A stretch of 55,750 nt of DNA from contig NZ_RWKQ01000006.1 of the NCBI RefSeq assembly GCF_003946885.1, positions 59,748 through 115,497 of the forward strand, given 5' to 3'. This document shows, in pieces, positions 1 through 55,750 of this stretch (positions within the stretch are counted from its first letter, which is position 1; every line of letters begins with the position of its first letter). Both the position numbers and the translations under genes were made by a program. The stretch is from Specibacter cremeus. Its GTDB lineage: Bacteria; Actinomycetota; Actinomycetes; Actinomycetales; Micrococcaceae. Below the pieces are notes generated by a model, which saw only the letters and a list, made by a program, of their open reading frames with translations, had not been told where the DNA came from and made no database searches.

Positions 1-978
1 AGGCTCAACCCCCGGGCCGGGCTCAACCGCCGCGGCCGCCAGCCGTTCGACGTAAATCTCGTTCAGACGGCCGGTCAGCCGTTCGGCCAGCCGGCGGGAG
101 TTGGCGAAGATGATCGTTGAATTGTTCGCCAGGACCGCATCGACGATCCTCTCTTCCACATGCGGCCAGATGGACGCGTTGGGCGACAGGCCGGACGCCG
201 GGCCGAGATCGTGCGCCGCGGCCAGTGCGGGCAGTTCGGTCATGTCCTCCACCGGCACCGTGACGGTCAGGTCCCAGTTCTTCGTGGTGGCCGGGGCCAC
301 GATCCGCACCGGGGCGGAGCCGCCCAGGAAGCGGGCCACGGTCTGGTGCGGCTCCACGGTGGCGGACAGGCCGATGCGCTGGGCCGGCGTCTCCAGCAGC
401 GCGTCGAGGCGTTCCAGGGACACGGCGAGGTGGGCGCCGCGCTTCGTGCCGGCCACGGCGTGGACCTCGTCGATGATGACGGTGCGGACGCCGGCCAGGG
501 TTTCGCGCGCCTTCGAGGTGAGCATGAGGAACAGGGACTCGGGGGTCGTGATGAGGATGTCCGGCGGGTGGCTGAGCAGCCGGCGCCGCTCCGCCGCCGG
601 GGTGTCGCCGGAGCGCACGCCGACACTCGGCACGGGGGCGTCCACGCCCAGGCGTTTGGCCGTCTGGGTGATGCCGACCAGGGGCGCGCGCAGGTTGCGT
701 TCCACATCCACGCCGAGCGCCTTCAACGGCGAGATGTACACGACGCTGGTGTGTCCGGGTTCCGGGGGCGCGCCGATCAGCCGGTCCAGCGTCCATAGGA
801 ACGCGGCCAGCGTCTTGCCGGAGCCGGTCGGTGCGATGACCAGCGAATGGGCGCCACCGGCGATTGACGCCCAGGCGCCGGCCTGCACCGGGGTCGGCGC
901 GTCGAAGGCGCCGAGGAACCAGTCTCGCGTCGGGGCGGAAAACTGGCCCAGGGGGTCGGCGGCTGGGTTTGTGGGCAC
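1..978 (-). CDS. Lhr-type DEAD/DEAH-box DNA helicase, N-terminal part (cut by window edge)
   Basis: The visible 326 codons are the first RecA-like domain of a large superfamily 2 helicase and run off the left edge. The Walker A segment reads APTGSGKT near residue 50. The Walker B/DEAH-type box reads IIDEVHAVAGTKRG, followed by motif III LSATV. The DPLGQFSAPTRDWF opening and the RGAHLAVSLERL segment are typical of Lhr (large helicase-related) proteins, which act in DNA repair. I chose the GTG at 978 because homology begins directly after it; an in-frame GTG at 996 is possible. The last visible residues (VEPGPGVEP) come from DNA resembling half a dispersed palindrome found elsewhere in the window. 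Family call is firm; exact start is not. Confidence 0.85.
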   Translation of the reverse strand, partial: MPTNPAADPLGQFSAPTRDWFLGAFDAPTPVQAGAWASIAGGAHSLVIAPTGSGKTLAAFLWTLDRLIGAPPEPGHTSVVYISPLKALGVDVERNLRAPLVGITQTAKRLGVDAPVPSVGVRSGDTPAAERRRLLSHPPDILITTPESLFLMLTSKARETLAGVRTVIIDEVHAVAGTKRGAHLAVSLERLDALLETPAQRIGLSATVEPHQTVARFLGGSAPVRIVAPATTKNWDLTVTVPVEDMTELPALAAAHDLGPASGLSPNASIWPHVEERIVDAVLANNSTIIFANSRRLAERLTGRLNEIYVERLAAAAVEPGPGVEP

Positions 979-1154
979 GGGACCATCATCCCGCACGGGT
1001 CCGACATTTGTCCGGTGCCGCCGGTGTGGTTCGAACACGGTCGCGGCCGTTGTAATCTAGCAAGCAGGAATGGCAATGGCGCCGTTGTGCTCCCGTGCCG
1101 ATCACTCGCATGTTCACCGGGACCGCAATGGGCTGAGTATGGGATGGAGGGGGC

Positions 1155-1724
1155 GTGCGGGCACGGCACGTGGGGAACAACTGGCTACCCTTCCTTGGCT
1201 TGACGTTGCTCTTTTTGGCCGCCGGCGCCATCACGACGGTGACGAACAATTCCGGCTCGGTGCCGCGTTTCTTCGTCGTCGGCGCCATCATCTGGTCCGT
1301 CGTGTGCGCCGTCTGGTACTGGCGGAACCCGTCCTGGTGGCTGGCGCCCGCCCGCAACTACGCGTACCTGGCCGGCGGCACCGTGCTGGGTGTCTTGCTG
1401 CTGGCCCTGGTGCCGTTCCTGCGCGGCTGCGGGCCGTGGCTGGTGTTGGCCGCCGCCGTGATCGTGTACGGCGTGTGGGAGCGGACCCGGCTCATCGTCA
1501 CCACCGGTGCCGTCCTGGCCGGGGCCGGGCTGCTGGCGTGGCTGGTCACGGCCGACGTGTGGGCCGGCGCGCTGCACCTGGTGTCCACGGTGGCGCTCGC
1601 GTTCGCCACGAACCGCCTGTACACGCTTAAATACGGCCGACGCCGTGAAAGCCAGAAGGCCGATCCCGGATTCATCGGCCGGTTCGAGGAGGTCGACGAC
1701 GCCGGGGATTCGGCCTGGCGGTAG
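1155..1724 (+). CDS. small multi-pass membrane protein of unknown function
   Basis: A 189-residue protein with about five hydrophobic segments (roughly residues 12-28, 38-55, 68-90, 95-110 and 112-140) and a charged cytosolic tail ending DDAGDSAWR. The WYWRNPSWW aromatic stretch lies after the second segment. The GTG start has a GGAGGGG ribosome-binding sequence just upstream at 1146-1152, unusually close; GTG at 1170 is an alternative. It stands alone between the divergent helicase and a convergent lipoprotein. No recognisable catalytic motif is present, so no function is assigned. Confidence 0.65.
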   Translation: MRARHVGNNWLPFLGLTLLFLAAGAITTVTNNSGSVPRFFVVGAIIWSVVCAVWYWRNPSWWLAPARNYAYLAGGTVLGVLLLALVPFLRGCGPWLVLAAAVIVYGVWERTRLIVTTGAVLAGAGLLAWLVTADVWAGALHLVSTVALAFATNRLYTLKYGRRRESQKADPGFIGRFEEVDDAGDSAWR

Positions 1725-1745
1725 CCCGTCCCGCGGACAGCGGCG

Positions 1746-2372
1746 TTACGGCTGGAACGCCCCGATGGTCAGCAGCTTGATCCCGGTGTTGCTGCATGCC
1801 GTGAGCGGATGGGCGATGTACAACGAATCCGTGGCGCTGGGCGGGTAGACGCGGATTCCGTTGGCCTGCACCCGCGTGCAGTCCTGGTAGTTCCCGGCCT
1901 GGGTGTAGCGCAGCTGGGCCGCAGCACTATTGCCCGGCGCCAGCGTGATGGGACCCTTGGAGGGCAGGCTCGCGTCTCGGTCCGCCGGGGCGCCCAGCGG
2001 ACCTCCCATGCCGGTGAGGACCAGGGAAACCCCCGGGTAGCCGTTGAGGAGGCAGGAGGCCCCGGACGTGTTCTTCACGATCAGCTTGAAATAGATGTGG
2101 CCGGCGGCGCCGCCGCCGGTGTCATCGACGCTGCCGGCCAGGTTCGCCGCCGTGCACAGCGGGGCCGCGGCGGTTCCTGTGGCCGGGCCCGTGCCGGTCG
2201 ACTGGGCGGGCGTCGCGGTCTCCGCCGGAGTCGTCGGGGATTCGGCAGGGACGGTGCCGGTAGAGGTGGTTGTTGCCGTGTTCGACGCCGGCGCGCACCC
2301 GGCCAGCGCGAGGGCGAGCCCCGCGACGAGGATCGAGGCGGTCACTGCGGTCCGGTGGCGGGGGCTGCTCAT
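1746..2372 (-). CDS. secreted lipoprotein with DUF4232 domain
   Basis: A 208-residue protein with a lipoprotein signal peptide: basic start MSSPRHR, hydrophobic core, and lipobox LALAGC with the lipidated Cys at residue 26. A Thr/Pro/Ala-rich linker of about 40 residues follows, then a DUF4232-like domain from about residue 70 (CTAANLAGSV ... NTSGASCLLNGYPGVSLV ... C...C). DUF4232 proteins are common surface lipoproteins of actinobacteria with no known enzymatic role. Four Cys in the domain could form two disulfides outside the membrane. The ATG at 2372 is chosen because it immediately starts the signal peptide; the frame is open further upstream but reads as non-protein. Confidence 0.8.
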   Translation of the reverse strand: MSSPRHRTAVTASILVAGLALALAGCAPASNTATTTSTGTVPAESPTTPAETATPAQSTGTGPATGTAAAPLCTAANLAGSVDDTGGGAAGHIYFKLIVKNTSGASCLLNGYPGVSLVLTGMGGPLGAPADRDASLPSKGPITLAPGNSAAAQLRYTQAGNYQDCTRVQANGIRVYPPSATDSLYIAHPLTACSNTGIKLLTIGAFQP

Positions 2373-2653
2373 GGCTTCACTCTTCCGCGTCCCGGCGGCA
2401 CGCGTCAATTGCGCCACGCCGGGGTTTCCGGAGCTTGCGCCCCGCTGGCCGGAACCGCATGGCGGGGCCATCGTGGCATGCTGGTGGCCCAGTTGGCCAG
2501 GTATGGCACGTCTGGTGGTGATGACCGACGGCGGCCCGCGGGTTGTGTGGGCCGGTGGTCGAGACCATCGAGGCCCCGGGCGAACCGGTCCGTCGCCGTG
2601 CCCCCAGCCGGGGCAGGCCGGGCGTGTCCACGCCGTCGATGCCGTCCGGGAGT

Positions 2654-2717
2654 CCAACCAGGGCGCGGTTAAGCACCAAAACCGGGGGAAACTGGTGCTT
2701 AAGTGCGCCCTGGTTGG
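2654..2717. repeat. 64-nt near-perfect inverted repeat (large hairpin)
   Basis: Two 25-nt arms at 2654-2678 and 2693-2717 match in 23 of 25 positions around a 14-nt G/A-rich loop. The left arm begins CCAACCAGGGCGC and ends TTAAGCACCA. It lies in the 366-nt gap between the divergent start of the DUF4232 gene and the end of the ycnI-like gene, just downstream of the latter, so it could end that transcript, although no clear T-run follows. It may equally be a dispersed intergenic repeat. The rest of the gap (2373-2653) shows no gene; a degenerate GGTGGTCGAGACC fragment lies near 2566. Confidence 0.75.
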
Positions 2718-2738
2718 GCTGCGGGGCGGAGTGCGGGG

Positions 2739-3479
2739 TTATTTGGTGGGTGCAGACTTCCGGGTGCGCAGCAGCGCAGCGGCGCCCAGCACCAGCCCTG
2801 CCAGCCCGGCACCCAGGCCAATCCAGCCCGGGGCCTGGCTGCCGCCGTCGTGCGCGGAATCGGATACGGCCGCGGCGTCAACGGGGGCGGCGCCGTGCCC
2901 GTCATGGCCTCCGGCAACCGCGGCGGTCACGGCCACGCTCGGTGCCGGGGCCTTCATGTCCTCCTCGTTCTGCCCGGCGGCCGGGATGTCCTTCCAATCG
3001 GTCTGCCCCTTCACGCACGACTGCAGGGTCGGGAAATACAGCGTCTTGCCGGCCGCATCGGGCAGTTGGAGGGACAGCACGAACGTGTCGCGCTGGTGCG
3101 GGTCCAGCGGTGTCTTGGCGGTGTACGTGATGGCGCTCGTGCGCTCGGTGATGTAGCTGCCGCCGGCCAGTTTCTTCGGCGCGCCCAGCTTCTCGGTGGT
3201 CTTGGCGATGGTCCAGTTCGGGTTGACCGTCGGGGTGGCGTCGTTGAGTTCCGGCGGCAGCGTGATGGTCAGCTTCGTGGTGGGCGAACCGTCGCAGCCG
3301 TGCGGGACGCTGAACGTCAGCAGGGAGTAGGAGTTCGCGGCGGTCGAATCGGGATTCGCTTCGACGTGGGCCGACGCCGCGCCCAGGCCGACGCCCATCA
3401 GGGCGGCGGTGGCGCCGAGGGCCAAACCGGCCTTCAGCACGCGGGTACGGCGGGACGGGGTGCTTGTTGATGCAGACAT
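2739..3479 (-). CDS. YcnI-like copper-binding protein (DUF1775), membrane-anchored
   Basis: A 246-residue exported protein. A signal peptide ends AASA, so the mature protein starts with His38 (HVEANP). DUF1775/YcnI proteins bind Cu(II) through a mono-histidine brace using this N-terminal His, a nearby Glu and a Trp; H38 and E40 are visible and PNWTIAKT supplies a candidate Trp. The DUF1775 domain spans about 38-185. A His/Asp/Ala-rich linker (GGHDGHGAAP) and a C-terminal membrane segment (about 217-237) ending in basic residues follow. The start has AAAGG upstream. The gene precedes a membrane-protein gene and may act in copper supply or tolerance; no CopC/CopD is visible here. Confidence 0.85.
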   Translation of the reverse strand: MSASTSTPSRRTRVLKAGLALGATAALMGVGLGAASAHVEANPDSTAANSYSLLTFSVPHGCDGSPTTKLTITLPPELNDATPTVNPNWTIAKTTEKLGAPKKLAGGSYITERTSAITYTAKTPLDPHQRDTFVLSLQLPDAAGKTLYFPTLQSCVKGQTDWKDIPAAGQNEEDMKAPAPSVAVTAAVAGGHDGHGAAPVDAAAVSDSAHDGGSQAPGWIGLGAGLAGLVLGAAALLRTRKSAPTK

Positions 3480-3551
3480 GAGGAACCTTTCGGGCGCGTG
3501 GAGGCGCCGCAATCCATGGGTGGGACACCCCGCGGATTGGCCCGGAGGGTG

Positions 3552-4208
3552 TTAGACGGCGTGGATCGCGGTGAGCGGCGGGCCGCGCAGGCCGTTGATG
3601 CGCAGGCTGCGCCACGGCAGGAATGGGCGCGCCGCCGGTACCGGCCGGGGGCGGAATGCCGCCGGGAGCGGGACCGTGGCCAGTGCGGCGATGAACAGCG
3701 GGCGCAGCCAACCGGCCAAGGCCCACAGCGCCGCCTCGCCCCGGGCGAGCACGACCGCGGCCAGCAGCGTTGCGGCCGTGTGCGCGGCGATCATCGCCAG
3801 CGACGGGCCGCCGCCCATATGGGCTGCGTCCTGCAAGGCTGCGTTGTGCAAGGTTGCGGCCTGAAGTGTGGCGGCGGAGCCCAGTGCGGCGGCCATCTCG
3901 GCGGCCGAGTGCATGGCATGCGGGCCCGCCGGCATGGCGGAACCGGCCGCGGGCGCGCCGAGCAGGTCGAAACCCTGGTGCAGCGCCAGCTGGCTGGCAC
4001 CGAGCAGCCCGGTCATCGCCGGGAGCGTGATCCGGGCCAGCGTGGCCATGGTGGCCCCGAGAATGGTCAACGCCGTGAGCGCCGCCATGATGAGCGGGGC
4101 GGGCAGTGCGCCGCCGCCGAGCACGTGCGCACCGGCGGCCAGCACCAGCACCGTGCCCGCAATGGCGCCGGCCCGGAGCAGCCGGAAGGGCGAGGCCTGC
4201 CTGCGCAT
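3552..4208 (-). CDS. multi-pass membrane protein, possible partner of YcnI-like protein
   Basis: A 218-residue protein, mostly hydrophobic, with about five membrane segments (roughly 13-32, 37-58, 62-78, 138-158 and 160-182). The loop between the third and fourth segments is rich in His, Met and Ala (MPAGPHAMHSAAEM and later HNAALQDAAHMGGG), which could touch metal. A strong GGAGGAG ribosome-binding site sits 6 nt before the ATG. It lies 72 nt upstream of the ycnI-like gene on the same strand, so the two are probably one transcript. I do not recognise the family; the link to copper is inference from the neighbour and the His/Met content. Confidence 0.65.
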   Translation of the reverse strand: MRRQASPFRLLRAGAIAGTVLVLAAGAHVLGGGALPAPLIMAALTALTILGATMATLARITLPAMTGLLGASQLALHQGFDLLGAPAAGSAMPAGPHAMHSAAEMAAALGSAATLQAATLHNAALQDAAHMGGGPSLAMIAAHTAATLLAAVVLARGEAALWALAGWLRPLFIAALATVPLPAAFRPRPVPAARPFLPWRSLRINGLRGPPLTAIHAV

Positions 4209-4348
4209 GGTCGCTCCTCCCAGTCCATCGGTCGCCTCCCAGTGTATCGAGGGTGGGCGGCCGGTCCGAACCCCACCGCGGACGACGACGGCACGCGGCC
4301 GCCGCCGTCGTCCGCGGTTTGCGCCGCGGGTGCCTCGGGCGGCGCCCC

Positions 4349-5926
4349 TCAGGCGGCGGGCAGGTGGATGGTGAACCGGGTGCGGCCGGGGCGGCTCTCC
4401 AGTTCGATGGTGCCGTGGTGGGCGGTGACGATCGCCTCGGCGATACCCAACCCCAGCCCCGTGGTGCCGGCCGTGCCGGAGCGGGCGGCGTCGGCGCGGG
4501 CGAACCGGTCGAACACGACCTGCTGGAACGCCGGGTCGATGCCGGGGCCGTTGTCGGTGACCGTGATGACGGCGTCGCCCTGGTGACCGCGGGCCACGCC
4601 GACGACGACCAAAGTGCCCGGGTCGGTGTGCTTGTGCGCGTTCGAGAGAAGGTTCAGCACGACCTGGCGCAGCTGGCTCACGTCGGCGTTGACCTCGACG
4701 GGTTCGTCGGGCACCTCGAGCGTCCACCGGTGGTCCGGGGCGGCCACACGGATGTCGCTGGCCGCCTCGACGACGAGCTGGACGGCGTCGATGCGCTCCA
4801 GACTGGGCGAGTGCCCCTCGTCCAGCCGGGCCAGCAGCAGCAGGTCCTCGATGAGCGCGCCCATCCGCAACGACTGCTCCTTCACCCGGGACAGCGACGT
4901 CTGGCCCTCGTCGCTGAGCTGTTCGGTCATCTGCAGCAGCTCCGTGTAGCCGCGGATGGCCGTCAACGGGGTGCGCAGCTCGTGGCTGGCGTCGGCGACG
5001 AACCGGCGCACCTTCGTCTCGCTGCGCTGGCGGGCCTGCAACGCATGGGCGACGTTGTCCAGCATGCCGTTGAGCGCGTGCCCCACGTTGCCGACCTCGG
5101 TGCCCGGGTTCGACGCGCTCGGCGGGACGCGCACGGCCAGCGCCACCTCGCCGGCATCCAGCGGCAGATGGGCCACGTTCGTGGCGACGCCGGAGAGCTG
5201 CTCCAACGGTTTCATGGTACGCCGGATGATGACCGTGCCCAGCAGGCCCACGGCCAGCAGCCCGGCGAGCGAGACGAGCACGATGGTCAGCACGAGCGTG
5301 GCCAACGTCTGCTCGGTGGGCCCCAGCGGCAGGCCGGTGATGACGATGGCACCCGTCGGTGTCGCGACCGACTGGACCCGGTATGGGCCGATGGACAGGG
5401 CACCGTCTTGTGGCTGGCCGGTGACGGGCAGCGCGGCAAGCGTGACCAGGTCGGCCCGGGTGAGCGTCTGCCGGGCGCCGGACGGGGAGAGCATGCCGGC
5501 GGCGACGATCGTGCCGTTGATGATGACCGCGTTCAATTGCCCGGTGCCGGTGCCGCGGGCGTTGAGCGGGTCGGGGCGGCCGCCGGTCACGTCCGGGGGC
5601 GGTTCGGTGGTGAACACATTGGCCCGGTGCGAGGCCTGGCTCAACTGCGAATCCAGCTGGTCGCGCAGGGACAGGTTCATGGCCGTGTAGCAGACCATGC
5701 CGACAAGGACGCAGATGACCGTGAGCAGGGCCATCGTGACGGCGATCAGCCGCGTACCCAGGTGCCACGTGCCGGGACGGTACCAGCGTTTGCCCGCGAC
5801 CGCCGTCGTGCCTTCCGGCCCTTCCGGCCTGCCTGCCGGATGGCCGGCCGGCGGCGATTGCGGCCCCCCGGATGGCGCGGATTTGGGCGGCGGGGGGATC
5901 GCCGGGCGGTGCGTGGACGCGGTCAT
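4349..5926 (-). CDS. two-component sensor histidine kinase (TrcS/EnvZ type)
   Basis: A 525-residue membrane kinase. A Pro-rich cytosolic start precedes the first membrane helix (about 58-82). An extracytoplasmic sensor region runs to about 205, and a second helix (208-234) is followed by HAMP (235-297). The HisKA box is FVADASHELRTPLTAIRGY with phospho-acceptor His315. The ATPase domain shows the N box (LLSNAHKHT), G1 (DNGPGID), F box and G2 (GTTGLGLGIA). It starts with an ATGA overlap with the upstream response-regulator gene, so the two are translationally coupled. The sensor region gives no hint of the signal; neighbouring copper-type genes are a possible target, not shown. Confidence 0.93.
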   Translation of the reverse strand: MTASTHRPAIPPPPKSAPSGGPQSPPAGHPAGRPEGPEGTTAVAGKRWYRPGTWHLGTRLIAVTMALLTVICVLVGMVCYTAMNLSLRDQLDSQLSQASHRANVFTTEPPPDVTGGRPDPLNARGTGTGQLNAVIINGTIVAAGMLSPSGARQTLTRADLVTLAALPVTGQPQDGALSIGPYRVQSVATPTGAIVITGLPLGPTEQTLATLVLTIVLVSLAGLLAVGLLGTVIIRRTMKPLEQLSGVATNVAHLPLDAGEVALAVRVPPSASNPGTEVGNVGHALNGMLDNVAHALQARQRSETKVRRFVADASHELRTPLTAIRGYTELLQMTEQLSDEGQTSLSRVKEQSLRMGALIEDLLLLARLDEGHSPSLERIDAVQLVVEAASDIRVAAPDHRWTLEVPDEPVEVNADVSQLRQVVLNLLSNAHKHTDPGTLVVVGVARGHQGDAVITVTDNGPGIDPAFQQVVFDRFARADAARSGTAGTTGLGLGIAEAIVTAHHGTIELESRPGRTRFTIHLPAA

Positions 5927-6660
5927 GGCGCGGGCTTGAGCACGTAGCCTGCGCCACGGACGGTGTGGATCATCGGTTCGTGGTTGGCGTCGACCTTCTT
6001 GCGCAGGTAGGAGATGTACAGTTCGACGATGTTCGCCTGGCCGCCGAAGTCGTAGCTCCACACGCGGTCCAGGATCTGCGCCTTGCTGAGCACGCGGCGC
6101 GGGTTCTCCATGAGGTAGGTGAGCAGCTCGAATTCGGTGGCGGTCAACTCGATGTGCCTGCCGGCGCGCTTGACCACATGCGAGTCGCGGTTCAGCGACA
6201 GGTCGCCGACGACGAGCCGTGCGGCGTCCGGCTGGGTGACCCCGGCCCGTTCGGCGATCCGGTGCAGGCGCAGCAGCACCTCGGTCATGCTGAACGGCTT
6301 GATGACGTAATCGTCGCCGCCGGCCGTCAGCCCGATGACCCGGTCCGCGATGGCGTCCTTGGCCGTGAGGAACAGGGCCGGCACGTCGGGGGCGAACGTG
6401 CGGATCTTGCCGAGCAGCTGCACGCCGTCCATGCCGGGCAGCATGATGTCCAGGACCAGCACGTCGGGACGGTATTCGCGGGCGACCTTCACGGCGGTGA
6501 ACGAATCGTGCGCCACCTTCACGTCCCAGCCGGCCATGGTCAGGCCCATGCGCATGAGGTCGGCGAGGCTGGGTTCGTCGTCGACGACGAGCGCCCTGAC
6601 CGGGGAGCCGTCCGCGTGGCTCAGCTTGGGCAGGACGACCTTTTCACGTGGCTGTTCCAT
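5923..6660 (-). CDS. OmpR-family response regulator, partner of the adjacent kinase
   Basis: A 245-residue regulator with a receiver domain (about 22-135) carrying acidic residues D27/D28, phospho-acceptor D71 (LVLDIMLPGMDG) and the conserved FLTAKD and Lys of VIKPF. It is followed by an OmpR-type winged helix (about 150-243; ELTATEFELLTYLMENPRRVLSK, then HTVRGAGYVLKPAP). It resembles the TrcR/TcrX branch. The ATG at 6660 is chosen because the receiver begins soon after; no good ribosome-binding site precedes it, so it may be translated leaderless. Its last codons overlap the kinase start by 4 nt. Confidence 0.93.
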   Translation of the reverse strand: MEQPREKVVLPKLSHADGSPVRALVVDDEPSLADLMRMGLTMAGWDVKVAHDSFTAVKVAREYRPDVLVLDIMLPGMDGVQLLGKIRTFAPDVPALFLTAKDAIADRVIGLTAGGDDYVIKPFSMTEVLLRLHRIAERAGVTQPDAARLVVGDLSLNRDSHVVKRAGRHIELTATEFELLTYLMENPRRVLSKAQILDRVWSYDFGGQANIVELYISYLRKKVDANHEPMIHTVRGAGYVLKPAP

Positions 6661-6779
6661 GTGACCATTATCTGGCCAAGGCGCGCCGAGCGGCTGGACA
6701 TATCCTGTGCGGATGCTGTGTTGCCCTTGGTGGTGGGATCGGGTGATCGATTCCCGGGGAATCCCGGCTGCCGTCAGGC

Positions 6780-6819
6780 AAAGGATCCCCGCCGAGCGCA
6801 TGCTCGACGGGGATCCTTT
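6780..6819 (-). terminator. hairpin terminator downstream of tRNA-Ser
   Basis: A 40-nt inverted repeat with AAAGGATCCCC and GGGGATCCTTT arms extended by a GCCGAGC/GCTCGAC stem with one mismatch. It lies directly after the 3' end of the tRNA on the minus strand and is the obvious stop for that transcript. Confidence 0.8.
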
Positions 6820-6826
6820 GTGGAGG

Positions 6827-6916
6827 TGGCGGTGACGGTGGGATTTGAACCCACGTTAGGCTCTCACCTAAACAACATTTCGAGTGTTGCACCTTCGGCC
6901 GCTCGGACACGTCACC
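6827..6916 (-). tRNA. tRNA-Ser (anticodon CGA)
   Basis: On the minus strand the sequence folds as a class II tRNA: acceptor GGTGACG pairs with CGTCACC, with a long variable arm (TTTAGGTGAGAGCCTAA region) and the T-loop GGTTCAAATCC. The anticodon stem CAACA/TGTTG encloses CTCGAAA, giving anticodon CGA (reads UCG). The CCA end is encoded (6827-6829). Confidence 0.95.
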
Positions 6917-6973
6917 AACGCGTCAACCTTACCGGGTGAACGGGCCAGTGCAAAAACGGGGCAGGATGATGCC

Positions 6974-8140
6974 ATGGACATTGAGACGCTGCGCGCGTGG
7001 AGCTGGCACAAGCAGGGTTTGGACGGCTCGCTGGCAAGGAATTCCGCGGCCGAGGTCTTGGACCGGGCGGGCTGGGCGCGGTCCGTGGGCGGCGCCAATC
7101 CCTACCTCACACTGTTTGCCCGGGCCGGCATCCGGGGCGCGCAGGCCGATGCCGACGTCGCCGCCCTGCGGATCCACGAGCTGCCCACCGCCAGGGGCTG
7201 CACGTACGTGCTGGGCGCCGACGACTTCGCCTGGGCGCTGTCACTGGGCCAGGGGGCGGCCGAGGCCCAGGCGAAAATCCTGCACAAACTGGGTGTGACG
7301 CGGGAAGAAATCGCGAGCCTGGAGGAACAAATCCTGGCCGTGCTCCGCGAAGACGCCGGCCCGCTCGATCCCAAACAGCTCAAGGACCAACTGGGCGACG
7401 CCGTCCGCAGCCTGGGGGAGGAGGGCAAGAAGAAGGGCGCCGCCACCACCCTGCCCGCCGCCTTGGGGCTGCTGCAGGCCGGGGGCCGCATCCGCCGCGT
7501 GCCCGTCAACGGCCGGCTCGACCAGCAGCGCTACGCCTACACGGCGTGGAACCTGGCACCCAGCGATCTCACCCCCGAACAGGCCCGGGCCCGGCTCATG
7601 GAACGCCACCTCGGCTGGACGGGCGGCGCCACGCTCAAGCAGACCCAGTGGTTCACGGCGTTCACGGTGGCCCAGACCAAGGCCGTGCTCGCGGACGCGG
7701 GCGCCGTCGAGGCCCACGGCTTGTGGATGCTACCCGAAGACGCCGCAGCACTTGAGGGGTTCAGGGCCCCCGCGGAGGAACAGATCCAGCTGTTGGCGGG
7801 CTCGGACTCACTCGTCCTGCTCCGCCGCAATTCCCAGGAACTGTTCGCCGGGAAGGACCAGGACCGGAAGATCCTCAGCACCACCCTGGCACTCCAGGCC
7901 GACCTGCCGGACCATCCGATCCTGGACCGTGGCCGCATCATCGGCCTGTGGCAGTATGACCCGGAAGCGGAACGCATCGCGCACTGGCTCTTCGACGCCC
8001 CCACCCCGGCCGTCACGGCGCGCATTGAAGAGGTGGAAGACTTCATTCGCGAAGACTTGGGCGACTTCCGCTCATTCAGCCTCGATTCGCCGTCGTCCCG
8101 GGCCAAGCGCATCGCGGCACTCAATGGCGCCAACAATTAG
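6974..8140 (+). CDS. winged-helix DNA-binding protein (HTH_42/YcaQ-like)
   Basis: A 388-residue soluble protein resembling the HTH_42 / YcaQ-type winged-helix family, which includes interstrand-crosslink DNA glycosylases (AlkZ/YcaQ). Visible family-like segments are the ELPTARGCTYVLGADDFAWAL region near residue 75, YTAWNLAP and RARLMERHLGWTGGATLKQTQWFTAF in the middle, and a C-terminal beta-rich part with VLLRRNSQELF and DRGRIIGLWQYDPEA. The exact glycosylase catalytic motif is not clearly visible to me, so enzymatic activity is uncertain. The ATG is preceded by AGGA at 6964-6967. It stands alone after the divergent tRNA. Confidence 0.7.
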   Translation: MDIETLRAWSWHKQGLDGSLARNSAAEVLDRAGWARSVGGANPYLTLFARAGIRGAQADADVAALRIHELPTARGCTYVLGADDFAWALSLGQGAAEAQAKILHKLGVTREEIASLEEQILAVLREDAGPLDPKQLKDQLGDAVRSLGEEGKKKGAATTLPAALGLLQAGGRIRRVPVNGRLDQQRYAYTAWNLAPSDLTPEQARARLMERHLGWTGGATLKQTQWFTAFTVAQTKAVLADAGAVEAHGLWMLPEDAAALEGFRAPAEEQIQLLAGSDSLVLLRRNSQELFAGKDQDRKILSTTLALQADLPDHPILDRGRIIGLWQYDPEAERIAHWLFDAPTPAVTARIEEVEDFIREDLGDFRSFSLDSPSSRAKRIAALNGANN

Positions 8141-8169
8141 CGCCGACAACCAGGGACGGGGCCTGGCCG

Positions 8170-8643
8170 CTACCGCTGGGCGGCGAAGAAGTCCCGCAGC
8201 AGCGCCCCGCACTCGTCCTCGCGCACGCCGGGGAACACCTCGACCCAGTGGTTGAGCCGCCGCTCGCGCAGCACGTCGAACACGGACCCGGCCGCGCCCG
8301 CCTTCTCGTCCCATGCGCCGAACACCACCCGGGGCACGCGGGCCAGCACGATCGCCCCGGCGCACATGGTGCACGGTTCCAGCGTGACCACCAGGGTGCA
8401 GCCGTCCAGCCGCCACGACCCCAGCGCCCGTGCGGCCGCCCGGATCGCCACCACTTCGGCGTGCGCGGTGGGATCGCCCACCGCCTCGCGTTCGTTGCGG
8501 CCGGTGCCGATCACCTGCCCGTCGGGACCGACGACGACGGCCCCGATCGGCACGTCGGCGGTGTCCAGGGCACGCCTGGCCTCACCAAGGGCCAACCCCA
8601 TCCAGGCATCGTGTGCGGGGCGGGGAGTCGGTAGGGGGGCCAC
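8170..8643 (-). CDS. tadA: tRNA-specific adenosine deaminase
   Basis: A 157-residue zinc deaminase that converts A34 to inosine in the anticodon wobble position of tRNA-Arg(ACG); a tRNA-Arg(ACG) gene lies in this same window. The catalytic HAEV (His61, proton-shuttling Glu63) and zinc ligands PCTMC (Cys91, Cys94) are intact, and the C-terminal NHWVEVFPGV region matches TadA. The GTG at 8643 is used; ATG at residue 15 is an alternative. It diverges from upp with only 22 nt between the starts, so both transcripts probably have very short or no leaders. Confidence 0.9.
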   Translation of the reverse strand: MAPLPTPRPAHDAWMGLALGEARRALDTADVPIGAVVVGPDGQVIGTGRNEREAVGDPTAHAEVVAIRAAARALGSWRLDGCTLVVTLEPCTMCAGAIVLARVPRVVFGAWDEKAGAAGSVFDVLRERRLNHWVEVFPGVREDECGALLRDFFAAQR

Positions 8644-8665
8644 GGCTCAATGGTAGCTTTTATGC

Positions 8666-9301
8666 ATGCGCGTACTGGTTGTCGACCATCCCCTGGTAGC
8701 CCACAAACTCACCGTCCTGCGGGACAAGAACACCCCGTCCCCGGTGTTCCGGCAGCTCACCGAGGAACTCGTCACCCTGCTTGCCTATGAGGCCACCCGG
8801 GAGGTCCGGGTCGAGCAGGTCGCCATCGAGACGCCGGTCACCGCCACCACCGGCACGGGCCTGGTCAAGCCGACGCCGCTCGTGGTGCCGATCCTGCGCG
8901 CCGGCCTGGGCATGCTCGAGGGCATGACCCGGTTGCTGCCCACCGCCGAGGTCGGGTTCCTGGGCATGGCCCGCAACGAGGAAACCCTCGAGGCAATCAC
9001 CTATGCCGAACGCCTGCCCGACGACCTGACCGGCCGCCAGGTCTACGTGCTCGATCCGATGCTCGCCACCGGCGGCACGCTGATCGAGGCCATCAGGTTC
9101 CTGTTCGACCGTGGCGCCGCCGACATCACTTGCATCTGCCTGCTGGCCGCGCCAGAGGGCCTGGCGAAGCTGCGTGCCGCCCATGAAGGCAACAACGTCC
9201 ACGTGGTCCTGGCCTCGATCGACGAGGGCCTGAACGAGAACGCCTACATCGTCCCGGGTCTGGGCGACGCCGGCGACCGGTTGTACGGCGTCGTCGACTG
9301 A
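8666..9301 (+). CDS. upp: uracil phosphoribosyltransferase
   Basis: A 211-residue enzyme that makes UMP from uracil and PRPP in pyrimidine salvage. The whole sequence is typical: [20 protein letters not shown] at the start, [11 protein letters not shown], the PRPP loop DPMLATGGT near residues 131-139, and the C-terminal uracil-binding [11 protein letters not shown]. No ribosome-binding site fits in the short gap to tadA, so it may be leaderless. A perfect palindrome starts 16 nt after the stop. Confidence 0.97.
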
Positions 9302-9317
9302 CCCGGCCCTACTGTTC

Positions 9318-9365
9318 CGGGTCTCGACAGGCTCGACCACCGGTGGTCGAGCCTGTCGAGACCCG
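9318..9365. repeat. perfect 48-nt palindrome, solo copy of a dispersed element
   Basis: CGGGTCTCGACAGGCTCGAC is followed by its exact reverse complement around a central CACCGGTG, with no loop. It lies between the convergent ends of upp and the transglycosylase-like gene, where it could end both transcripts. The same core recurs in the clusters at 33708-33868 and 49257-49396. Confidence 0.9.
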
Positions 9366-9379
9366 TCACAGAGGGGGAA

Positions 9380-10051
9380 TCAGTACCAGCCGATCGACGT
9401 CTCGTGGTCCCAGGCGCCGCAGGGGGAGCCGTACCGGTCCTTGACGTAGCCCAGGCCCCAGTCGATCTGGGTGCGGTAGTTCGTGCGCCAGTCGCTGCCC
9501 ACGCTGTCCATCTTCGAGGCCGGCAGCGACTGGGCGATGCCGTAGGCCAGGGACGACGGGTTCTCGGCCGTGGTCTGCCAGTCGGACTCGCGGTTCCACA
9601 GCTGCACCAGGCAGGACATCTGGTCCTGGCCCCAGCCGAAGTCCCCGAGCTTGGAGGCGGCGTACTTCTGCGCGCCGACCGGGTCGTCGACGGGGCCGGC
9701 GCCGGCGCCCAGCGGCTTGACATCGTTGGCCGCGCCGGTGACCGCGGGCACGTTCGTGGTGTTCTCTGCGACGGTCTTGACGGCGATCGTGGCGAAATTG
9801 ACGGTGGCCTTGCCCGGCGCCGTGACGGCGGCGGAGACATTGGATCCGGCCGCCTGCGGGCCGGCGGTGGTGGCGGAGGTGGCGGCGTGGGCGATGCCCG
9901 CCCCGGCCAGCAGCGCACCGGCGACGGCGACCGCCGTCATGCGTGCGGCCGGCGCCCCGGGTTTGGGGGCGGCGTCCCAGAGCAGGCGGGCCAGTGAATC
10001 CTTGCGTACCGGTTTGGCGCGGCGACGGCCGTGCTGCGGCAGTGTTGACAT
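9380..10051 (-). CDS. secreted lytic transglycosylase-like cell-wall hydrolase
   Basis: A 223-residue exported protein. A basic N-terminus (QHGRRRAKPVRK) leads to a signal peptide core around residues 38-57 ending AHA. A low-complexity Ala/Thr region follows, then a short lysozyme-like domain from about residue 125: GAQKYAASKLGDFGWGQDQMSCLVQLWNRESDWQ with candidate catalytic Glu155, then AYGIAQSLPASKM and WGLGYVKDRYGSPCGAWDH. Cys147 and the late Cys may form a disulfide. The leader carries a c-di-AMP riboswitch, the arrangement known for Rpf-type and NlpC-type cell-wall enzymes in actinobacteria, so expression should respond to c-di-AMP. Confidence 0.85.
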   Translation of the reverse strand: MSTLPQHGRRRAKPVRKDSLARLLWDAAPKPGAPAARMTAVAVAGALLAGAGIAHAATSATTAGPQAAGSNVSAAVTAPGKATVNFATIAVKTVAENTTNVPAVTGAANDVKPLGAGAGPVDDPVGAQKYAASKLGDFGWGQDQMSCLVQLWNRESDWQTTAENPSSLAYGIAQSLPASKMDSVGSDWRTNYRTQIDWGLGYVKDRYGSPCGAWDHETSIGWY

Positions 10052-10069
10052 GAAGAACCTCTCTCAACG

Positions 10070-10235
10070 CCTGCGAGGTGAGCTGTCGGGTTCGGATGAG
10101 AGCATCCGGGCGCGCCAGGGCGCGACTTAACCCCAAGGGCTTCCAAGGGTGGAGGCCCGCAAAAAGTGGGTCCCCCGTCTCTGCCGCAATAGCTGAACGG
10201 GCGTGGGCGGCGGCAGAGCTCGGCGAACCGTCCAG
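10070..10235 (-). promoter_or_regulatory. c-di-AMP (ydaO-yuaA) riboswitch
   Basis: Read on the minus strand, the leader contains the conserved blocks of the ydaO-yuaA class in order: GGTTCGCCGAGCTCTGCCG, its partner CGGCAGAG followed by GGGGGACCCA, then TTGGGGTTAA, and finally ATCCGAACCCGACAGCTCACCTCGCAGGCG just before the coding region. In actinobacteria this riboswitch lies in front of cell-wall hydrolase genes and lowers expression when c-di-AMP is bound. The limits are approximate. Confidence 0.85.
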
Positions 10236-10336
10236 GCATGCCCAGGGTCGAAATCGACCGGCGGGCACCCCATCCACGATACAGATCCGAGACCACTAAG
10301 TCACATTTTGGTAACGAAGGTCACCCACATGCCATT

Positions 10337-10368
10337 TACTTAGCATTGCTAATGACCTATGCTAAGTA
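10337..10368. promoter_or_regulatory. operator for the MarR-family regulator
   Basis: A perfect 10-bp inverted repeat TACTTAGCAT (10337-10346) / ATGCTAAGTA (10359-10368) with 12 nt between arms. An inner palindrome TTAGCATTGCTAA overlaps the left arm, giving three TTAGCA half-sites. It lies 31 nt before the marR-like start in an AT-rich patch, as expected for autoregulation. Confidence 0.7.
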
Positions 10369-10399
10369 TCTGGGATACGTGACGCAGGGACAGTGGTGC

Positions 10400-10897
10400 A
10401 TGACTGACATGGTTGATGAGAAAAGTACGACGGCGGGGCCCGGCCCCGCGGCGCCGGTCGCCAAGCCACGGGGCAGGGGCTCGAGCATCGGGCCCCTCGC
10501 GGCCGAGCTGCGCGTGGCCATCATGCGCACCTCGCGCCGGCTGCGCACCGAGGCCGCCGGCCATGCGCTCAGCCCCGGCCAATACTCCGTGCTGAATGCC
10601 GTGTCCAAGGCGCCGCTGGGCATCGGCCAGCTGGCCGAGCGGGAGATGATCCAGGCACCGTCCATGACCAGGATCGTCAACGCGCTGGAGGCCGATGGGC
10701 TCGTGGCGCGGTGCGACAACCCGGCCGACAAGCGCCAGGTCCTCGTCAAGATCACCGACGACGGCGCCGCCCGGCTGATCGAGGCCCGGTCGAAGCGGAC
10801 CCAGTGGCTGGCCACCCGGATCGCCGCGCGCAGCCCCGAGGACCGGGCCATCCTGGCCGAGGCGGCCCGGATCCTGCAGGAGATGAGCGCCCAATGA
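10400..10897 (+). CDS. MarR-family transcriptional regulator
   Basis: A 165-residue protein with a 30-residue basic, Pro/Gly-rich start and then a MarR winged-helix domain: LRVAIMRTSRRLRTEAAGHALSPGQYSVL, helix-turn-helix GIGQLAEREMIQAPSMTRIVNALEADGLV, and the wing ARCDNPADKRQVLVKITDDG with the conserved D-x-R. AGGGA lies 9 nt before the ATG at 10400. Its stop overlaps the start of the MFS gene, so it almost certainly controls that exporter and itself, probably released by a phenolic or other toxic ligand, which cannot be read from sequence. Confidence 0.92.
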   Translation: MTDMVDEKSTTAGPGPAAPVAKPRGRGSSIGPLAAELRVAIMRTSRRLRTEAAGHALSPGQYSVLNAVSKAPLGIGQLAEREMIQAPSMTRIVNALEADGLVARCDNPADKRQVLVKITDDGAARLIEARSKRTQWLATRIAARSPEDRAILAEAARILQEMSAQ

Positions 10898-12159
10898 GTT
10901 CCATGTTCCGCGCGCTGCGGGTCTTCAACTACCGGCTGTGGGTGTCCGGGGCGTTGGTGTCGAACATCGGCACGTGGATGCAGCGCGTGGCCCAGGACTG
11001 GCTCGTGTTGACCATCCTGACACACAACGACGGCACGGCCGCCGGCATCACCACGGGCCTGCAATTCCTGCCCATCGTCTTCCTCGGCCCCTGGGCCGGC
11101 GTCCTCGCCGACCGCGTCAACAAGCGCAAGCTGCTGCTCGCCACGCAAACCGCCATGGGCCTGTGCGCGCTCACCCTCGGCCTGCTCGTGGTCACCGGCA
11201 CGGTCGAACTCTGGCACGTGTATGCCCTGGCCCTGCTGCTCGGGGTCGCCAGCGCCCTCGACGCCCCGTCCCGGCAGGCGTTCGTCTCGGAGGTGGTGGA
11301 CACGCCCGACGTGCCCAACGCCGTCGCCCTCAACAGCGCCTCCTTCAACCTGGCCCGGCTGGCCGGCCCCGGCATCGCCGGCCTGGTCATCGCGTGGGTC
11401 GGCACCGGGCCCGCGTTCCTGCTCAACGCCGCCAGCTTCCTGGCCGTGATCATCTCGCTGTGGCGCATGCGATCGCACGAGCTGCACCCCGTGGCGCGCG
11501 TCCCCCGGGCCAAGGGGCAGATCCGGGCCGGGCTCGTCTACATCCGCCAACGCCCCGACCTGGTGATGATCATGGTGCTCGTGTTCCTGATCGGCACGTT
11601 CGGCATGAACTTCCAGATCACCAACGCACTCATGGCCACGACCGTGTTCCACCTGGGCCCGGGCGAGTTCGGCCTGCTCGGCTCGATCATGGCGATCGGC
11701 ACGCTGGCGGCCGCCCTGCTGGCCGCCCGCCGCAAGAACGTGCGCATGCTCTACGTCGTCGGCGGGGCGCTCGCGTTCGGTGTCACGGTCGTCATCGCCG
11801 CGCTCATGCCCTCCTACTTCTGGTACGCCGTGGCGCTGGTGCCGGTCGGCTTGGCGGCGCTGACGTTCATGAATGCGTGCAACACGACCGTCCAGTTGAC
11901 GACGGACCCGGCCATGCGCGGGCGCGTGCTGGCCGTGTACATGGTGCTGCTGCAGGGCGGGACCCCGATCGGCGCACCGCTGGTCGGCTGGATCGCCACC
12001 GAATTCGGTGCGCGCTGGTCACTGGTCATCGGCGCTGTCGTCGCCCTGGTTGCCGGCACGGTGGCGTTGATCCTGATGAACCGGCGCAACCAGGTGCGCC
12101 TGCGCGACCAGCTGCGCGGCTTCCGCCCGGCGTTCCTGGTCCGGACGGCGCGCGCCTGA
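10894..12159 (+). CDS. MFS drug/metabolite exporter
   Basis: A 421-residue transporter with about 12 membrane helices. It opens FRALRVFNYRLWVSGALVSNIGTWMQRVAQDWLVL, typical of the MFS subgroup with EntS-like and macrolide efflux proteins. The A-motif equivalent is GVLADRVNKRKLL between helices 2 and 3, and LDAPSRQAFVSEVV follows. The second half carries a weaker repeat. The ATG overlaps the marR stop by 4 nt (ATGA), so translation is coupled and the pair forms a classic self-regulated efflux operon. Substrate unknown. Confidence 0.9.
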   Translation: MSSMFRALRVFNYRLWVSGALVSNIGTWMQRVAQDWLVLTILTHNDGTAAGITTGLQFLPIVFLGPWAGVLADRVNKRKLLLATQTAMGLCALTLGLLVVTGTVELWHVYALALLLGVASALDAPSRQAFVSEVVDTPDVPNAVALNSASFNLARLAGPGIAGLVIAWVGTGPAFLLNAASFLAVIISLWRMRSHELHPVARVPRAKGQIRAGLVYIRQRPDLVMIMVLVFLIGTFGMNFQITNALMATTVFHLGPGEFGLLGSIMAIGTLAAALLAARRKNVRMLYVVGGALAFGVTVVIAALMPSYFWYAVALVPVGLAALTFMNACNTTVQLTTDPAMRGRVLAVYMVLLQGGTPIGAPLVGWIATEFGARWSLVIGAVVALVAGTVALILMNRRNQVRLRDQLRGFRPAFLVRTARA

Positions 12160-12322
12160 CACGCCTGAAATACTTGAAGTTGCCATCGAATGAAAATAAA
12201 TATCATACGGGGGTGGGGAACAAAGTGGGGTTGTGGCGGCCCCTTTTCCGGCGTCCGGGGGCGCGCGTGAAGGGTGCGGACAAAAGTGCCTGGCCCGGCC
12301 TTGAATATGCCTGCTGAAATCA

Positions 12323-12351
12323 TTGACGGCCCCATTTCGCCGGACTAGGAT
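12323..12351 (+). promoter_or_regulatory. strong sigma-A type promoter
   Basis: TTGACG (12323-12328), exactly 17 nt, then TAGGAT (12346-12351). No other candidate in the 559-nt gap after the MFS gene fits as well. The next large gene downstream starts at 12719, so a transcript from here would have a leader of about 360 nt. Confidence 0.55.
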
Positions 12352-12718
12352 CTCTTTATCAGTGCGACGAACGGGCGCGAACGTGCGGCCGTCTCGCCGG
12401 GGTCCCGCTGAAGTCGGAGGATTTATGGGGGATGCGCCGGAATAATTGCCAAGGCACGCAGAGACCCGGGATGGGGCGCCGGTGATCTGTAGCCCCTTAC
12501 CAGGGGCATGGGGCACCGTCATTTCACGGCACCGGCCGCAATTGGAATTCTCCACATCGCGGCGTACACGGGGACGTTGAGTTTGAACAAGCCCAACCAT
12601 CGTCCCGTCTGTTTTCCGCCGAATCGCATGGTGAGCGGCGGGGATAATCCGCGCATAGGGGCAATTAAATTGCCGTTGAGTAATTGTTGACCCCTTTTTG
12701 ATGCTTGAGGAGTGTGAA
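12352..12718 (+). other. long structured leader of the cysteine-ladder gene
   Basis: This stretch has no recognisable gene on either strand. It holds a possible six-codon leader peptide (ATG at 12425, stop TAA at 12443-12445, reading MGDAPE) behind a good GGAGGA site. A stable hairpin GCCCCT-TACC-AGGGGC lies at 12492-12507, and further short GC stems occur near 12620-12650. The last 100 nt are AT-rich compared with the genes around it. Whether it is an untranslated leader, a small RNA or simply spacer cannot be settled from sequence alone. Confidence 0.4.
12660..12674. promoter_or_regulatory. 15-bp palindrome GGCAATT-A-AATTGCC
   Basis: A perfect palindrome 44 nt before the start codon of the cysteine-ladder gene, in AT-rich sequence. 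It is a candidate operator for an unknown regulator, or it belongs to a promoter closer to the gene. Confidence 0.4.
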
Positions 12719-14674
12719 ATGGCTGACGAAGCTTTGATCAATGATCTGGCCGGGGCCGCCCAGGCGATAGGTGCCTTCACCCACGAGGATGCCTTTCGAT
12801 CCCTGATCGACGCCTTCCGGGCCGGTGACCGGGACTCCTTCCGGCGTCTGCTGGAAGAGCGCAAGCTCGTGGAACGCTGCGAACTGGTCTGCGAGTGGAT
12901 CCGCAGCAAGGAGTGCGTCCTGCTCTGCTTGGAACTGTGCGGGCCGCCCACCGACATCGAATTGCCGGACCCGCGCGAGTTCGCCGCGGCGCTGGTCCGG
13001 ATCACCCAGGACGAGGAGCTGGTCGAGCGCCTGGCCGCGACGGTCGAACACCGCGACGGTGACGGATTCCGGGCGCTCTTGGCGGAGTTGAAGCTGGAGC
13101 GCTTCTGCCACCTGATCTGCCACTGGGTCTGTACCGTCCGCACCAGGCTGCTGTGCCGCGTGGTCTGTTCCCCGGAGCCCCAGCGGCCGGTGTATCTGGC
13201 CGAAGAGTTGACGGCCCTCGGCGCCGTCCTGGGCCGGCTCTTGGAGAACGAGAAGGCCTTTGCGCAGGCCGTCAAGGCAGCCGAGTCCGGCAACTGCGAG
13301 TTGATGCGCCAGATCCTGGTGCGCAACGACCTGGACCAGAACTGCACGGTGATCTGCGAATGGTTCTGCAGTTGGCGGTGCGTGCGCATCTGTTTCACCC
13401 TCTGCCGGCCATTCCCGATCGAGACGACGGACAACCCGCTCCGCGAGGCCTTCGATTTTGCGCAGGCCGTCTCGAAGCTGGCGGACAACCGGTCCGCACT
13501 GGGCAGACTGGCCGACGCGGTGGCCTCCGGGGACGAGGCGGCCTATGCGGGCCTGGTGGACGAGCTGGGGCTCGCCCGGTTCTGCACCCAGCTGTGCCAC
13601 TGGATTTGTTCATTCCACTGCCGACTGCTCTGCCAGTGCGTGTGCACCCCGGTCCTGCGGCCCTGGTTCACCCACATCGGGCACTTCGACATCTATGCCG
13701 ACATCGATCCGGGAACCGGCCTGACCAACAAGGGGTTGTCGTACTCGGGCTTGAGCAGCAACGGCGGTCCGGGATTCGGCTTCTTCGACTGCCTTGAGCT
13801 GCGCGGATTCTGTCCCGTTGCCTCACCGATCGACGGCACAGCGATGAAGTACCGGTTCCTGATCGCCGGCACCAATGCGCCGATCACCGGCAGCCGGGTC
13901 TGCAACGCGGACGCCGGCACCCGGCTGATTTCGTGGCCGGAGAATCTGGCCGGCGTGGCCGGCGCGGTCAACGTCCCGACGTTCCAGAGCATCTCGATCG
14001 AGGGCAGCCCGGTCCCGGACCCGGTGCCGCCTGCACCGGGGGCCCCGTGGCAGGGACCGAGCAGACACGTCATCGTCCCGGACGCACAGGGCTGGATCGT
14101 GGTGGACCCGGACTCCATCTCCGGCGGGTTCACGACCCTGGTCGGGTACGACACCGGCGTGGACGTGCCCGGCGGGGACCCGTCCGGCGGAATCGTCGCC
14201 GGTGATCCCATTCCGGCGGCGAACCAGAAGGACGGTGCCGATCTTGGCATCATCTTCGAGGCCACCCGGGTGGTCGGTTCGGGGCCGATCGCCGACTTCA
14301 GCAACTCGCTGGCAAAGGTGCACATCAACAATTGGGATGCCATCCGCGCGCTGACCATCCAGCAGTTCCTCGTCGGCCCGTTGCTCGGGTGCACCCCCAT
14401 CAGCACGGCCCTGGACCTGAACTACACCACGGATCACGAACTGATGGCGGACTGGAGCCTCTCGGTCACCAGTTTCTCGTCCTCCGCACCGGGGACCGTG
14501 GTCAGCGGGTCCGGCCCGCGCGGCGCGTCCGCGCACCAGCACATCGACACGAGTACGTGGAATCCATGCTCCTATGTCGTCTCGCTCGTCACCCGGACGT
14601 CCCGCACCACGGGCCTGTTCGACGACGTTGCGCTGACAACGCAGATCACCTTCTGCATCGGGGTGGGCGGCTAG
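12719..14674 (+). CDS. cysteine-ladder repeat protein, unknown function
   Basis: A 651-residue protein of a family I do not recognise. Residues 1-312 contain four repeats of 76-80 residues. Each has an acidic/hydrophobic helical part (pattern F..L...GD...F..LL.E..L) followed by a ladder C-x3-C-x-W-x-C-x3-C-x3-C-x3-C. Ladder Cys are 54, 58, 66, 70, 74 (Arg at 62); 130, 134, 138, 146, 150 (Thr at 142); 209, 213, 217, 221, 225, 229; and 289, 293, 297, 301, 305, 309 (plus 307). The Trp (60, 136, 215, 295) is preceded alternately by Glu and His. The C-terminal 340 residues look beta-rich (GHFDIYADIDPGTG, SISIEG, VIVPDAQGWIVVDPDS) with six scattered Cys. There is no signal peptide or membrane helix, so the Cys should stay reduced; metal binding is inference. 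GAGGAG lies 6 nt before the ATG. Confidence 0.85.
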   Translation: MADEALINDLAGAAQAIGAFTHEDAFRSLIDAFRAGDRDSFRRLLEERKLVERCELVCEWIRSKECVLLCLELCGPPTDIELPDPREFAAALVRITQDEELVERLAATVEHRDGDGFRALLAELKLERFCHLICHWVCTVRTRLLCRVVCSPEPQRPVYLAEELTALGAVLGRLLENEKAFAQAVKAAESGNCELMRQILVRNDLDQNCTVICEWFCSWRCVRICFTLCRPFPIETTDNPLREAFDFAQAVSKLADNRSALGRLADAVASGDEAAYAGLVDELGLARFCTQLCHWICSFHCRLLCQCVCTPVLRPWFTHIGHFDIYADIDPGTGLTNKGLSYSGLSSNGGPGFGFFDCLELRGFCPVASPIDGTAMKYRFLIAGTNAPITGSRVCNADAGTRLISWPENLAGVAGAVNVPTFQSISIEGSPVPDPVPPAPGAPWQGPSRHVIVPDAQGWIVVDPDSISGGFTTLVGYDTGVDVPGGDPSGGIVAGDPIPAANQKDGADLGIIFEATRVVGSGPIADFSNSLAKVHINNWDAIRALTIQQFLVGPLLGCTPISTALDLNYTTDHELMADWSLSVTSFSSSAPGTVVSGSGPRGASAHQHIDTSTWNPCSYVVSLVTRTSRTTGLFDDVALTTQITFCIGVGG

Positions 14675-14693
14675 GACGGCGCGGCGGGTGCCG

Positions 14694-15896
14694 CTACAAT
14701 GCGGCGCCCGCCTTTCCCACCACCGCGGTGCCGACCAGCCGGCCCGCCAGCGGGACCGCGGTGGCCTTGATGGCGGCCCGCCGCATCCACGAGGCGAGGG
14801 GCGTCGCGGGCACGAACCACTGCGCGGCGGCCGCCCCGGTCTTCTGGAACCCCAGCACGCGCGGGTGCCAACGGTCCTCGAAGGCGGCCAGGGCGGTCTG
14901 GACCGACCGGCCGCCGGCTCCTGCCCGGGCAAGTTCGTCGGCCAGCACGAACGCGCCCGCCATGCCCAGCGACGCGCCCTGGCCGGCCAGCAGGGAGACG
15001 GCCCCGGCGGCGTCGCCGAGCATGATGACCCGGTTGGCACGCCACCGCGGCATGACGATCTGGGCGACCTGGTCGTAGTACACGTCTCCGGGGCACTCAT
15101 CGAGCGCCTGCGGGCGGATCCACGCCAACCGGGCGCACCGGCGTCGCAGTTCGGTCCGCGGATCCGCGGGCAGGGCGGCGTCCGCGTTCCGGCACACCGC
15201 CATGACGCTGACGGTGCCGTCGCGGAGCGCGTAGAAGAACAGGGATTCGTTGCGGGTATCGGTCACCGCGTAGCGGTTGGTGACCAGCGCCGCGAGCCGC
15301 GGGTCGTGGAACTTGAACGCGGCGACGTGGAAGCCCAGGTATTTCATGAAGTCCGCTTCCGGGCCGAACGCGAGCGCCCTGATCTGCGAGTGCACGCCGT
15401 CGGCGCCGACGAGCAGGTCGGCCGTCTCCGTGCTGCCGTCGCTGAGGGTGGCCGTGACGGCGTGCGCGTCCTGGCTGACGGCCGTGACCGTCGTGCCGTA
15501 GCGCAGCCGCACGTTCCCCGGCAACGCCTCGCGCAGCGTGAGTTCGATGTCGGGGCGCATGATGCTTGTCAGCCGGTCCGCGTAGGCCGCGGAGAGCCGC
15601 TCAACCGGCAGCGACGCCGTCGGCTTCCCGGTCGCATCCACGTAGTCGACCCGCGGCACCCGGTAGCCGCGCTCCCGCAGGGTGGCGAGCACGCCGAGTT
15701 CCCCGGCCGCCTGCCAGCCGGGGCCGAAGAAGTCGATCATGTAGCCTTGGGTTCGCGGGCCGGGGGCATGGTCGACGACGCTGACGTCCCACCCGGCCCG
15801 GGCCAGGAAGGCCGCCGCGGCCAGGCCGCTGATGCCGGCACCGCAGATGACGGCGCCGGGCGCCGATCCGGGACGCGGCCGCACGGGCGAGGACAT
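14694..15896 (-). CDS. FAD-dependent monooxygenase (aromatic hydroxylase type)
   Basis: A 400-residue flavoprotein of the PHBH/UbiH-like class, which hydroxylates aromatic or polyketide-like substrates with NAD(P)H and oxygen. The N-terminal FAD-binding GxGxxG reads VICGAGISGLAAAAFLARAGWDVSVVD, the middle DG motif is LLVGADGVHSQIR (about residue 165-177), and the C-terminal GD motif is NRVIMLGDAAGAVSLLAGQGASLGMAGAFVLADEL. AGGAACGGTGGG precedes the ATG. It converges on the cysteine-ladder gene (19 nt apart). Its start lies only 13 nt after the stop of the broken tnpB on the same strand, so it may be transcribed from inside the insertion element. Substrate unknown. Confidence 0.88.
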   Translation of the reverse strand: MSSPVRPRPGSAPGAVICGAGISGLAAAAFLARAGWDVSVVDHAPGPRTQGYMIDFFGPGWQAAGELGVLATLRERGYRVPRVDYVDATGKPTASLPVERLSAAYADRLTSIMRPDIELTLREALPGNVRLRYGTTVTAVSQDAHAVTATLSDGSTETADLLVGADGVHSQIRALAFGPEADFMKYLGFHVAAFKFHDPRLAALVTNRYAVTDTRNESLFFYALRDGTVSVMAVCRNADAALPADPRTELRRRCARLAWIRPQALDECPGDVYYDQVAQIVMPRWRANRVIMLGDAAGAVSLLAGQGASLGMAGAFVLADELARAGAGGRSVQTALAAFEDRWHPRVLGFQKTGAAAAQWFVPATPLASWMRRAAIKATAVPLAGRLVGTAVVGKAGAAL

Positions 15897-15909
15897 GAAC
15901 CCACCGTTC

Positions 15910-17468
15910 CTAACGTGTACGAATGAGATTCGCACTTGCTCCCCGAACGGTCTTGGGAGCACGCGGCCTGCCGGTTCCCGGTGGGCCCGGGCGGTTCGTG
16001 ACCGCCGGGCGAGCCGGGCCTGTGCAGGCTGCCGCGCCGTCGGGAACCTTGGCAGGCCTGGGACTGGGTCGGCCCGCGCCCGTCCTCTGTCGAGTGCGGG
16101 GTCCGTCCTCCCGTCGCCTGATCCGGTGCCCGAGGGCGCGTCTGCCGATGGCGACGGCGGCGGCCTGGTGGCCCGTCACTGTTGCCTCGGAAGTCTGTTG
16201 GAGGGGCGTCCGCCAGTGCTCGCCGCCCCATCGGGAGGTGTAAGCCGGGTCCACGGCAATGACCCAGATCCCCCGGCTGGCGGCCATCGCGGCCAGCCGG
16301 TCCCGGAATTTCGCGGTGCGGATGCCCGCCACGGTGCGGCGGAACCGTTTCCCGCGACCGCCGGGCACCCGGCGTCCCGGGCGGCATCCAGCAGCGCCGT
16401 GATGGCCGCCCGGAGCCGCCCGTCGCGGGTTTCTGCCGGGAAGCCGGCCAGGGCGAGCGGGATGGAGCGCGGCTCACCCACCGGGTTCCCGGCGGCGTCG
16501 AGGACGCACACGGCCAAGTGGTCGGCGTTCACATCCACGCCCAAAACCCGCCCCTGTTGCAGCGTCTCGACGGCCGGGGCGGGTCCCCCGCCATACCCCC
16601 ACGAGGCATCCACATACCACCGGGCCTTGTCGGGGTCGTGGCTGATGTCGTAGCGCACGCACCGGTTCGCGGACACCCGGTCCCGCCACTGGTCCCCGCG
16701 ATGGGTGAAGGCAGCCGGGGCCGCGAGCGTCAGCCGTGTGCCGAACTCGGCGCACAGGGGCGCGGGGACCTTCAGGGTCAGCTGCCCGTCGCCGTCCACC
16801 CGGATGGTCTCGTTCCCCCACTTCTTCCCGCTCTCGCCGTCGGCGGTGAGGAACATCCGCGCCGCCTCCCACCGCGCCTGCCACTGGGCCAAGCTCAGTC
16901 CCGCCGCCTCGAGGTGGGCTCGGGTGCGCCAGAGCCGGCCGCCGCCGACCGTGATCGAGGGTGCGCCGCGCTCCAGCGCCCGCTCCGCCTCGGCGAGGCA
17001 GGTCCGCAGGGCGGCCAGGCGGCGGGTCTTCTGGTGCCGCTCGGCCCGGGTGCGGTAGCCGCGCACCCCCGCCGCGACCTCACCGGCACGCACCCTCGTG
17101 CGCTTGGTCAGCGCCTCGACGGCCGAGCGCAACGAGGACACCTCGGCGCTCAGGGCGCGCAGCCCCAGCTGGTACTGGTCTTCCACCGCGCGGGTGAGGC
17201 TCCCGGCCCAGCGGGAGGACGAGTGGGCCGTCAGGGCACGCTTGCGCCCGGTCCGCCCGCGCGCGGCGGCCGGGACACGGCCCAGCCGCACCCGGGCGGC
17301 GAGGTCGGCCCGGTACAGGCGCCCGAGGTGCCCGCCGATCGCCCGCAGGGCGGCGGCTTCCTCGCTCGTGGGGTGGATGCGTGTGCGGATGCGCACCCCG
17401 CTGGGGGCGGCCACGACGAAGGGAGCGGCAATGGTCCGCAACTCTCCCTTCCCGCGCTGTACCTTCAC
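15910..17468 (-). pseudogene. tnpB: tnpB, RNA-guided nuclease remnant
   Basis: The first frame (from 17468) runs as a normal actinobacterial IS607-type TnpB, with long helical N-terminal part and RuvC-I motif VLGVDVNADHLAV (Asp312), up to about residue 367 (LLDAARDAGC). The frame then changes near 16370. The homologous tail resumes in another frame at 16368 (GKRFRRTVAGI ... IAVDPAYTSRWG with the RuvC-III Asp) and ends at 15910. The stretch that should hold the RuvC-II Glu (ENLDF-like) between these parts is missing, so a short deletion with frameshift has removed both the second catalytic residue and continuity. The out-of-frame reading stops at 16176. Confidence 0.8.
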
Positions 17469-18061
17469 TGGCCTTTGCCGCCCTCGCCCGCCGCGCCACC
17501 GGCAGCGGCGTCGAGGGCGCGCTTGGCACGGGTGGCCGCCGAGCGGGCCCCGTAGAGGCGTGCGCAGAAGGAGGTGAGGACCTCGGTGACGTCCCGCACC
17601 AGGTCGTCGTCCAGCTCGACGGAATCAATCACCACCAGCCGCCGCCCGGCGGCTTCCAGCGCGGATTCCACCAGCTCGGTGTTCATCCGGCCCAGCCGGT
17701 CACGGTGTTCGACGACGACGGTCGTCACCTCGGGGTCCGCAAGCAGGCGGCGCAGCTTCGGGCGATCCCCGTTCATGCCGGAGGCGACCTCCGCCTCCGC
17801 CCGGACGACCGGGAGCCCTGTCGTCTGAGCCCATGCCCGCAGGCGGGCCGCCTGCCGCTCCAGATCGTCCCTCTGGTCAGGGGAGGACACACGCGCATAC
17901 AGGCCCAACGCCCCCGCAGCGGCGGGTGCGCCGCCAGGTTCGACAATGATCAGCCGGGGACCGACCCGCCGCGCGGGAACAGGCAGCGTGCCCTCCCGGA
18001 ACCACCGATAGGCGGTCTGCGGATGCAGGCCCTGCGAGAGGGCCCAATCCTTCAACTTCAT
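17465..18061 (-). CDS. tnpA: IS607-type serine recombinase (transposase)
   Basis: A 198-residue recombinase with an N-terminal MerR-like helix-turn-helix (KLKDWALSQGLHPQTAYRWFREGTLPVP) followed by the serine-recombinase catalytic domain: LYARVSSPDQRDDLERQ with nucleophile Ser59, then VVEHRDRLGRMNTELVESAL. Having the DNA-binding domain before the catalytic domain is the mark of IS607 TnpA. The C-terminal Ala/Arg-rich end overlaps the tnpB start. No inactivating change is visible. Confidence 0.92.
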   Translation of the reverse strand: MKLKDWALSQGLHPQTAYRWFREGTLPVPARRVGPRLIIVEPGGAPAAAGALGLYARVSSPDQRDDLERQAARLRAWAQTTGLPVVRAEAEVASGMNGDRPKLRRLLADPEVTTVVVEHRDRLGRMNTELVESALEAAGRRLVVIDSVELDDDLVRDVTEVLTSFCARLYGARSAATRAKRALDAAAGGAAGEGGKGQ

Positions 18062-18708
18062 AGCCCAATCTTACCTCAGACACTCACCAGAGTAAATCAA
18101 ATCTTATCTAAGCGTACAGGATTTCGACCTACCGCGAACCTATGAACACCACCGGTACCGGTCAACAATTCGCGTCCGCGCCGGGAATCACGGGCGTGTG
18201 GCGTGTTCTTGAAGGGCCCGTGCCCTCGAAGGGCCTCGACGGGTCCACGCGCGGCTGTCAAATCCGGCGATGAACATATTCCACGCGAATCGGCCGACCT
18301 CCGAACAAATGCGTGCGAAGAGCGAAATTCGAAGCAAATGGTTCTGGCATTGCGGGAGAAAACGCGCCACTGGACGTCGAATCTGTTTTGTCGGATTGGT
18401 CACAGTACCCCGTTAAGTCTCACGATGTGGTCGTTTGGACCCTTTGTTACTTGCAAGTTCGGATTGTTACGTAGCACACTCGGGGTTGTGAACACCCAAA
18501 CAGTGCACATTGGCGCCGCAGCACCCGTCCGCACCATGCATGCCGGAGGGAACCTGCCCCGTTGTCGAATGTGGGCCTGACTCAGCATCCCCGAGTCCAT
18601 GGCACTCTCGGCGCTCTGTCCCGCTCAATGACGAGCGCCCGGCCCCGCCCTCCAGGGCGGAAACCCTGCATTCAGCCGCACCCGCGGCCCTTCTGTGAGG
18701 AACGTTCA
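18062..18708. other. 647-nt intergenic region without a convincing gene
   Basis: The left part (18062-18130) is AT-rich and probably holds the tnpA promoter and the end of the insertion element. The middle is ordinary spacer of lower GC than the genes. The right part belongs to the next gene: a TTGTTAC direct repeat (18444-18470) and two hairpins, GGCGCTC/GAGCGCC (18610-18639) and CCGCCCT/AGGGCGG (18645-18660). The short open frames here lack ribosome-binding sites and protein-like composition. Confidence 0.5.
18444..18470 (+). promoter_or_regulatory. TTGTTAC direct repeat, candidate binding site
   Basis: Two copies of TTGTTAC at 18444-18450 and 18464-18470 are 20 nt apart, which is about two helical turns. 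OmpR-type winged-helix proteins bind direct repeats on one face of the DNA, and the next gene encodes such a domain, so this may be an autoregulatory site. Confidence 0.35.
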
Positions 18709-19539
18709 ATGTCTGTAGCATCCGGATACGTCCACATTTCCGTCCGCAATGCCGCCAAGGCGGCCGCCGGTGTCCAGAACCCGCTGGTCCGCACCGGGCT
18801 CCCGGCCCGCCATGATCCGCACCGGCCCGGCGCCGAGGCCGCCTCGGCCCAGCTGCGCGCCGCGCCCAATGGCGCGGCGGCCCCCCTGACCGCCCCGACG
18901 CCCGTGGTGGCCGGCGCCCCGGCCGTGCAGGGCATCGGCACGGACAACGTCGCCCACGGCTTCGTGCTGTATGTCGGTGTCGACGAGGACACGGCGGCCG
19001 CGGCCGGCACGTCGCTGGCCAGGCTGGCCCAGGACATCCGCGCCTACGCCCAGTCCCTCGTTCCGCAGGCGCAGAGTTACGCGGCCGTCGCCATCGCCCC
19101 GGCCGACGCGCCCGGCGCCCCGCTGGACGTGGTGCGCTCCACGTTCGGCGATCCGACCGTCGCCGCCCGCCAGCGCCCCGAGCCGGCGCGCCAGCCGGCC
19201 GTGGCCGACCACCGCCCCTCCGGCGTGCTGATCGACCTGGCCCGGCGCGAGGTCCACCTCGACGGCGACACCCTGAACCTGACGTTCAAGGAGTTCGAGC
19301 TGCTGAACTACCTGGTCGAGAACGGCACCCGCACCGTGGGACGTGACGAGCTGCTCGAAGGCCTGTGGAGCAACGCCGACGAGGTGCCGAACGAGCGCAC
19401 CATCGACGTGCACATCCGCCGGTTGCGCTCCAAGCTGGGCCGCCTGGCCAACACGGTGCGCACCGTGCGCGGCGAAGGCTACCGGTTCTACGAGCACCCC
19501 GAGGTCGTGGTCTGGGCCGCGCCGGAGTACTCGATCTAA
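18709..19539 (+). CDS. OmpR-type winged-helix regulator without receiver domain
   Basis: A 276-residue protein. The C-terminal 100 residues form a clear OmpR/PhoB DNA-binding domain (GVLIDLARREVHLDGDTLNLTFKEFELLNYLVENGTRTVGRDELLEGLW ... TIDVHIRRLRSKLG ... VRTVRGEGYRFYEH). The N-terminal part is not a receiver: there is no phospho-acceptor Asp pocket. It has a low-complexity Ala/Pro region and a small alpha/beta-looking segment (GFVLYVGVDEDTAAAAGTSLARLAQDIRAYAQSLVP). The ATG follows GAGGAA. The input signal is therefore unlikely to be phosphorylation. It lies 33 nt before the phosphatase gene on the same strand. Confidence 0.8.
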   Translation: MSVASGYVHISVRNAAKAAAGVQNPLVRTGLPARHDPHRPGAEAASAQLRAAPNGAAAPLTAPTPVVAGAPAVQGIGTDNVAHGFVLYVGVDEDTAAAAGTSLARLAQDIRAYAQSLVPQAQSYAAVAIAPADAPGAPLDVVRSTFGDPTVAARQRPEPARQPAVADHRPSGVLIDLARREVHLDGDTLNLTFKEFELLNYLVENGTRTVGRDELLEGLWSNADEVPNERTIDVHIRRLRSKLGRLANTVRTVRGEGYRFYEHPEVVVWAAPEYSI

Positions 19540-19572
19540 AACGGTGGACCGTGCCCATGAAAGACTTGGCCC

Positions 19573-20094
19573 ATGAGCGAACACCACGTCAAGCGCCTGG
19601 TCCTGATGCGCCATGCCAAGGCGGCGTGGCCGCTGGATGTGGCCGACCACGAACGCCCGCTCGCCAAGCGCGGCCACGCCGAGGCGCCGCTGGCCGGGAA
19701 ATGGCTCATGGACCACGCGATCGTGCCCGACTTCATCCTGTGCTCCTCCGCGCTGCGCACCCGCCAAACCTGCACGTGGGTGTGCCAGCAGCTCGGTGAC
19801 AAGGCGCCCACGCCAAAGCTCGAGGACCAGCTGTACGCGGCGTCGTCGTCGCGCATGTTGTCGGTCATCAACCACGTGCCCGAGACCGTGCGGACGCTCA
19901 TGGTCATCAGCCACATGCCCGGCGTGCAGGACCTGGCCCTGCGGCTGGCGTCGCGCGACTCCGACCAGGACGCCTACATGGAGATGGCGTCCGCCTACCC
20001 GACGAGTGCGTTCACGGTGCTCGAGCATACGGGCGAGTGGGCGCTGCTGGACGGGCAGGACGCGCGCGTCACGAAATTCGTGGTCCCGCGCTGA
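19573..20094 (+). CDS. SixA-like histidine phosphatase
   Basis: A 173-residue member of the histidine phosphatase superfamily. The catalytic RHG-type motif is LVLMRHAKAAWP (Arg13, His14), followed by ERPLAKRGHAEA, the second Arg in SSALRTRQT, and the C-terminal catalytic His in MVISHMPGVQDLALRL. SixA proteins dephosphorylate phosphohistidine; the physiological partner is not evident. The last 26 nt overlap the end of the convergent flavoprotein gene. Confidence 0.85.
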   Translation: MSEHHVKRLVLMRHAKAAWPLDVADHERPLAKRGHAEAPLAGKWLMDHAIVPDFILCSSALRTRQTCTWVCQQLGDKAPTPKLEDQLYAASSSRMLSVINHVPETVRTLMVISHMPGVQDLALRLASRDSDQDAYMEMASAYPTSAFTVLEHTGEWALLDGQDARVTKFVVPR

Positions 20095-22132
20095 CCGGCC
20101 CGCCCGCGGGGATTTCGACGGGCACGGCCTCCGGCTCCCGGTTGAGTTGGCCGACAAGTCGTTCGGCGGCCAAGGTGCCTTCCAACGTGGCTTCCTCCAG
20201 CGACCGCGGGCCGAGCGCATCCCCGACCACCTCCACGACCGGGCCGACGCCCCCGGCCGGCAGGGACTGGTGCGGGACCCGGCCATGGACGGCGATGACG
20301 GTGTCCACGCCGGGCGGCAGCGGCCGGGTCTTGCCCGAAAACACATTGCGCATCGCGAGCCTGCCATCCTCGGCGACCAGTCCGAGGTGCGGCAGCAACG
20401 TCAATTCCTCGACATCGAGCCGTTCGAGATAGCCGTTGCGCTGGTACTGGTGGATCTGCTCCGTGGGTGACGGCCCGGCATAGGCGTAGTACACCCGGTG
20501 GCCGCGCTGCAGCATCACCTCGGCACAGTCCAGTCCGCTCGGATCGCCGCCCCAATCGGCCACCAGGACCGTGCCGCGTGCCTCTTCCGGGTGCTCCAGC
20601 GCCGTCCAGGCATCCAGCATCAACGTCTCGCCCCAGGCCGCCCACACGGCCGGGTCCCGGTACGGGCGGGCACCCGTGGCCAGCACGACGGCGTCGAACC
20701 CGGCAAGGTCGGCGGCATCCGGCTCGGCCGAGAGCCGCAGCAGAACGCGGAGTTGTTCCAGGGTCGGCCCTGCCCAGTCACGCCACGCCGACCAGACGGC
20801 CCGGTGATCGGGGGCGCCGCCGGCCAGCCGAAGCTGGCCACCGATCTCGGCTTCCCTCTCGTAGAGGGTGACGGCCAAGCCCCGCCCGGCACCGGCCATC
20901 GCCGCGGCGACCCCGGCGGGCCCGGCGCCGACGACCGCCAGGGTCCGCCGGATCGCAGGGAGTCCGGCAACGGCGGGCTGCGGACGGGTCCGTTCCCGCC
21001 CGGTACTGATATTGGTGATGCAGGCGATGGGCAGGCCTGCGTGGTAGTGGCCGATGCACCCGACGTTGCAGCCGATGCAGGGGATCGGCCGGATGCCCGC
21101 GGCGGACTTTCGCACCAGATGTGGGTCCGCTATGTGGGCGCGCGTCATCCCGACGAAATCCACGGACCCGTCCGCCACGGCGGCATCCGCGTCGGCCAGC
21201 TCAAGCACCTGGGTGGTGGCCAGCACGGCAACCCGGCCATCCAGTCGCGCCCGGATATCCTGCAGGACGCCGATGATGCTGCCGGGCATCGACGCGGGCC
21301 GTGGGGCGATGAAGGAGGAACCCTGGTAGGTGGCGGAGTCGCCGAGGACAAACGAAATGAAGTCGATCGGCGCTTCGGCGGCAAGGATTTCGGCGATCCT
21401 GGCGCATTCCTCATGGTCCATGGCACCCGGGCTGAGCTCGTCCAGGGCCAGGCGCACGCCGACGGCCTTCTCCGGTGGCAGGCTTTCGCGCACGGCGGCA
21501 ATGATGTCGAGCAGGAACTTCAGTCGGGCGCGCAACCCTCCGCCGTAGGCATCGGTGCGCAGGTTGCTGCGCGCGGAGAAGAACTGCGCCGGCAGATAGG
21601 CGTGCGACGCGGAAATTTCGACGCCGTCGAGCCCGGCGGACGCCATATGCCGGGCCGAGGCGGCGTAGCCGGCGACCAGGTCGGTGATCTCGGCCTCGGT
21701 CAGGGCCCGGGGTTCGACGTGGAACCGGGCCGTCGGCACCGCGCTGGGAGCCAGCGCCGGAGCCCGCGGTGCGGATGCGATCTGTTCCCGTCCCCCGTGG
21801 AAGAGCTGGACGAACAGCTTCGCCCCGTGGCGGTGAACGGCGTCGGCGACCTGGGCCAGCGGTTCGACGATCTCGGGCAGGTAGCCGCCCAGGGTCTTGG
21901 GTGTGAGCAGCCCGCTGGGGTGCACCGCCGTCGCCTCCACGAAGATGGCCCCTATGCCGCCCTTCGCACGCTCTTCGTGGTAGGCGCGCAGTTCATCGGT
22001 GGGCAGATGGTCCTTCACCAGTGACGTCTGGTGGGCGGAGCTGAAGATCCGGTTGCGCACGGTGACCGGGCCGAGCCGGCCGGGTGAGAGGGCATGGTCG
22101 AAGCCTGCGGTCTCGGCTGACGGGGATGACAT
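20069..22132 (-). CDS. NADH:flavin oxidoreductase with Fe-S cluster (DgcA/TMADH-like)
   Basis: A 687-residue enzyme with three parts: an FMN-binding old-yellow-enzyme TIM barrel (1-345), a 4Fe-4S motif (Cys352, Cys355, Cys359, Cys371 in PCIGCNVGC...AC) and a C-terminal dinucleotide-binding half (LAVVGAGPAGVAAAMAGAGRG at about 399). This architecture is shared by trimethylamine dehydrogenase, dimethylglycine and stachydrine demethylases and 2,4-dienoyl-CoA reductase. The nearby amine transporter and oxidase genes point to a methylated amine or betaine substrate, but the family is broad. It follows the tetR gene on the same strand behind its own promoter, and its tail overlaps the phosphatase gene. 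Confidence 0.88.
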   Translation of the reverse strand: MSSPSAETAGFDHALSPGRLGPVTVRNRIFSSAHQTSLVKDHLPTDELRAYHEERAKGGIGAIFVEATAVHPSGLLTPKTLGGYLPEIVEPLAQVADAVHRHGAKLFVQLFHGGREQIASAPRAPALAPSAVPTARFHVEPRALTEAEITDLVAGYAASARHMASAGLDGVEISASHAYLPAQFFSARSNLRTDAYGGGLRARLKFLLDIIAAVRESLPPEKAVGVRLALDELSPGAMDHEECARIAEILAAEAPIDFISFVLGDSATYQGSSFIAPRPASMPGSIIGVLQDIRARLDGRVAVLATTQVLELADADAAVADGSVDFVGMTRAHIADPHLVRKSAAGIRPIPCIGCNVGCIGHYHAGLPIACITNISTGRERTRPQPAVAGLPAIRRTLAVVGAGPAGVAAAMAGAGRGLAVTLYEREAEIGGQLRLAGGAPDHRAVWSAWRDWAGPTLEQLRVLLRLSAEPDAADLAGFDAVVLATGARPYRDPAVWAAWGETLMLDAWTALEHPEEARGTVLVADWGGDPSGLDCAEVMLQRGHRVYYAYAGPSPTEQIHQYQRNGYLERLDVEELTLLPHLGLVAEDGRLAMRNVFSGKTRPLPPGVDTVIAVHGRVPHQSLPAGGVGPVVEVVGDALGPRSLEEATLEGTLAAERLVGQLNREPEAVPVEIPAGGPVSAGPRIS

Positions 22133-22198
22133 TGGCGGCGTGGCCTCTCTGGCGGCGGCGATGATGCGAGCCGGGTGGAAATCTTTTTCAATACGGTC

Positions 22199-22227
22199 AT
22201 ACTGGCAATTGGCCCGGCGGGTGTCAA
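22199..22227 (-). promoter_or_regulatory. sigma-A type promoter for the flavoprotein gene
   Basis: On the minus strand TTGACA (22227-22222), 17 nt, then CAGTAT (22204-22199). The start codon of the oxidoreductase is at 22132. The AT-rich stretch around it contrasts with the coding DNA on both sides. Confidence 0.55.
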
Positions 22228-22269
22228 GGAATATTTTCGTCCCGCACGCCCGGGTAATCCGCAGTGACG

Positions 22270-22887
22270 TCAGGCCGCTGCCGGACCGGCCCCGAGGATC
22301 ATCCGTGCCACCTCGAAGAGCATCCCGTCCCAGCTGCCTGGCGGCTCGCCCGCCACGCCCGTCAGTTCGGCCACGTCAAGGCCATCCACAAATGTCACCA
22401 GCAGCTGCGCCGCCACCCGGGCAGTGCCAGATGGCCGGAAATCGCCGCTGTGCACGCCGGCATCGATCACCTCCTCGAGCACGGACGACCATTCGCGGTT
22501 GATCCTGCCCACCAGGGCCCGCATCGAGGCATCCCGTGCGCTTTGGGCCAGCAGCTCGACCCAGATGGACGCCCGCTGGGCCCTGTCTTCCCGCGAGGAG
22601 ACCCGCACGCACAGCTTGAGGAGCTTCTCCCAGGGAGGAAGATCCTCCCGGGCGATGCCGCGCATGTGCTCGGTGACGCCCAGCAGATACCATTCGTGGG
22701 CGCGCTCGAGCAGCGCCGCGCGGGTGCCAAAGTGGTGCTGCAACATGCCGACCGACACGCCGGCCTCGTCCGCAATGTCCCGGAACGAGACGGCGGCGGC
22801 GCCGCGCGTGACCGAGAGCCGGATGACGGCATGCAGCACCGGCTCCAAATGCTCCGGGGTGGCCCTTGGCCTGCCTCTGCGATCCAT
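22270..22887 (-). CDS. TetR-family regulator (BetI-like)
   Basis: A 205-residue regulator. The N-terminal helix-turn-helix is clear (HAVIRLSVTRGAAAVSFRDIADEAGVSVGMLQHHFGTRAALL, about 17-58). The helical ligand domain contains FVDGLDVAELTG near the end, resembling BetI-type TetR proteins that respond to choline or related amines. It lies 137 nt upstream of the flavoprotein gene in the same direction and opposite to the XRE-cupin operon, so it may control either. Its ligand is not predictable from sequence. Confidence 0.88.
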   Translation of the reverse strand: MDRRGRPRATPEHLEPVLHAVIRLSVTRGAAAVSFRDIADEAGVSVGMLQHHFGTRAALLERAHEWYLLGVTEHMRGIAREDLPPWEKLLKLCVRVSSREDRAQRASIWVELLAQSARDASMRALVGRINREWSSVLEEVIDAGVHSGDFRPSGTARVAAQLLVTFVDGLDVAELTGVAGEPPGSWDGMLFEVARMILGAGPAAA

Positions 22888-22991
22888 CCGTTCAACCTAT
22901 GCCATCGGCGCCCACGAACGGGACGCGGCCCCGGGCCGGGCCCGGTCATCGGGTGGGTATTGTGCTGTGCGTCACATCGGGATACCGTGTG

Positions 22992-23032
22992 GCTAAACAG
23001 ATTGCTTAGTGAAAGTGCTTCTAATGTTTAGC
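22992..23032. promoter_or_regulatory. inverted repeat GCTAAACA...TGTTTAGC upstream of the amine operon
   Basis: Perfect 8-bp arms at 22992-22999 and 23025-23032, with AT-rich DNA between them, 20 nt before the XRE-cupin start. It sits where the divergent tetR and XRE-cupin promoters must lie, so it is a candidate operator for either regulator. Confidence 0.45.
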
Positions 23033-23052
23033 ATCATGCATCGAGTTGTTCG

Positions 23053-23667
23053 GTGACGGAGTGGGCCGACGCCCGGGCTGACGCCCGGGCCGCCGGCAAG
23101 CCGGGGGGATCAACCGGTATCGAGGAGTCCCTGGGCAGCCGTATCCGTGCGGCCCGCGAGTTGCGCGGCCTGACCCTGCGTCGGTTGGCCGGCCTGACGG
23201 GGCTGAGTTCCGGATTTGTCAGCCAGCTCGAAAATGACCGGTGCAATGCCAGCGTCGCCAGCCTCAAGAAGGTCGCCATGGCCTTGGGCGTCACCACCGC
23301 GGAGCTCATTGAAGGCCGGCCCCAGGAAAGCCGGGGCGTCCTTCGCCGGGCCGACCGGCCAAGGCTGGAAGCCTCGGACGGCCTGACCAAGTTCATCCTG
23401 ACCCGCGCGCCGCTGCGCAACCTTGAAATCTGCACCGGCGAGATCGAGCCCGGGGGAGGCACCGGGGCCGAAACCTACACGCACGGGAATTCGCAAGAGT
23501 TCCTGCTCTGCCTCCGCGGCCGTGTCGAGGTCCGGGTGGGCGCCGAGGTGCACCTGCTGGACGCCGGCGACAGCATTGAATATCTCACCTCCCGGCTCCA
23601 CGGCCTGTACAACATCGGCGCCGACAGCGCCGAGGTTCTCTGGGTCGTCAGCCCCCCGACTGCGTGA
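23053..23667 (+). CDS. XRE-family regulator with cupin domain (PuuR-like)
   Basis: A 204-residue protein with an XRE helix-turn-helix (about 30-85: LGSRIRAARELRGLTLRRLAGLTGLSSGFVSQLENDRCNASVASLKKVAMALGV) and a C-terminal cupin barrel (about 125-195, YTHGNSQEFLLCLRGRVEVRVG ... LDAGDSIEYLTSRLHGLYN). This arrangement is that of PuuR, the repressor of putrescine use in E. coli. The GTG at 23053 has no good ribosome-binding site, so translation may be leaderless. It heads the transporter/oxidase operon and probably senses its substrate. Confidence 0.88.
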   Translation: MTEWADARADARAAGKPGGSTGIEESLGSRIRAARELRGLTLRRLAGLTGLSSGFVSQLENDRCNASVASLKKVAMALGVTTAELIEGRPQESRGVLRRADRPRLEASDGLTKFILTRAPLRNLEICTGEIEPGGGTGAETYTHGNSQEFLLCLRGRVEVRVGAEVHLLDAGDSIEYLTSRLHGLYNIGADSAEVLWVVSPPTA

Positions 23668-23702
23668 TTGCCAGGATTCATTCAACCATCCAAGGAGAAA
23701 TT

Positions 23703-24827
23703 GTGTACAAAACCACCAATTCCCGCGTCAAGCCAACACTGGGGTTGGCCGCGGCGGCGCTGTCGGTGCTTCTGCTCGCCGGCTGCGGCGGGGCCGGTGC
23801 CGCCCCCGCCGCCGTCGACCTGGGCAGCGGCCCGGCCGTGGCGGGAACCGTCAAGAAGGATGCGCTCAAGGGCGTCAATCTCACCTTCGTCTCCTACGGC
23901 GGGCTCTACCAGGACGGCCAGACGGCCGCCGCGGTCACCCCGTTCGGGAAGGAATCCGGTGCCCGGATCCTCGCCGACGGCCCCACCGAATACTCCAAGA
24001 TCAAGGCCCAGGTGGAGTCAAGCAACGTCACCTGGGATGTCGTGGACACCGGTTCCTACTGGGCCGCCGGTCAGTGCGGCACCGAACTGCAGCCGCTGGA
24101 CTACACCATCATCGACAAGTCCAAGGTCCCCGCCGGGCTCGCCGGCAAATGCTCGGTCCCGGCCATGCAGTACGCGAACGTCTTCGTCTACAACAAGGAC
24201 AAGTACAAGGACGCGCCGACCTCGTGGAAGGACTTCTTCGACACGAAGAAGTACCCCGGCAAGCGCGCCATCGACGGCACCGAGAACATCGAGGGCGGCA
24301 TCATCGAAGGCGCCCTGCTGGCCGACGGCGTCCCCAAGGACAAGCTCTACCCGCTGGACCTGAAGCGCGCATTCAAGAAGCTGGACACCATCAAGGACAG
24401 CCTGGTCTACTGGACCACCGGCGCGCAGGCCCAGCAGATGCTGGAGTCCAAGGAAGTGGACATGGCCGTGGTTTGGTCGGGCCGGGCCTTCGGGGCGGTC
24501 AAGAACGGCGCCCCGTTCGAGCCGGTCTGGAACGCCAGCGTCGTCGTCATGGACACCCTGACCGTGCCCAAGAACGCCAAGAACCCGAAGGCATCCATGG
24601 CGCTGATCAACTACTACCTGGGCAAGGAACAGCAGGAGAAGCTGACCGAGGAAACCTCCTACTCCCCGGTCAATGTGGAGGCCAAGCCCAAGCTGGACGC
24701 GGTCGGCAAGAAGTTCCTGATCACCGACCCCGCGGTCGCGTCAAAGACGATGGTCTGCAACTTTGACTGGTGGGGCAAGAACTACACCAATGTCGCCGAG
24801 CAGTGGGTCGCCTGGGTTGCAAAATGA
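23703..24827 (+). CDS. ABC transporter substrate-binding lipoprotein (PotD/spermidine type)
   Basis: A 374-residue lipoprotein with lipobox LLLAGC (lipidated Cys28), then a periplasmic-binding fold of the PotD/PotF type: LTFVSYGGLYQDGQTAAAVTPFGKESG, VTWDVVDTGSYWAA, MQYANVFVYNKDKY, DFFDTKKYPGKRAI. The relatives bind polyamines, and more broadly opines and amino acids. The GTG start has AAGGAGA 4-5 nt upstream; the Lys-rich mature protein is typical. Its stop overlaps the first permease gene by 4 nt. Confidence 0.92.
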   Translation: MYKTTNSRVKPTLGLAAAALSVLLLAGCGGAGAAPAAVDLGSGPAVAGTVKKDALKGVNLTFVSYGGLYQDGQTAAAVTPFGKESGARILADGPTEYSKIKAQVESSNVTWDVVDTGSYWAAGQCGTELQPLDYTIIDKSKVPAGLAGKCSVPAMQYANVFVYNKDKYKDAPTSWKDFFDTKKYPGKRAIDGTENIEGGIIEGALLADGVPKDKLYPLDLKRAFKKLDTIKDSLVYWTTGAQAQQMLESKEVDMAVVWSGRAFGAVKNGAPFEPVWNASVVVMDTLTVPKNAKNPKASMALINYYLGKEQQEKLTEETSYSPVNVEAKPKLDAVGKKFLITDPAVASKTMVCNFDWWGKNYTNVAEQWVAWVAK

Positions 24828-25765
24828 GCAGCACGCTAAGTAACGCGGTGCGGCCGGACGACGGCGTCGACCCCACCATGCGTCCCGGCCGGCTTCGGCC
24901 ACGCCGGGACGCGCAGGCCCCGGCACGCCGGGGCAGGCTCGGCCCGGCACTGCTGATCCTGCCGGCCCTGGCGCTGGCCCTGGGCATCTTCGCGTACCCG
25001 CTGGCCGAATCCATGTGGCGCAGCATCGCGGACCCGCAGCCGGGCGTGCAGAACTACCAGTGGTTCGCCGCCAGCGCCGCCAACTGGGCGGTCCTGGGCC
25101 GCACCCTGTGGGTGGCGTTCCTGTCCGCCGTCATCTGCCTGGCCCTGGCGTACCCGTACGCCTATTTCATGACCATTTCGGGGCCGCGGCTGCGCACCGC
25201 ACTGATCGTGATCGTGCTGATCCCGTTCTGGACCTCGCTGATGATCCGCAGCTTCGCGTGGATCATCCTGCTCCAGGACACCGGGCTGGCCAACCAGGTC
25301 CTGTCCTGGATGGGGCTGGGCCCCTTCCACCTGATCCGCAACACCACCGGCATCCTGATCGGCATGGTCCAGGTACTGTTGCCGTTCATGGTGTTGCCGT
25401 TGTATTCGGCGATGAAGAACGTCGACCTGCGGCTGGTGCAGGCAGCGGCCAGCCTGGGCGCCCGCCCGATCGTCGCGTTCACCCGGGTCTTCGTGCCGCT
25501 GGCCATGCCGGGGGTGGTCTCCGGTTCGCTGCTGGTCTTCATCCAGGCCCTCGGGTTCTACATCACCCCGGCGCTGCTCGGTTCCCCCTCGCAAATGCTG
25601 ATCTCGCAGTACATCTACGTCCAGGTCAACGGCCAGCTCCAATGGGGTCGCGGCAGTGTCCTGGGCGTCCTGTTGCTGGTCGCCACCTTGTTGCTGCTGG
25701 GCCTGCTGGCCCTGCTGATGCGCAAGAGCAGGCGTGCCGCCGGAGACGAAGGAGGCCTGCTGTGA
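24824..25765 (+). CDS. ABC transporter permease (PotB type)
   Basis: A 313-residue inner-membrane protein with six helices after a 45-residue Arg/Pro-rich cytosolic start. The EAA-loop is QAAASLGARPIVAFTRVFVPLAMPGVVSG, matching the contact site for the ATPase. The ATG overlaps the substrate-binding protein stop (ATGA), and its own end overlaps the second permease (GTGA), so all four transporter genes are translationally coupled. Confidence 0.92.
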   Translation: MSSTLSNAVRPDDGVDPTMRPGRLRPRRDAQAPARRGRLGPALLILPALALALGIFAYPLAESMWRSIADPQPGVQNYQWFAASAANWAVLGRTLWVAFLSAVICLALAYPYAYFMTISGPRLRTALIVIVLIPFWTSLMIRSFAWIILLQDTGLANQVLSWMGLGPFHLIRNTTGILIGMVQVLLPFMVLPLYSAMKNVDLRLVQAAASLGARPIVAFTRVFVPLAMPGVVSGSLLVFIQALGFYITPALLGSPSQMLISQYIYVQVNGQLQWGRGSVLGVLLLVATLLLLGLLALLMRKSRRAAGDEGGLL

Positions 25766-26556
25766 AACATGCCGCCCCGACCAGGACACTCCTGGCCCTG
25801 TACACCGCCATGGTCGCGTTCGTGCTGATCGCACCGACGGTCGTGGTCATTCCGCTGAGCTTCACCGACAAGGCGTCGCTGACCTTCCCGCCCTCGGGCT
25901 GGTCGACGCGCTGGTACGAGAACTTCTTCAACGATCCGGCCTGGACCGCGGCCTTCGGCAATTCCCTCACGGTGGCCCTGATCGTCACCGTCGTCGCCAC
26001 CGCCGCGGGGACCGCAGCCGCCGTCGGCGTATCGAAATGGTCCCGCAAACGCATGGCCAAGGCGGCGCAGATGTTCTTGCTGGCCCCGATCGTGGTTCCC
26101 TCGATCATCCTTGCCATCGGCGTTTATGCCATTTTCCTGCGCCTGCAGCTGCTCGGCACCCTCCCGGGCTTCGTGCTGGCACACTCCGTGCTGGCGGTGC
26201 CGTTCGTGCTCGTCTCGGTCTCCGCGGCGTTGGCCGGTTTCGACGATCGGCTGACGACGGCGGCCGCCAGCCTGGGCGCGGATCGCTGGACGACGTTCCG
26301 CAGGGTCATGCTGCCGCTGATCCTGCCCGGCGTCGTCTCCGGCGCGCTGTTCGCCTTCGTGACCTCATTCGACGAAGTCGTGCTGTCCATCTTCATCAAG
26401 AGCCCCTACCTGGAAACCCTGCCGGTGAAAATGTACGCGTCCGTCACCCGTGACACCGACCCAACCATTGCGGCCGCCGCAACCATGATCATGCTGCTCA
26501 CCACGGTCATCATCGCCGTGGGACTGCTCAGCATGCGGAGGAAGAAAATTGCCTGA
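25762..26556 (+). CDS. ABC transporter permease (PotC type)
   Basis: A 264-residue six-helix permease. It begins MKHAAPTRTLLALYTAMVAF and contains PTVVVIPLSFTDKASLTFPPSGWSTRWYENFF and the EAA-loop TAAASLGADRWTTFRRVMLPLILPGVVSG, both typical of PotC/PotI. The GTG start has GGAGG upstream inside the previous gene. Confidence 0.92.
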   Translation: MKHAAPTRTLLALYTAMVAFVLIAPTVVVIPLSFTDKASLTFPPSGWSTRWYENFFNDPAWTAAFGNSLTVALIVTVVATAAGTAAAVGVSKWSRKRMAKAAQMFLLAPIVVPSIILAIGVYAIFLRLQLLGTLPGFVLAHSVLAVPFVLVSVSAALAGFDDRLTTAAASLGADRWTTFRRVMLPLILPGVVSGALFAFVTSFDEVVLSIFIKSPYLETLPVKMYASVTRDTDPTIAAAATMIMLLTTVIIAVGLLSMRRKKIA

Positions 26557-27661
26557 TAAAACCCCCGGCGCCGGAACCCGGATCGACGTGAAGAATGTCA
26601 CCAAACGCTATGCCAAGTCCACCGCCGTCGACGACGTCTCGCTGAGCATCGAACCGGGCGAGTTCATCACCTTGCTGGGTCCGTCCGGATCCGGCAAGAC
26701 CACCACGCTGAACCTGATTGCCGGGTTCACCGAGCTGACCCACGGCAGCATCGAGATCGACGGGCAGCGGGTGGACCACGTCCCGGCGCACAAGCGCGGC
26801 CTCGGCGTCGTCTTCCAGCACTACGCCCTGTTCCCGCACATGACCGTGGCCGAGAATATTGCGTTCCCGCTGCAGCAGCGCAAAACCCCGAAGGCAGCCC
26901 AGGCCGCCCTGGTCGCCTCGGTGCTGCAAACGGTGGGGCTCGCCGGGTACCAGGACCGCTTCCCCAAGGAACTCTCCGGCGGCCAGCAGCAGCGGGTGGC
27001 GTTTGCCCGGGCCATGGTGTTCAACCCGCGGGCGCTGCTCATGGACGAGCCGCTCGGCGCGCTGGACAAGAACCTGCGCGAGAAGTTGCAGCTGGAAATC
27101 AAACGCATCCACCAGGACGTCGGGCGCACCTTCGTGTTCGTCACCCACGACCAGGAGGAGGCGCTGATCCTGAGCGACCGGATCGCGATCTTCAACAACG
27201 GCAGGATCGAACAGGTCGGCACCAGCGCGGATCTCTACGAACGGCCCGCAAGCCTGTTCGTGGCCCGGTTCATGGGCGAGTCCACGGTGTTCAAGGCCCA
27301 GGTGAGCAGCAACGGTTCCGACTGGCACATGGACTTCCACGGCTCCACCCTGCACGGGCCGGTCACCAGCACTGTGCCGGGCAAGGGCGCCCTGGTGCTG
27401 CGGCCCGAGCAGCTTCGGGTGGCCGAAAGCCGGGCGGACGCACCGGCGGGCAGCGCCGCGGTCCCGGTGCAGGTCATCCAGAACATCTATCTCGGGTCGG
27501 GGCACAAGTACGAGCTGCGGCTCCCCGACGGCAGCACCGGCATCGTGCGCACACCGCTGACCGAACGGACCTCCCTGCGCCCCGGCGACAGCGCCTACGT
27601 CCACTGGCCCGCCCACCAGGGTGTGCTGCTCGAAGACAATGACCTCGTTTCCACCACCTGA
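26549..27661 (+). CDS. ABC transporter ATP-binding protein (PotA type)
   Basis: A 370-residue ATPase with Walker A GPSGSGKT (about 44-51), Q-loop VFQHYALFPHMTV, signature ELSGGQQQRVAFARAM, Walker B ALLMDEPLGALD, H-loop VTHDQEEA, and a C-terminal TOBE domain (about 285-365). The TTG start overlaps the end of the potC-like gene by 8 nt and is preceded by GGAGGAAG. It completes an importer for a polyamine-like cation or related amine. Confidence 0.93.
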   Translation: MPDKTPGAGTRIDVKNVTKRYAKSTAVDDVSLSIEPGEFITLLGPSGSGKTTTLNLIAGFTELTHGSIEIDGQRVDHVPAHKRGLGVVFQHYALFPHMTVAENIAFPLQQRKTPKAAQAALVASVLQTVGLAGYQDRFPKELSGGQQQRVAFARAMVFNPRALLMDEPLGALDKNLREKLQLEIKRIHQDVGRTFVFVTHDQEEALILSDRIAIFNNGRIEQVGTSADLYERPASLFVARFMGESTVFKAQVSSNGSDWHMDFHGSTLHGPVTSTVPGKGALVLRPEQLRVAESRADAPAGSAAVPVQVIQNIYLGSGHKYELRLPDGSTGIVRTPLTERTSLRPGDSAYVHWPAHQGVLLEDNDLVSTT

Positions 27662-27692
27662 GGCCGCCAAGCGGCCACGTAAGGACCCCTCC

Positions 27693-29066
27693 ATGACAAT
27701 CAACGGCAATGTTTCCTTCTGGTACGCGGCCCAGGGCATCCCCGCCAGCCGGCCGGCCCTGCCCGGGGACACGACGGCGGACGTGGCGATCGTCGGCGCC
27801 GGCTACACCGGGCTGTGGACCGCCTACTACCTGAAAAAGGCCCAGCCGTCCTTGGACGTGGTGGTGCTCGAAAGCCGGTTCGCCGGCTTCGGCGCCTCCG
27901 GACGCAACGGCGGCTGGCTGACCAACTCCATCACCGGCGGCAGGAGCCGGTACGTCAAATCGCACGGCCGCGCCGTCGTCGGACGCTTCCAGACCCTGCT
28001 CAACGAAACCGTGGATGAAGTCATCGCCGCGGCCGGCAGCGAAGGGATCGACGCCGACTTCCGGAAGGGCGGTGAACTCAATGTGGCCCGCAACCCCGCC
28101 CAGTTGCAGCGCCTGCAGGCCTTCGCCGCCGAGGAGGCGCTCTGGCCCGAGGCCGGCACGGAACTGCTCTCCGCGGCCGCGAGCAACGCCCGCGTCAAGA
28201 TCAGCGGGGTCCTTGGCGCAACCTGGCATCCGCACTGCGCCCGGATCCACCCGGCGAAGCTCGTGCGCGGGCTGGCGGAGGCCGTCGAACGGCTCGGGGT
28301 CCGGATCTACGAGGACACCGCCGTCACCGAAATCCGGCCCGGCCTCGCCCGCACCGGCCGCGGCGACGTGAGCGCCCGTTACGTGCTGCGCGCCACGGAG
28401 GGGTTCACCGCCAACCTCAAGGGTTCCCACCGGGAGTGGTTGCCGATGAACTCGTCGATGATCGCCACCGAACCGCTGCCGGCGTCTGTCTGGGACGAGC
28501 TGGGCTGGCGGGACAACGACACGGTCGGCGACATGGCCCACGCCTACATGTACGCCCAGCGCACCGCCGATGACCGGATCGCGCTCGGCGGGCGCGGCGT
28601 CCCCTACCGGTACGGGTCCAAGACGGACACCGACGGCGCCACCCAGCCGGCCACGATCGTCGCGCTGACCGGCATCCTGCACAACATGTTCCCGGCCGCC
28701 CGGGGCGCGGCGATCGACCACGCCTGGGCCGGGGTGCTGGGAGTGCCCCGGGACTGGCGGGCCACCGTCGGGCTGGACCCGGCCACCGGCCTCGGCTGGG
28801 CCGGCGGCTACGTGGGCACGGGGGTTGCCGCCACCAACCTGGCCGGGCGCACGCTCCGCGACCTGATCCTGGATCCGGGCAGCGAACTTGCCACGATGCC
28901 CTGGGTCAACCGCCGGGTGCGGCGCTGGGAACCCGAACCGGCCCGCTGGGTCGCCGTCCAGGCGCTCTACAAGGCGTACCATGCCGCGGACCGCGCGGAA
29001 AACGGGCGGCTGCGGACGACGTCGGCCATCGCCAGGGCGGCCGACCTCGTCTCCGGCCGGGCCTGA
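27693..29066 (+). CDS. FAD-dependent amine oxidoreductase (PuuB/DadA-like)
   Basis: A 457-residue member of the DAO family. The FAD-binding Rossmann motif DVAIVGAGYTGLWTAYYL lies at about 30-47, followed by FGASGRNGGWLTNS, characteristic of the gamma-glutamylputrescine oxidase branch. The C-terminus has HAWAGVLGVPRDWRATVGLDPATGLGWAGGYVGTGVAATNLAGR, which closes the FAD site. It lies 31 nt after the ATPase gene in the same operon and likely oxidises the imported amine. No gamma-glutamyl-putrescine synthetase or hydrolase gene is present here, so putrescine itself is not proven as substrate. Confidence 0.9.
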   Translation: MTINGNVSFWYAAQGIPASRPALPGDTTADVAIVGAGYTGLWTAYYLKKAQPSLDVVVLESRFAGFGASGRNGGWLTNSITGGRSRYVKSHGRAVVGRFQTLLNETVDEVIAAAGSEGIDADFRKGGELNVARNPAQLQRLQAFAAEEALWPEAGTELLSAAASNARVKISGVLGATWHPHCARIHPAKLVRGLAEAVERLGVRIYEDTAVTEIRPGLARTGRGDVSARYVLRATEGFTANLKGSHREWLPMNSSMIATEPLPASVWDELGWRDNDTVGDMAHAYMYAQRTADDRIALGGRGVPYRYGSKTDTDGATQPATIVALTGILHNMFPAARGAAIDHAWAGVLGVPRDWRATVGLDPATGLGWAGGYVGTGVAATNLAGRTLRDLILDPGSELATMPWVNRRVRRWEPEPARWVAVQALYKAYHAADRAENGRLRTTSAIARAADLVSGRA

Positions 29067-29127
29067 GCCCGGCCACAAACCCCTTCCCATCGTCCGCCGG
29101 CCCGCGGGCCGGCAGTCAGGAACGCCC

Positions 29128-29514
29128 ATGTCCATTGCCACCGTCCACCGGCCCGCCGCACCGTCCGCGGTGCTCGGTCCGGGCCGGCCAAAACCCACCG
29201 CCACCACACCCGGCCTGCGTGAGAGCACCAGGGAGGTCTGGTCGGCGGACGGACTCGGCGTCGGCGTCTGGGAATGCACCCCGGGCATTTTCACCGCTGC
29301 CCGGGACGGCTACCACGAGGTGTGCCAGATCCTGGCCGGCCGGGTGACGATCACCGCCGACGGCCAGGTCAGGGCGGATCGACGATGCTGCGGATGCCGC
29401 GCGTGGCGAGGTACCCGGCGTCGTTCCTCCGTGCCGACCGGACCAGGGCGGGCCGGGCGCCGGCCATGGCCAGCTCCAGCCAGGCCGCGAAGACCGGACC
29501 GGCAGGGTCGGTGA
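29128..29514 (+). pseudogene. truncated cupin (DUF861-type) gene
   Basis: The first 81 residues are a convincing cupin of the type often placed after such amine oxidases (REVWSADGLGVGVWECTPGIFTAARDGYHEVCQILAGRVTITADGQ). Homology stops abruptly around 29370, in the middle of the barrel. From there the frame continues to 29514 as Arg-rich sequence that is only the antisense of the glycosidase gene. The break coincides with the stop codon of that gene (29369-29371), so a rearrangement joined two unrelated clusters here. The remnant lacks the second half of the barrel and is probably inactive. Confidence 0.75.
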
Positions 29515-30616
29515 CGGACCGGCCCACACCCGTGGCCTCGTCGCCCGGGTCGAAGCACACGGCGACCTCGCGCGCCCGGACCGGCGCGGGGGAGCGGCGC
29601 TGGTCGGCAATGAACTCGGCGAACCGCAGCCCCAGCGGCTTCGGCCGGCGTTCCGCATCGATCAGGCCGAGCGAGTACTCCAGCTCGGGGAAGTCGGCCA
29701 GCGCGCGGGACACGTCGTGCGAGCACCACCAGGTCACGCCCCACAGGTTCGGCACGTCCAGTACGGGACCCAGGCTGTCCACCAGGAAATCGGGGGCGTC
29801 CGCCGCCGCGACGGCCGGGGCCGGGGCGCCGATCTCCTGCAGCCAGATGGGCCGGCGCGGGTGCTCCGCCCACGCGTCGGCCAGCTGCACCAGGTAGTCC
29901 GCGAACAGCGTCCGGGCCGGGTGCCCGTCCGGGTAGTGTTGCGCCACGCCGGTGAAGATCCACGAGTGCACGGTGGTCATGTCCCCGTACCCGGCCGCGT
30001 GGCGGGGCGTGACCGGGCAGCTGTCGATGAACCACACGTTGTCGTCAAACGAATGCTGGACCATGGCGCGCGGGTGCTCTGCGACCACCGCGCCCATCAG
30101 CCGCCCCAGCCAATCACCCATCTGGTCCGGGGTCACCGGGTGCCGCTCGGGGTGGCGCTCCACGGCGAACTGGTTCGTCTCGTTGCCCAGCGTCATGGCG
30201 ATGACGTTCGGGCGGGCATACACCTCCCGGGCCAGCGCCGTCATGAGCTCCGCCTGCGCCGCCACAACCTCCGGGGCGGTGAACATGTTGCGCCGGTGCC
30301 AGCTGCCCAGCCAGGACGGCAGGAAGTCGAAGCTGGACAGGTGCCCCTGCAGCCCGTCGACGGCCACGTCCAGGCCGAACTCCGCCGCCACGTCGACCAC
30401 CCGACCCACATCGGCCAGCGCCCGGGCCCGGATCAGCGACCGTGACGGCTGCAGCACCGGCCACAACGGGAAGATCCGCACATGGTCCAGGCCCAGGGCG
30501 GCAAGCGAGGCGAAGTCGGCCCGCACGTCGTCCAGGTCCAGATCCAGCCACGAGTGGAACCAGTTCACGCTCGGCGTGTAGTTCGCCCCGAACCGCAACG
30601 GTGCCAGCCGGCTCAC
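29369..30616 (-). CDS. GH5-like glycoside hydrolase (mannosidase/mannanase type)
   Basis: A 415-residue TIM-barrel glycosidase without signal peptide. It begins FGANYTPSVNWFHSWLDLD and carries the clan GH-A pair: acid/base Glu in MTLGNETNQF (about residue 146) and nucleophile Glu in PIWLQEIGAP (about 246). A small C-terminal domain follows. It overlaps the end of the alpha-mannosidase gene by 4 nt, so the two form one operon and should work on the same cytosolic oligosaccharide, likely mannose-containing. The 3' end of the gene abuts a truncated cupin gene, so a few C-terminal residues could have been lost. Confidence 0.8.
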   Translation of the reverse strand: MSRLAPLRFGANYTPSVNWFHSWLDLDLDDVRADFASLAALGLDHVRIFPLWPVLQPSRSLIRARALADVGRVVDVAAEFGLDVAVDGLQGHLSSFDFLPSWLGSWHRRNMFTAPEVVAAQAELMTALAREVYARPNVIAMTLGNETNQFAVERHPERHPVTPDQMGDWLGRLMGAVVAEHPRAMVQHSFDDNVWFIDSCPVTPRHAAGYGDMTTVHSWIFTGVAQHYPDGHPARTLFADYLVQLADAWAEHPRRPIWLQEIGAPAPAVAAADAPDFLVDSLGPVLDVPNLWGVTWWCSHDVSRALADFPELEYSLGLIDAERRPKPLGLRFAEFIADQRRSPAPVRAREVAVCFDPGDEATGVGRSVTDPAGPVFAAWLELAMAGARPALVRSARRNDAGYLATRGIRSIVDPP

Positions 30617-33600
30617 CGGGCGGCCCGCAGCCGCAGCGTGACGATCTGGAACGGCCGCAGGGACAGCGCCACCGCACCCGCGCTCCAGGAGGTGAGGGCG
30701 CCGCCGTCGTACTCCTGCTCCAACAGGTTGTTCTCCGTCACCGCGGCCAGCGCGAACGACGGCGCCAGCGTCACCGCCGCGCGCGCGCCGTGCGGCTCGT
30801 ACAGGCGCACGATCATGTCGCCGCCGCGGTCATCGGCCAGCTTCACGGCCTCCACCACCGCGTCCCCGGATGACACCGCGACCAACGGCGCCACCGGGCT
30901 TCCGGGCCGCACGCGCGGCGGCAGGTTCAGGTCGTAGCCGGCCTCCACGGCGTCCGCGACCGAGGCCCCGGCGACGAACGCGTACCGCATCGTGTGCCGG
31001 CCCTGATCGGTGCGCGGATCCGGGAAACGGGGTCCGCGCAGCAGCGACAGCCGGATGGTGCTGTAGGTGCCGCCGGCCGGGTGGGCGTGCCGCGTGACGT
31101 CGTGGCCGTACGTGGAATCGTTGACCACGGCCGCTCCGTAGCCGCGCTCGCCGACCCGCACCCAACGGTGCGCGCACACCTCGAAGCGGGCGCGCTCCCA
31201 CGACGTGTTCTCATGCGTGGGCCGCTCGATGTGCCCGTACTGGGTCTCGAACGCGGCGTGGTCGGTGTGCACGTCCACCGGGAACGCGACCTTCAGCAGC
31301 TTCTCCTGCTCGTGCCAGTCCACGTCCACGGCGACGTCGAGGCGCGGCGAGTCCGGGGCGATCGTGACCCGCTGGATGATGGTGGACGCCCCGAAACTGC
31401 GCTGCACGGTCACCACGGCCGCCCCGTCCACCGTCGTGGCGTCCAGCGAGTCAAGCGCGCGCAGGTCGGTGACGGTGTTGCGGTAGAACTCGTCGATGTC
31501 CCACGCGTCCCACATGTTCGGGAAGTCGGCGTGCAGCTGCAGCAGGTTGGCGCCCTGCCCGGCCGGCACCACCTCCCGGTTTTCCGCCTCGTCGACGATG
31601 GAGTCGATGACCCCGTCCGCGCCGAACGTCACCGTCAGCCGCCCATTGCGGACGACGACGGAGCCGGCGTCGCGCTCGATCGTCGCCTGCGTGGTGGGCC
31701 GGGCGGCGAGGCCCGCGGACAGTGCCGGGACGCCGTCGCGGGGGAATGGCGCGGCGTTGAACAGGACCGTCTGCCCGGTGGTCGAGCTTGAGGAGACCCC
31801 GCCTGTCGAGACCCCGGCGAGCGCGGCCTGGGCGGCGTTGATCAGCGCCCCGAGGTCCGCCGTGATCCGCGCGTGCTCCGCGGCCGCCTCCCGGTGCACC
31901 CAGGCGATCGACGTGCCCGGCAGGATGTCGTGGAACTGCAGCAGCAGCACCCGCTTCCACAGCCGGTCCAGGGCGTCGTACGGGTAGCCGGCCAGGCCGC
32001 GGGCGGCGGCCGTGGCGCACCACAGTTCTGCCTCGCGCAGCAGGTGCTCGTTGCGGCGGTTGCCCTGCTTCGTCAGGGCCTGCGATGTGTACGTGCCGCG
32101 GTGCAGCTCCAGGTACAGCTCGCCCTTCCAGACGGGGGCGTCCGGGTATTCGGCCTGCGCCAGCTCGAAGAATTCCGCGGGCCGGCGGATCGTGACCTGC
32201 GGCGAGCCCTCAAGGTCGGCGGTGCGCCGCGCCCGGGCCAGCATTTCGCGCGTGGGTCCGCCGCCGCCGTCGCCCCATCCGAACGGCACGAGCGAATGGT
32301 TGGCGGCCCCCTTGTCGCGGAAGTTCGACACGGCGTGCGCCAGCTCGCGCCCGGACAGTTCCGAGTTGTACGTGTCCGCCGGCGGGAAGTGCGTGAACAC
32401 CCGGGTGCCGTCGATGCCCTCCCAATTGAACGTGTGGTGCGGGAACTTGTTGACCTGGTTCCAGGAGATCTTCTGCGTCAGGAACCACTTCAGCCCGGCC
32501 TGCCTGACGATCTGCGGCAGCGCGGCCGAGTACCCGAACGAATCCGGCAGCCACACCTCGCGGCACTGCACGCCGAAGTTCTCGCGGAAGAAGCGCTGGC
32601 CGTACACGAATTGCCGGGCCATGGCCTCGGAGCCGACCATGTTCGTGTCGGACTCCACCCACATGCCGCCCACCGGGACGAACCGGCCGGCCGCGACGGC
32701 GTCCTTGACCCGGGCGAACACCTCCGGGCGGGCGTCCTTCAGCCACTCGTATTGCTGGGCGGAGGACATGGCGAACTGCATGTCCGGGTGGGTGTCCAGC
32801 AGGTTCACCACGTTCGAGCTGGTGCGCGCCACCTTGCGCACCGTCTCGCGCAGCGGCCACAGCCACGCCGAGTCGATGTGCGCGTGGCCGATCGCCGTCA
32901 GCTGGTGGGCGCTCGCGTTCGCGGGCCGTTGCAGTTCGGCCGCCAGCCGGGCCCGGGCGTGCGTGGCGGTGCCGGGGATGTCGGACAAGTCCAGGGCGTC
33001 GAGGGAGTGGTCGATGGCGGCCAGGATGTTCCAGCGCCGCGGCTCCTGCGCCGGGAGTTCCGCCTGCAGCTGGCCGAGCACCTCCAGGTCCTGGACGAGC
33101 TCCCACACCTCCTCGTGGAACACGTTGACGTCGGCGCGGGCCAGCGTGTAGAGGGGGGAGTGGCTGCTGGTGTCCCGGTCGCCCTGCTCGGTCGGCATGA
33201 ACGGGTAGGCGTCCAGCAGCAGCGGGTTCGCGGCGGCCTCGATGTACAGGTCGATCCGGCCCTGCTCCACCGGGATCCACTGGTTGAACGGGTTGATGGC
33301 CTTGACGACCGTGCCGTCAGGCCGGTACACGAGCCCCTCCGACTGGAAGCCGGGCGCGAACAGCCGCCAGCCCAGGTCCACGACGAGTTCCAGTGTCCGG
33401 TCGGCGGCCTCCGGCACCGCGCCGGTCACGTGGAACCAGGTGGTGCCCCACGCCGGCCCCCACGGATCACCGATCCTGAACGGCTCGTAGCTGACGCCGG
33501 CGGCCGCCGCCGCGGCCGGGTCGGCGCCGGGCAGCGCGAGCGCGGGCGCCACGGGTTCGCCCCGTCCGGCCCCCACATGCCACGCCGCGACGGCGAGTTC

Positions 33601-33687
33601 GGCAACGGGTTCGTGGATCGCGGGGCTGATGCGTTCGGTCAGGACGCGCGCAAGGCGCTTCTCAATGAGGGCCGCATTCTGGTGCAT
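30613..33687 (-). CDS. alpha-mannosidase (GH38)
   Basis: A 1024-residue enzyme that releases mannose from alpha-mannosides, probably in the cytosol since it has no signal peptide. The zinc/active-site segment is IGHAHIDSAWLWPLRETVRK (His268, His270, Asp272), and the nucleophile lies in GGMWVESDTNMVGSEA (Asp347). The helical middle domain and the beta C-terminal domain follow (LPDSFGYSAALPQI, GLAGYPYDALDRLWKRVLLLQFHDILPGTSI). Residues about 625-637 (GVSTGG then four Ser and two Thr) are encoded by an inserted copy of the dispersed palindrome. ATG at 33687 is chosen because the upstream in-frame extension is repeat sequence. Confidence 0.92.
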   Translation of the reverse strand: MHQNAALIEKRLARVLTERISPAIHEPVAELAVAAWHVGAGRGEPVAPALALPGADPAAAAAAGVSYEPFRIGDPWGPAWGTTWFHVTGAVPEAADRTLELVVDLGWRLFAPGFQSEGLVYRPDGTVVKAINPFNQWIPVEQGRIDLYIEAAANPLLLDAYPFMPTEQGDRDTSSHSPLYTLARADVNVFHEEVWELVQDLEVLGQLQAELPAQEPRRWNILAAIDHSLDALDLSDIPGTATHARARLAAELQRPANASAHQLTAIGHAHIDSAWLWPLRETVRKVARTSSNVVNLLDTHPDMQFAMSSAQQYEWLKDARPEVFARVKDAVAAGRFVPVGGMWVESDTNMVGSEAMARQFVYGQRFFRENFGVQCREVWLPDSFGYSAALPQIVRQAGLKWFLTQKISWNQVNKFPHHTFNWEGIDGTRVFTHFPPADTYNSELSGRELAHAVSNFRDKGAANHSLVPFGWGDGGGGPTREMLARARRTADLEGSPQVTIRRPAEFFELAQAEYPDAPVWKGELYLELHRGTYTSQALTKQGNRRNEHLLREAELWCATAAARGLAGYPYDALDRLWKRVLLLQFHDILPGTSIAWVHREAAAEHARITADLGALINAAQAALAGVSTGGVSSSSTTGQTVLFNAAPFPRDGVPALSAGLAARPTTQATIERDAGSVVVRNGRLTVTFGADGVIDSIVDEAENREVVPAGQGANLLQLHADFPNMWDAWDIDEFYRNTVTDLRALDSLDATTVDGAAVVTVQRSFGASTIIQRVTIAPDSPRLDVAVDVDWHEQEKLLKVAFPVDVHTDHAAFETQYGHIERPTHENTSWERARFEVCAHRWVRVGERGYGAAVVNDSTYGHDVTRHAHPAGGTYSTIRLSLLRGPRFPDPRTDQGRHTMRYAFVAGASVADAVEAGYDLNLPPRVRPGSPVAPLVAVSSGDAVVEAVKLADDRGGDMIVRLYEPHGARAAVTLAPSFALAAVTENNLLEQEYDGGALTSWSAGAVALSLRPFQIVTLRLRAAR
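31777..31814. repeat. dispersed palindrome copy inside the alpha-mannosidase gene
   Basis: GGTGGTCGAGCTTG and CCTGTCGAGACC flank a short spacer within the coding region, matching the dispersed element seen between genes. The reading frame is kept, adding a Gly/Ser/Thr loop to the enzyme. Confidence 0.65.
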
Positions 33688-33707
33688 GGGTTCCAGCCTA
33701 CGGGGCC

Positions 33708-33868
33708 GGTGGTCGAGCCTGTCGAGACCAAGTGATTTCGACAGGCTCAATCACCGGTGGTCGAGCTTGTCGAGACCTGATTTCGACAGGCTCAATCACC
33801 GACGGGCTCAATCACCGGCGGAACGACAGGCTCAATCACCGGCGGGACCCCAGGCTCAATCACCGGCG
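33708..33868. repeat. cluster of the dispersed palindrome (about seven half-elements)
   Basis: Alternating copies of GGTGGTCGAGCYTGTCGAGACC and TTTCGACAGGCTCAATCACCGG fill the gap between the start of the alpha-mannosidase gene and the end of the YhgE-like gene. The first copies pair as full palindromes; later copies decay to GGCTCAATCACCGGCGG units at about 20-nt spacing. The array may insulate the two operons, but it also sits where the mannosidase promoter should be. Confidence 0.85.
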
Positions 33869-33870
33869 GG

Positions 33871-35907
33871 CTACACGGCGATTTCCGGCTGCAGCGTCTT
33901 GAGCGTCCACGTCTTGTTCCTGCGCACGGCCAGCACGGCCAGGGCGATGCCGAGCAGCGTGTACCCGAGCAGGCCCAGCACGATCGGCGTCAGCGGGGCC
34001 AGGTCGGCGCCGTAGATCAGGTGCCGCATGCCCTCCACGACGTGGCCCATCGGCAGGATCTGGTGCATGACGTGCAGCGGGCCCGGCGTGGTCTCCCACG
34101 GGAACGTGCCGCCCGAGGACACCAGCTGCAGCACCAGCAGGATCAGCACCACGAACTTCCCCGGCGTCCCCAGCAGCGCCACGATGCCCTGGATGAGCGC
34201 CGTGAACGCCGCCGACGCCAGCACCAGCAGCCCCAGCGTCAGCCACGGATGCGTGGGCGTCAACCCCAAACCGATGACGACGACGGCGTACAGCACCGCC
34301 GCCTGGGCCGTCGCCACCGCGGCGAACGGCAGCCAGCCGCCGATCGCGATCTTCCACGACGGCGCGTTGGACGCCAGTGCCCGCAACGTGAGCGGCCGCA
34401 TGGCCTGCACCAGCATGAACGCGCCGATCCACAGGGCCAGGACCAGGAAGAACGGGGCCAGCCCGGAGCCGTAGTTGGCGGCCTTCGCCTGCGACAGGGA
34501 GTTCACGGCGACGGGATCGGCGATCACCCCGGACGTGGCCTCCTTCTGCTTGTCCGACGGATTCGGCACGCCGGCGGCGCCCTTGCCGAGCTGGGTGGCG
34601 AAGTCCTGCGCGCCGGTGGACAGCTTGCCGGAGCCGTCGGCCAGCTGGGCGGCGCCGGAGTCCAGCTTCACGGCGCCCGCATGTAACTGGTTCGCGCCAT
34701 CGAGGGCCGCGGCCTGGCCGGTTGCCAGCGTGGACGCACCGCCGGCGAGCTGCCCGGCCCCCGCATGGGCCTGCGCGATGGCGGAGGTGAGTGCCGGCGT
34801 CGCGCTTGCCAACCGGGCGGCGCCGTCGGCAACGGCCTGCGAGCCGGTGGCGAGTTTCTGGATGTCGGCGGAGGAAGCGGCGAGCTGGTTCTTCACGCCC
34901 GTCACGGCCGGGCTGGTCGTGGCGTCCTGCAGCTTCGCCGCGATCTGCTTCGACTGGTCCGCGGTGATGACGCCGTCGGCGACGAGCGTCGTGAGCCGGT
35001 CCGACACGGCCGAGCCCAGTGATTTGTCGAGGTTGTCGGCGGCGGTCACGGCCGACTGGACCCTGGTGTTGAGCGTGGCGTTGCCGGCGGCCACCTGGGC
35101 GGCTCCGTCGGCCAACTGCCGGGTGGTGGCGGGCAGCGCCGCCGTCTGGCCCTGCAGTTGGCCGAGGCCGTCGTTGAGCGTGGCCGCGCCCGTGGCCAGG
35201 TCGCGGGCGCCCGCGGCCAGCTGGACCTGGCCGTCCACCAGCGACGCGGAACCGGTCACCAGCGCATCGGCGCCCTGCCGGAGCGTGCCCACGCCCGTGT
35301 CCAGGGTCTTGGCGCCGGTGGCCAGCTGCTGCGCGCCGTCGACGGCCTTGACGAGCTGGCCGTGGATGGTCCCGTAGCCGGTCAACAGCGTGTTGGCCGT
35401 CTGCTCCCCGACCTGCTTGGCCACGGAATCGTGCACCTGGGCGGCGGCCTTGTCCACGATCGAGGTCAGCAGGTAGTTGTTGGCGTCATTGGTGGTAACG
35501 GTGAGCATGGCCTGGGTGGCGGCGTCGAAGTCCGCGGGTGAGGCCAGGTTCCTTGAGAAATCCTTCGGGATGGTGAGCGCGAACGCGTAATCGCCGTTGC
35601 GCACCCCGTCGCTGGCGGCCTGCGCCGAATCGACCTGCCGCCAGTCGAACTTGCGGCCGTCGATGAGCGTGTCCGCCACCTGCTGGCCGGCCTTCAGCTC
35701 CTTGCCGTCCTTCGTGGTGGTGCCTGCATCCTGCACGACGACGGCGGCCTTCAGCTGGTCGAGGTGGCCGTACGGGTCCCAGTTCGCGTACAGGTACAGG
35801 GCGCCGTAGAGCAGCGGCACCATGACCAGCGCCGTGATGGTCAGCTTCGGCAGGATGCCGCCGGTCATGCGCTTGAGTTCGGAAAGGGCCAGGCGGAGGA
35901 CTGTCAT
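33871..35907 (-). CDS. YhgE/Pip-family membrane protein
   Basis: A 678-residue membrane protein. One helix at the N-terminus (about 18-40) is followed by LYANWDPYGHLDQLKAAVVVQD, the YhgE/Pip signature. A 400-residue extracytoplasmic region of repeated DGAxxLxxGA heptad-like units (coiled helical rods) leads to about five helices near the C-terminus (from about 455) typical of ABC-2-like exporters. Relatives include phage-infection protein Pip and the type VII secretion factor EsaA. The ATP-binding partner gene immediately upstream overlaps it by 4 nt. Confidence 0.88.
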   Translation of the reverse strand: MTVLRLALSELKRMTGGILPKLTITALVMVPLLYGALYLYANWDPYGHLDQLKAAVVVQDAGTTTKDGKELKAGQQVADTLIDGRKFDWRQVDSAQAASDGVRNGDYAFALTIPKDFSRNLASPADFDAATQAMLTVTTNDANNYLLTSIVDKAAAQVHDSVAKQVGEQTANTLLTGYGTIHGQLVKAVDGAQQLATGAKTLDTGVGTLRQGADALVTGSASLVDGQVQLAAGARDLATGAATLNDGLGQLQGQTAALPATTRQLADGAAQVAAGNATLNTRVQSAVTAADNLDKSLGSAVSDRLTTLVADGVITADQSKQIAAKLQDATTSPAVTGVKNQLAASSADIQKLATGSQAVADGAARLASATPALTSAIAQAHAGAGQLAGGASTLATGQAAALDGANQLHAGAVKLDSGAAQLADGSGKLSTGAQDFATQLGKGAAGVPNPSDKQKEATSGVIADPVAVNSLSQAKAANYGSGLAPFFLVLALWIGAFMLVQAMRPLTLRALASNAPSWKIAIGGWLPFAAVATAQAAVLYAVVVIGLGLTPTHPWLTLGLLVLASAAFTALIQGIVALLGTPGKFVVLILLVLQLVSSGGTFPWETTPGPLHVMHQILPMGHVVEGMRHLIYGADLAPLTPIVLGLLGYTLLGIALAVLAVRRNKTWTLKTLQPEIAV

Positions 35908-36641
35908 TTGGTGACCTGCGGTTCTGTGCTGGGATCAGCGGGGGTGGTGGGTTCCGGCTCGGGTGCCGGGTCCGGTTCGCGGCCCGGTTCCCACTCTGGT
36001 TCATGGCCGACGACGGCGGTGGGCCCGTCCCAGCCGGGCGGCACGCGGCCGACGACGGCGACCACGGTCAGCTCGCGCGGCTCGGTGCCGGGCGTGCGGG
36101 CCAACCGGCCCGCGGCGGCGTCGTGCAGCAGGGCCAGCCAGGGGGAGTCGTCGGCGCCGTGGCGGTCCGGTGAGTCGACCACGACCAGCTCGACGTCCCG
36201 GTTGGCCAGGGCAAGTTCCAGCTGCAGTCCCAGCAGGGTTGCGGGTTCGAGCTCCTCCACCCACTTCGAGACGAGCCCGGTGTGGCCGTGCTTGACGAGC
36301 CAGGCGGTGGGGCGGGTGCGGTCCCGGAATTTGCGCGGCACGAGGGCCAGGTCCTCGGCGACGAGGGACCGGACGGACAGGTGGTTCTCGGGTTCGTTGA
36401 CCTCGGGGGAGTCCACGATGGCGCTGTGCCGGCGCAGCGCCCCGAGCGTGTCGTCGTGGCCCAGCGCGACGGTGCCCGAGGTGGGGCGCATCCGGCCGGT
36501 CAGGGCCAGCGCGAGCGCCGTGCGGCGATGCTGGCCGTCGGCCTGGACGAGCAGCACCTCGCCGCGGTGCGCCTCCAGCGTGGTGGGCGGCAGGAGCGTG
36601 TGGTGGCGCCCCTTGACGTGAAGTTGCGCTGCTGCGAGCAC
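35904..36641 (-). CDS. degenerate ABC ATP-binding protein, partner of YhgE-like protein
   Basis: A 245-residue protein with the layout of an ABC ATPase (LEAHRGEVLLV ... ALTGRMRPTSGTVALG ... LQLELALANRDVELVVVDSPDRHG). Its Walker A is replaced by ADGQHRRTALALAL, without the Gly-Lys-Ser/Thr; the signature motif is not canonical, and Walker B reads VVVDSPD. The last 40 residues are Pro/Glu-rich. It is therefore unlikely to hydrolyse ATP normally. It is coupled to the YhgE-like gene and has a TetR-type operator just upstream. Confidence 0.7.
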   Translation of the reverse strand: MLAAAQLHVKGRHHTLLPPTTLEAHRGEVLLVQADGQHRRTALALALTGRMRPTSGTVALGHDDTLGALRRHSAIVDSPEVNEPENHLSVRSLVAEDLALVPRKFRDRTRPTAWLVKHGHTGLVSKWVEELEPATLLGLQLELALANRDVELVVVDSPDRHGADDSPWLALLHDAAAGRLARTPGTEPRELTVVAVVGRVPPGWDGPTAVVGHEPEWEPGREPDPAPEPEPTTPADPSTEPQVTK

Positions 36642-36688
36642 TCGGGAAGCTCCTTACGGCCAGGTCTACTGAAACCAGCATAGCAAAA

Positions 36689-36702
36689 ACTGACCAGTCA
36701 GT
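36689..36702. promoter_or_regulatory. TetR-type operator ACTGACCAGTCAGT
   Basis: Perfect 6-bp arms ACTGAC/GTCAGT around CA, in an AT-rich promoter patch 48 nt upstream of the ATPase-like gene. The site matches the common TetR consensus (TGACNNGTCA), yet no tetR gene adjoins it in this window. Confidence 0.6.
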
Positions 36703-36788
36703 GCAAAAGTGTTCGATGCGTCAGCCACCCAACCCCTGCGCGGGACGCGGACCCGGGCAACCGGGGGTGGGGGACGTCGCGTTCGGGG

Positions 36789-37745
36789 CTATCCGAGTGC
36801 GCGGATGATGGCCTCGTCCCGGTCGCGGACCATCCGCGCCGTGACGGCGGCCTCGGGATTGAGGCCGTCGGAGCCGTGGTACACGCCCGCATACACGGAC
36901 AGCTCCGTGGGCACCCGGGCCCGCAGCAGCCGGGCGGCGTAGTCGATGTCCTCATCCCGGAACAGGTCGAGTTCGCCCACCTGGATCATGGCCGGCGGCA
37001 GCCCGGACAGGTCCGCGGCCCGGGCCGGTGCGGCGTAGGGGCTGACCCGGCCGGTGCCATGGTCGCCTCCGAGCAGGCACTGCCACCCCATCTCGTTCCG
37101 TTCGCGGTTCCACGACGGGATCCCGGTGAATTCGTGGCTGGAGTGTGTTGTCTGCCGGTCGTCGAGCATCGGATAGAGGAGGTACTGGAAGCGGAGCGCG
37201 GGCCCGTGCCGGTCACGGGCCATGAGTGCGGTGCCGGCGGCAATCCCGCCGCCGGCGCTGGCCCCGCCGATGGCCAGCCGGTCCGGATCGATGCCCAAGA
37301 CACCGGTGTTGGCCGCCGTCCACAGCAACCCGTTGTAGGCGTCGTCGAGGGCCGCCGGGAAGGGATGCTCGGGCGCCAGCCGATACTCCACGGACACCAC
37401 GACGGCGCCCGTCGACTCGGCCAGCCGCATGCAGTACTGGTCGTCCTCGGCCACGCTGCCGGCAATCATCCCGCCGCCGTGGAGCCAATAGACGCAGGGC
37501 CACGGTCCCCGGCCGCGCGCCGGCGTGTAGCTGCGAAGCGCCACGTCGGCCGTGCCGGCCCGCCCGGGTGCCACATGGTCGGCGACCACGACGACGGCGG
37601 CCAGGTTCTCCGGCGGATCGACGACCCGGGCGGAGTTCTCGCGGCGGAATGCGGCCAGCTCCGCCGTGGTCCTCGGCGGCGTCCTGGTCAACAGGAAGTC
37701 CACCCCGGGCCGGAGCTGCGGGTCGACCCGGTCGATGAAGTTCAC
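36789..37745 (-). CDS. alpha/beta hydrolase of the hormone-sensitive-lipase family
   Basis: A 318-residue esterase. The oxyanion-hole motif is YWLHGGGMIAG, the nucleophile elbow GGASAGGGIA carries the catalytic Ser, and late Asp (ELDLFRDEDIDYA) and His (GVYHGSDGL) complete the triad. It is the last gene of the sialic-acid cluster, 66 nt after nanE and in the same direction. An inferred role would be removal of an O-acyl group from an imported sialic acid, but HSL enzymes act on many esters. Confidence 0.88.
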   Translation of the reverse strand: MNFIDRVDPQLRPGVDFLLTRTPPRTTAELAAFRRENSARVVDPPENLAAVVVVADHVAPGRAGTADVALRSYTPARGRGPWPCVYWLHGGGMIAGSVAEDDQYCMRLAESTGAVVVSVEYRLAPEHPFPAALDDAYNGLLWTAANTGVLGIDPDRLAIGGASAGGGIAAGTALMARDRHGPALRFQYLLYPMLDDRQTTHSSHEFTGIPSWNRERNEMGWQCLLGGDHGTGRVSPYAAPARAADLSGLPPAMIQVGELDLFRDEDIDYAARLLRARVPTELSVYAGVYHGSDGLNPEAAVTARMVRDRDEAIIRALG

Positions 37746-37811
37746 GTGGTTTCCTTGCTGTGTTTGCGGCCCCGGCGCCGGCCGGAACTGCGGTGCGGGG
37801 TGGGGCGGCGG

Positions 37812-38498
37812 CTACCGGGCCAGGGCGTCCCTGAACCAGCCGGTGATGGTGGCCGGGTGGGTGATGGCCGTGCCGACGACGACGGCGAACGCGCCGGCGT
37901 CGAGGGCCTGGCGTGCCTGGACCGGGGTGTGGATGCGCCCTTCGGCGATGAGCGGGCGGCCCAGGTCCGCGGCGGCGACGGCCGCCAGCAGGTCCAGGTC
38001 GGGGCCGTCCGTCTCCGGCCGCTCGCCCGTGTAACCGGCCAGCGTGGTGCCGACCAGATCGGCGCCGGCCTCGGCCGCCGCCAGGGCATCCGCGAGTGAG
38101 CCGCAGTCGGCCATGACGAGGGCATGGGATTCGGCGTGGATGCCGGCGACGGTCTGGGCCAGCGTCAGTCCGTCGGGGCGGGTGCGCCGGGTCCCGTCGA
38201 TGGCCACGATGTGTGCACCGGCATTCGCGCAGGCCAGGGCGTGGCGCAGGGTGGGCGTGATGAACACGCCGTCATGGCCGTCCTTCCACAGGCCGATGAC
38301 GGGCACCTCCACGGCGGAGCGGGTGAACTGGATGTCGGCGATGCCCTGCACCCGGATGCCCGCCGCGCCGCCCACGACGGCGGAAGCGGCGACCTGCGCC
38401 ATGGTGCGCGGATCCCGCATGGGTTCGCCCGGGTAGGCCTGGGCGGAGACGATCAGGCCTCCGGCGAGGGAGTCGAGGATTGCCGGGTTCGTTGTCAT
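37812..38498 (-). CDS. nanE: N-acetylmannosamine-6-phosphate 2-epimerase
   Basis: A 228-residue TIM-barrel enzyme that turns ManNAc-6-P into GlcNAc-6-P in sialic acid breakdown. Recognisable NanE segments are GGLIVSAQAYPGEPMRDPRTMAQVAASAVVGGAAGIRVQG, PVIGLWKDGHDGVFITPT with the catalytic Lys, LVMADCGSLADALAAAEAGADLVGTTLAGYT and PLIAEGRIHTPVQARQALDAGAFAVVVGTAIT. AGGAG precedes the ATG by 7 nt. It follows nanK by 40 nt. Confidence 0.95.
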   Translation of the reverse strand: MTTNPAILDSLAGGLIVSAQAYPGEPMRDPRTMAQVAASAVVGGAAGIRVQGIADIQFTRSAVEVPVIGLWKDGHDGVFITPTLRHALACANAGAHIVAIDGTRRTRPDGLTLAQTVAGIHAESHALVMADCGSLADALAAAEAGADLVGTTLAGYTGERPETDGPDLDLLAAVAAADLGRPLIAEGRIHTPVQARQALDAGAFAVVVGTAITHPATITGWFRDALAR

Positions 38499-38538
38499 GG
38501 GTGGCTCCTGGTGGATCGGGGGCAATGGCGGTGGCGGG

Positions 38539-39477
38539 TCAGCGGTGCAGCAGCAGGCCGGCCGCGCCGACGACGGCCGCGGCGTTGCCGAGGCCCGCGC
38601 GCACCACGGGTGTGTCGGCGAGTGGTGCGAGAAGTTCCCGGCGCAGCGCGGTGGCCATGGGATCCCACCAGGGGGCGCCGGCGTCGGCCAGCCCGCCGGA
38701 CACCACCACGATCTCCGGGTCCAGGACGTTGACGAGTCCGCCCACGGCCTGGCCGGCGGCGGCGGCCGCACGCTCGATGACCCGTTGCGCGACCGTGTCG
38801 CCGCCGGCGGCCAGCGCGAACACGGCGCGCGTGTCCGCGGGGGCCGCGGCCCCGCCCGAGCGCCGGTACGCGGCGTGGATGGCCGGGCCCGAGGCGACCG
38901 CCTCGACATGGCCGGCCCGCCCGCACGTGCACGGGCGCGGCTGCCCGTCGTCGTACGCGTACGGTGAGGCGAAATGCCCGACGTGCCCACCGGCGAAGTG
39001 GTGCCCGAGCAGGGCGCGCCCGGCCACCACGAAGCTGCCGCCCACACCGGTGCCGAACGCGACCATCAGGGAGCTGGCGGTGCCGGCGGCCGCACCCCTC
39101 CACGCCTCGCCGAGGGCGTGGGCGTGCACGTCATTGACGACGGCGGTGGGCAGCCCCAGCCGTGCCTCGAGGCCCGCGGCGATGTTGGTGCCGGCCCAAC
39201 CGAGGATCGCGTCGGTGGCGGAGATGACGGTCCCGGCGCCGGCGTCGATCACGCCGGCCGAGCCCACGCCCACGCCGTCGACGCTGACACCCTGCTCCGC
39301 CGCCCGGTCCCGCAGCGACGCGGCCAGGGCGGCCGTCGCGTCGAGGACGGCCTCGCCGCCGTCGCGGTTGGGTGTCGGCGCCTGGTCCCGCAGCAGGACC
39401 GTGCCATCCGCGGCGACCACGCCCGCCGCCGTCTTGGTCCCGCCCAGGTCGACGCCGATGACGTACTGCATGTTCAT
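38539..39477 (-). CDS. nanK: ROK-family N-acetylmannosamine kinase
   Basis: A 312-residue ROK sugar kinase with ATP-binding DLGGTKTAAGVV at residues 10-21, the ROK signature region (FGTGVGGSFVVAGRALLGHHFAGGHVGH) and the zinc-type segment PCTCGRAGHVEAVASG. In this position, between nanA and nanE, it should phosphorylate ManNAc. Kinase specificity within the ROK family cannot be read from sequence alone; the call rests on context. Confidence 0.88.
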   Translation of the reverse strand: MNMQYVIGVDLGGTKTAAGVVAADGTVLLRDQAPTPNRDGGEAVLDATAALAASLRDRAAEQGVSVDGVGVGSAGVIDAGAGTVISATDAILGWAGTNIAAGLEARLGLPTAVVNDVHAHALGEAWRGAAAGTASSLMVAFGTGVGGSFVVAGRALLGHHFAGGHVGHFASPYAYDDGQPRPCTCGRAGHVEAVASGPAIHAAYRRSGGAAAPADTRAVFALAAGGDTVAQRVIERAAAAAGQAVGGLVNVLDPEIVVVSGGLADAGAPWWDPMATALRRELLAPLADTPVVRAGLGNAAAVVGAAGLLLHR

Positions 39478-39507
39478 TCCTTGGATGATCGTGGCGGCCG
39501 GGGAACC

Positions 39508-40437
39508 CTAGATCAGGCCCGTGCGTGCCAGGATGGCCTTCACCGCGGCGGTCTCGCCGGCGTCGAGGGAGAGCATGGGGGCGCTCATGACGTTGGTCTT
39601 GATGACGCCCATGAGCACCAGGGCGGTCTTGAACGCACCCAGGCCCGCGGCGTTGCCGGACAGGCGGCCGGCCTTGGGCGTGTACACGATGTTGAAGACG
39701 TCGGCCAGCCGGTCCTGCTCCGCGGCGGCGCCCGCCCAGTCGCCGGCAACCGCGGCGTCGTACAGGCGGCGGTAGCCGGCCGGGTCGACGTTGCCCAGGC
39801 CCGGGACGACGCCCTGGGCGCCGCCGAGCAGGGCACCGTCCACCACGACCTCGTGGCCGGTGAAGATGTCGAAGTTGGGGATGTCCCTGGCGGCCAGCAG
39901 CAGCTGGCGGAAGGAGACGTCGTCGCCGGAGGAGTCCTTCACGCCGGCGATGACGCCGTCGCGGCCCAGCTCGACGAGCAGGTCCACGGGCAGCTTGAAG
40001 TGGGTGCGGACGGGGACGTCGTAGGCGAACACGGGGACGTCCACGGAGGCGGCGACGGCGCGGAAGTGTCGGGCGTTCTCCTCGGCGTTGCTGACGGCAT
40101 AGTACTGGCTCGTCACGACGACGCCGTCGGCGCCCAGCGACACGACCCGCCGCGCTTCCTCGATGACGCGGTTGGTGGTCTGCTCGACGGCGCCGACGAG
40201 CAGCGGCACCTGGCCGGCGTTCACACCCGCCACGGTCCGCAGCGCCAGATCGCGCTCGGCGTTGGTCATGTGCGTGACCTCGCCCGAGGACCCGAGCACG
40301 AACAGGCCGCTGACACCCCCGTCAAGCAGATGCCGGGTGACGTTCTCCAGTGACGGGACGTCGATGGCGCCATCGGCGGTGCGGGGGGTGATGACGGGCG
40401 GGATGACGCCCTGGAAGCGGGAAGCGACGGTAGTCAC
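39508..40437 (-). CDS. nanA: N-acetylneuraminate lyase (DapA family)
   Basis: A 309-residue aldolase that would split sialic acid into ManNAc and pyruvate. It has the DapA-family GSSGEVTHMTNAER loop, the Tyr of FAYDVPVRT and the Schiff-base Lys in VIAGVKDSSGDD. The GTG at 40437 is favoured because TTGGAGAAT lies 6-7 nt upstream; a TTG at 40449 would add four residues but sits on that site. The SSGDD context is less typical than the usual lyase GVKFTS, so another DapA-type aldolase cannot be excluded, but nanK, nanE and the transporter support the call. Confidence 0.85.
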   Translation of the reverse strand: MTTVASRFQGVIPPVITPRTADGAIDVPSLENVTRHLLDGGVSGLFVLGSSGEVTHMTNAERDLALRTVAGVNAGQVPLLVGAVEQTTNRVIEEARRVVSLGADGVVVTSQYYAVSNAEENARHFRAVAASVDVPVFAYDVPVRTHFKLPVDLLVELGRDGVIAGVKDSSGDDVSFRQLLLAARDIPNFDIFTGHEVVVDGALLGGAQGVVPGLGNVDPAGYRRLYDAAVAGDWAGAAAEQDRLADVFNIVYTPKAGRLSGNAAGLGAFKTALVLMGVIKTNVMSAPMLSLDAGETAAVKAILARTGLI

Positions 40438-40491
40438 GCGATTCTCCAAAATACGGTGTGTGGATGGATGAAAACTAGAGGTGCAATTTTG

Positions 40492-41310
40492 CTAGATGTG
40501 CAACAGCGACGGCGCGGCGCCGAGCAGCTTCTTCGTGTAGTCGTTGGACGGGTGGTCGAAGACCTGCTCCGCGGAGCCCTCCTCGACGATTTTGCCGTAG
40601 TACATGACGCAGATCCGGTCCGAGACGTAGCGGACGGTCTGGATGTCATGGCTGATGAAGACCATGCCCAGGTTCAGTTCCCTTTTCAGGTCCGAGAGCA
40701 GGTTGAGCACCTGGGCGCGGACGGAGACGTCCAACGCGGAGGTGGGCTCGTCCGCCACGACGATGTCCGGGTCCAGGGCCAGGGCGCGGGCGATCGCCAC
40801 GCGCTGGCGCTGGCCGCCGGAAACGTTCGACGGCGTCACCTCGGCCGCCGACTGCGGCAGGCCCACCAGGGACAACAGTTCGCGCACCTTGGCGGCACGG
40901 GAGGCGGCGGTGCCGATCCCGTGCACCTGGAGCGGGTCCGTGAGGATGTCCTGGATGGTCATGCGCGGGTTCAGCGCCGTCGCCGGGTCCTGGAAGACGA
41001 CGGAGACTGACCGGCCGAACTTCTTGTGCATCGAGGCGTTGCGCTTGATGGCCGGCTTTCCGTGGAACAGCACCTGGCCGGAGGTGGGGGTTTGCAGGCC
41101 CACCAGCACGGAGGCCAGCGTGGATTTGCCGCAGCCGGACTCGCCCACGATGCCCACGGTTTCGCCGCGGCTGATGGTGAAGTCCACGCCGTTGACGGCC
41201 TTGACGTAGCTGGGCCTGAACAGCCCGCCGGATCGGGTCCGGTGGTGGACGTGGAGGTCCTTCAGCTCAATGACAGGGGTGCCGGGGTCGCCCGTGGTCT
41301 GCGTGCTCAT
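40492..41310 (-). CDS. peptide-type ABC transporter ATP-binding protein (OppF/DppF-like)
   Basis: A 272-residue ATPase with Walker A GESGCGKST, Q-loop VFQDPATALNPRMT, signature NVSGGQRQRVAIARAL, Walker B IVVADEPTSALD and H-loop ISHD. The Opp/Dpp-type C-terminus (FDHPSNDYTKKLLGAAPSL) is present. Its start overlaps the stop of the fused permease-ATPase gene. With the other transporter genes it matches the sialic-acid ABC importers built from peptide-type components known in Corynebacterium and Haemophilus ducreyi. Confidence 0.93.
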   Translation of the reverse strand: MSTQTTGDPGTPVIELKDLHVHHRTRSGGLFRPSYVKAVNGVDFTISRGETVGIVGESGCGKSTLASVLVGLQTPTSGQVLFHGKPAIKRNASMHKKFGRSVSVVFQDPATALNPRMTIQDILTDPLQVHGIGTAASRAAKVRELLSLVGLPQSAAEVTPSNVSGGQRQRVAIARALALDPDIVVADEPTSALDVSVRAQVLNLLSDLKRELNLGMVFISHDIQTVRYVSDRICVMYYGKIVEEGSAEQVFDHPSNDYTKKLLGAAPSLLHI

Positions 41311-43337
41311 CGTGCACCTTCCGTTTCTGCGCCGCTTAGTTCCGGCTCGCGCTCGTGGCTGGCCCAGTAGTGGTCCGTTTTCACGCCGCCACGGACCACC
41401 GGGATGAACGCCAGCTTCTGCTCCGGATCGGCATCGGGACGCTGCGAGCGGCCCGCAAACCTGTCGCCGGTGGCAAATTCGCGCGGCGACGGGACCGTGC
41501 CGGGAATCTGGTGGAGCCGGACGGCGTCGGACTCGATGGAAAGCACAGCGCCCAGCAGGCCGCGGGTGTATTCGTGGGCGGGGTGGGCCAGCAGCTCGGA
41601 AGCCTGGGCCGATTCCACCACCTGGCCGGCGTACATGACGGTGATCCTGTGGGCCAGGGAGGCCACCAGGGCCAGGTCGTGGCTGACGAACACCATGGCG
41701 AAGCCAAGCTGCTCGCGCAGTTCGTTCAGCAGGTCCACCACCTGCTTTTGCACCGTGACGTCCAGCGCCGTCGTCGGCTCATCGGCCACCACGATCTTGG
41801 GCGAGCGGGACAACGCCATGGCGATCAGCACGCGCTGGCGTTGCCCGCCGGACAGCTCGTGCGGGTAGCTGCGCAGTGTGCGCTGCGCGTCCAGGCCCAC
41901 CAGTTCCAGCAATTCGGCCGGCGTCTTGCGACCGTTGCGCCGGGTCAGCTGGCGCATCTGGTCCTTGACCAGCATGGACGGGTTCAGGGAGCTGAGCGCG
42001 TCCTGGTACACCATGGAGATCTGCTCGCCGCGGACACCCTCGTACGCCTTGACTGAGCTGTGCTTCGTGGCCGGATCCAACAGTTCCTTGCCGTTGAACG
42101 TGATGGAACCGGTGACCTCCGCCGACGGCGGGAGCAGACCCATGATGGCCAGGGACGTGATGGACTTGCCGCAGCCGGATTCGCCCACCAGGCCCATGGT
42201 CTCGCCCTCGCGGACCGAGAAGGAGACGTTGTCCACGATCGGGATGTCGCCGTAGCGCGCCGGGAAACGGATGGAGAGGTTCTTCACCTCGAGGATCACC
42301 GGTGCGTCGGCTCCGACCTGGGGCAGGCGGTCCTGGCGCTGGAGCTCGACCGCCTGCAACCTGCGCAATTCCGCGTCGAGAGCCGCGAACGGATTCTCGA
42401 TCGCGGCCTTTTCCGCCGCATCCGCCTTGGCGAGCTCGACGGCGGCGGCCGACGAACCGTCGTCGTCCGCCACCTTCGGTGCCTTCCGCAGCCTCGGGTT
42501 GACCATGGCGTCGGTGAGACCCTCGGCCAGGATGTTCAGGCTCAACACGGTCAGCAGGATGGCCAGGCCCGGGAAGGTGGTGCCCCACCAGCCGCCGTTG
42601 AGGAGCAGGGTGCGGCCGTAGGAGATCACGTTGCCCCAGGACGGCGCGGGATCCTGCACGCCGGCGCCGAGGAAGGACAGGCTGGCCTCGAAGACGATGG
42701 CGTCGGCCACCAGGACCGTGGCGAAGACCAGTACGGGGGCTGCGGTGTTGCGGACCACGTGCTTGACCAGGATGTAGGTCCGGGTGGCGCCCATGACCTT
42801 TTCGGCCCGGATGTAGTCCTCGCCGTAGGCGGCCAGGACGTTGGCGCGGATCACACGGGCCAGCTGCGGGGTGTACAGGATGGCGATGGTGACCATGATG
42901 ACGGGGACGGAGGCGCCGAATACGGCCAGGAACACGGCGGCCAGGGCGATGGCCGGGAAGGCCATGAAGACGTCCAGCACGCGCATGATGGTCTCATCGA
43001 TGGCCTTGCGGGTGGTGGCGGCCAGCGAGCCGAACAGGGCCCCGAGCAGCACGGCCAGGACCGTGGCGCCTATGCCGATCACCAGCGAGTAGCGGGCTCC
43101 GTACATGATGCGGGAGAAGATGTCCCGGCCCACGCGGTCGGTGCCGAACCAATGGTCCAGGCTGGGCGCCTGGGCCGGGATGTCGCCCGTGAGCGGGTTA
43201 TGGATGGTGATGAGCGGGGCGAAGATGGCCGCCAGCGCGATCAACACGAGGAAAGCCAGGGCGAATTTGGAGCCCAGGGGGAGGGCCTTGATGCGCAGTC
43301 CGGGGGCGCTCAGGCGCTCTGCGAGTCCTGTACGCAT
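41307..43337 (-). CDS. fused ABC permease (DppC) and ATPase (DppD)
   Basis: A 676-residue fusion. Residues 1-295 form a DppC-type permease with six helices (GSKFALAFLVLIALAAIFAPL, DHWFGTDRVGRDIFSRIMYGARYSLVIG, EAA-loop GATRTYILVKHVVRNTAAPVLV). A charged linker (about 295-345) leads to a DppD-type ATPase: VGESGCGKS, SMVYQDALSSLNPSM, ELSGGQRQRVLIAMAL, IVVADEPTTALD. The fusion keeps one permease tied to one ATPase, while the partner permease and second ATPase are separate genes. Such fusions occur in other actinobacteria. Confidence 0.92.
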   Translation of the reverse strand: MRTGLAERLSAPGLRIKALPLGSKFALAFLVLIALAAIFAPLITIHNPLTGDIPAQAPSLDHWFGTDRVGRDIFSRIMYGARYSLVIGIGATVLAVLLGALFGSLAATTRKAIDETIMRVLDVFMAFPAIALAAVFLAVFGASVPVIMVTIAILYTPQLARVIRANVLAAYGEDYIRAEKVMGATRTYILVKHVVRNTAAPVLVFATVLVADAIVFEASLSFLGAGVQDPAPSWGNVISYGRTLLLNGGWWGTTFPGLAILLTVLSLNILAEGLTDAMVNPRLRKAPKVADDDGSSAAAVELAKADAAEKAAIENPFAALDAELRRLQAVELQRQDRLPQVGADAPVILEVKNLSIRFPARYGDIPIVDNVSFSVREGETMGLVGESGCGKSITSLAIMGLLPPSAEVTGSITFNGKELLDPATKHSSVKAYEGVRGEQISMVYQDALSSLNPSMLVKDQMRQLTRRNGRKTPAELLELVGLDAQRTLRSYPHELSGGQRQRVLIAMALSRSPKIVVADEPTTALDVTVQKQVVDLLNELREQLGFAMVFVSHDLALVASLAHRITVMYAGQVVESAQASELLAHPAHEYTRGLLGAVLSIESDAVRLHQIPGTVPSPREFATGDRFAGRSQRPDADPEQKLAFIPVVRGGVKTDHYWASHEREPELSGAETEGAR

Positions 43338-43340
43338 GGG

Positions 43341-44294
43341 TTACACCGTCCGAATTCTGGGGTTGAGGATCAGGTAGAGCAAGTCAACGATCAGGTTGAT
43401 GACCACGAACGTGACGGCGATGACGATCACCACACCCTGGACGATGTTGGTGTCGCCGGCCGTGATGCCGTTGACAATCAGCTGGCCCATGCCGGGCAGC
43501 GAGAAGATGGTCTCGATCACGATCGCGCCACCGAGCATGTAGCCGATGCGAAGACCCAGGACGGTCACCGGGGTCACCATGGCGTTGCGCAGAACGTTGC
43601 GGCGGATCACCTCGCCGCGCGGGACGCCGTTGCCGATGGCGGTGCGCACATAGTCCTTGTCCAGTTCCTCGACCATCGAGGTGCGGACCACGCGGATCAG
43701 CGACGCGGCCACCGGGATGGCCAGTGCGATGGCGGGAAGGAACAGGGACTGCAGCCAGCCGAAGAACGAATCCGCCGGGTTGACGTAGCCGCCGGTGGGG
43801 AACAGCGGCCAGTTCAGGGCGAACTGCTGGATCAGCAGGATGCCGATCCAGAACGACGGCGTGGCGATGCCGGCGATGGAGAGCACGCGGATGACCTGGT
43901 CGGGCCACTTGTCGCGGTACAGGGCCGCGGTGACGCCCAGCACCAGGGCCAGGACGATTGCCATGATCACGCCCAGGAAGGTCAGCTGGAGGGTCAGCGG
44001 GAAGGCGGTGGCGATCAGGTTGACCACGGGCTGGGCAGGTGGTGCCGTGTTGCCGAAGTTTCCGGTGAGCAGGTGGCCCAGAAAGTGGATGTACTGGATG
44101 ACCAGTGGATCGTTCAGGCCGTTGGCGGCCTTGTATGCCGCGATTGCCTGCGGGCTGGCGCCCTCGCCGAGGGCGACCACGGCGGGGTCCGTCGGCAGGA
44201 ATTGCATGACGACGAACACCAGCAGGGTGACGCCCAGCAGCATGAAGGGGAGGACGATGATTCGGCGCCCCAGCAGTCGCAAGAATGCGGTCAA
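43341..44294 (-). CDS. ABC transporter permease (DppB-like)
   Basis: A 317-residue permease with the DppB N-terminus LLGRRIIVLPFMLLGVTLLVFVVMQFLPTDPA, six helices and the EAA-loop TAIGNGVPRGEVIRRNVLRNAMVTPVTVLGLRIGYMLGGAIVIETIFSLPGMG. It lies 3 nt before the fused permease-ATPase gene. Confidence 0.94.
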   Translation of the reverse strand: MTAFLRLLGRRIIVLPFMLLGVTLLVFVVMQFLPTDPAVVALGEGASPQAIAAYKAANGLNDPLVIQYIHFLGHLLTGNFGNTAPPAQPVVNLIATAFPLTLQLTFLGVIMAIVLALVLGVTAALYRDKWPDQVIRVLSIAGIATPSFWIGILLIQQFALNWPLFPTGGYVNPADSFFGWLQSLFLPAIALAIPVAASLIRVVRTSMVEELDKDYVRTAIGNGVPRGEVIRRNVLRNAMVTPVTVLGLRIGYMLGGAIVIETIFSLPGMGQLIVNGITAGDTNIVQGVVIVIAVTFVVINLIVDLLYLILNPRIRTV

Positions 44295-44381
44295 GGTTCT
44301 ATCTCCATTGCATATGGGGGGTCGGCCGGCGGGCGCCGGGCCGGGTGGCCGCGGTGCCCGCCGGCCGGCGGACCGTCAAGG

Positions 44382-46013
44382 TCAGACGCGTCCGACGTTC
44401 TCGAAGGAAAGTCCCGTGGTGGGCAGCGGCTTGAAGCCGACCAGTTGGTCGTTCCACGCCGTGGGCAGGCTGACGTGGTACACCGGGTACAGGGGGACGT
44501 TTTGGGCCACGATGTCGATAACCTGGCCCCAGGTGGCCTTCTGCGCCGCCGGATCCTTTTCGGAGGCCGCCTGGGCCATCAGCTTGGTGACCTGGGCGAA
44601 TTCCGGCGTGGTGTCCCAGTGGTAGCGGTTCTTCGGCCAGGTGGTCCCGGCATAGAACCAGCTCAACAGCAGGTCCATGTCGTTGCCGTAGATGGAGGGG
44701 TCGCCGGAGGCCGCGAGGACCTGGTATTTGCCGGAGCCCACGAAATTGGCGCCGTAGACGTTGGCCGAGGCCTGGGTGTTCAGTGTGGTCGTCACGCCGA
44801 TGGCGTCCCAGTACTGCTTGACCAGCGGGACGGAGTCCTTGATGAATGCCGTGGTGGTGGTCAGCAGCTCCACGGTCAGGTTCGACTGGCCGGCTGCCGC
44901 CAGCAGCGCCTTGGCCTTGGCGGGATCGTAGGAGTAGACCGTGCCGGCCTTCTTGTAGTCCGGGTGGGAGTCTTGGACGTAGCTGGTGGCGGGGGCGCCG
45001 TTGCCCAGCAGCGCGGTCTTGACGATCTTGTCGGTGTCGAGCGCGTAGAACAGCGCCTGGCGGACCCGGACATCGTTGAACGGCGCCTTGGCGCAGTTGA
45101 ACATCAGGAACATGGAATTGAAGGCCGGCACGGACTCGACCTGCGCCTTCGCCTTCACCACGTCGATGTCCAGGTACGGCACGGCCTCGATGGCCTGGAC
45201 GCGGCCGGACTGGATGGCCGTGGTGCGGGCCGAGTTGTCGGCCAGCATGTACCAGGTCATGGCCGCGGCCAAGGCCGGGCGCGGGCCGTTGTAGGCGTCG
45301 AAGCGCTTGAACGCGACGTTGTCGTTCGGGGTCACCGAGACGAAGGAGTACGGGCCGGTGCCGATCGGCTTCGCGTCGAAGGCCTTCTGGTCCGCCGAGG
45401 CCACGGCCTTGGGCACCACCTTGACCACGGAGATGCGGGTCCCGAACAGCGGGAACGGCTTGTTCAGCTTGAACTCCACCGTGCTGGCATCCACGGCCTT
45501 GACCGAGGCGATGAACGGGATGAACTGGGCCAGCAGGGCATTGTTGGCCGGGTCCAGTACGCGGGTGTAGCTGTAGACGACGTCGTCGGTGGTCACCTTG
45601 GACCCGTCGTGGAACGTGGCGCCACTGCGCAGGGTGGCGCGCCAGGTGAGATCGTCAACCTGGGTGGGGAGCGCGCTGGCCAGGGCGGCATACGGGACCC
45701 GGGTGGCCGGATCCAGCTCGACCAGGCCCTCGAAGATGTGGTAGTTGGCGGCAGTGGCAACGGCGCTACTGGCGTTCATCGGGTCAAAACCACCGGAGAG
45801 GACGAAGGCCGTGCCGGCCTGGATGGTCGCATTCTTGTCGATCTTGCCGGCATTGGCACTGGATCCGGTCTTGGCGTTGGTGGACGCCGGCCCGCTGCAG
45901 GCGGCCAGTGAGGCGGTGAACGCGGCGGCCGCGCCCATGACTCCAGCCATCTTCATGAAGTTGCGACGCGACGGATCCTTCAGCGACGGCAGGTTCTCAA
46001 AAGTGTTGCTCAT
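44382..46013 (-). CDS. ABC transporter substrate-binding protein (SBP_bac_5), Tat lipoprotein
   Basis: A 543-residue binding protein. The N-terminus has a twin-arginine motif SRRNFMK followed by a hydrophobic core and a lipobox-like LAAC (about residue 39), so it is probably exported folded by Tat and lipidated. The body is an SBP_bac_5 (DppA/OppA) fold: FEGLVELDPATRVPYAALASALP, ATFHDGSKVTTDDVVYSYTRV, VRQALFYALDTDKI. First gene of the cluster, divergent from the GntR gene. Sialic acid as ligand is inferred from nanA/K/E downstream. Confidence 0.92.
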   Translation of the reverse strand: MSNTFENLPSLKDPSRRNFMKMAGVMGAAAAFTASLAACSGPASTNAKTGSSANAGKIDKNATIQAGTAFVLSGGFDPMNASSAVATAANYHIFEGLVELDPATRVPYAALASALPTQVDDLTWRATLRSGATFHDGSKVTTDDVVYSYTRVLDPANNALLAQFIPFIASVKAVDASTVEFKLNKPFPLFGTRISVVKVVPKAVASADQKAFDAKPIGTGPYSFVSVTPNDNVAFKRFDAYNGPRPALAAAMTWYMLADNSARTTAIQSGRVQAIEAVPYLDIDVVKAKAQVESVPAFNSMFLMFNCAKAPFNDVRVRQALFYALDTDKIVKTALLGNGAPATSYVQDSHPDYKKAGTVYSYDPAKAKALLAAAGQSNLTVELLTTTTAFIKDSVPLVKQYWDAIGVTTTLNTQASANVYGANFVGSGKYQVLAASGDPSIYGNDMDLLLSWFYAGTTWPKNRYHWDTTPEFAQVTKLMAQAASEKDPAAQKATWGQVIDIVAQNVPLYPVYHVSLPTAWNDQLVGFKPLPTTGLSFENVGRV

Positions 46014-46046
46014 TATGGGGCCTCACCAATTTCAGATTATGGGGTT

Positions 46047-46067
46047 ATCGGATGTAGGACGTCCGAT
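46047..46067. promoter_or_regulatory. inverted repeat ATCGGA-N9-TCCGAT, candidate GntR operator
   Basis: A perfect 6-bp inverted repeat 34 nt upstream of the substrate-binding protein start. The centre contains TGTAGG, which recurs in a second imperfect repeat CCTATATTGTAGG at 46183-46195 nearer to the GntR gene. Both may be bound by the divergent regulator to control uptake genes and itself. Confidence 0.5.
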
Positions 46068-46280
46068 GCTGGTAAGGAAACTGTAAGTGCAGTCACAGTG
46101 GGTGGTCAAGTGGATTGCGGCCCGCGCTTTGGCTTGCCGGCAAGAAAATGGGTTCGCTGGATCTGGCCAAGAGGTGGGACATCCTATATTGTAGGTTTTG
46201 TACCATGTCGCCGGCCGCGACCACGGTGCGGCCCGGGCGCGCAACGCGCCGGTTCGCGTCCAACAAGCAAAGGAGTCCCC

Positions 46281-47012
46281 GTGTCCGCCATCGTAGTAGG
46301 TTCCCGGGCGCGGTACAGCGCCCGGGCGCGCTTGCGCGCTCTTCAGACCGACATCATGGACCTGATCCTGGAGCGCGAACTCGACTCCGGCGACCCGCTC
46401 CCGACCGAGAACGAGCTTGCGGCGGAGCTGGGCGTCGGCCGGAACACGCTGCGCGAATCGCTGAAGGTCCTGCAGGCCGTGGGCGTCATCGAGATCCGTC
46501 ACGGGTTCGGCATGTTCGTCGCCCCGAGCGGCTTCGACGCGCTGGCTGACGGAATGGCGTTCCATGGTCGCCTGTCGCTGCGCCACGAGGGCCATGAGGC
46601 CGAGCAACTGGTCGACGTGCGCCAGGCGCTGGAGGCCGGACTCATCGGTGCCAGCATCGATGCCGTGACCACCGAGCAGATGCAGCGCATCGAGGCTGCC
46701 GTGATGAAAATGGAGGAAGCGGCCGATCGCGGGGAGACGTTCGCCGAGGCCGACGCCGAATTCCACCGGCTGCTCTTCGAACCGCTCGGCAATGACCTGC
46801 TCATGAACCTCATGGCCGTGTTCTGGAAGGTGTACCGCAAGATCCACGTGGAGATCGGGGTGGATGAAGTGGACCTGGTGCACACGGCGGCCGAGCATCG
46901 CCGGATCTACGAGGCTGTCGCCGCCAAGGACAAGCCGCTGGCCTCGGAGTTGCTGAGCAGGCACTTCGACGGCATTCGGGCAAAGATCAAGCGGGTCGTC
47001 GCCGAGCGCTGA
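46281..47012 (+). CDS. nanR: GntR/FadR-family regulator of the sialic-acid cluster
   Basis: A 243-residue regulator with an N-terminal GntR winged helix (LQTDIMDLILERELDSGDPLPTENELAAELGVGRNTLRESLKVLQAVGVIEIRHGFGMFVAP, about 18-82) and an all-helical FadR/FCD domain carrying metal-type residues (DVRQALE, EADAEFHRLLFEP, HTAAEHRRIYEAV). The GTG has AAGGAG 5 nt upstream. It diverges from the transporter operon, the same arrangement as the FadR-type NanR of actinobacterial sialic-acid clusters. The likely effector is a sialic-acid intermediate. Confidence 0.85.
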   Translation: MSAIVVGSRARYSARARLRALQTDIMDLILERELDSGDPLPTENELAAELGVGRNTLRESLKVLQAVGVIEIRHGFGMFVAPSGFDALADGMAFHGRLSLRHEGHEAEQLVDVRQALEAGLIGASIDAVTTEQMQRIEAAVMKMEEAADRGETFAEADAEFHRLLFEPLGNDLLMNLMAVFWKVYRKIHVEIGVDEVDLVHTAAEHRRIYEAVAAKDKPLASELLSRHFDGIRAKIKRVVAER

Positions 47013-47043
47013 TCCCCGTCCCGCCCCGCTTGCCCGAAAAAAC

Positions 47044-47076
47044 AGGAAGCCCCAGTCCAGTGGACTGGGGCTTCCT
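47044..47076 (-). terminator. hairpin terminator of tRNA-Arg (possibly bidirectional)
   Basis: A 16-bp perfect stem AGGAAGCCCCAGTCCA/TGGACTGGGGCTTCCT with a one-base centre. On the minus strand it is followed by TGTTTTTTC, a proper T-run for the tRNA transcript. The nanR-like gene ends 32 nt away on the other strand and may also stop here. Confidence 0.85.
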
Positions 47077-47080
47077 GGCA

Positions 47081-47156
47081 TGGTGCGCGCGAAGGGATTC
47101 GAACCCCCAACCTTCTGATCCGTAGTCAGATGCTCTATCCGTTGAGCTACGCACGC
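47081..47156 (-). tRNA. tRNA-Arg (anticodon ACG)
   Basis: Minus-strand cloverleaf: acceptor GCGTGCG/CGCGCGC, D-arm TAGCTCAACGGATAGAGCA, anticodon arm TCTGA-CTACGGA-TCAGA giving ACG, T-arm GGGGGTTCGAATCCC, and encoded CCA (47081-47083). Its A34 is the substrate of TadA, encoded at 8170-8643. Confidence 0.96.
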
Positions 47157-47425
47157 ATATTCATTTTTGTTTCCGGCGCTCGGGCCGTGAACAACTCTAA
47201 CCCTACCGGTGCGCGTTGCACAAATCGCGGCAGGGTGTCCCTCGCGACTATACCGGTCTATGTGAGTTGAATCACTTAAATGAGTCGAGATTGGCGGATG
47301 CTTCCGCGGATTCTAGACGATCCTGTGTGTCGGGGCGCCATGAGATCCCACGTCCCCCGGGGCTCCGCCTCGGGGTTGTCCCCCTAGCATTTAGGAACAC
47401 CACTGACCCGACGAAGGGAAACACG

Positions 47426-49255
47426 ATGGGCCACGTTACGACACAGCAAGCCGTCGACGCCGCAGCCACCACCCATGCCGGTCTGGCCGCATGGGTTGCC
47501 GAGGTCGCCGAGCTCACCATGCCGAAGGACATTCGCTGGATCGACGGGTCTGCCGAGGAAAATCGTGAACTCACCGACGAACTGGTCGCCGCCGGGACGC
47601 TGACCCGGCTGAACCCGGCGCTTTTCCCCAATTCCTTCGCCGCCTTCTCCGACCCCAAGGACGTGGCCCGCGTCGAGGGGCGCACATTCATCTGCTCCGA
47701 GCGTGAGCACGACGCCGGCTTCACCAACAACTGGATGGCCCCGGCGGAGATGAAGACCATCCTCCGGGACCGCTTCCGTGGCAGCATGCGCGGACGCACC
47801 ATGTACGTCATCCCGTTCGTCATGGGCCCGCTGGACGCCGAGGACCCCAAATTCGGCGTCGAGATCACCGACTCGGCCTACGTCGTGGCCTCCATGCGCA
47901 TCATGGCCCGCATCGGGACCGACGTCCTGCGCAAGCTCGAGGAGACGAATGCATTCTTCGTCCCCGCGCTGCACTCCGTGGGCGCCCCGCTCGAGCCGGG
48001 CCAGGCCGACGTCGCGTGGCCGTGCAATGAGGAGAAGTGGATCGTGCACTTCCCCGAGGAGCGCTCCATCTTCTCGTACGGTTCCGGCTACGGCGGCAAC
48101 GCGCTGCTCGGCAAGAAGTGCTTCGCGCTGCGCATCGCCTCCGTCATGGCCCGCGACGAGGGGTGGCTGGCCGAGCACATGCTCATCCTGAAGCTGACCA
48201 GCCCGGAGAACAAGGCCTACCACGTGGCCGCGGCGTTCCCGTCGGCCTGCGGCAAGACGAACCTGGCCCTGCTCGACCCGACCATCGAGGGCTGGAAGGC
48301 CGAGACGCTCGGCGACGACATCAACTGGATGCGCTTCGGCAAGGACGGCGAGCTGCGGGCGGTGAACCCGGAGGCCGGCCTGTTCGGCGTCGCCCCGGGC
48401 ACGGGGTGGTCCACCAACCCGAACGCCATGGCCGCCATCGCCAAGGGCAACTCCGTCTTCACCAACGTGGCATTGACCGACGACGGCGGCGTGTGGTGGG
48501 AGGGCATGACCGACGAGGTGCCCGCTCACCTGACCGACTGGCAGGGCAACGAGTGGACGCCGGAAACCGGGCGACCGGCCGCGCACCCGAATTCACGGTT
48601 CTGCACGCCGATCGACCAGGTCGACATGCTGTCCAAGGACTACTACGCACCGGACGGCGTGGAGATCAACGCCATCCTGTTCGGTGGCCGGCGCAAGACC
48701 ACCATCCCGCTGGTCACCCAGGCGCGCGACTGGACCAACGGCATCTTCATGGGCTCCACGCTGTCCTCGGAGACGACGGCGGCCGCGACCGGCGCCGTCG
48801 GCGTGGTCCGCCGCGACCCCATGGCGATGCTGCCGTTCATCGGCTACGACGCCGGCGACTACCTCAAGCACTGGATCACGCTGTCGGCCGGCGCCAACCA
48901 GGACCGGCTGCCGAAGATCTTCCTGGTCAACTGGTTCCGCCGCACGGCCGACGGCGGCTTCGCCTGGCCGGGCTTCGGCGACAACTCCCGCGTGCTCAAG
49001 TGGGTCATCGAGCGGATCGAGGGCACGGCCGACGCCGTCGAGACCCCGATCGGGTTCGTGCCGACCGGCGAGTCCATCGACCTCACTGGTCTAGACCTGT
49101 CGCCGGCCGATGTCGAGGAGGCCGTCAAGGTGGTCCCCGCCGAGTGGGAGGCCGAGCTGGCGGGCATCGACGAGTGGTACGCCAGGTTCGGCGACTCGCT
49201 GCCGGCGGAGCTCGCCGACCAGCTGGCCGAGCTGAAAGCCCGCTTCGCCGCCTGA
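47426..49255 (+). CDS. pckG: phosphoenolpyruvate carboxykinase (GTP)
   Basis: A 609-residue enzyme that makes PEP from oxaloacetate with GTP in gluconeogenesis, the form used by actinobacteria. Key segments are intact: P-loop-like [16 protein letters not shown] (about 268-283), [49 protein letters not shown], and the [10 protein letters not shown] region. The ATG follows GAAGGGAA. A sugar amine/sialic-acid cluster and pckG are neighbours but have separate transcripts. The 269-nt gap before it shows no additional gene. Confidence 0.97.
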
Positions 49256-49256
49256 C

Positions 49257-49396
49257 GGTCTCGACAGGCTCGACCACCGGTGATTGAGCCTGTCGAAATC
49301 CCGGGTCTCGACGGGCTCGACCAGCGGGTCTCGACGGGCTCGACCACCGGGTCTCGACGGGCTCGACCACCGCGGTGATCGAGCTCGTCGAGATCC
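49257..49396. repeat. cluster of the dispersed palindrome between pckG and hmp
   Basis: Four to five copies of GGTCTCGACRGGCTCGACCA, some paired with GATTGAGCCTGTCGAAATCC or GATCGAGCTCGTCGAGATCC into hairpins. The array begins 2 nt after the pckG stop and ends 1 nt before the hmp stop, filling the whole convergent gap, so it must act as the 3' end of both transcripts. Confidence 0.88.
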
Positions 49397-49397
49397 T

Positions 49398-50591
49398 TCA
49401 GTTCGCGCCGGCCAGCCACAGATCGGGGCCGAAGACCTCGTAGTGGATCTTCGTGGCCGGGATGCCGGCGTCAATGGCCTGGTTCCGGATGGCCTTCATG
49501 AACGGCAACGGCCCGCACACGTACATGGACGCGTTCTCGGGCAGGTCCAGGCCGGCCAGCGACATGAAGCCGGTGTTGATGTGGCTGTTGGCGTCGACGA
49601 GTTCGGGTTCCGGCGCCTCGAGCCACAGCCGCAGGTCGGCGCCATCGATCTTCGCCACGTCGGCCGTCATCTGATCCCGCAGGGCCCAGGCGGCCAGGTT
49701 CTTCTCGGCGTGCAGCACCAGGACCTCGCGGTCGGAACCCGCATCGGCGAGGGACCGCAGCGCCGATGCCGAGGGCGTGCAGCCGATGCCCGCCGTGGCG
49801 AACACGACCGGGCCGTCGCCGTCGTCGAGCGTCACGTCCCCGTACGGGTTGGACAGTTCCAGCACATCCCCGACCCGCACGTCACGGTGCAGCACCGGCG
49901 ACACCTCGCCGCCGTCGTCGCGCTTGGTGGTGAACACGCGGCGGGTGAGCGAGTCGACGTCCGCGGACAGTGAATACTGCCGGCACTGGCGCAGGCCGTC
50001 GGGCAGCGTTACCCTGACGGACACGAACTGGCCGGGGCGGGCGCGGGTCACTGGGGTGTCGTCGGCCGGCTCCAGCACGAAGGTCACGCAGTCGGTGCCC
50101 GCATCGTTCTTCTCCACCACGGTCCACGGCGTCCACATCTTGTCGTTCGCCTGGGCGCCGTAAAGGCCCTTTTCGATCTTGATCAGGGCGTCGGCCATGA
50201 GCCAGTACACCTCGGTCCAGGCCTCGGCGATCTCGGCGGTGATGACGTCCGCGAGCTCCTCCGCGATGGCCTCGAACAGGTACTTGTAGACGATCTGGTA
50301 CTGGTCCTCGGTGATGCCCAGGGACGTGTGCTTGTTGGCGATGCGGCTGAGCATCTGCTCCGGGATGATGTCCGGGTTGGCGACCAGGGCGGCGGCGAAG
50401 CCCGCGATGGAGCCGGCCAGCGCCTTCTGCTGCTCGCCGTTGGACTGGTTGGCGCGGGAGAACAGGCCGTCGAGCAGCTCGGGGTGCGCGGCGAACATGC
50501 GCCGGTAGAAGTTCGGCGTGATGGCGCCGAGGCGGGCGCCGACCAGGGGGAGGGTCGCCTTAATGAGTGGCCGGGACTTTTCCGAGAGCAT
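49398..50591 (-). CDS. hmp: flavohemoprotein, nitric oxide dioxygenase
   Basis: A 397-residue enzyme that oxidises NO to nitrate. The globin domain (1-140) has the B10 Tyr29 (FYRRMF) and proximal His88 (ANKHTSL). The FAD domain (about 150-258) has RQYSLS, and the NAD domain has ATAGIGCTPSASALRSL and YVCGPLPFMKAI, then HYEVFGP at the end. AAGGAG lies 7 nt before the ATG. The upstream region carries an NsrR-type palindrome and the nsrR gene precedes it in the same direction, so it should be induced by NO. Confidence 0.96.
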   Translation of the reverse strand: MLSEKSRPLIKATLPLVGARLGAITPNFYRRMFAAHPELLDGLFSRANQSNGEQQKALAGSIAGFAAALVANPDIIPEQMLSRIANKHTSLGITEDQYQIVYKYLFEAIAEELADVITAEIAEAWTEVYWLMADALIKIEKGLYGAQANDKMWTPWTVVEKNDAGTDCVTFVLEPADDTPVTRARPGQFVSVRVTLPDGLRQCRQYSLSADVDSLTRRVFTTKRDDGGEVSPVLHRDVRVGDVLELSNPYGDVTLDDGDGPVVFATAGIGCTPSASALRSLADAGSDREVLVLHAEKNLAAWALRDQMTADVAKIDGADLRLWLEAPEPELVDANSHINTGFMSLAGLDLPENASMYVCGPLPFMKAIRNQAIDAGIPATKIHYEVFGPDLWLAGAN

Positions 50592-50600
50592 CGATACTCC

Positions 50601-50635
50601 TTGGCTGTGCTGAATTGGCTGTGCTGAATTGGCTG
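50601..50635. repeat. 14-nt tandem repeat in the hmp leader
   Basis: Two and a half perfect copies of TTGGCTGTGCTGAA lie between the NsrR site and the ribosome-binding site of hmp. It is a fresh-looking duplication that could vary in copy number between strains and change spacing or leader structure. Confidence 0.85.
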
Positions 50636-50652
50636 GGGTGAACCTGACACCC

Positions 50653-50681
50653 TTAAAGTAGCATTTGAAATGCTTCTTTAA
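50653..50681. promoter_or_regulatory. NsrR operator
   Basis: A 29-nt palindrome, TTAAAGTAGCATTT-G-AAATGCTTCTTTAA, with 13 of 14 arm positions matching. It fits the known NsrR core pattern (A/T-rich ends around GCATTTnAAATGC). It lies 62-90 nt before the hmp start codon and downstream of nsrR, so repression of hmp is the expected role. Confidence 0.85.
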
Positions 50682-50728
50682 GTCCGCAAGTTCTACGTGT
50701 CGTAGAAAAATTGCCGCAATGGCGCGGA

Positions 50729-51175
50729 TCAGCCCGGCGGCCGTGTGCCCAACGTCACAAACACGGGCCCCATCTGCTTCTTCGTCGGCAGCGCGGAGAT
50801 GACCACCGGGTCCAGCGACGCGTAGAACGCCTCCCGGGCGGTGAGCAGTGCCGCGCGCAGCGCGCAGTCGCTCACCAGGGGGCAGTCGCCCTTCCCCGAA
50901 TGGCATTCGGCCAGGTCGCTGCGGTCGTCGAGCATGCGCAGCAACTTCCCGACGCTCAGTGTGCGGCCCGTCGCGCTGATCCGGACCCCGCCGCTGCGCC
51001 CCCGCACCGCCTCGACGAAGCCCAATTGGCTGAGTCTCAGCACGGACTTGCTGACATGGTTGTAGGGGGTCCCCACGGCGTCGGCGAGCGCGCGCGTGGT
51101 CAGCAGGTCGTCGCCGACCGCCGAGAGCAGCATGAGCACGCGCAGGCTCACGTCGGCGAACTGGTTGATCTTCAC
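50729..51175 (-). CDS. nsrR: Rrf2-family NO-sensing repressor
   Basis: A 148-residue Rrf2 protein with winged helix (KINQFADVSLRVLMLLSAVGDDLLTTRALADAVGTPYNHVSKSVLRLSQLGFVEAVRGRSGG) and cluster ligands Cys91, Cys98 and Cys104. Asp8, the fourth 4Fe-4S ligand of Streptomyces NsrR, is present too. NO destroys the cluster and releases the DNA. It lies upstream of hmp in the same direction, separated by the operator. Confidence 0.93.
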   Translation of the reverse strand: MKINQFADVSLRVLMLLSAVGDDLLTTRALADAVGTPYNHVSKSVLRLSQLGFVEAVRGRSGGVRISATGRTLSVGKLLRMLDDRSDLAECHSGKGDCPLVSDCALRAALLTAREAFYASLDPVVISALPTKKQMGPVFVTLGTRPPG

Positions 51176-51210
51176 TGGTTTGTCTTCAATGGGTCGTCCT
51201 CATGGCTGGA

Positions 51211-51651
51211 CTACGTCCAGATGGCCCGTTCGCCGGCCTCTAGGAACGGCTCGTCGAACGTCCACTGCCCCTCGACCTGGCGGTAGGGGCGCACGGCCGC
51301 GACGCTGACGCCGGAGCTGTGCTCGGCGATGACGTGGATGGCGTCGGTGTCCTCCTCCGGCAGGTGGATGTCACAGACGACGGCGGCGGCCCGGTTGGTC
51401 TCGCGCTGTTGCGTGAGCGCCTCGTACAGGTCGTCGACCATCACGTCGGCGTCGAGGTCCTCCCCCTCCCCGGCGGACGGGGACACGGCGACGAGGCGCA
51501 TCTCGCCGTCGAGGGCCAGGACCAGAGCCACGGGCAGGAACGCGCCCTGCTCCTCGAGCTGGTCGCCGGCCACGCCCAGGGCCGTGCCGATGAGCGTGTT
51601 CAGGTCGTCGCGGACGGCGTCCTCGATCGGGCTGTCGGGTGTTTCGGCCAT
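51211..51651 (-). CDS. conserved hypothetical protein
   Basis: A 146-residue acidic, soluble protein with an N-terminal helix (IEDAVRDDLNTLIGTALGVAGDQLEEQGAFLPVALVL), then beta strands (GEMRLVAVSPSAG, RAAAVVCDIHLPEEDTDAIHVIAEHSSGVSVAAVRPYR). No catalytic motif or membrane segment is visible. It lies 30 nt after the phosphomannomutase gene and 35 nt before nsrR, all on the minus strand, so it may belong to the manB transcript. I do not recognise a named family. Confidence 0.7.
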   Translation of the reverse strand: MAETPDSPIEDAVRDDLNTLIGTALGVAGDQLEEQGAFLPVALVLALDGEMRLVAVSPSAGEGEDLDADVMVDDLYEALTQQRETNRAAAVVCDIHLPEEDTDAIHVIAEHSSGVSVAAVRPYRQVEGQWTFDEPFLEAGERAIWT

Positions 51652-51681
51652 GGCCGCGGTCTCCTTGGGGGATGGTCCGGT

Positions 51682-53106
51682 CTACTGGCGGATCAGCGCG
51701 AGCGCGCCGTCGCGGATGGTTTCCATGGTGGACCGGTCCACGGCCTCGACGTTCAGGCGCAGGAACGGTTCGGTGTTGGAGGCGCGCAGGTTGAACCACC
51801 AGTCGCCGTTCGCGGCGGCGAAGGTGACGCCGTCGAGCTCATCGATCGTGACGTCGTCGTGCGTGTACGCGGCCCGCACCCGGGCGACCGCGGCGGCCAC
51901 GTCGTCGAGCCTGGAATTGATCTCGCCGCTGGCGACATACGGTTCGTACTCCGCGCCGAGCGCCGAGAGCGGCCCGTCCTGCTCGCCGAGCGCGGCGAGC
52001 ACGTGCATGGCGGCGAGCATGCCGGTGTCGGCGTTGAAGAAGTCGCGGAAGTAGTAGTGCGCGGAGTGCTCGCCGCCGAACACGGCGCCCTCCTTGGCCA
52101 TGACGGCCTTGATGAAGGAATGGCCCACGCGGGTGCGCACCGGGCGCCCGCCGTCGGCCGCGACCAGCTCCGGCACGGCGCGCGAGGTGATCAGGTTGTG
52201 GATGATGGTCGGGCGGGCCTCGCCGGCGGCCTTCGCCCGGGCGATCTCGCGGCGGGCCACGAGCGCCGTGACGGCCGACGGCGAGACCGGGTGGCCGGCC
52301 TCGTCGATGACGAAGCAGCGGTCGGCGTCGCCGTCGAACGCCAGGCCGATGTCCGCGCCGTGGGCGACGACGGCGGCCTGCAGGTCGCGCAGGTTCGCCG
52401 GTTCCAGCGGGTTGGCCGGGTGGTTCGGGAACGTGCCGTCCAGCTCGAAATACAACGGCACGATCTCGAACGGCAGCGCCGGCAGCAGCGCCCCGCCCAG
52501 CACCGCGGGCGTCGTCATGCCGGCCATGCCGTTGCCGGCGTCGACCACGATCTTCAATGGCCGCGACCCGGACAGGTCGACGAGCGAGCGCAGGTACTCG
52601 GCGTAGCTTTTCAGCACGTTCGTGTCGCCGATGGACCCGTGCGCGGCGGCGGCCGGGACGCCCTCGGCCAGGTACTGCTGGGCCAGGTCGCGGATGTCGT
52701 ACAGGCCGGTCTCGGAGGACACCGGCACGGCGCCGGCCTTGGCCATCTTCATGCCGTTGTACTCGGCCGGGTTGTGGCTGGCCGTGAACACCACGCCAGC
52801 CGCGTTCAGCGCGCCACAGGCGAAGTACAACTCATCGGTGGAGATCAGCCCCAACAGCTCCACGGTGGCGCCGCGGCGGGCGGCACCCTGCGCGAACGCC
52901 CGGGCGAAGCCGGGGGAGGACGGGCGCATGTCCCCGCCCACCAGCACGCGCCGGCCGGCCAGGCCCAGCACATCGACGAACGCGGCGCCGACGGCCCGGA
53001 CGGAGTCCTCGGTGATGGTCTCACCGACCAGGCCGCGCACGTCGTAGGCCTTGAAGGAGGCGGACAGGTCCAGGGGGGCGTTCTGCGCGGTAGTCACGCC
53101 TCCCAT
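51682..53106 (-). CDS. manB: phosphomannomutase/phosphoglucomutase
   Basis: A 474-residue alpha-D-phosphohexomutase that interconverts mannose-6-P and mannose-1-P (and/or the glucose forms), feeding GDP-mannose and cell-envelope glycans. The phosphoserine loop is VVFTASHNPAEYNGMK (Ser110), the Mg site DGDADRCFVID, the sugar loop GEHSAHYYF and the phosphate-binding RASNTEPFLRLNVEA. ATG at 53106 is used; the GTG at 53097 has GGGAGG only 1 nt away, too close to be usual. It diverges from recQ. Confidence 0.93.
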   Translation of the reverse strand: MGGVTTAQNAPLDLSASFKAYDVRGLVGETITEDSVRAVGAAFVDVLGLAGRRVLVGGDMRPSSPGFARAFAQGAARRGATVELLGLISTDELYFACGALNAAGVVFTASHNPAEYNGMKMAKAGAVPVSSETGLYDIRDLAQQYLAEGVPAAAAHGSIGDTNVLKSYAEYLRSLVDLSGSRPLKIVVDAGNGMAGMTTPAVLGGALLPALPFEIVPLYFELDGTFPNHPANPLEPANLRDLQAAVVAHGADIGLAFDGDADRCFVIDEAGHPVSPSAVTALVARREIARAKAAGEARPTIIHNLITSRAVPELVAADGGRPVRTRVGHSFIKAVMAKEGAVFGGEHSAHYYFRDFFNADTGMLAAMHVLAALGEQDGPLSALGAEYEPYVASGEINSRLDDVAAAVARVRAAYTHDDVTIDELDGVTFAAANGDWWFNLRASNTEPFLRLNVEAVDRSTMETIRDGALALIRQ

Positions 53107-53178
53107 CGTACCGGCCGGTTTTCCACAGACCCCTCCGATCCCGGCGCGGCGTCGGAGCCGGCTGGAATACTGGGGGAC

Positions 53179-55314
53179 ATGACTTCCAGCCCAGCCCTGA
53201 CCGACACCCGCATCCAGGCCCTCGAGGTGCTGCGCCGGCTCGTCGGAAACCCGGACGCCGACTTCCACGACGGGCAGTTCGAGGCCATCGAGGCGTTGGT
53301 CGATGGCGGCCGGCGCGCCCTGGTGGTGCAACGCACCGGCTGGGGCAAGTCGGCCGTGTACTTCGTCGCGTCCCTGCTGTTGCGGGCGCGCGGCGCCGGA
53401 CCCACGCTGATCGTTTCACCGCTGCTCGCCCTGATGCGCGACCAGGTGGCCGCGGCCGAGCGCGCCGGCGTGCGCGCCATGGCCATCAACTCCGCGAACG
53501 CCACCGAATGGGGTGAGGTGAGCGCCGCGCTGGACGCGGATGAGGTGGACGTGTTGCTCGTCTCGCCCGAACGGTTGACCAATCCGTCCTTCCAGGAGGC
53601 CCACCTGCCGCAGTTGGTGCGCCGCACCGGCCTGCTGGTGGTCGACGAGGCGCACTGCATCTCCGACTGGGGTCACGACTTCCGCCCCGACTACCGGCGC
53701 ATCGCCGCGCTGATCGCCCAATTGCCGCCCACGGTGCCGGTGTTGGCGACGACGGCCACCGCCAATTCGCGCGTCGTCGCCGACATCGAGGAGCAGCTCG
53801 GTGTGGGCGTGCTCACCATCCGCGGGTCGCTGGCGCGCGAGTCGCTGCGGCTGGGCGTCCTGCGCCTGCCCGAGTCACGGGACCGGCTGGCGTGGCTGCT
53901 CACGCACCTGGCCGGCCTGCCGGGCAGCGGCATCATCTACACGCTGACGGTCTCCGCCGCCGAGGACACCGCCCGGCTGCTCGCCGAGGCCGGCCATGCC
54001 GTCCGTGCGTATACGGGCCGCACGGACCCGGCGGACCGGGAGGCCCTCGAGGATGCGCTGAAGACCAACCGGGTCAAGGCGCTCGTGGCCACGAGCGCCC
54101 TCGGGATGGGGTTTGACAAGCCGGACCTGGGCTTCGTGATCCACCTGGGCGCGCCGTCGTCGCCGGTGGCCTACTACCAGCAGGTGGGCCGTGCCGGGCG
54201 CGGCAGCGCGAACGCGGACGTGCTGCTGCTGCCCGGAAGCGAGGACGCGGAGATCTGGAAGTACTTCGCCACGGCGTCCATGCCGTCGCCGGAAAAGGCG
54301 GCCGCCGTGTTGGCGGTGCTGGGTGAGGCCGGCCCGGCCAGGTCCGTGCCCGCATTGGAGGCCCGGGTGGACCTGCGCCGCACCCCGCTCGAGCTGCTGT
54401 TGAAGGTGCTGGCCGTGGACGGGGCCGTGCGGCGCGTGTCCGGCGGCTGGGAGTCCACCGGCCGGCCGTGGGTGTACGACGCCGACCGGTACGCCCGGAT
54501 CGCCCAAGCGCGCGTGGACGAGGCCGATTCCATGATCGTGTACGAACAGACGGCCGGCTGCCGCATGGAATACCTGGCCGCGGCGTTGGATGATCCGACG
54601 GCGGCCCCGTGCGGACGGTGCGACTCGTGCGCCGGGCGCTGGTTCCCCGTCGACGTCGGCGCCGGGGCCCAGGAGACGGCCGGGGCGTCCCTGCGCCAGG
54701 CCGGGCTGCCGCTGGACGCCCGCACCATGTGGCCCACCGGCATGGACCGGCTGGGCGTGCCCGTGAAGGGGAAGCTGAAGCCCGGGGAGGCGGTGGCCGG
54801 CGGGCGCGCCCTGGCCCGCCTGACCGACCTGGGCTGGGGCAATGCGCTGCGGCCGCTGTTCGCCGCCGGGGCCCCGGACGCGCCCATCGATCCGGCCATG
54901 GCCCGGGCCGTCATCGACGTGCTGCGCGACTGGGGGCAGGCCGGCTGGGAGGGGCAGGGGCGTCCGGCCGCGGTCGTGTCCGTGCCGTCACGCGGCAAGC
55001 CGGCGCTGACCGGCTCGTTTGCGCGGTCCGTGGCGGAGATCGGCCGGCTGCCGTACCTGGGTGAACTCAGCCCGCAGTTCGGCGGACCCGCGGGCGTTCG
55101 CGGCGGCAACAGCGCCTACCGGCTGGCGGCCGTCTGGGACCGGTTGGTCGTGGGCCCGGAGCTTGCGCAGGCGCTGGAACCGCACGCCGGGGCGCCCGTG
55201 TTGCTGCTGGACGATCTGGTGGACAGCCGTTGGACGCTGACCGTGGCCGGCCGCGCGCTGCGCCTGGCCGGGGCCGGGCAGGTCCTGCCGCTCGTCCTCG
55301 CCCAGGCCGGCTGA
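53179..55314 (+). CDS. recQ: RecQ-type ATP-dependent DNA helicase with PRTase-like C-terminus
   Basis: A 711-residue 3'-5' helicase. Motif I reads QRTGWGKSAVYF (Trp in the usual Ser position of GxGKS), motif II VVDEAHCISDWGHDFRPDYRRI, motif III TTATAN, motif VI QQVGRAGRG. The RecQ zinc module (CRMEYL ... CGRCDSC) follows near residue 455-485. There is no HRDC domain. Instead the last 180 residues carry a phosphoribosyltransferase-like pattern: VVSVPSRGKPALTGSFARSVAEI and VLLLDDLVDSRWTLTVAGRALR. This architecture occurs in other actinobacterial RecQ proteins; the role of the tail is unknown. GGGGGA lies just before the ATG. Confidence 0.93.
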   Translation: MTSSPALTDTRIQALEVLRRLVGNPDADFHDGQFEAIEALVDGGRRALVVQRTGWGKSAVYFVASLLLRARGAGPTLIVSPLLALMRDQVAAAERAGVRAMAINSANATEWGEVSAALDADEVDVLLVSPERLTNPSFQEAHLPQLVRRTGLLVVDEAHCISDWGHDFRPDYRRIAALIAQLPPTVPVLATTATANSRVVADIEEQLGVGVLTIRGSLARESLRLGVLRLPESRDRLAWLLTHLAGLPGSGIIYTLTVSAAEDTARLLAEAGHAVRAYTGRTDPADREALEDALKTNRVKALVATSALGMGFDKPDLGFVIHLGAPSSPVAYYQQVGRAGRGSANADVLLLPGSEDAEIWKYFATASMPSPEKAAAVLAVLGEAGPARSVPALEARVDLRRTPLELLLKVLAVDGAVRRVSGGWESTGRPWVYDADRYARIAQARVDEADSMIVYEQTAGCRMEYLAAALDDPTAAPCGRCDSCAGRWFPVDVGAGAQETAGASLRQAGLPLDARTMWPTGMDRLGVPVKGKLKPGEAVAGGRALARLTDLGWGNALRPLFAAGAPDAPIDPAMARAVIDVLRDWGQAGWEGQGRPAAVVSVPSRGKPALTGSFARSVAEIGRLPYLGELSPQFGGPAGVRGGNSAYRLAAVWDRLVVGPELAQALEPHAGAPVLLLDDLVDSRWTLTVAGRALRLAGAGQVLPLVLAQAG

Positions 55315-55372
55315 CCTCATCAGGGTCCGTCACGGCCGCCGCCACCAACAGCAGGAGCGATAAGTTGGAATC

Positions 55373-55672
55373 ATGACCGAGCAGGCTTGGGCCGGATCCG
55401 GGAACATCCGGGTACGGGTGCGCGTAACGGGTGTGGTGCAGGGCGTGGGATTCAGATACCTTGCGGCTCGCGCCGCACGCGTGCTGGGCCTGGCCGGGGT
55501 GGCGGCCAACCGTGGTGACGGATCGGTTGAGATCATCGCCGAGGGTGCCGGCAACGCCGTTGCCGCGTTGCTGGAGTGGCTCCAGTCTGCCGACGCGCCC
55601 GGACTCGTCAATGGCGTGCAGGCGACGTATTCGGAGCCGACGGGAGAGTTCACCGGCTTCGGCATCGGCTAA
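55373..55672 (+). CDS. acyP: acylphosphatase
   Basis: A 99-residue enzyme that hydrolyses acyl phosphates. The phosphate-binding loop is VVQGVGFRY with catalytic Arg28, and the water-positioning Asn is Asn46 in GVAANRGDGSVEI (the usual Trp-Val-Arg before Asn is replaced by Val-Ala-Ala). Length matches the family. The start ATG lies 58 nt after recQ. The last 78 nt of the window after it hold no visible feature. Confidence 0.9.
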   Translation: MTEQAWAGSGNIRVRVRVTGVVQGVGFRYLAARAARVLGLAGVAANRGDGSVEIIAEGAGNAVAALLEWLQSADAPGLVNGVQATYSEPTGEFTGFGIG

Positions 55673-55750
55673 CGCGGATTTCCGCACAGCCGGTTCGCCG
55701 CAATCCTCGTGATGTGCTGAGCTCAGCGGTGGTCTGAATGTCCTTGCATC

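What the first reader, a model, noticed from the sequence alone, without database searches (positions are those of the whole stretch)
12719..14674. Four-fold cysteine-ladder protein: possible undescribed metal-binding scaffold
Cysteines recur at exactly every fourth residue for up to six steps (209 to 229 and 289 to 309), in four tandem 76-80-residue repeats, 23 ladder-region Cys in all, each with a Trp between the second and third Cys. Spacing of four puts all thiols on one face of a helix. Cytosolic copper storage proteins (Csp3) use CxxxC helices this way to hold many Cu(I) ions, and the absence of a signal peptide fits reduced thiols. However, the sequence, the Trp, the alternating Glu-Trp/His-Trp and the large beta-rich C-terminus are unlike Csp. 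A new Cu(I), Zn or Fe-S scaffold, or a redox structural protein, is the inference.
Basis: partly seen in the sequence, partly recalled or inferred. Interest (0 to 1): 0.85.

Follow-up and report, generated by a model that had tools for sequence, protein, structure and literature searches.

The report
Rungs of paired cysteines between helices
A previously unclassified bacterial protein carries cysteines at every fourth position of long helices, and the relatives found so far lose these cysteines only in matching pairs across two helices, which suggests that the helices are bolted together by up to six cross-links, either sulfur-sulfur bonds or sulfur-held metal ions.

Summary
Window 12719-14674 encodes a 651-aa protein with four tandem 76-80-aa repeats, each ending in a Cys ladder of period 4, then a beta-rich C-terminus. 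No Pfam, NCBIfam, PHROG, PDB-sequence or Foldseek hit to the ladder region reached E 0.001.

I found 8 members. They have two or four repeats on three unrelated-looking C-termini, and share no neighbour genes between lineages.

The new result is covariation. Number the Cys 1-6 along each ladder helix. Cys i of the odd repeat and Cys 7-i of the even repeat are both present or both absent: 0 half-pairs of 48 in hairpin 1 of 8 proteins. The 13 other registers tried give 6-16. Three different pairs were lost, each completely. This is the connectivity of alpha-hairpinins, extended from two rungs to six, so the ladder helices probably pack antiparallel with thiols facing in pairs.

Strict pair loss favours disulfides. 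Two-thiolate metal rungs are not excluded, and the missing signal peptide argues against disulfides. Csp3 membership is not supported; 'undescribed Cys scaffold' is. Function remains inferred.

The parts
12707..12712 (+). GAGGAG, likely ribosome-binding site
   Evidence: read directly; 6 nt before ATG 12719
12719..14674 (+). Cys-ladder protein, 651 aa
   Evidence: homologues; dN/dS 0.056 in a pair of orthologues
12878..12940 (+). ladder helix 1 (odd), C54,C58,(R62),C66,C70,C74
   Evidence: helix 51-74 in the full-length model
13106..13168 (+). ladder helix 2 (even), C130,C134,C138,(T142),C146,C150; proposed antiparallel partner of helix 1 (Cys i with Cys 7-i; R62 faces T142)
   Evidence: helix 127-150
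13295..13297 (+). C193, accessory Cys present together with C307
   Evidence: both present in hairpin 2 of 6 of 6 four-repeat proteins, both absent in hairpin 1 of 8 of 8
13343..13405 (+). ladder helix 3 (odd), C209 to C229, six Cys
   Evidence: helix 206-228 in the full model, so C229 is at its end; helix 50-73 of the two-repeat model, which includes it
13583..13645 (+). ladder helix 4 (even), C289 to C309, six Cys plus C307
   Evidence: helix 286-309
13655..14671 (+). C-terminal beta-rich region, S/T/N/G-rich, six Cys (C358, C365, C395, C558, C617, C646); C358 and C395 are both missing in L023/L024
   Evidence: (pLDDT under 50)

Best explanation
The N-terminal half is one or two 'Cys-ladder hairpins'. 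Each hairpin is made of two tandem repeats, and each repeat is three short helices followed by a 24-residue ladder helix. Within a hairpin the two ladder helices pack antiparallel as a right-handed coil, so that Cys i of the odd helix meets Cys 7-i of the even helix and forms up to six rungs. Most likely the rungs are disulfides, making a stapled, very stable stalk that carries an exchangeable, secreted-like beta domain (adhesion, coat or binding role) and works in an oxidising place reached without a recognisable signal peptide. SHOWN: the period-4 ladder, its conservation, helix prediction, pairwise presence and absence of Cys in exactly the antiparallel register in 8 proteins, three different C-termini. 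INFERRED: antiparallel packing in space, disulfide chemistry, export, and the scaffold/binding role.
For: Covariation: 0 half-rungs of 48 (hairpin 1, 8 proteins) in the antiparallel register i with 7-i, against 6-16 in the 13 other registers tried; three distinct complete rung losses (odd3/even4 in the window; odd1/even6 in L003, L004, L023, L024; odd6/even1 in L002, L008, L025); permutation P 0.0045, or 0.009 if either orientation counts. The accessory Cys C193 and C307 are present or absent together in 14 of 14 hairpins, and each of the 14 has an even Cys count, 10 or 14. C358/C395 are both missing in L023 and L024, one close pair. Precedent: alpha-hairpinins pair Cys1-Cys4 and Cys2-Cys3 across antiparallel helices (PMC7191063, passages); twin-CX3C proteins have two antiparallel helices with two Cys each (PMC3848088, passages). 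The window-type C-terminus is secreted-like: 34-37% S+T+N+G and about 6% E+K+R in the window, L003 and L023, against means of 22.3 and 15.5% in 95 soluble and 29.1 and 11.2% in 6 secreted-like proteins. Predicted helices.
Against: No signal peptide is seen by eye in 8 of 8 members, and the ladder half is highly charged (20-22% E+K+R in 5 of the 6 members measured, 16% in L002). In straight alpha-helices only two rungs come within disulfide distance; six need a strong right-handed supercoil (7 degrees per residue, curvature radius about 40 A) or a helix nearer four residues per turn. The C-termini of L008 and L025 have 5 Cys each, an odd number. The covariation was noticed in the alignment before it was tested, rests on three independent patterns, and hairpin 2 shows no losses and is uninformative. 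No helper gene is shared between lineages in the neighbourhoods compared; most neighbours were not scanned against families. In the composition control E+K alone did not separate secreted-like (8.4%) from soluble proteins (7.6%).
Confidence: 0.5

Rival explanations
1. The same antiparallel rungs hold soft metal ions, for example two-coordinate Cu(I) (or Hg, Ag, Cd/Zn): a cytosolic metal-thiolate store or buffer that works like Csp3 on a different fold.
For: No signal peptide seen; in MtCsp3 eight Cu(I) sites use a CXXXC motif of one helix and the others use adjacent helices, and its apo form has no disulfides, though apo-BsCsp3 shows one partial one (PMC5171941, passages); a His follows the second Cys of the even ladder in 9 of 10 rows of A5; Cb-Cb under 7 A for all six rungs needs only mild supercoil, 4 degrees per residue.
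Against: Strict loss of exact partners is more than a shared metal core would seem to demand (inference); no Csp family among the hits; no neighbour shared between lineages; secreted-like window-type C-terminus.
Confidence: 0.28
2. A cytosolic redox switch or thiol buffer: rungs close to disulfides only under oxidative stress and open the C-terminal function.
For: Paired thiols with no signal peptide seen; no neighbour shared between lineages, so it may act alone.
Against: Six rungs per hairpin are far more than a switch needs (inference); no regulator or reductase gene is shared between lineages nearby.
Confidence: 0.12
3. The ladder is a substrate for a Cys-modifying enzyme (radical SAM Cxxx-repeat peptides or MNIO), a giant RiPP-like precursor.
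For: Weak NCBIfam hits to Cxxx-repeat rSAM targets TIGR04118 (2 of 10 members, best E 0.022) and TIGR04117 (2 of 10, best E 0.6); in G443 a PF05114 MNIO gene is the divergent neighbour.
Against: PF05114 was found in 1 of the 8 carrier genomes, several of them drafts, and in 0 of 3 non-carriers; the G443 cluster has its own 84-aa ORF with CNPC (coding not tested); no MNIO or radical-SAM protein was recognised by eye among the other carriers' neighbours (not scanned throughout, and G046's contig is 3.75 kb); the hits may reflect the Cys spacing alone.
Confidence: 0.06

Closest known systems
alpha-hairpinins (plant) and twin-CX3C small proteins (mitochondrial)
   Same: Cys spaced i,i+4 in two antiparallel helices; in alpha-hairpinins paired Cys1-Cys4 and Cys2-Cys3 (PMC7191063 and PMC3848088, passages seen)
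   Different: Two rungs there, up to six here; small peptides or about 10 kDa proteins against a unit of about 155 aa with three extra helices per repeat; no such family among Pfam hits; bacterial
Csp3 / Csp1 copper storage proteins
   Same: CXXXC motifs in helices, no signal peptide in Csp3 (PMC5171941, passages)
   Different: No profile match; tandem four-helix repeats; conserved Trp; Cys lost in cross-helix pairs; large C-terminal beta-rich region
Cys-Xaa-Xaa-Xaa repeat radical-SAM target peptides (TIGR04117, TIGR04118)
   Same: Cys every fourth residue (by the family names)
   Different: Only weak hits; here large proteins with folded repeats
Effector-associated domain EAD2 / CATASP helical domains
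   Same: Weak similarity in the helical repeats (EAD2 best E 0.0016 in 1 of 7, CATASP best E 0.0032 in 1 of 7)
   Different: Whole-protein scores below the curated cut-offs; probably generic helix similarity

Membership tests
Csp copper storage proteins | Match to a Csp family profile | tested here: not met
   No Csp family among hits of the whole protein or its halves up to E 1 (Pfam, NCBIfam), of 7 two-repeat units up to E 5 (Pfam) or of 10 units up to E 1 (NCBIfam)
Csp copper storage proteins | CXXXC motifs in helices, all Cys from helices | tested here: inconclusive
   Ladders lie in predicted helices, but the six C-terminal Cys lie in a beta-rich, low-confidence part
Csp copper storage proteins | Fold: Cys-lined four-helix bundle | tested here: inconclusive
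   Foldseek and VIA-align gave no significant match of any kind; coordinates not available
Csp copper storage proteins | Binds many Cu(I) | not testable with these tools
   needs purified protein
alpha-hairpinin / twin-CX3C | CX3C motifs on two helices | tested here: met
   (up to five overlapping CX3C per helix)
alpha-hairpinin / twin-CX3C | Antiparallel outer-outer and inner-inner Cys pairing | tested here: inconclusive
   Supported by covariation (0 of 48 half-rungs), not measured in a structure
alpha-hairpinin / twin-CX3C | Small helix-loop-helix protein of that sequence family | tested here: not met
   651 aa, four-helix repeats; no such family among Pfam hits
Cxxx-repeat rSAM targets (TIGR04117/TIGR04118) | Score over the curated cut-off | tested here: not met
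   TIGR04117: 9.9 bits against cut-off 50 for the window unit. TIGR04118: not a hit of the window unit; best E 0.022 in 2 of 10 members, cut-off not shown
MNIO (PF05114) substrate | MNIO gene in the genome and linked | tested here: not met
   None in the window's genome; 1 of 8 carriers has a PF05114 gene

The most novel reading that the evidence does not exclude
A new structural class: a right-handed antiparallel helical hairpin whose interface is one continuous row of six cross-helix thiol pairs, twelve in a four-repeat protein. It would be either an alpha-helical cystine ladder or a chain of S-metal-S rungs running along a protein rod, used as an exchangeable bacterial stalk domain.
Probability: 0.35. 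Interest if true: 0.8.

Novelty: new variant of a known kind. Interest (0 to 1): 0.62.

Why it matters
If the rungs are real, two alpha-helices can be cross-linked or metallated at every fourth residue over six rungs, three times the two-rung hairpin of alpha-hairpinins. That would be a natural design for very stable helical rods, or for a line of metal-thiolate sites. It also gives a clear two-way test (disulfide or metal) in a family that no library used here describes, and a case of a disulfide-like pattern in a bacterial protein without a recognisable export signal.

Tried and rejected

Mobile-element idea: the window protein and the L008 protein have no match in 72,556 plasmid records or 50,697 phage records, the L002 protein none in plasmids; scans of viral contigs with A1, A5 and the L008 protein found none. 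G1068's copy lies within 5 kb of an IS4/5-type transposase fragment. Dropped as an explanation.

Copper-locus idea: window 2739-3512 holds a DUF1775 gene, but about 9 kb away. The BLAST comparison of neighbours began at window base 3001 and so held only part of that gene; it showed no relative beside other carriers.

MNIO idea: a PF05114 gene is the divergent neighbour in G443 only; demoted.

Shared regulatory site: upstream regions of 8 members showed no common inverted repeat by eye.

Homology of the three C-termini: hhalign probabilities under 2%; not shown.

Scripts discarded: automatic register assignment was wrong (ladders missed or shifted), with starts fixed from alignment A5, replaces them. 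From I use only C-terminal Cys counts. One search had a wrong helix phase; one search replaces it. In A2 the first row begins with M for a GTG codon; A3 and A5 avoid this.

Literature, listings only: cysteine ladder/CXXXC (25 of 127 papers listed), Cxxx repeats (79, 6 of 6), alpha-hairpinin/CX3C (97, 12 of 101), disulfide/cystine ladder (109, 15 of 40; mostly defensin and peptide titles, none opened), every-fourth-residue cysteine-rich helices (no paper), actinobacterial Cys-rich repeat families (111, 5 of 5). No listed title names this family; nothing wider is claimed.

Full report
OBSERVATION. The ORF at window 12719-14674 is real: 651 aa, ATG with GAGGAG upstream. Residues 1-312 hold 24 Cys, with 16 pairs at i+4; 20,000 shuffles gave a mean of 1.76 and a maximum of 9.

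FAMILY. Nothing at E 0.001 or better in Pfam, NCBIfam, PHROGs or PDB sequences for the ladder region. With the window that is 8 carriers. Tallies, own or centre genomes included and overlapping between searches: 2 of 58 relatives, 2 of 396 of the order, 2 of 394 of the class (24), 1 of 296 of the phylum, 1 of 3 (39), 1 of 2 (40), 5 of 186 of the Humibacillus family (41), 1 of 3 (61), 0 of 36 of another class (77). At most 5 to 20 first-look candidates per genome were scored in the large searches, so misses are possible. The scan of genome contigs, which spans bacteria and archaea, used exact peptide words of the window protein and found only the Humibacillus pair, so the reach outside this phylum is barely tested. 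No plasmid, phage or viral-contig match in the searches made. Neighbours are shared only within the two close pairs (L003/L004 and L023/L024) apart from a few broad-family hits; G046's contig is too short to tell.

ARCHITECTURE. Six members have four repeats and two (L008, L025) have two. Three C-termini occur: the window type, shared with L003, L004, L023, L024; the L008/L025 type; and the L002 type. Profile comparison does not relate them. A tree of 14 hairpins with Cys masked puts the six second hairpins together (99/97), which fits one hairpin duplication before the four-repeat proteins diverged; other deep forks are weak, and the program warns of long branches, L002 and W_hp2 among them. 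Both halves are under purifying selection (dN/dS 0.058 and 0.054 in the Humibacillus pair; 0.26 in the L023/L024 pair). No signal peptide is seen by eye; the most hydrophobic 19-residue stretch scores 1.18-1.28 in 7 of 8 members and 1.96 in L002, inside its second repeat.

STRUCTURE. A two-repeat unit (window 157-313, alignment A3 of 6 rows from window, L003, L004) is predicted with mean pLDDT 91 and pTM 0.82: three short helices and one 24-residue helix per repeat, with the six Cys of each ladder inside helices 50-73 and 130-153. The full model has block means of 70-94 over residues 11-310 and under 50 over most of 311-651. No solved or viral fold matches significantly. Coordinates could not be read here.

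KEY RESULT. I noticed in alignment A5 that Cys losses come in pairs and then tested it with ladder starts fixed from the alignment. Pairing Cys i of the odd helix with Cys 7-i of the even helix gives 0 half-pairs of 48 in hairpin 1 of 8 proteins. Six other antiparallel offsets give 8-9 of 24-40, seven parallel ones 6-16 of 24-48. Three distinct rungs were lost, each on both sides: window odd3/even4 (R62/T142); L003, L004, L023, L024 odd1/even6; L002, L008, L025 odd6/even1. Treating these as three events, random placement gives P 0.0045 (0.009 if either orientation counts); the eight proteins are not independent and the test is post hoc. Hairpin 2 is intact in all six and says nothing about rungs. 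But C193 and C307 are both present in hairpin 2 of 6 of 6 and both absent in hairpin 1 of 8 of 8, and each of the 14 hairpins has an even Cys number. In the C-terminus C358 and C395 are both missing in L023 and L024.

MECHANISM. Two antiparallel helices with Cys1-Cys4 and Cys2-Cys3 disulfides are the pattern of alpha-hairpinins (PMC7191063, passages); twin-CX3C proteins share the two antiparallel helices (PMC3848088, passages). Here there would be up to six rungs. A simple two-helix geometry (inference) says straight alpha-helices allow two rungs at disulfide distance (Cb-Cb under 4.7 A) and four at metal distance (under 7 A). A right-handed supercoil of 4 degrees per residue brings all six within metal distance, 7 degrees within disulfide distance (curvature radius about 40 A, tight); a helix of four residues per turn would need none. 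So geometry leans to metal, strict pair loss leans to disulfide. Csp3 shows that many CXXXC thiols can stay reduced and bind Cu(I) (PMC5171941, passages; PMC10155185, passages). Composition: the window-type C-terminus is rich in S, T, N, G and poor in charge, while the ladder half is highly charged (16-22% E+K+R in the six members measured). The L008, L025 and L002 C-termini have 29-34% S+T+N+G and 7-11% E+K+R. The comparison used 95 soluble proteins (the ladder proteins themselves not removed) and only 6 secreted-like ones picked by simple rules, and E+K alone did not separate the two sets. I commit to disulfide rungs at 0.5, metal rungs at 0.28.

NEIGHBOURS AND RIVALS. G443 has a PF05114 MNIO gene divergent from its ladder gene, but none was found in the seven other carriers and the cluster contains its own 84-aa ORF. 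Weak hits to Cxxx-repeat radical-SAM targets and to EAD2, CATASP and Ddi2_HDD are reported but not taken as membership. Of 8 neighbour proteins of L023-L026 scanned with Pfam, hits were a PAS/histidine kinase, an M20 peptidase, an IS4/5 transposase piece and a SHOCT domain; 4 had none.

VERDICT. It is a new family in the libraries searched, and the paired-rung pattern is the part that would surprise a specialist; what the rungs are made of and what the protein does remain to be tested.

Noticed in passing
L008:411-2142 (genome G443): Compact minus-strand cluster: 84-aa ORF with a CNPC motif, a PF05114 MNIO gene and a 179-aa ORF without a Pfam match; looks like a small MNIO peptide-modification cluster.
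   Followed up: partly
window 16176-18061: Two overlapping minus-strand ORFs about 1.5 kb downstream of the ladder gene: 17465-18061 matches Resolvase PF00239 and looks by eye IS607-like; 16176-17468 looks by eye TnpB-like but has no Pfam hit at E 0.001.
   Followed up: partly
window 1746-3512: DUF4232 and DUF1775 (PF07987) genes next to each other on the minus strand.
   Followed up: no
L023:14323-15657 and L024:11116-12474: In G1187 and G1194 related genes (85% identical, M20 peptidase in L024) lie 3.6 and 0.4 kb downstream of the ladder gene, while the nearer flanks differ.
   Followed up: partly
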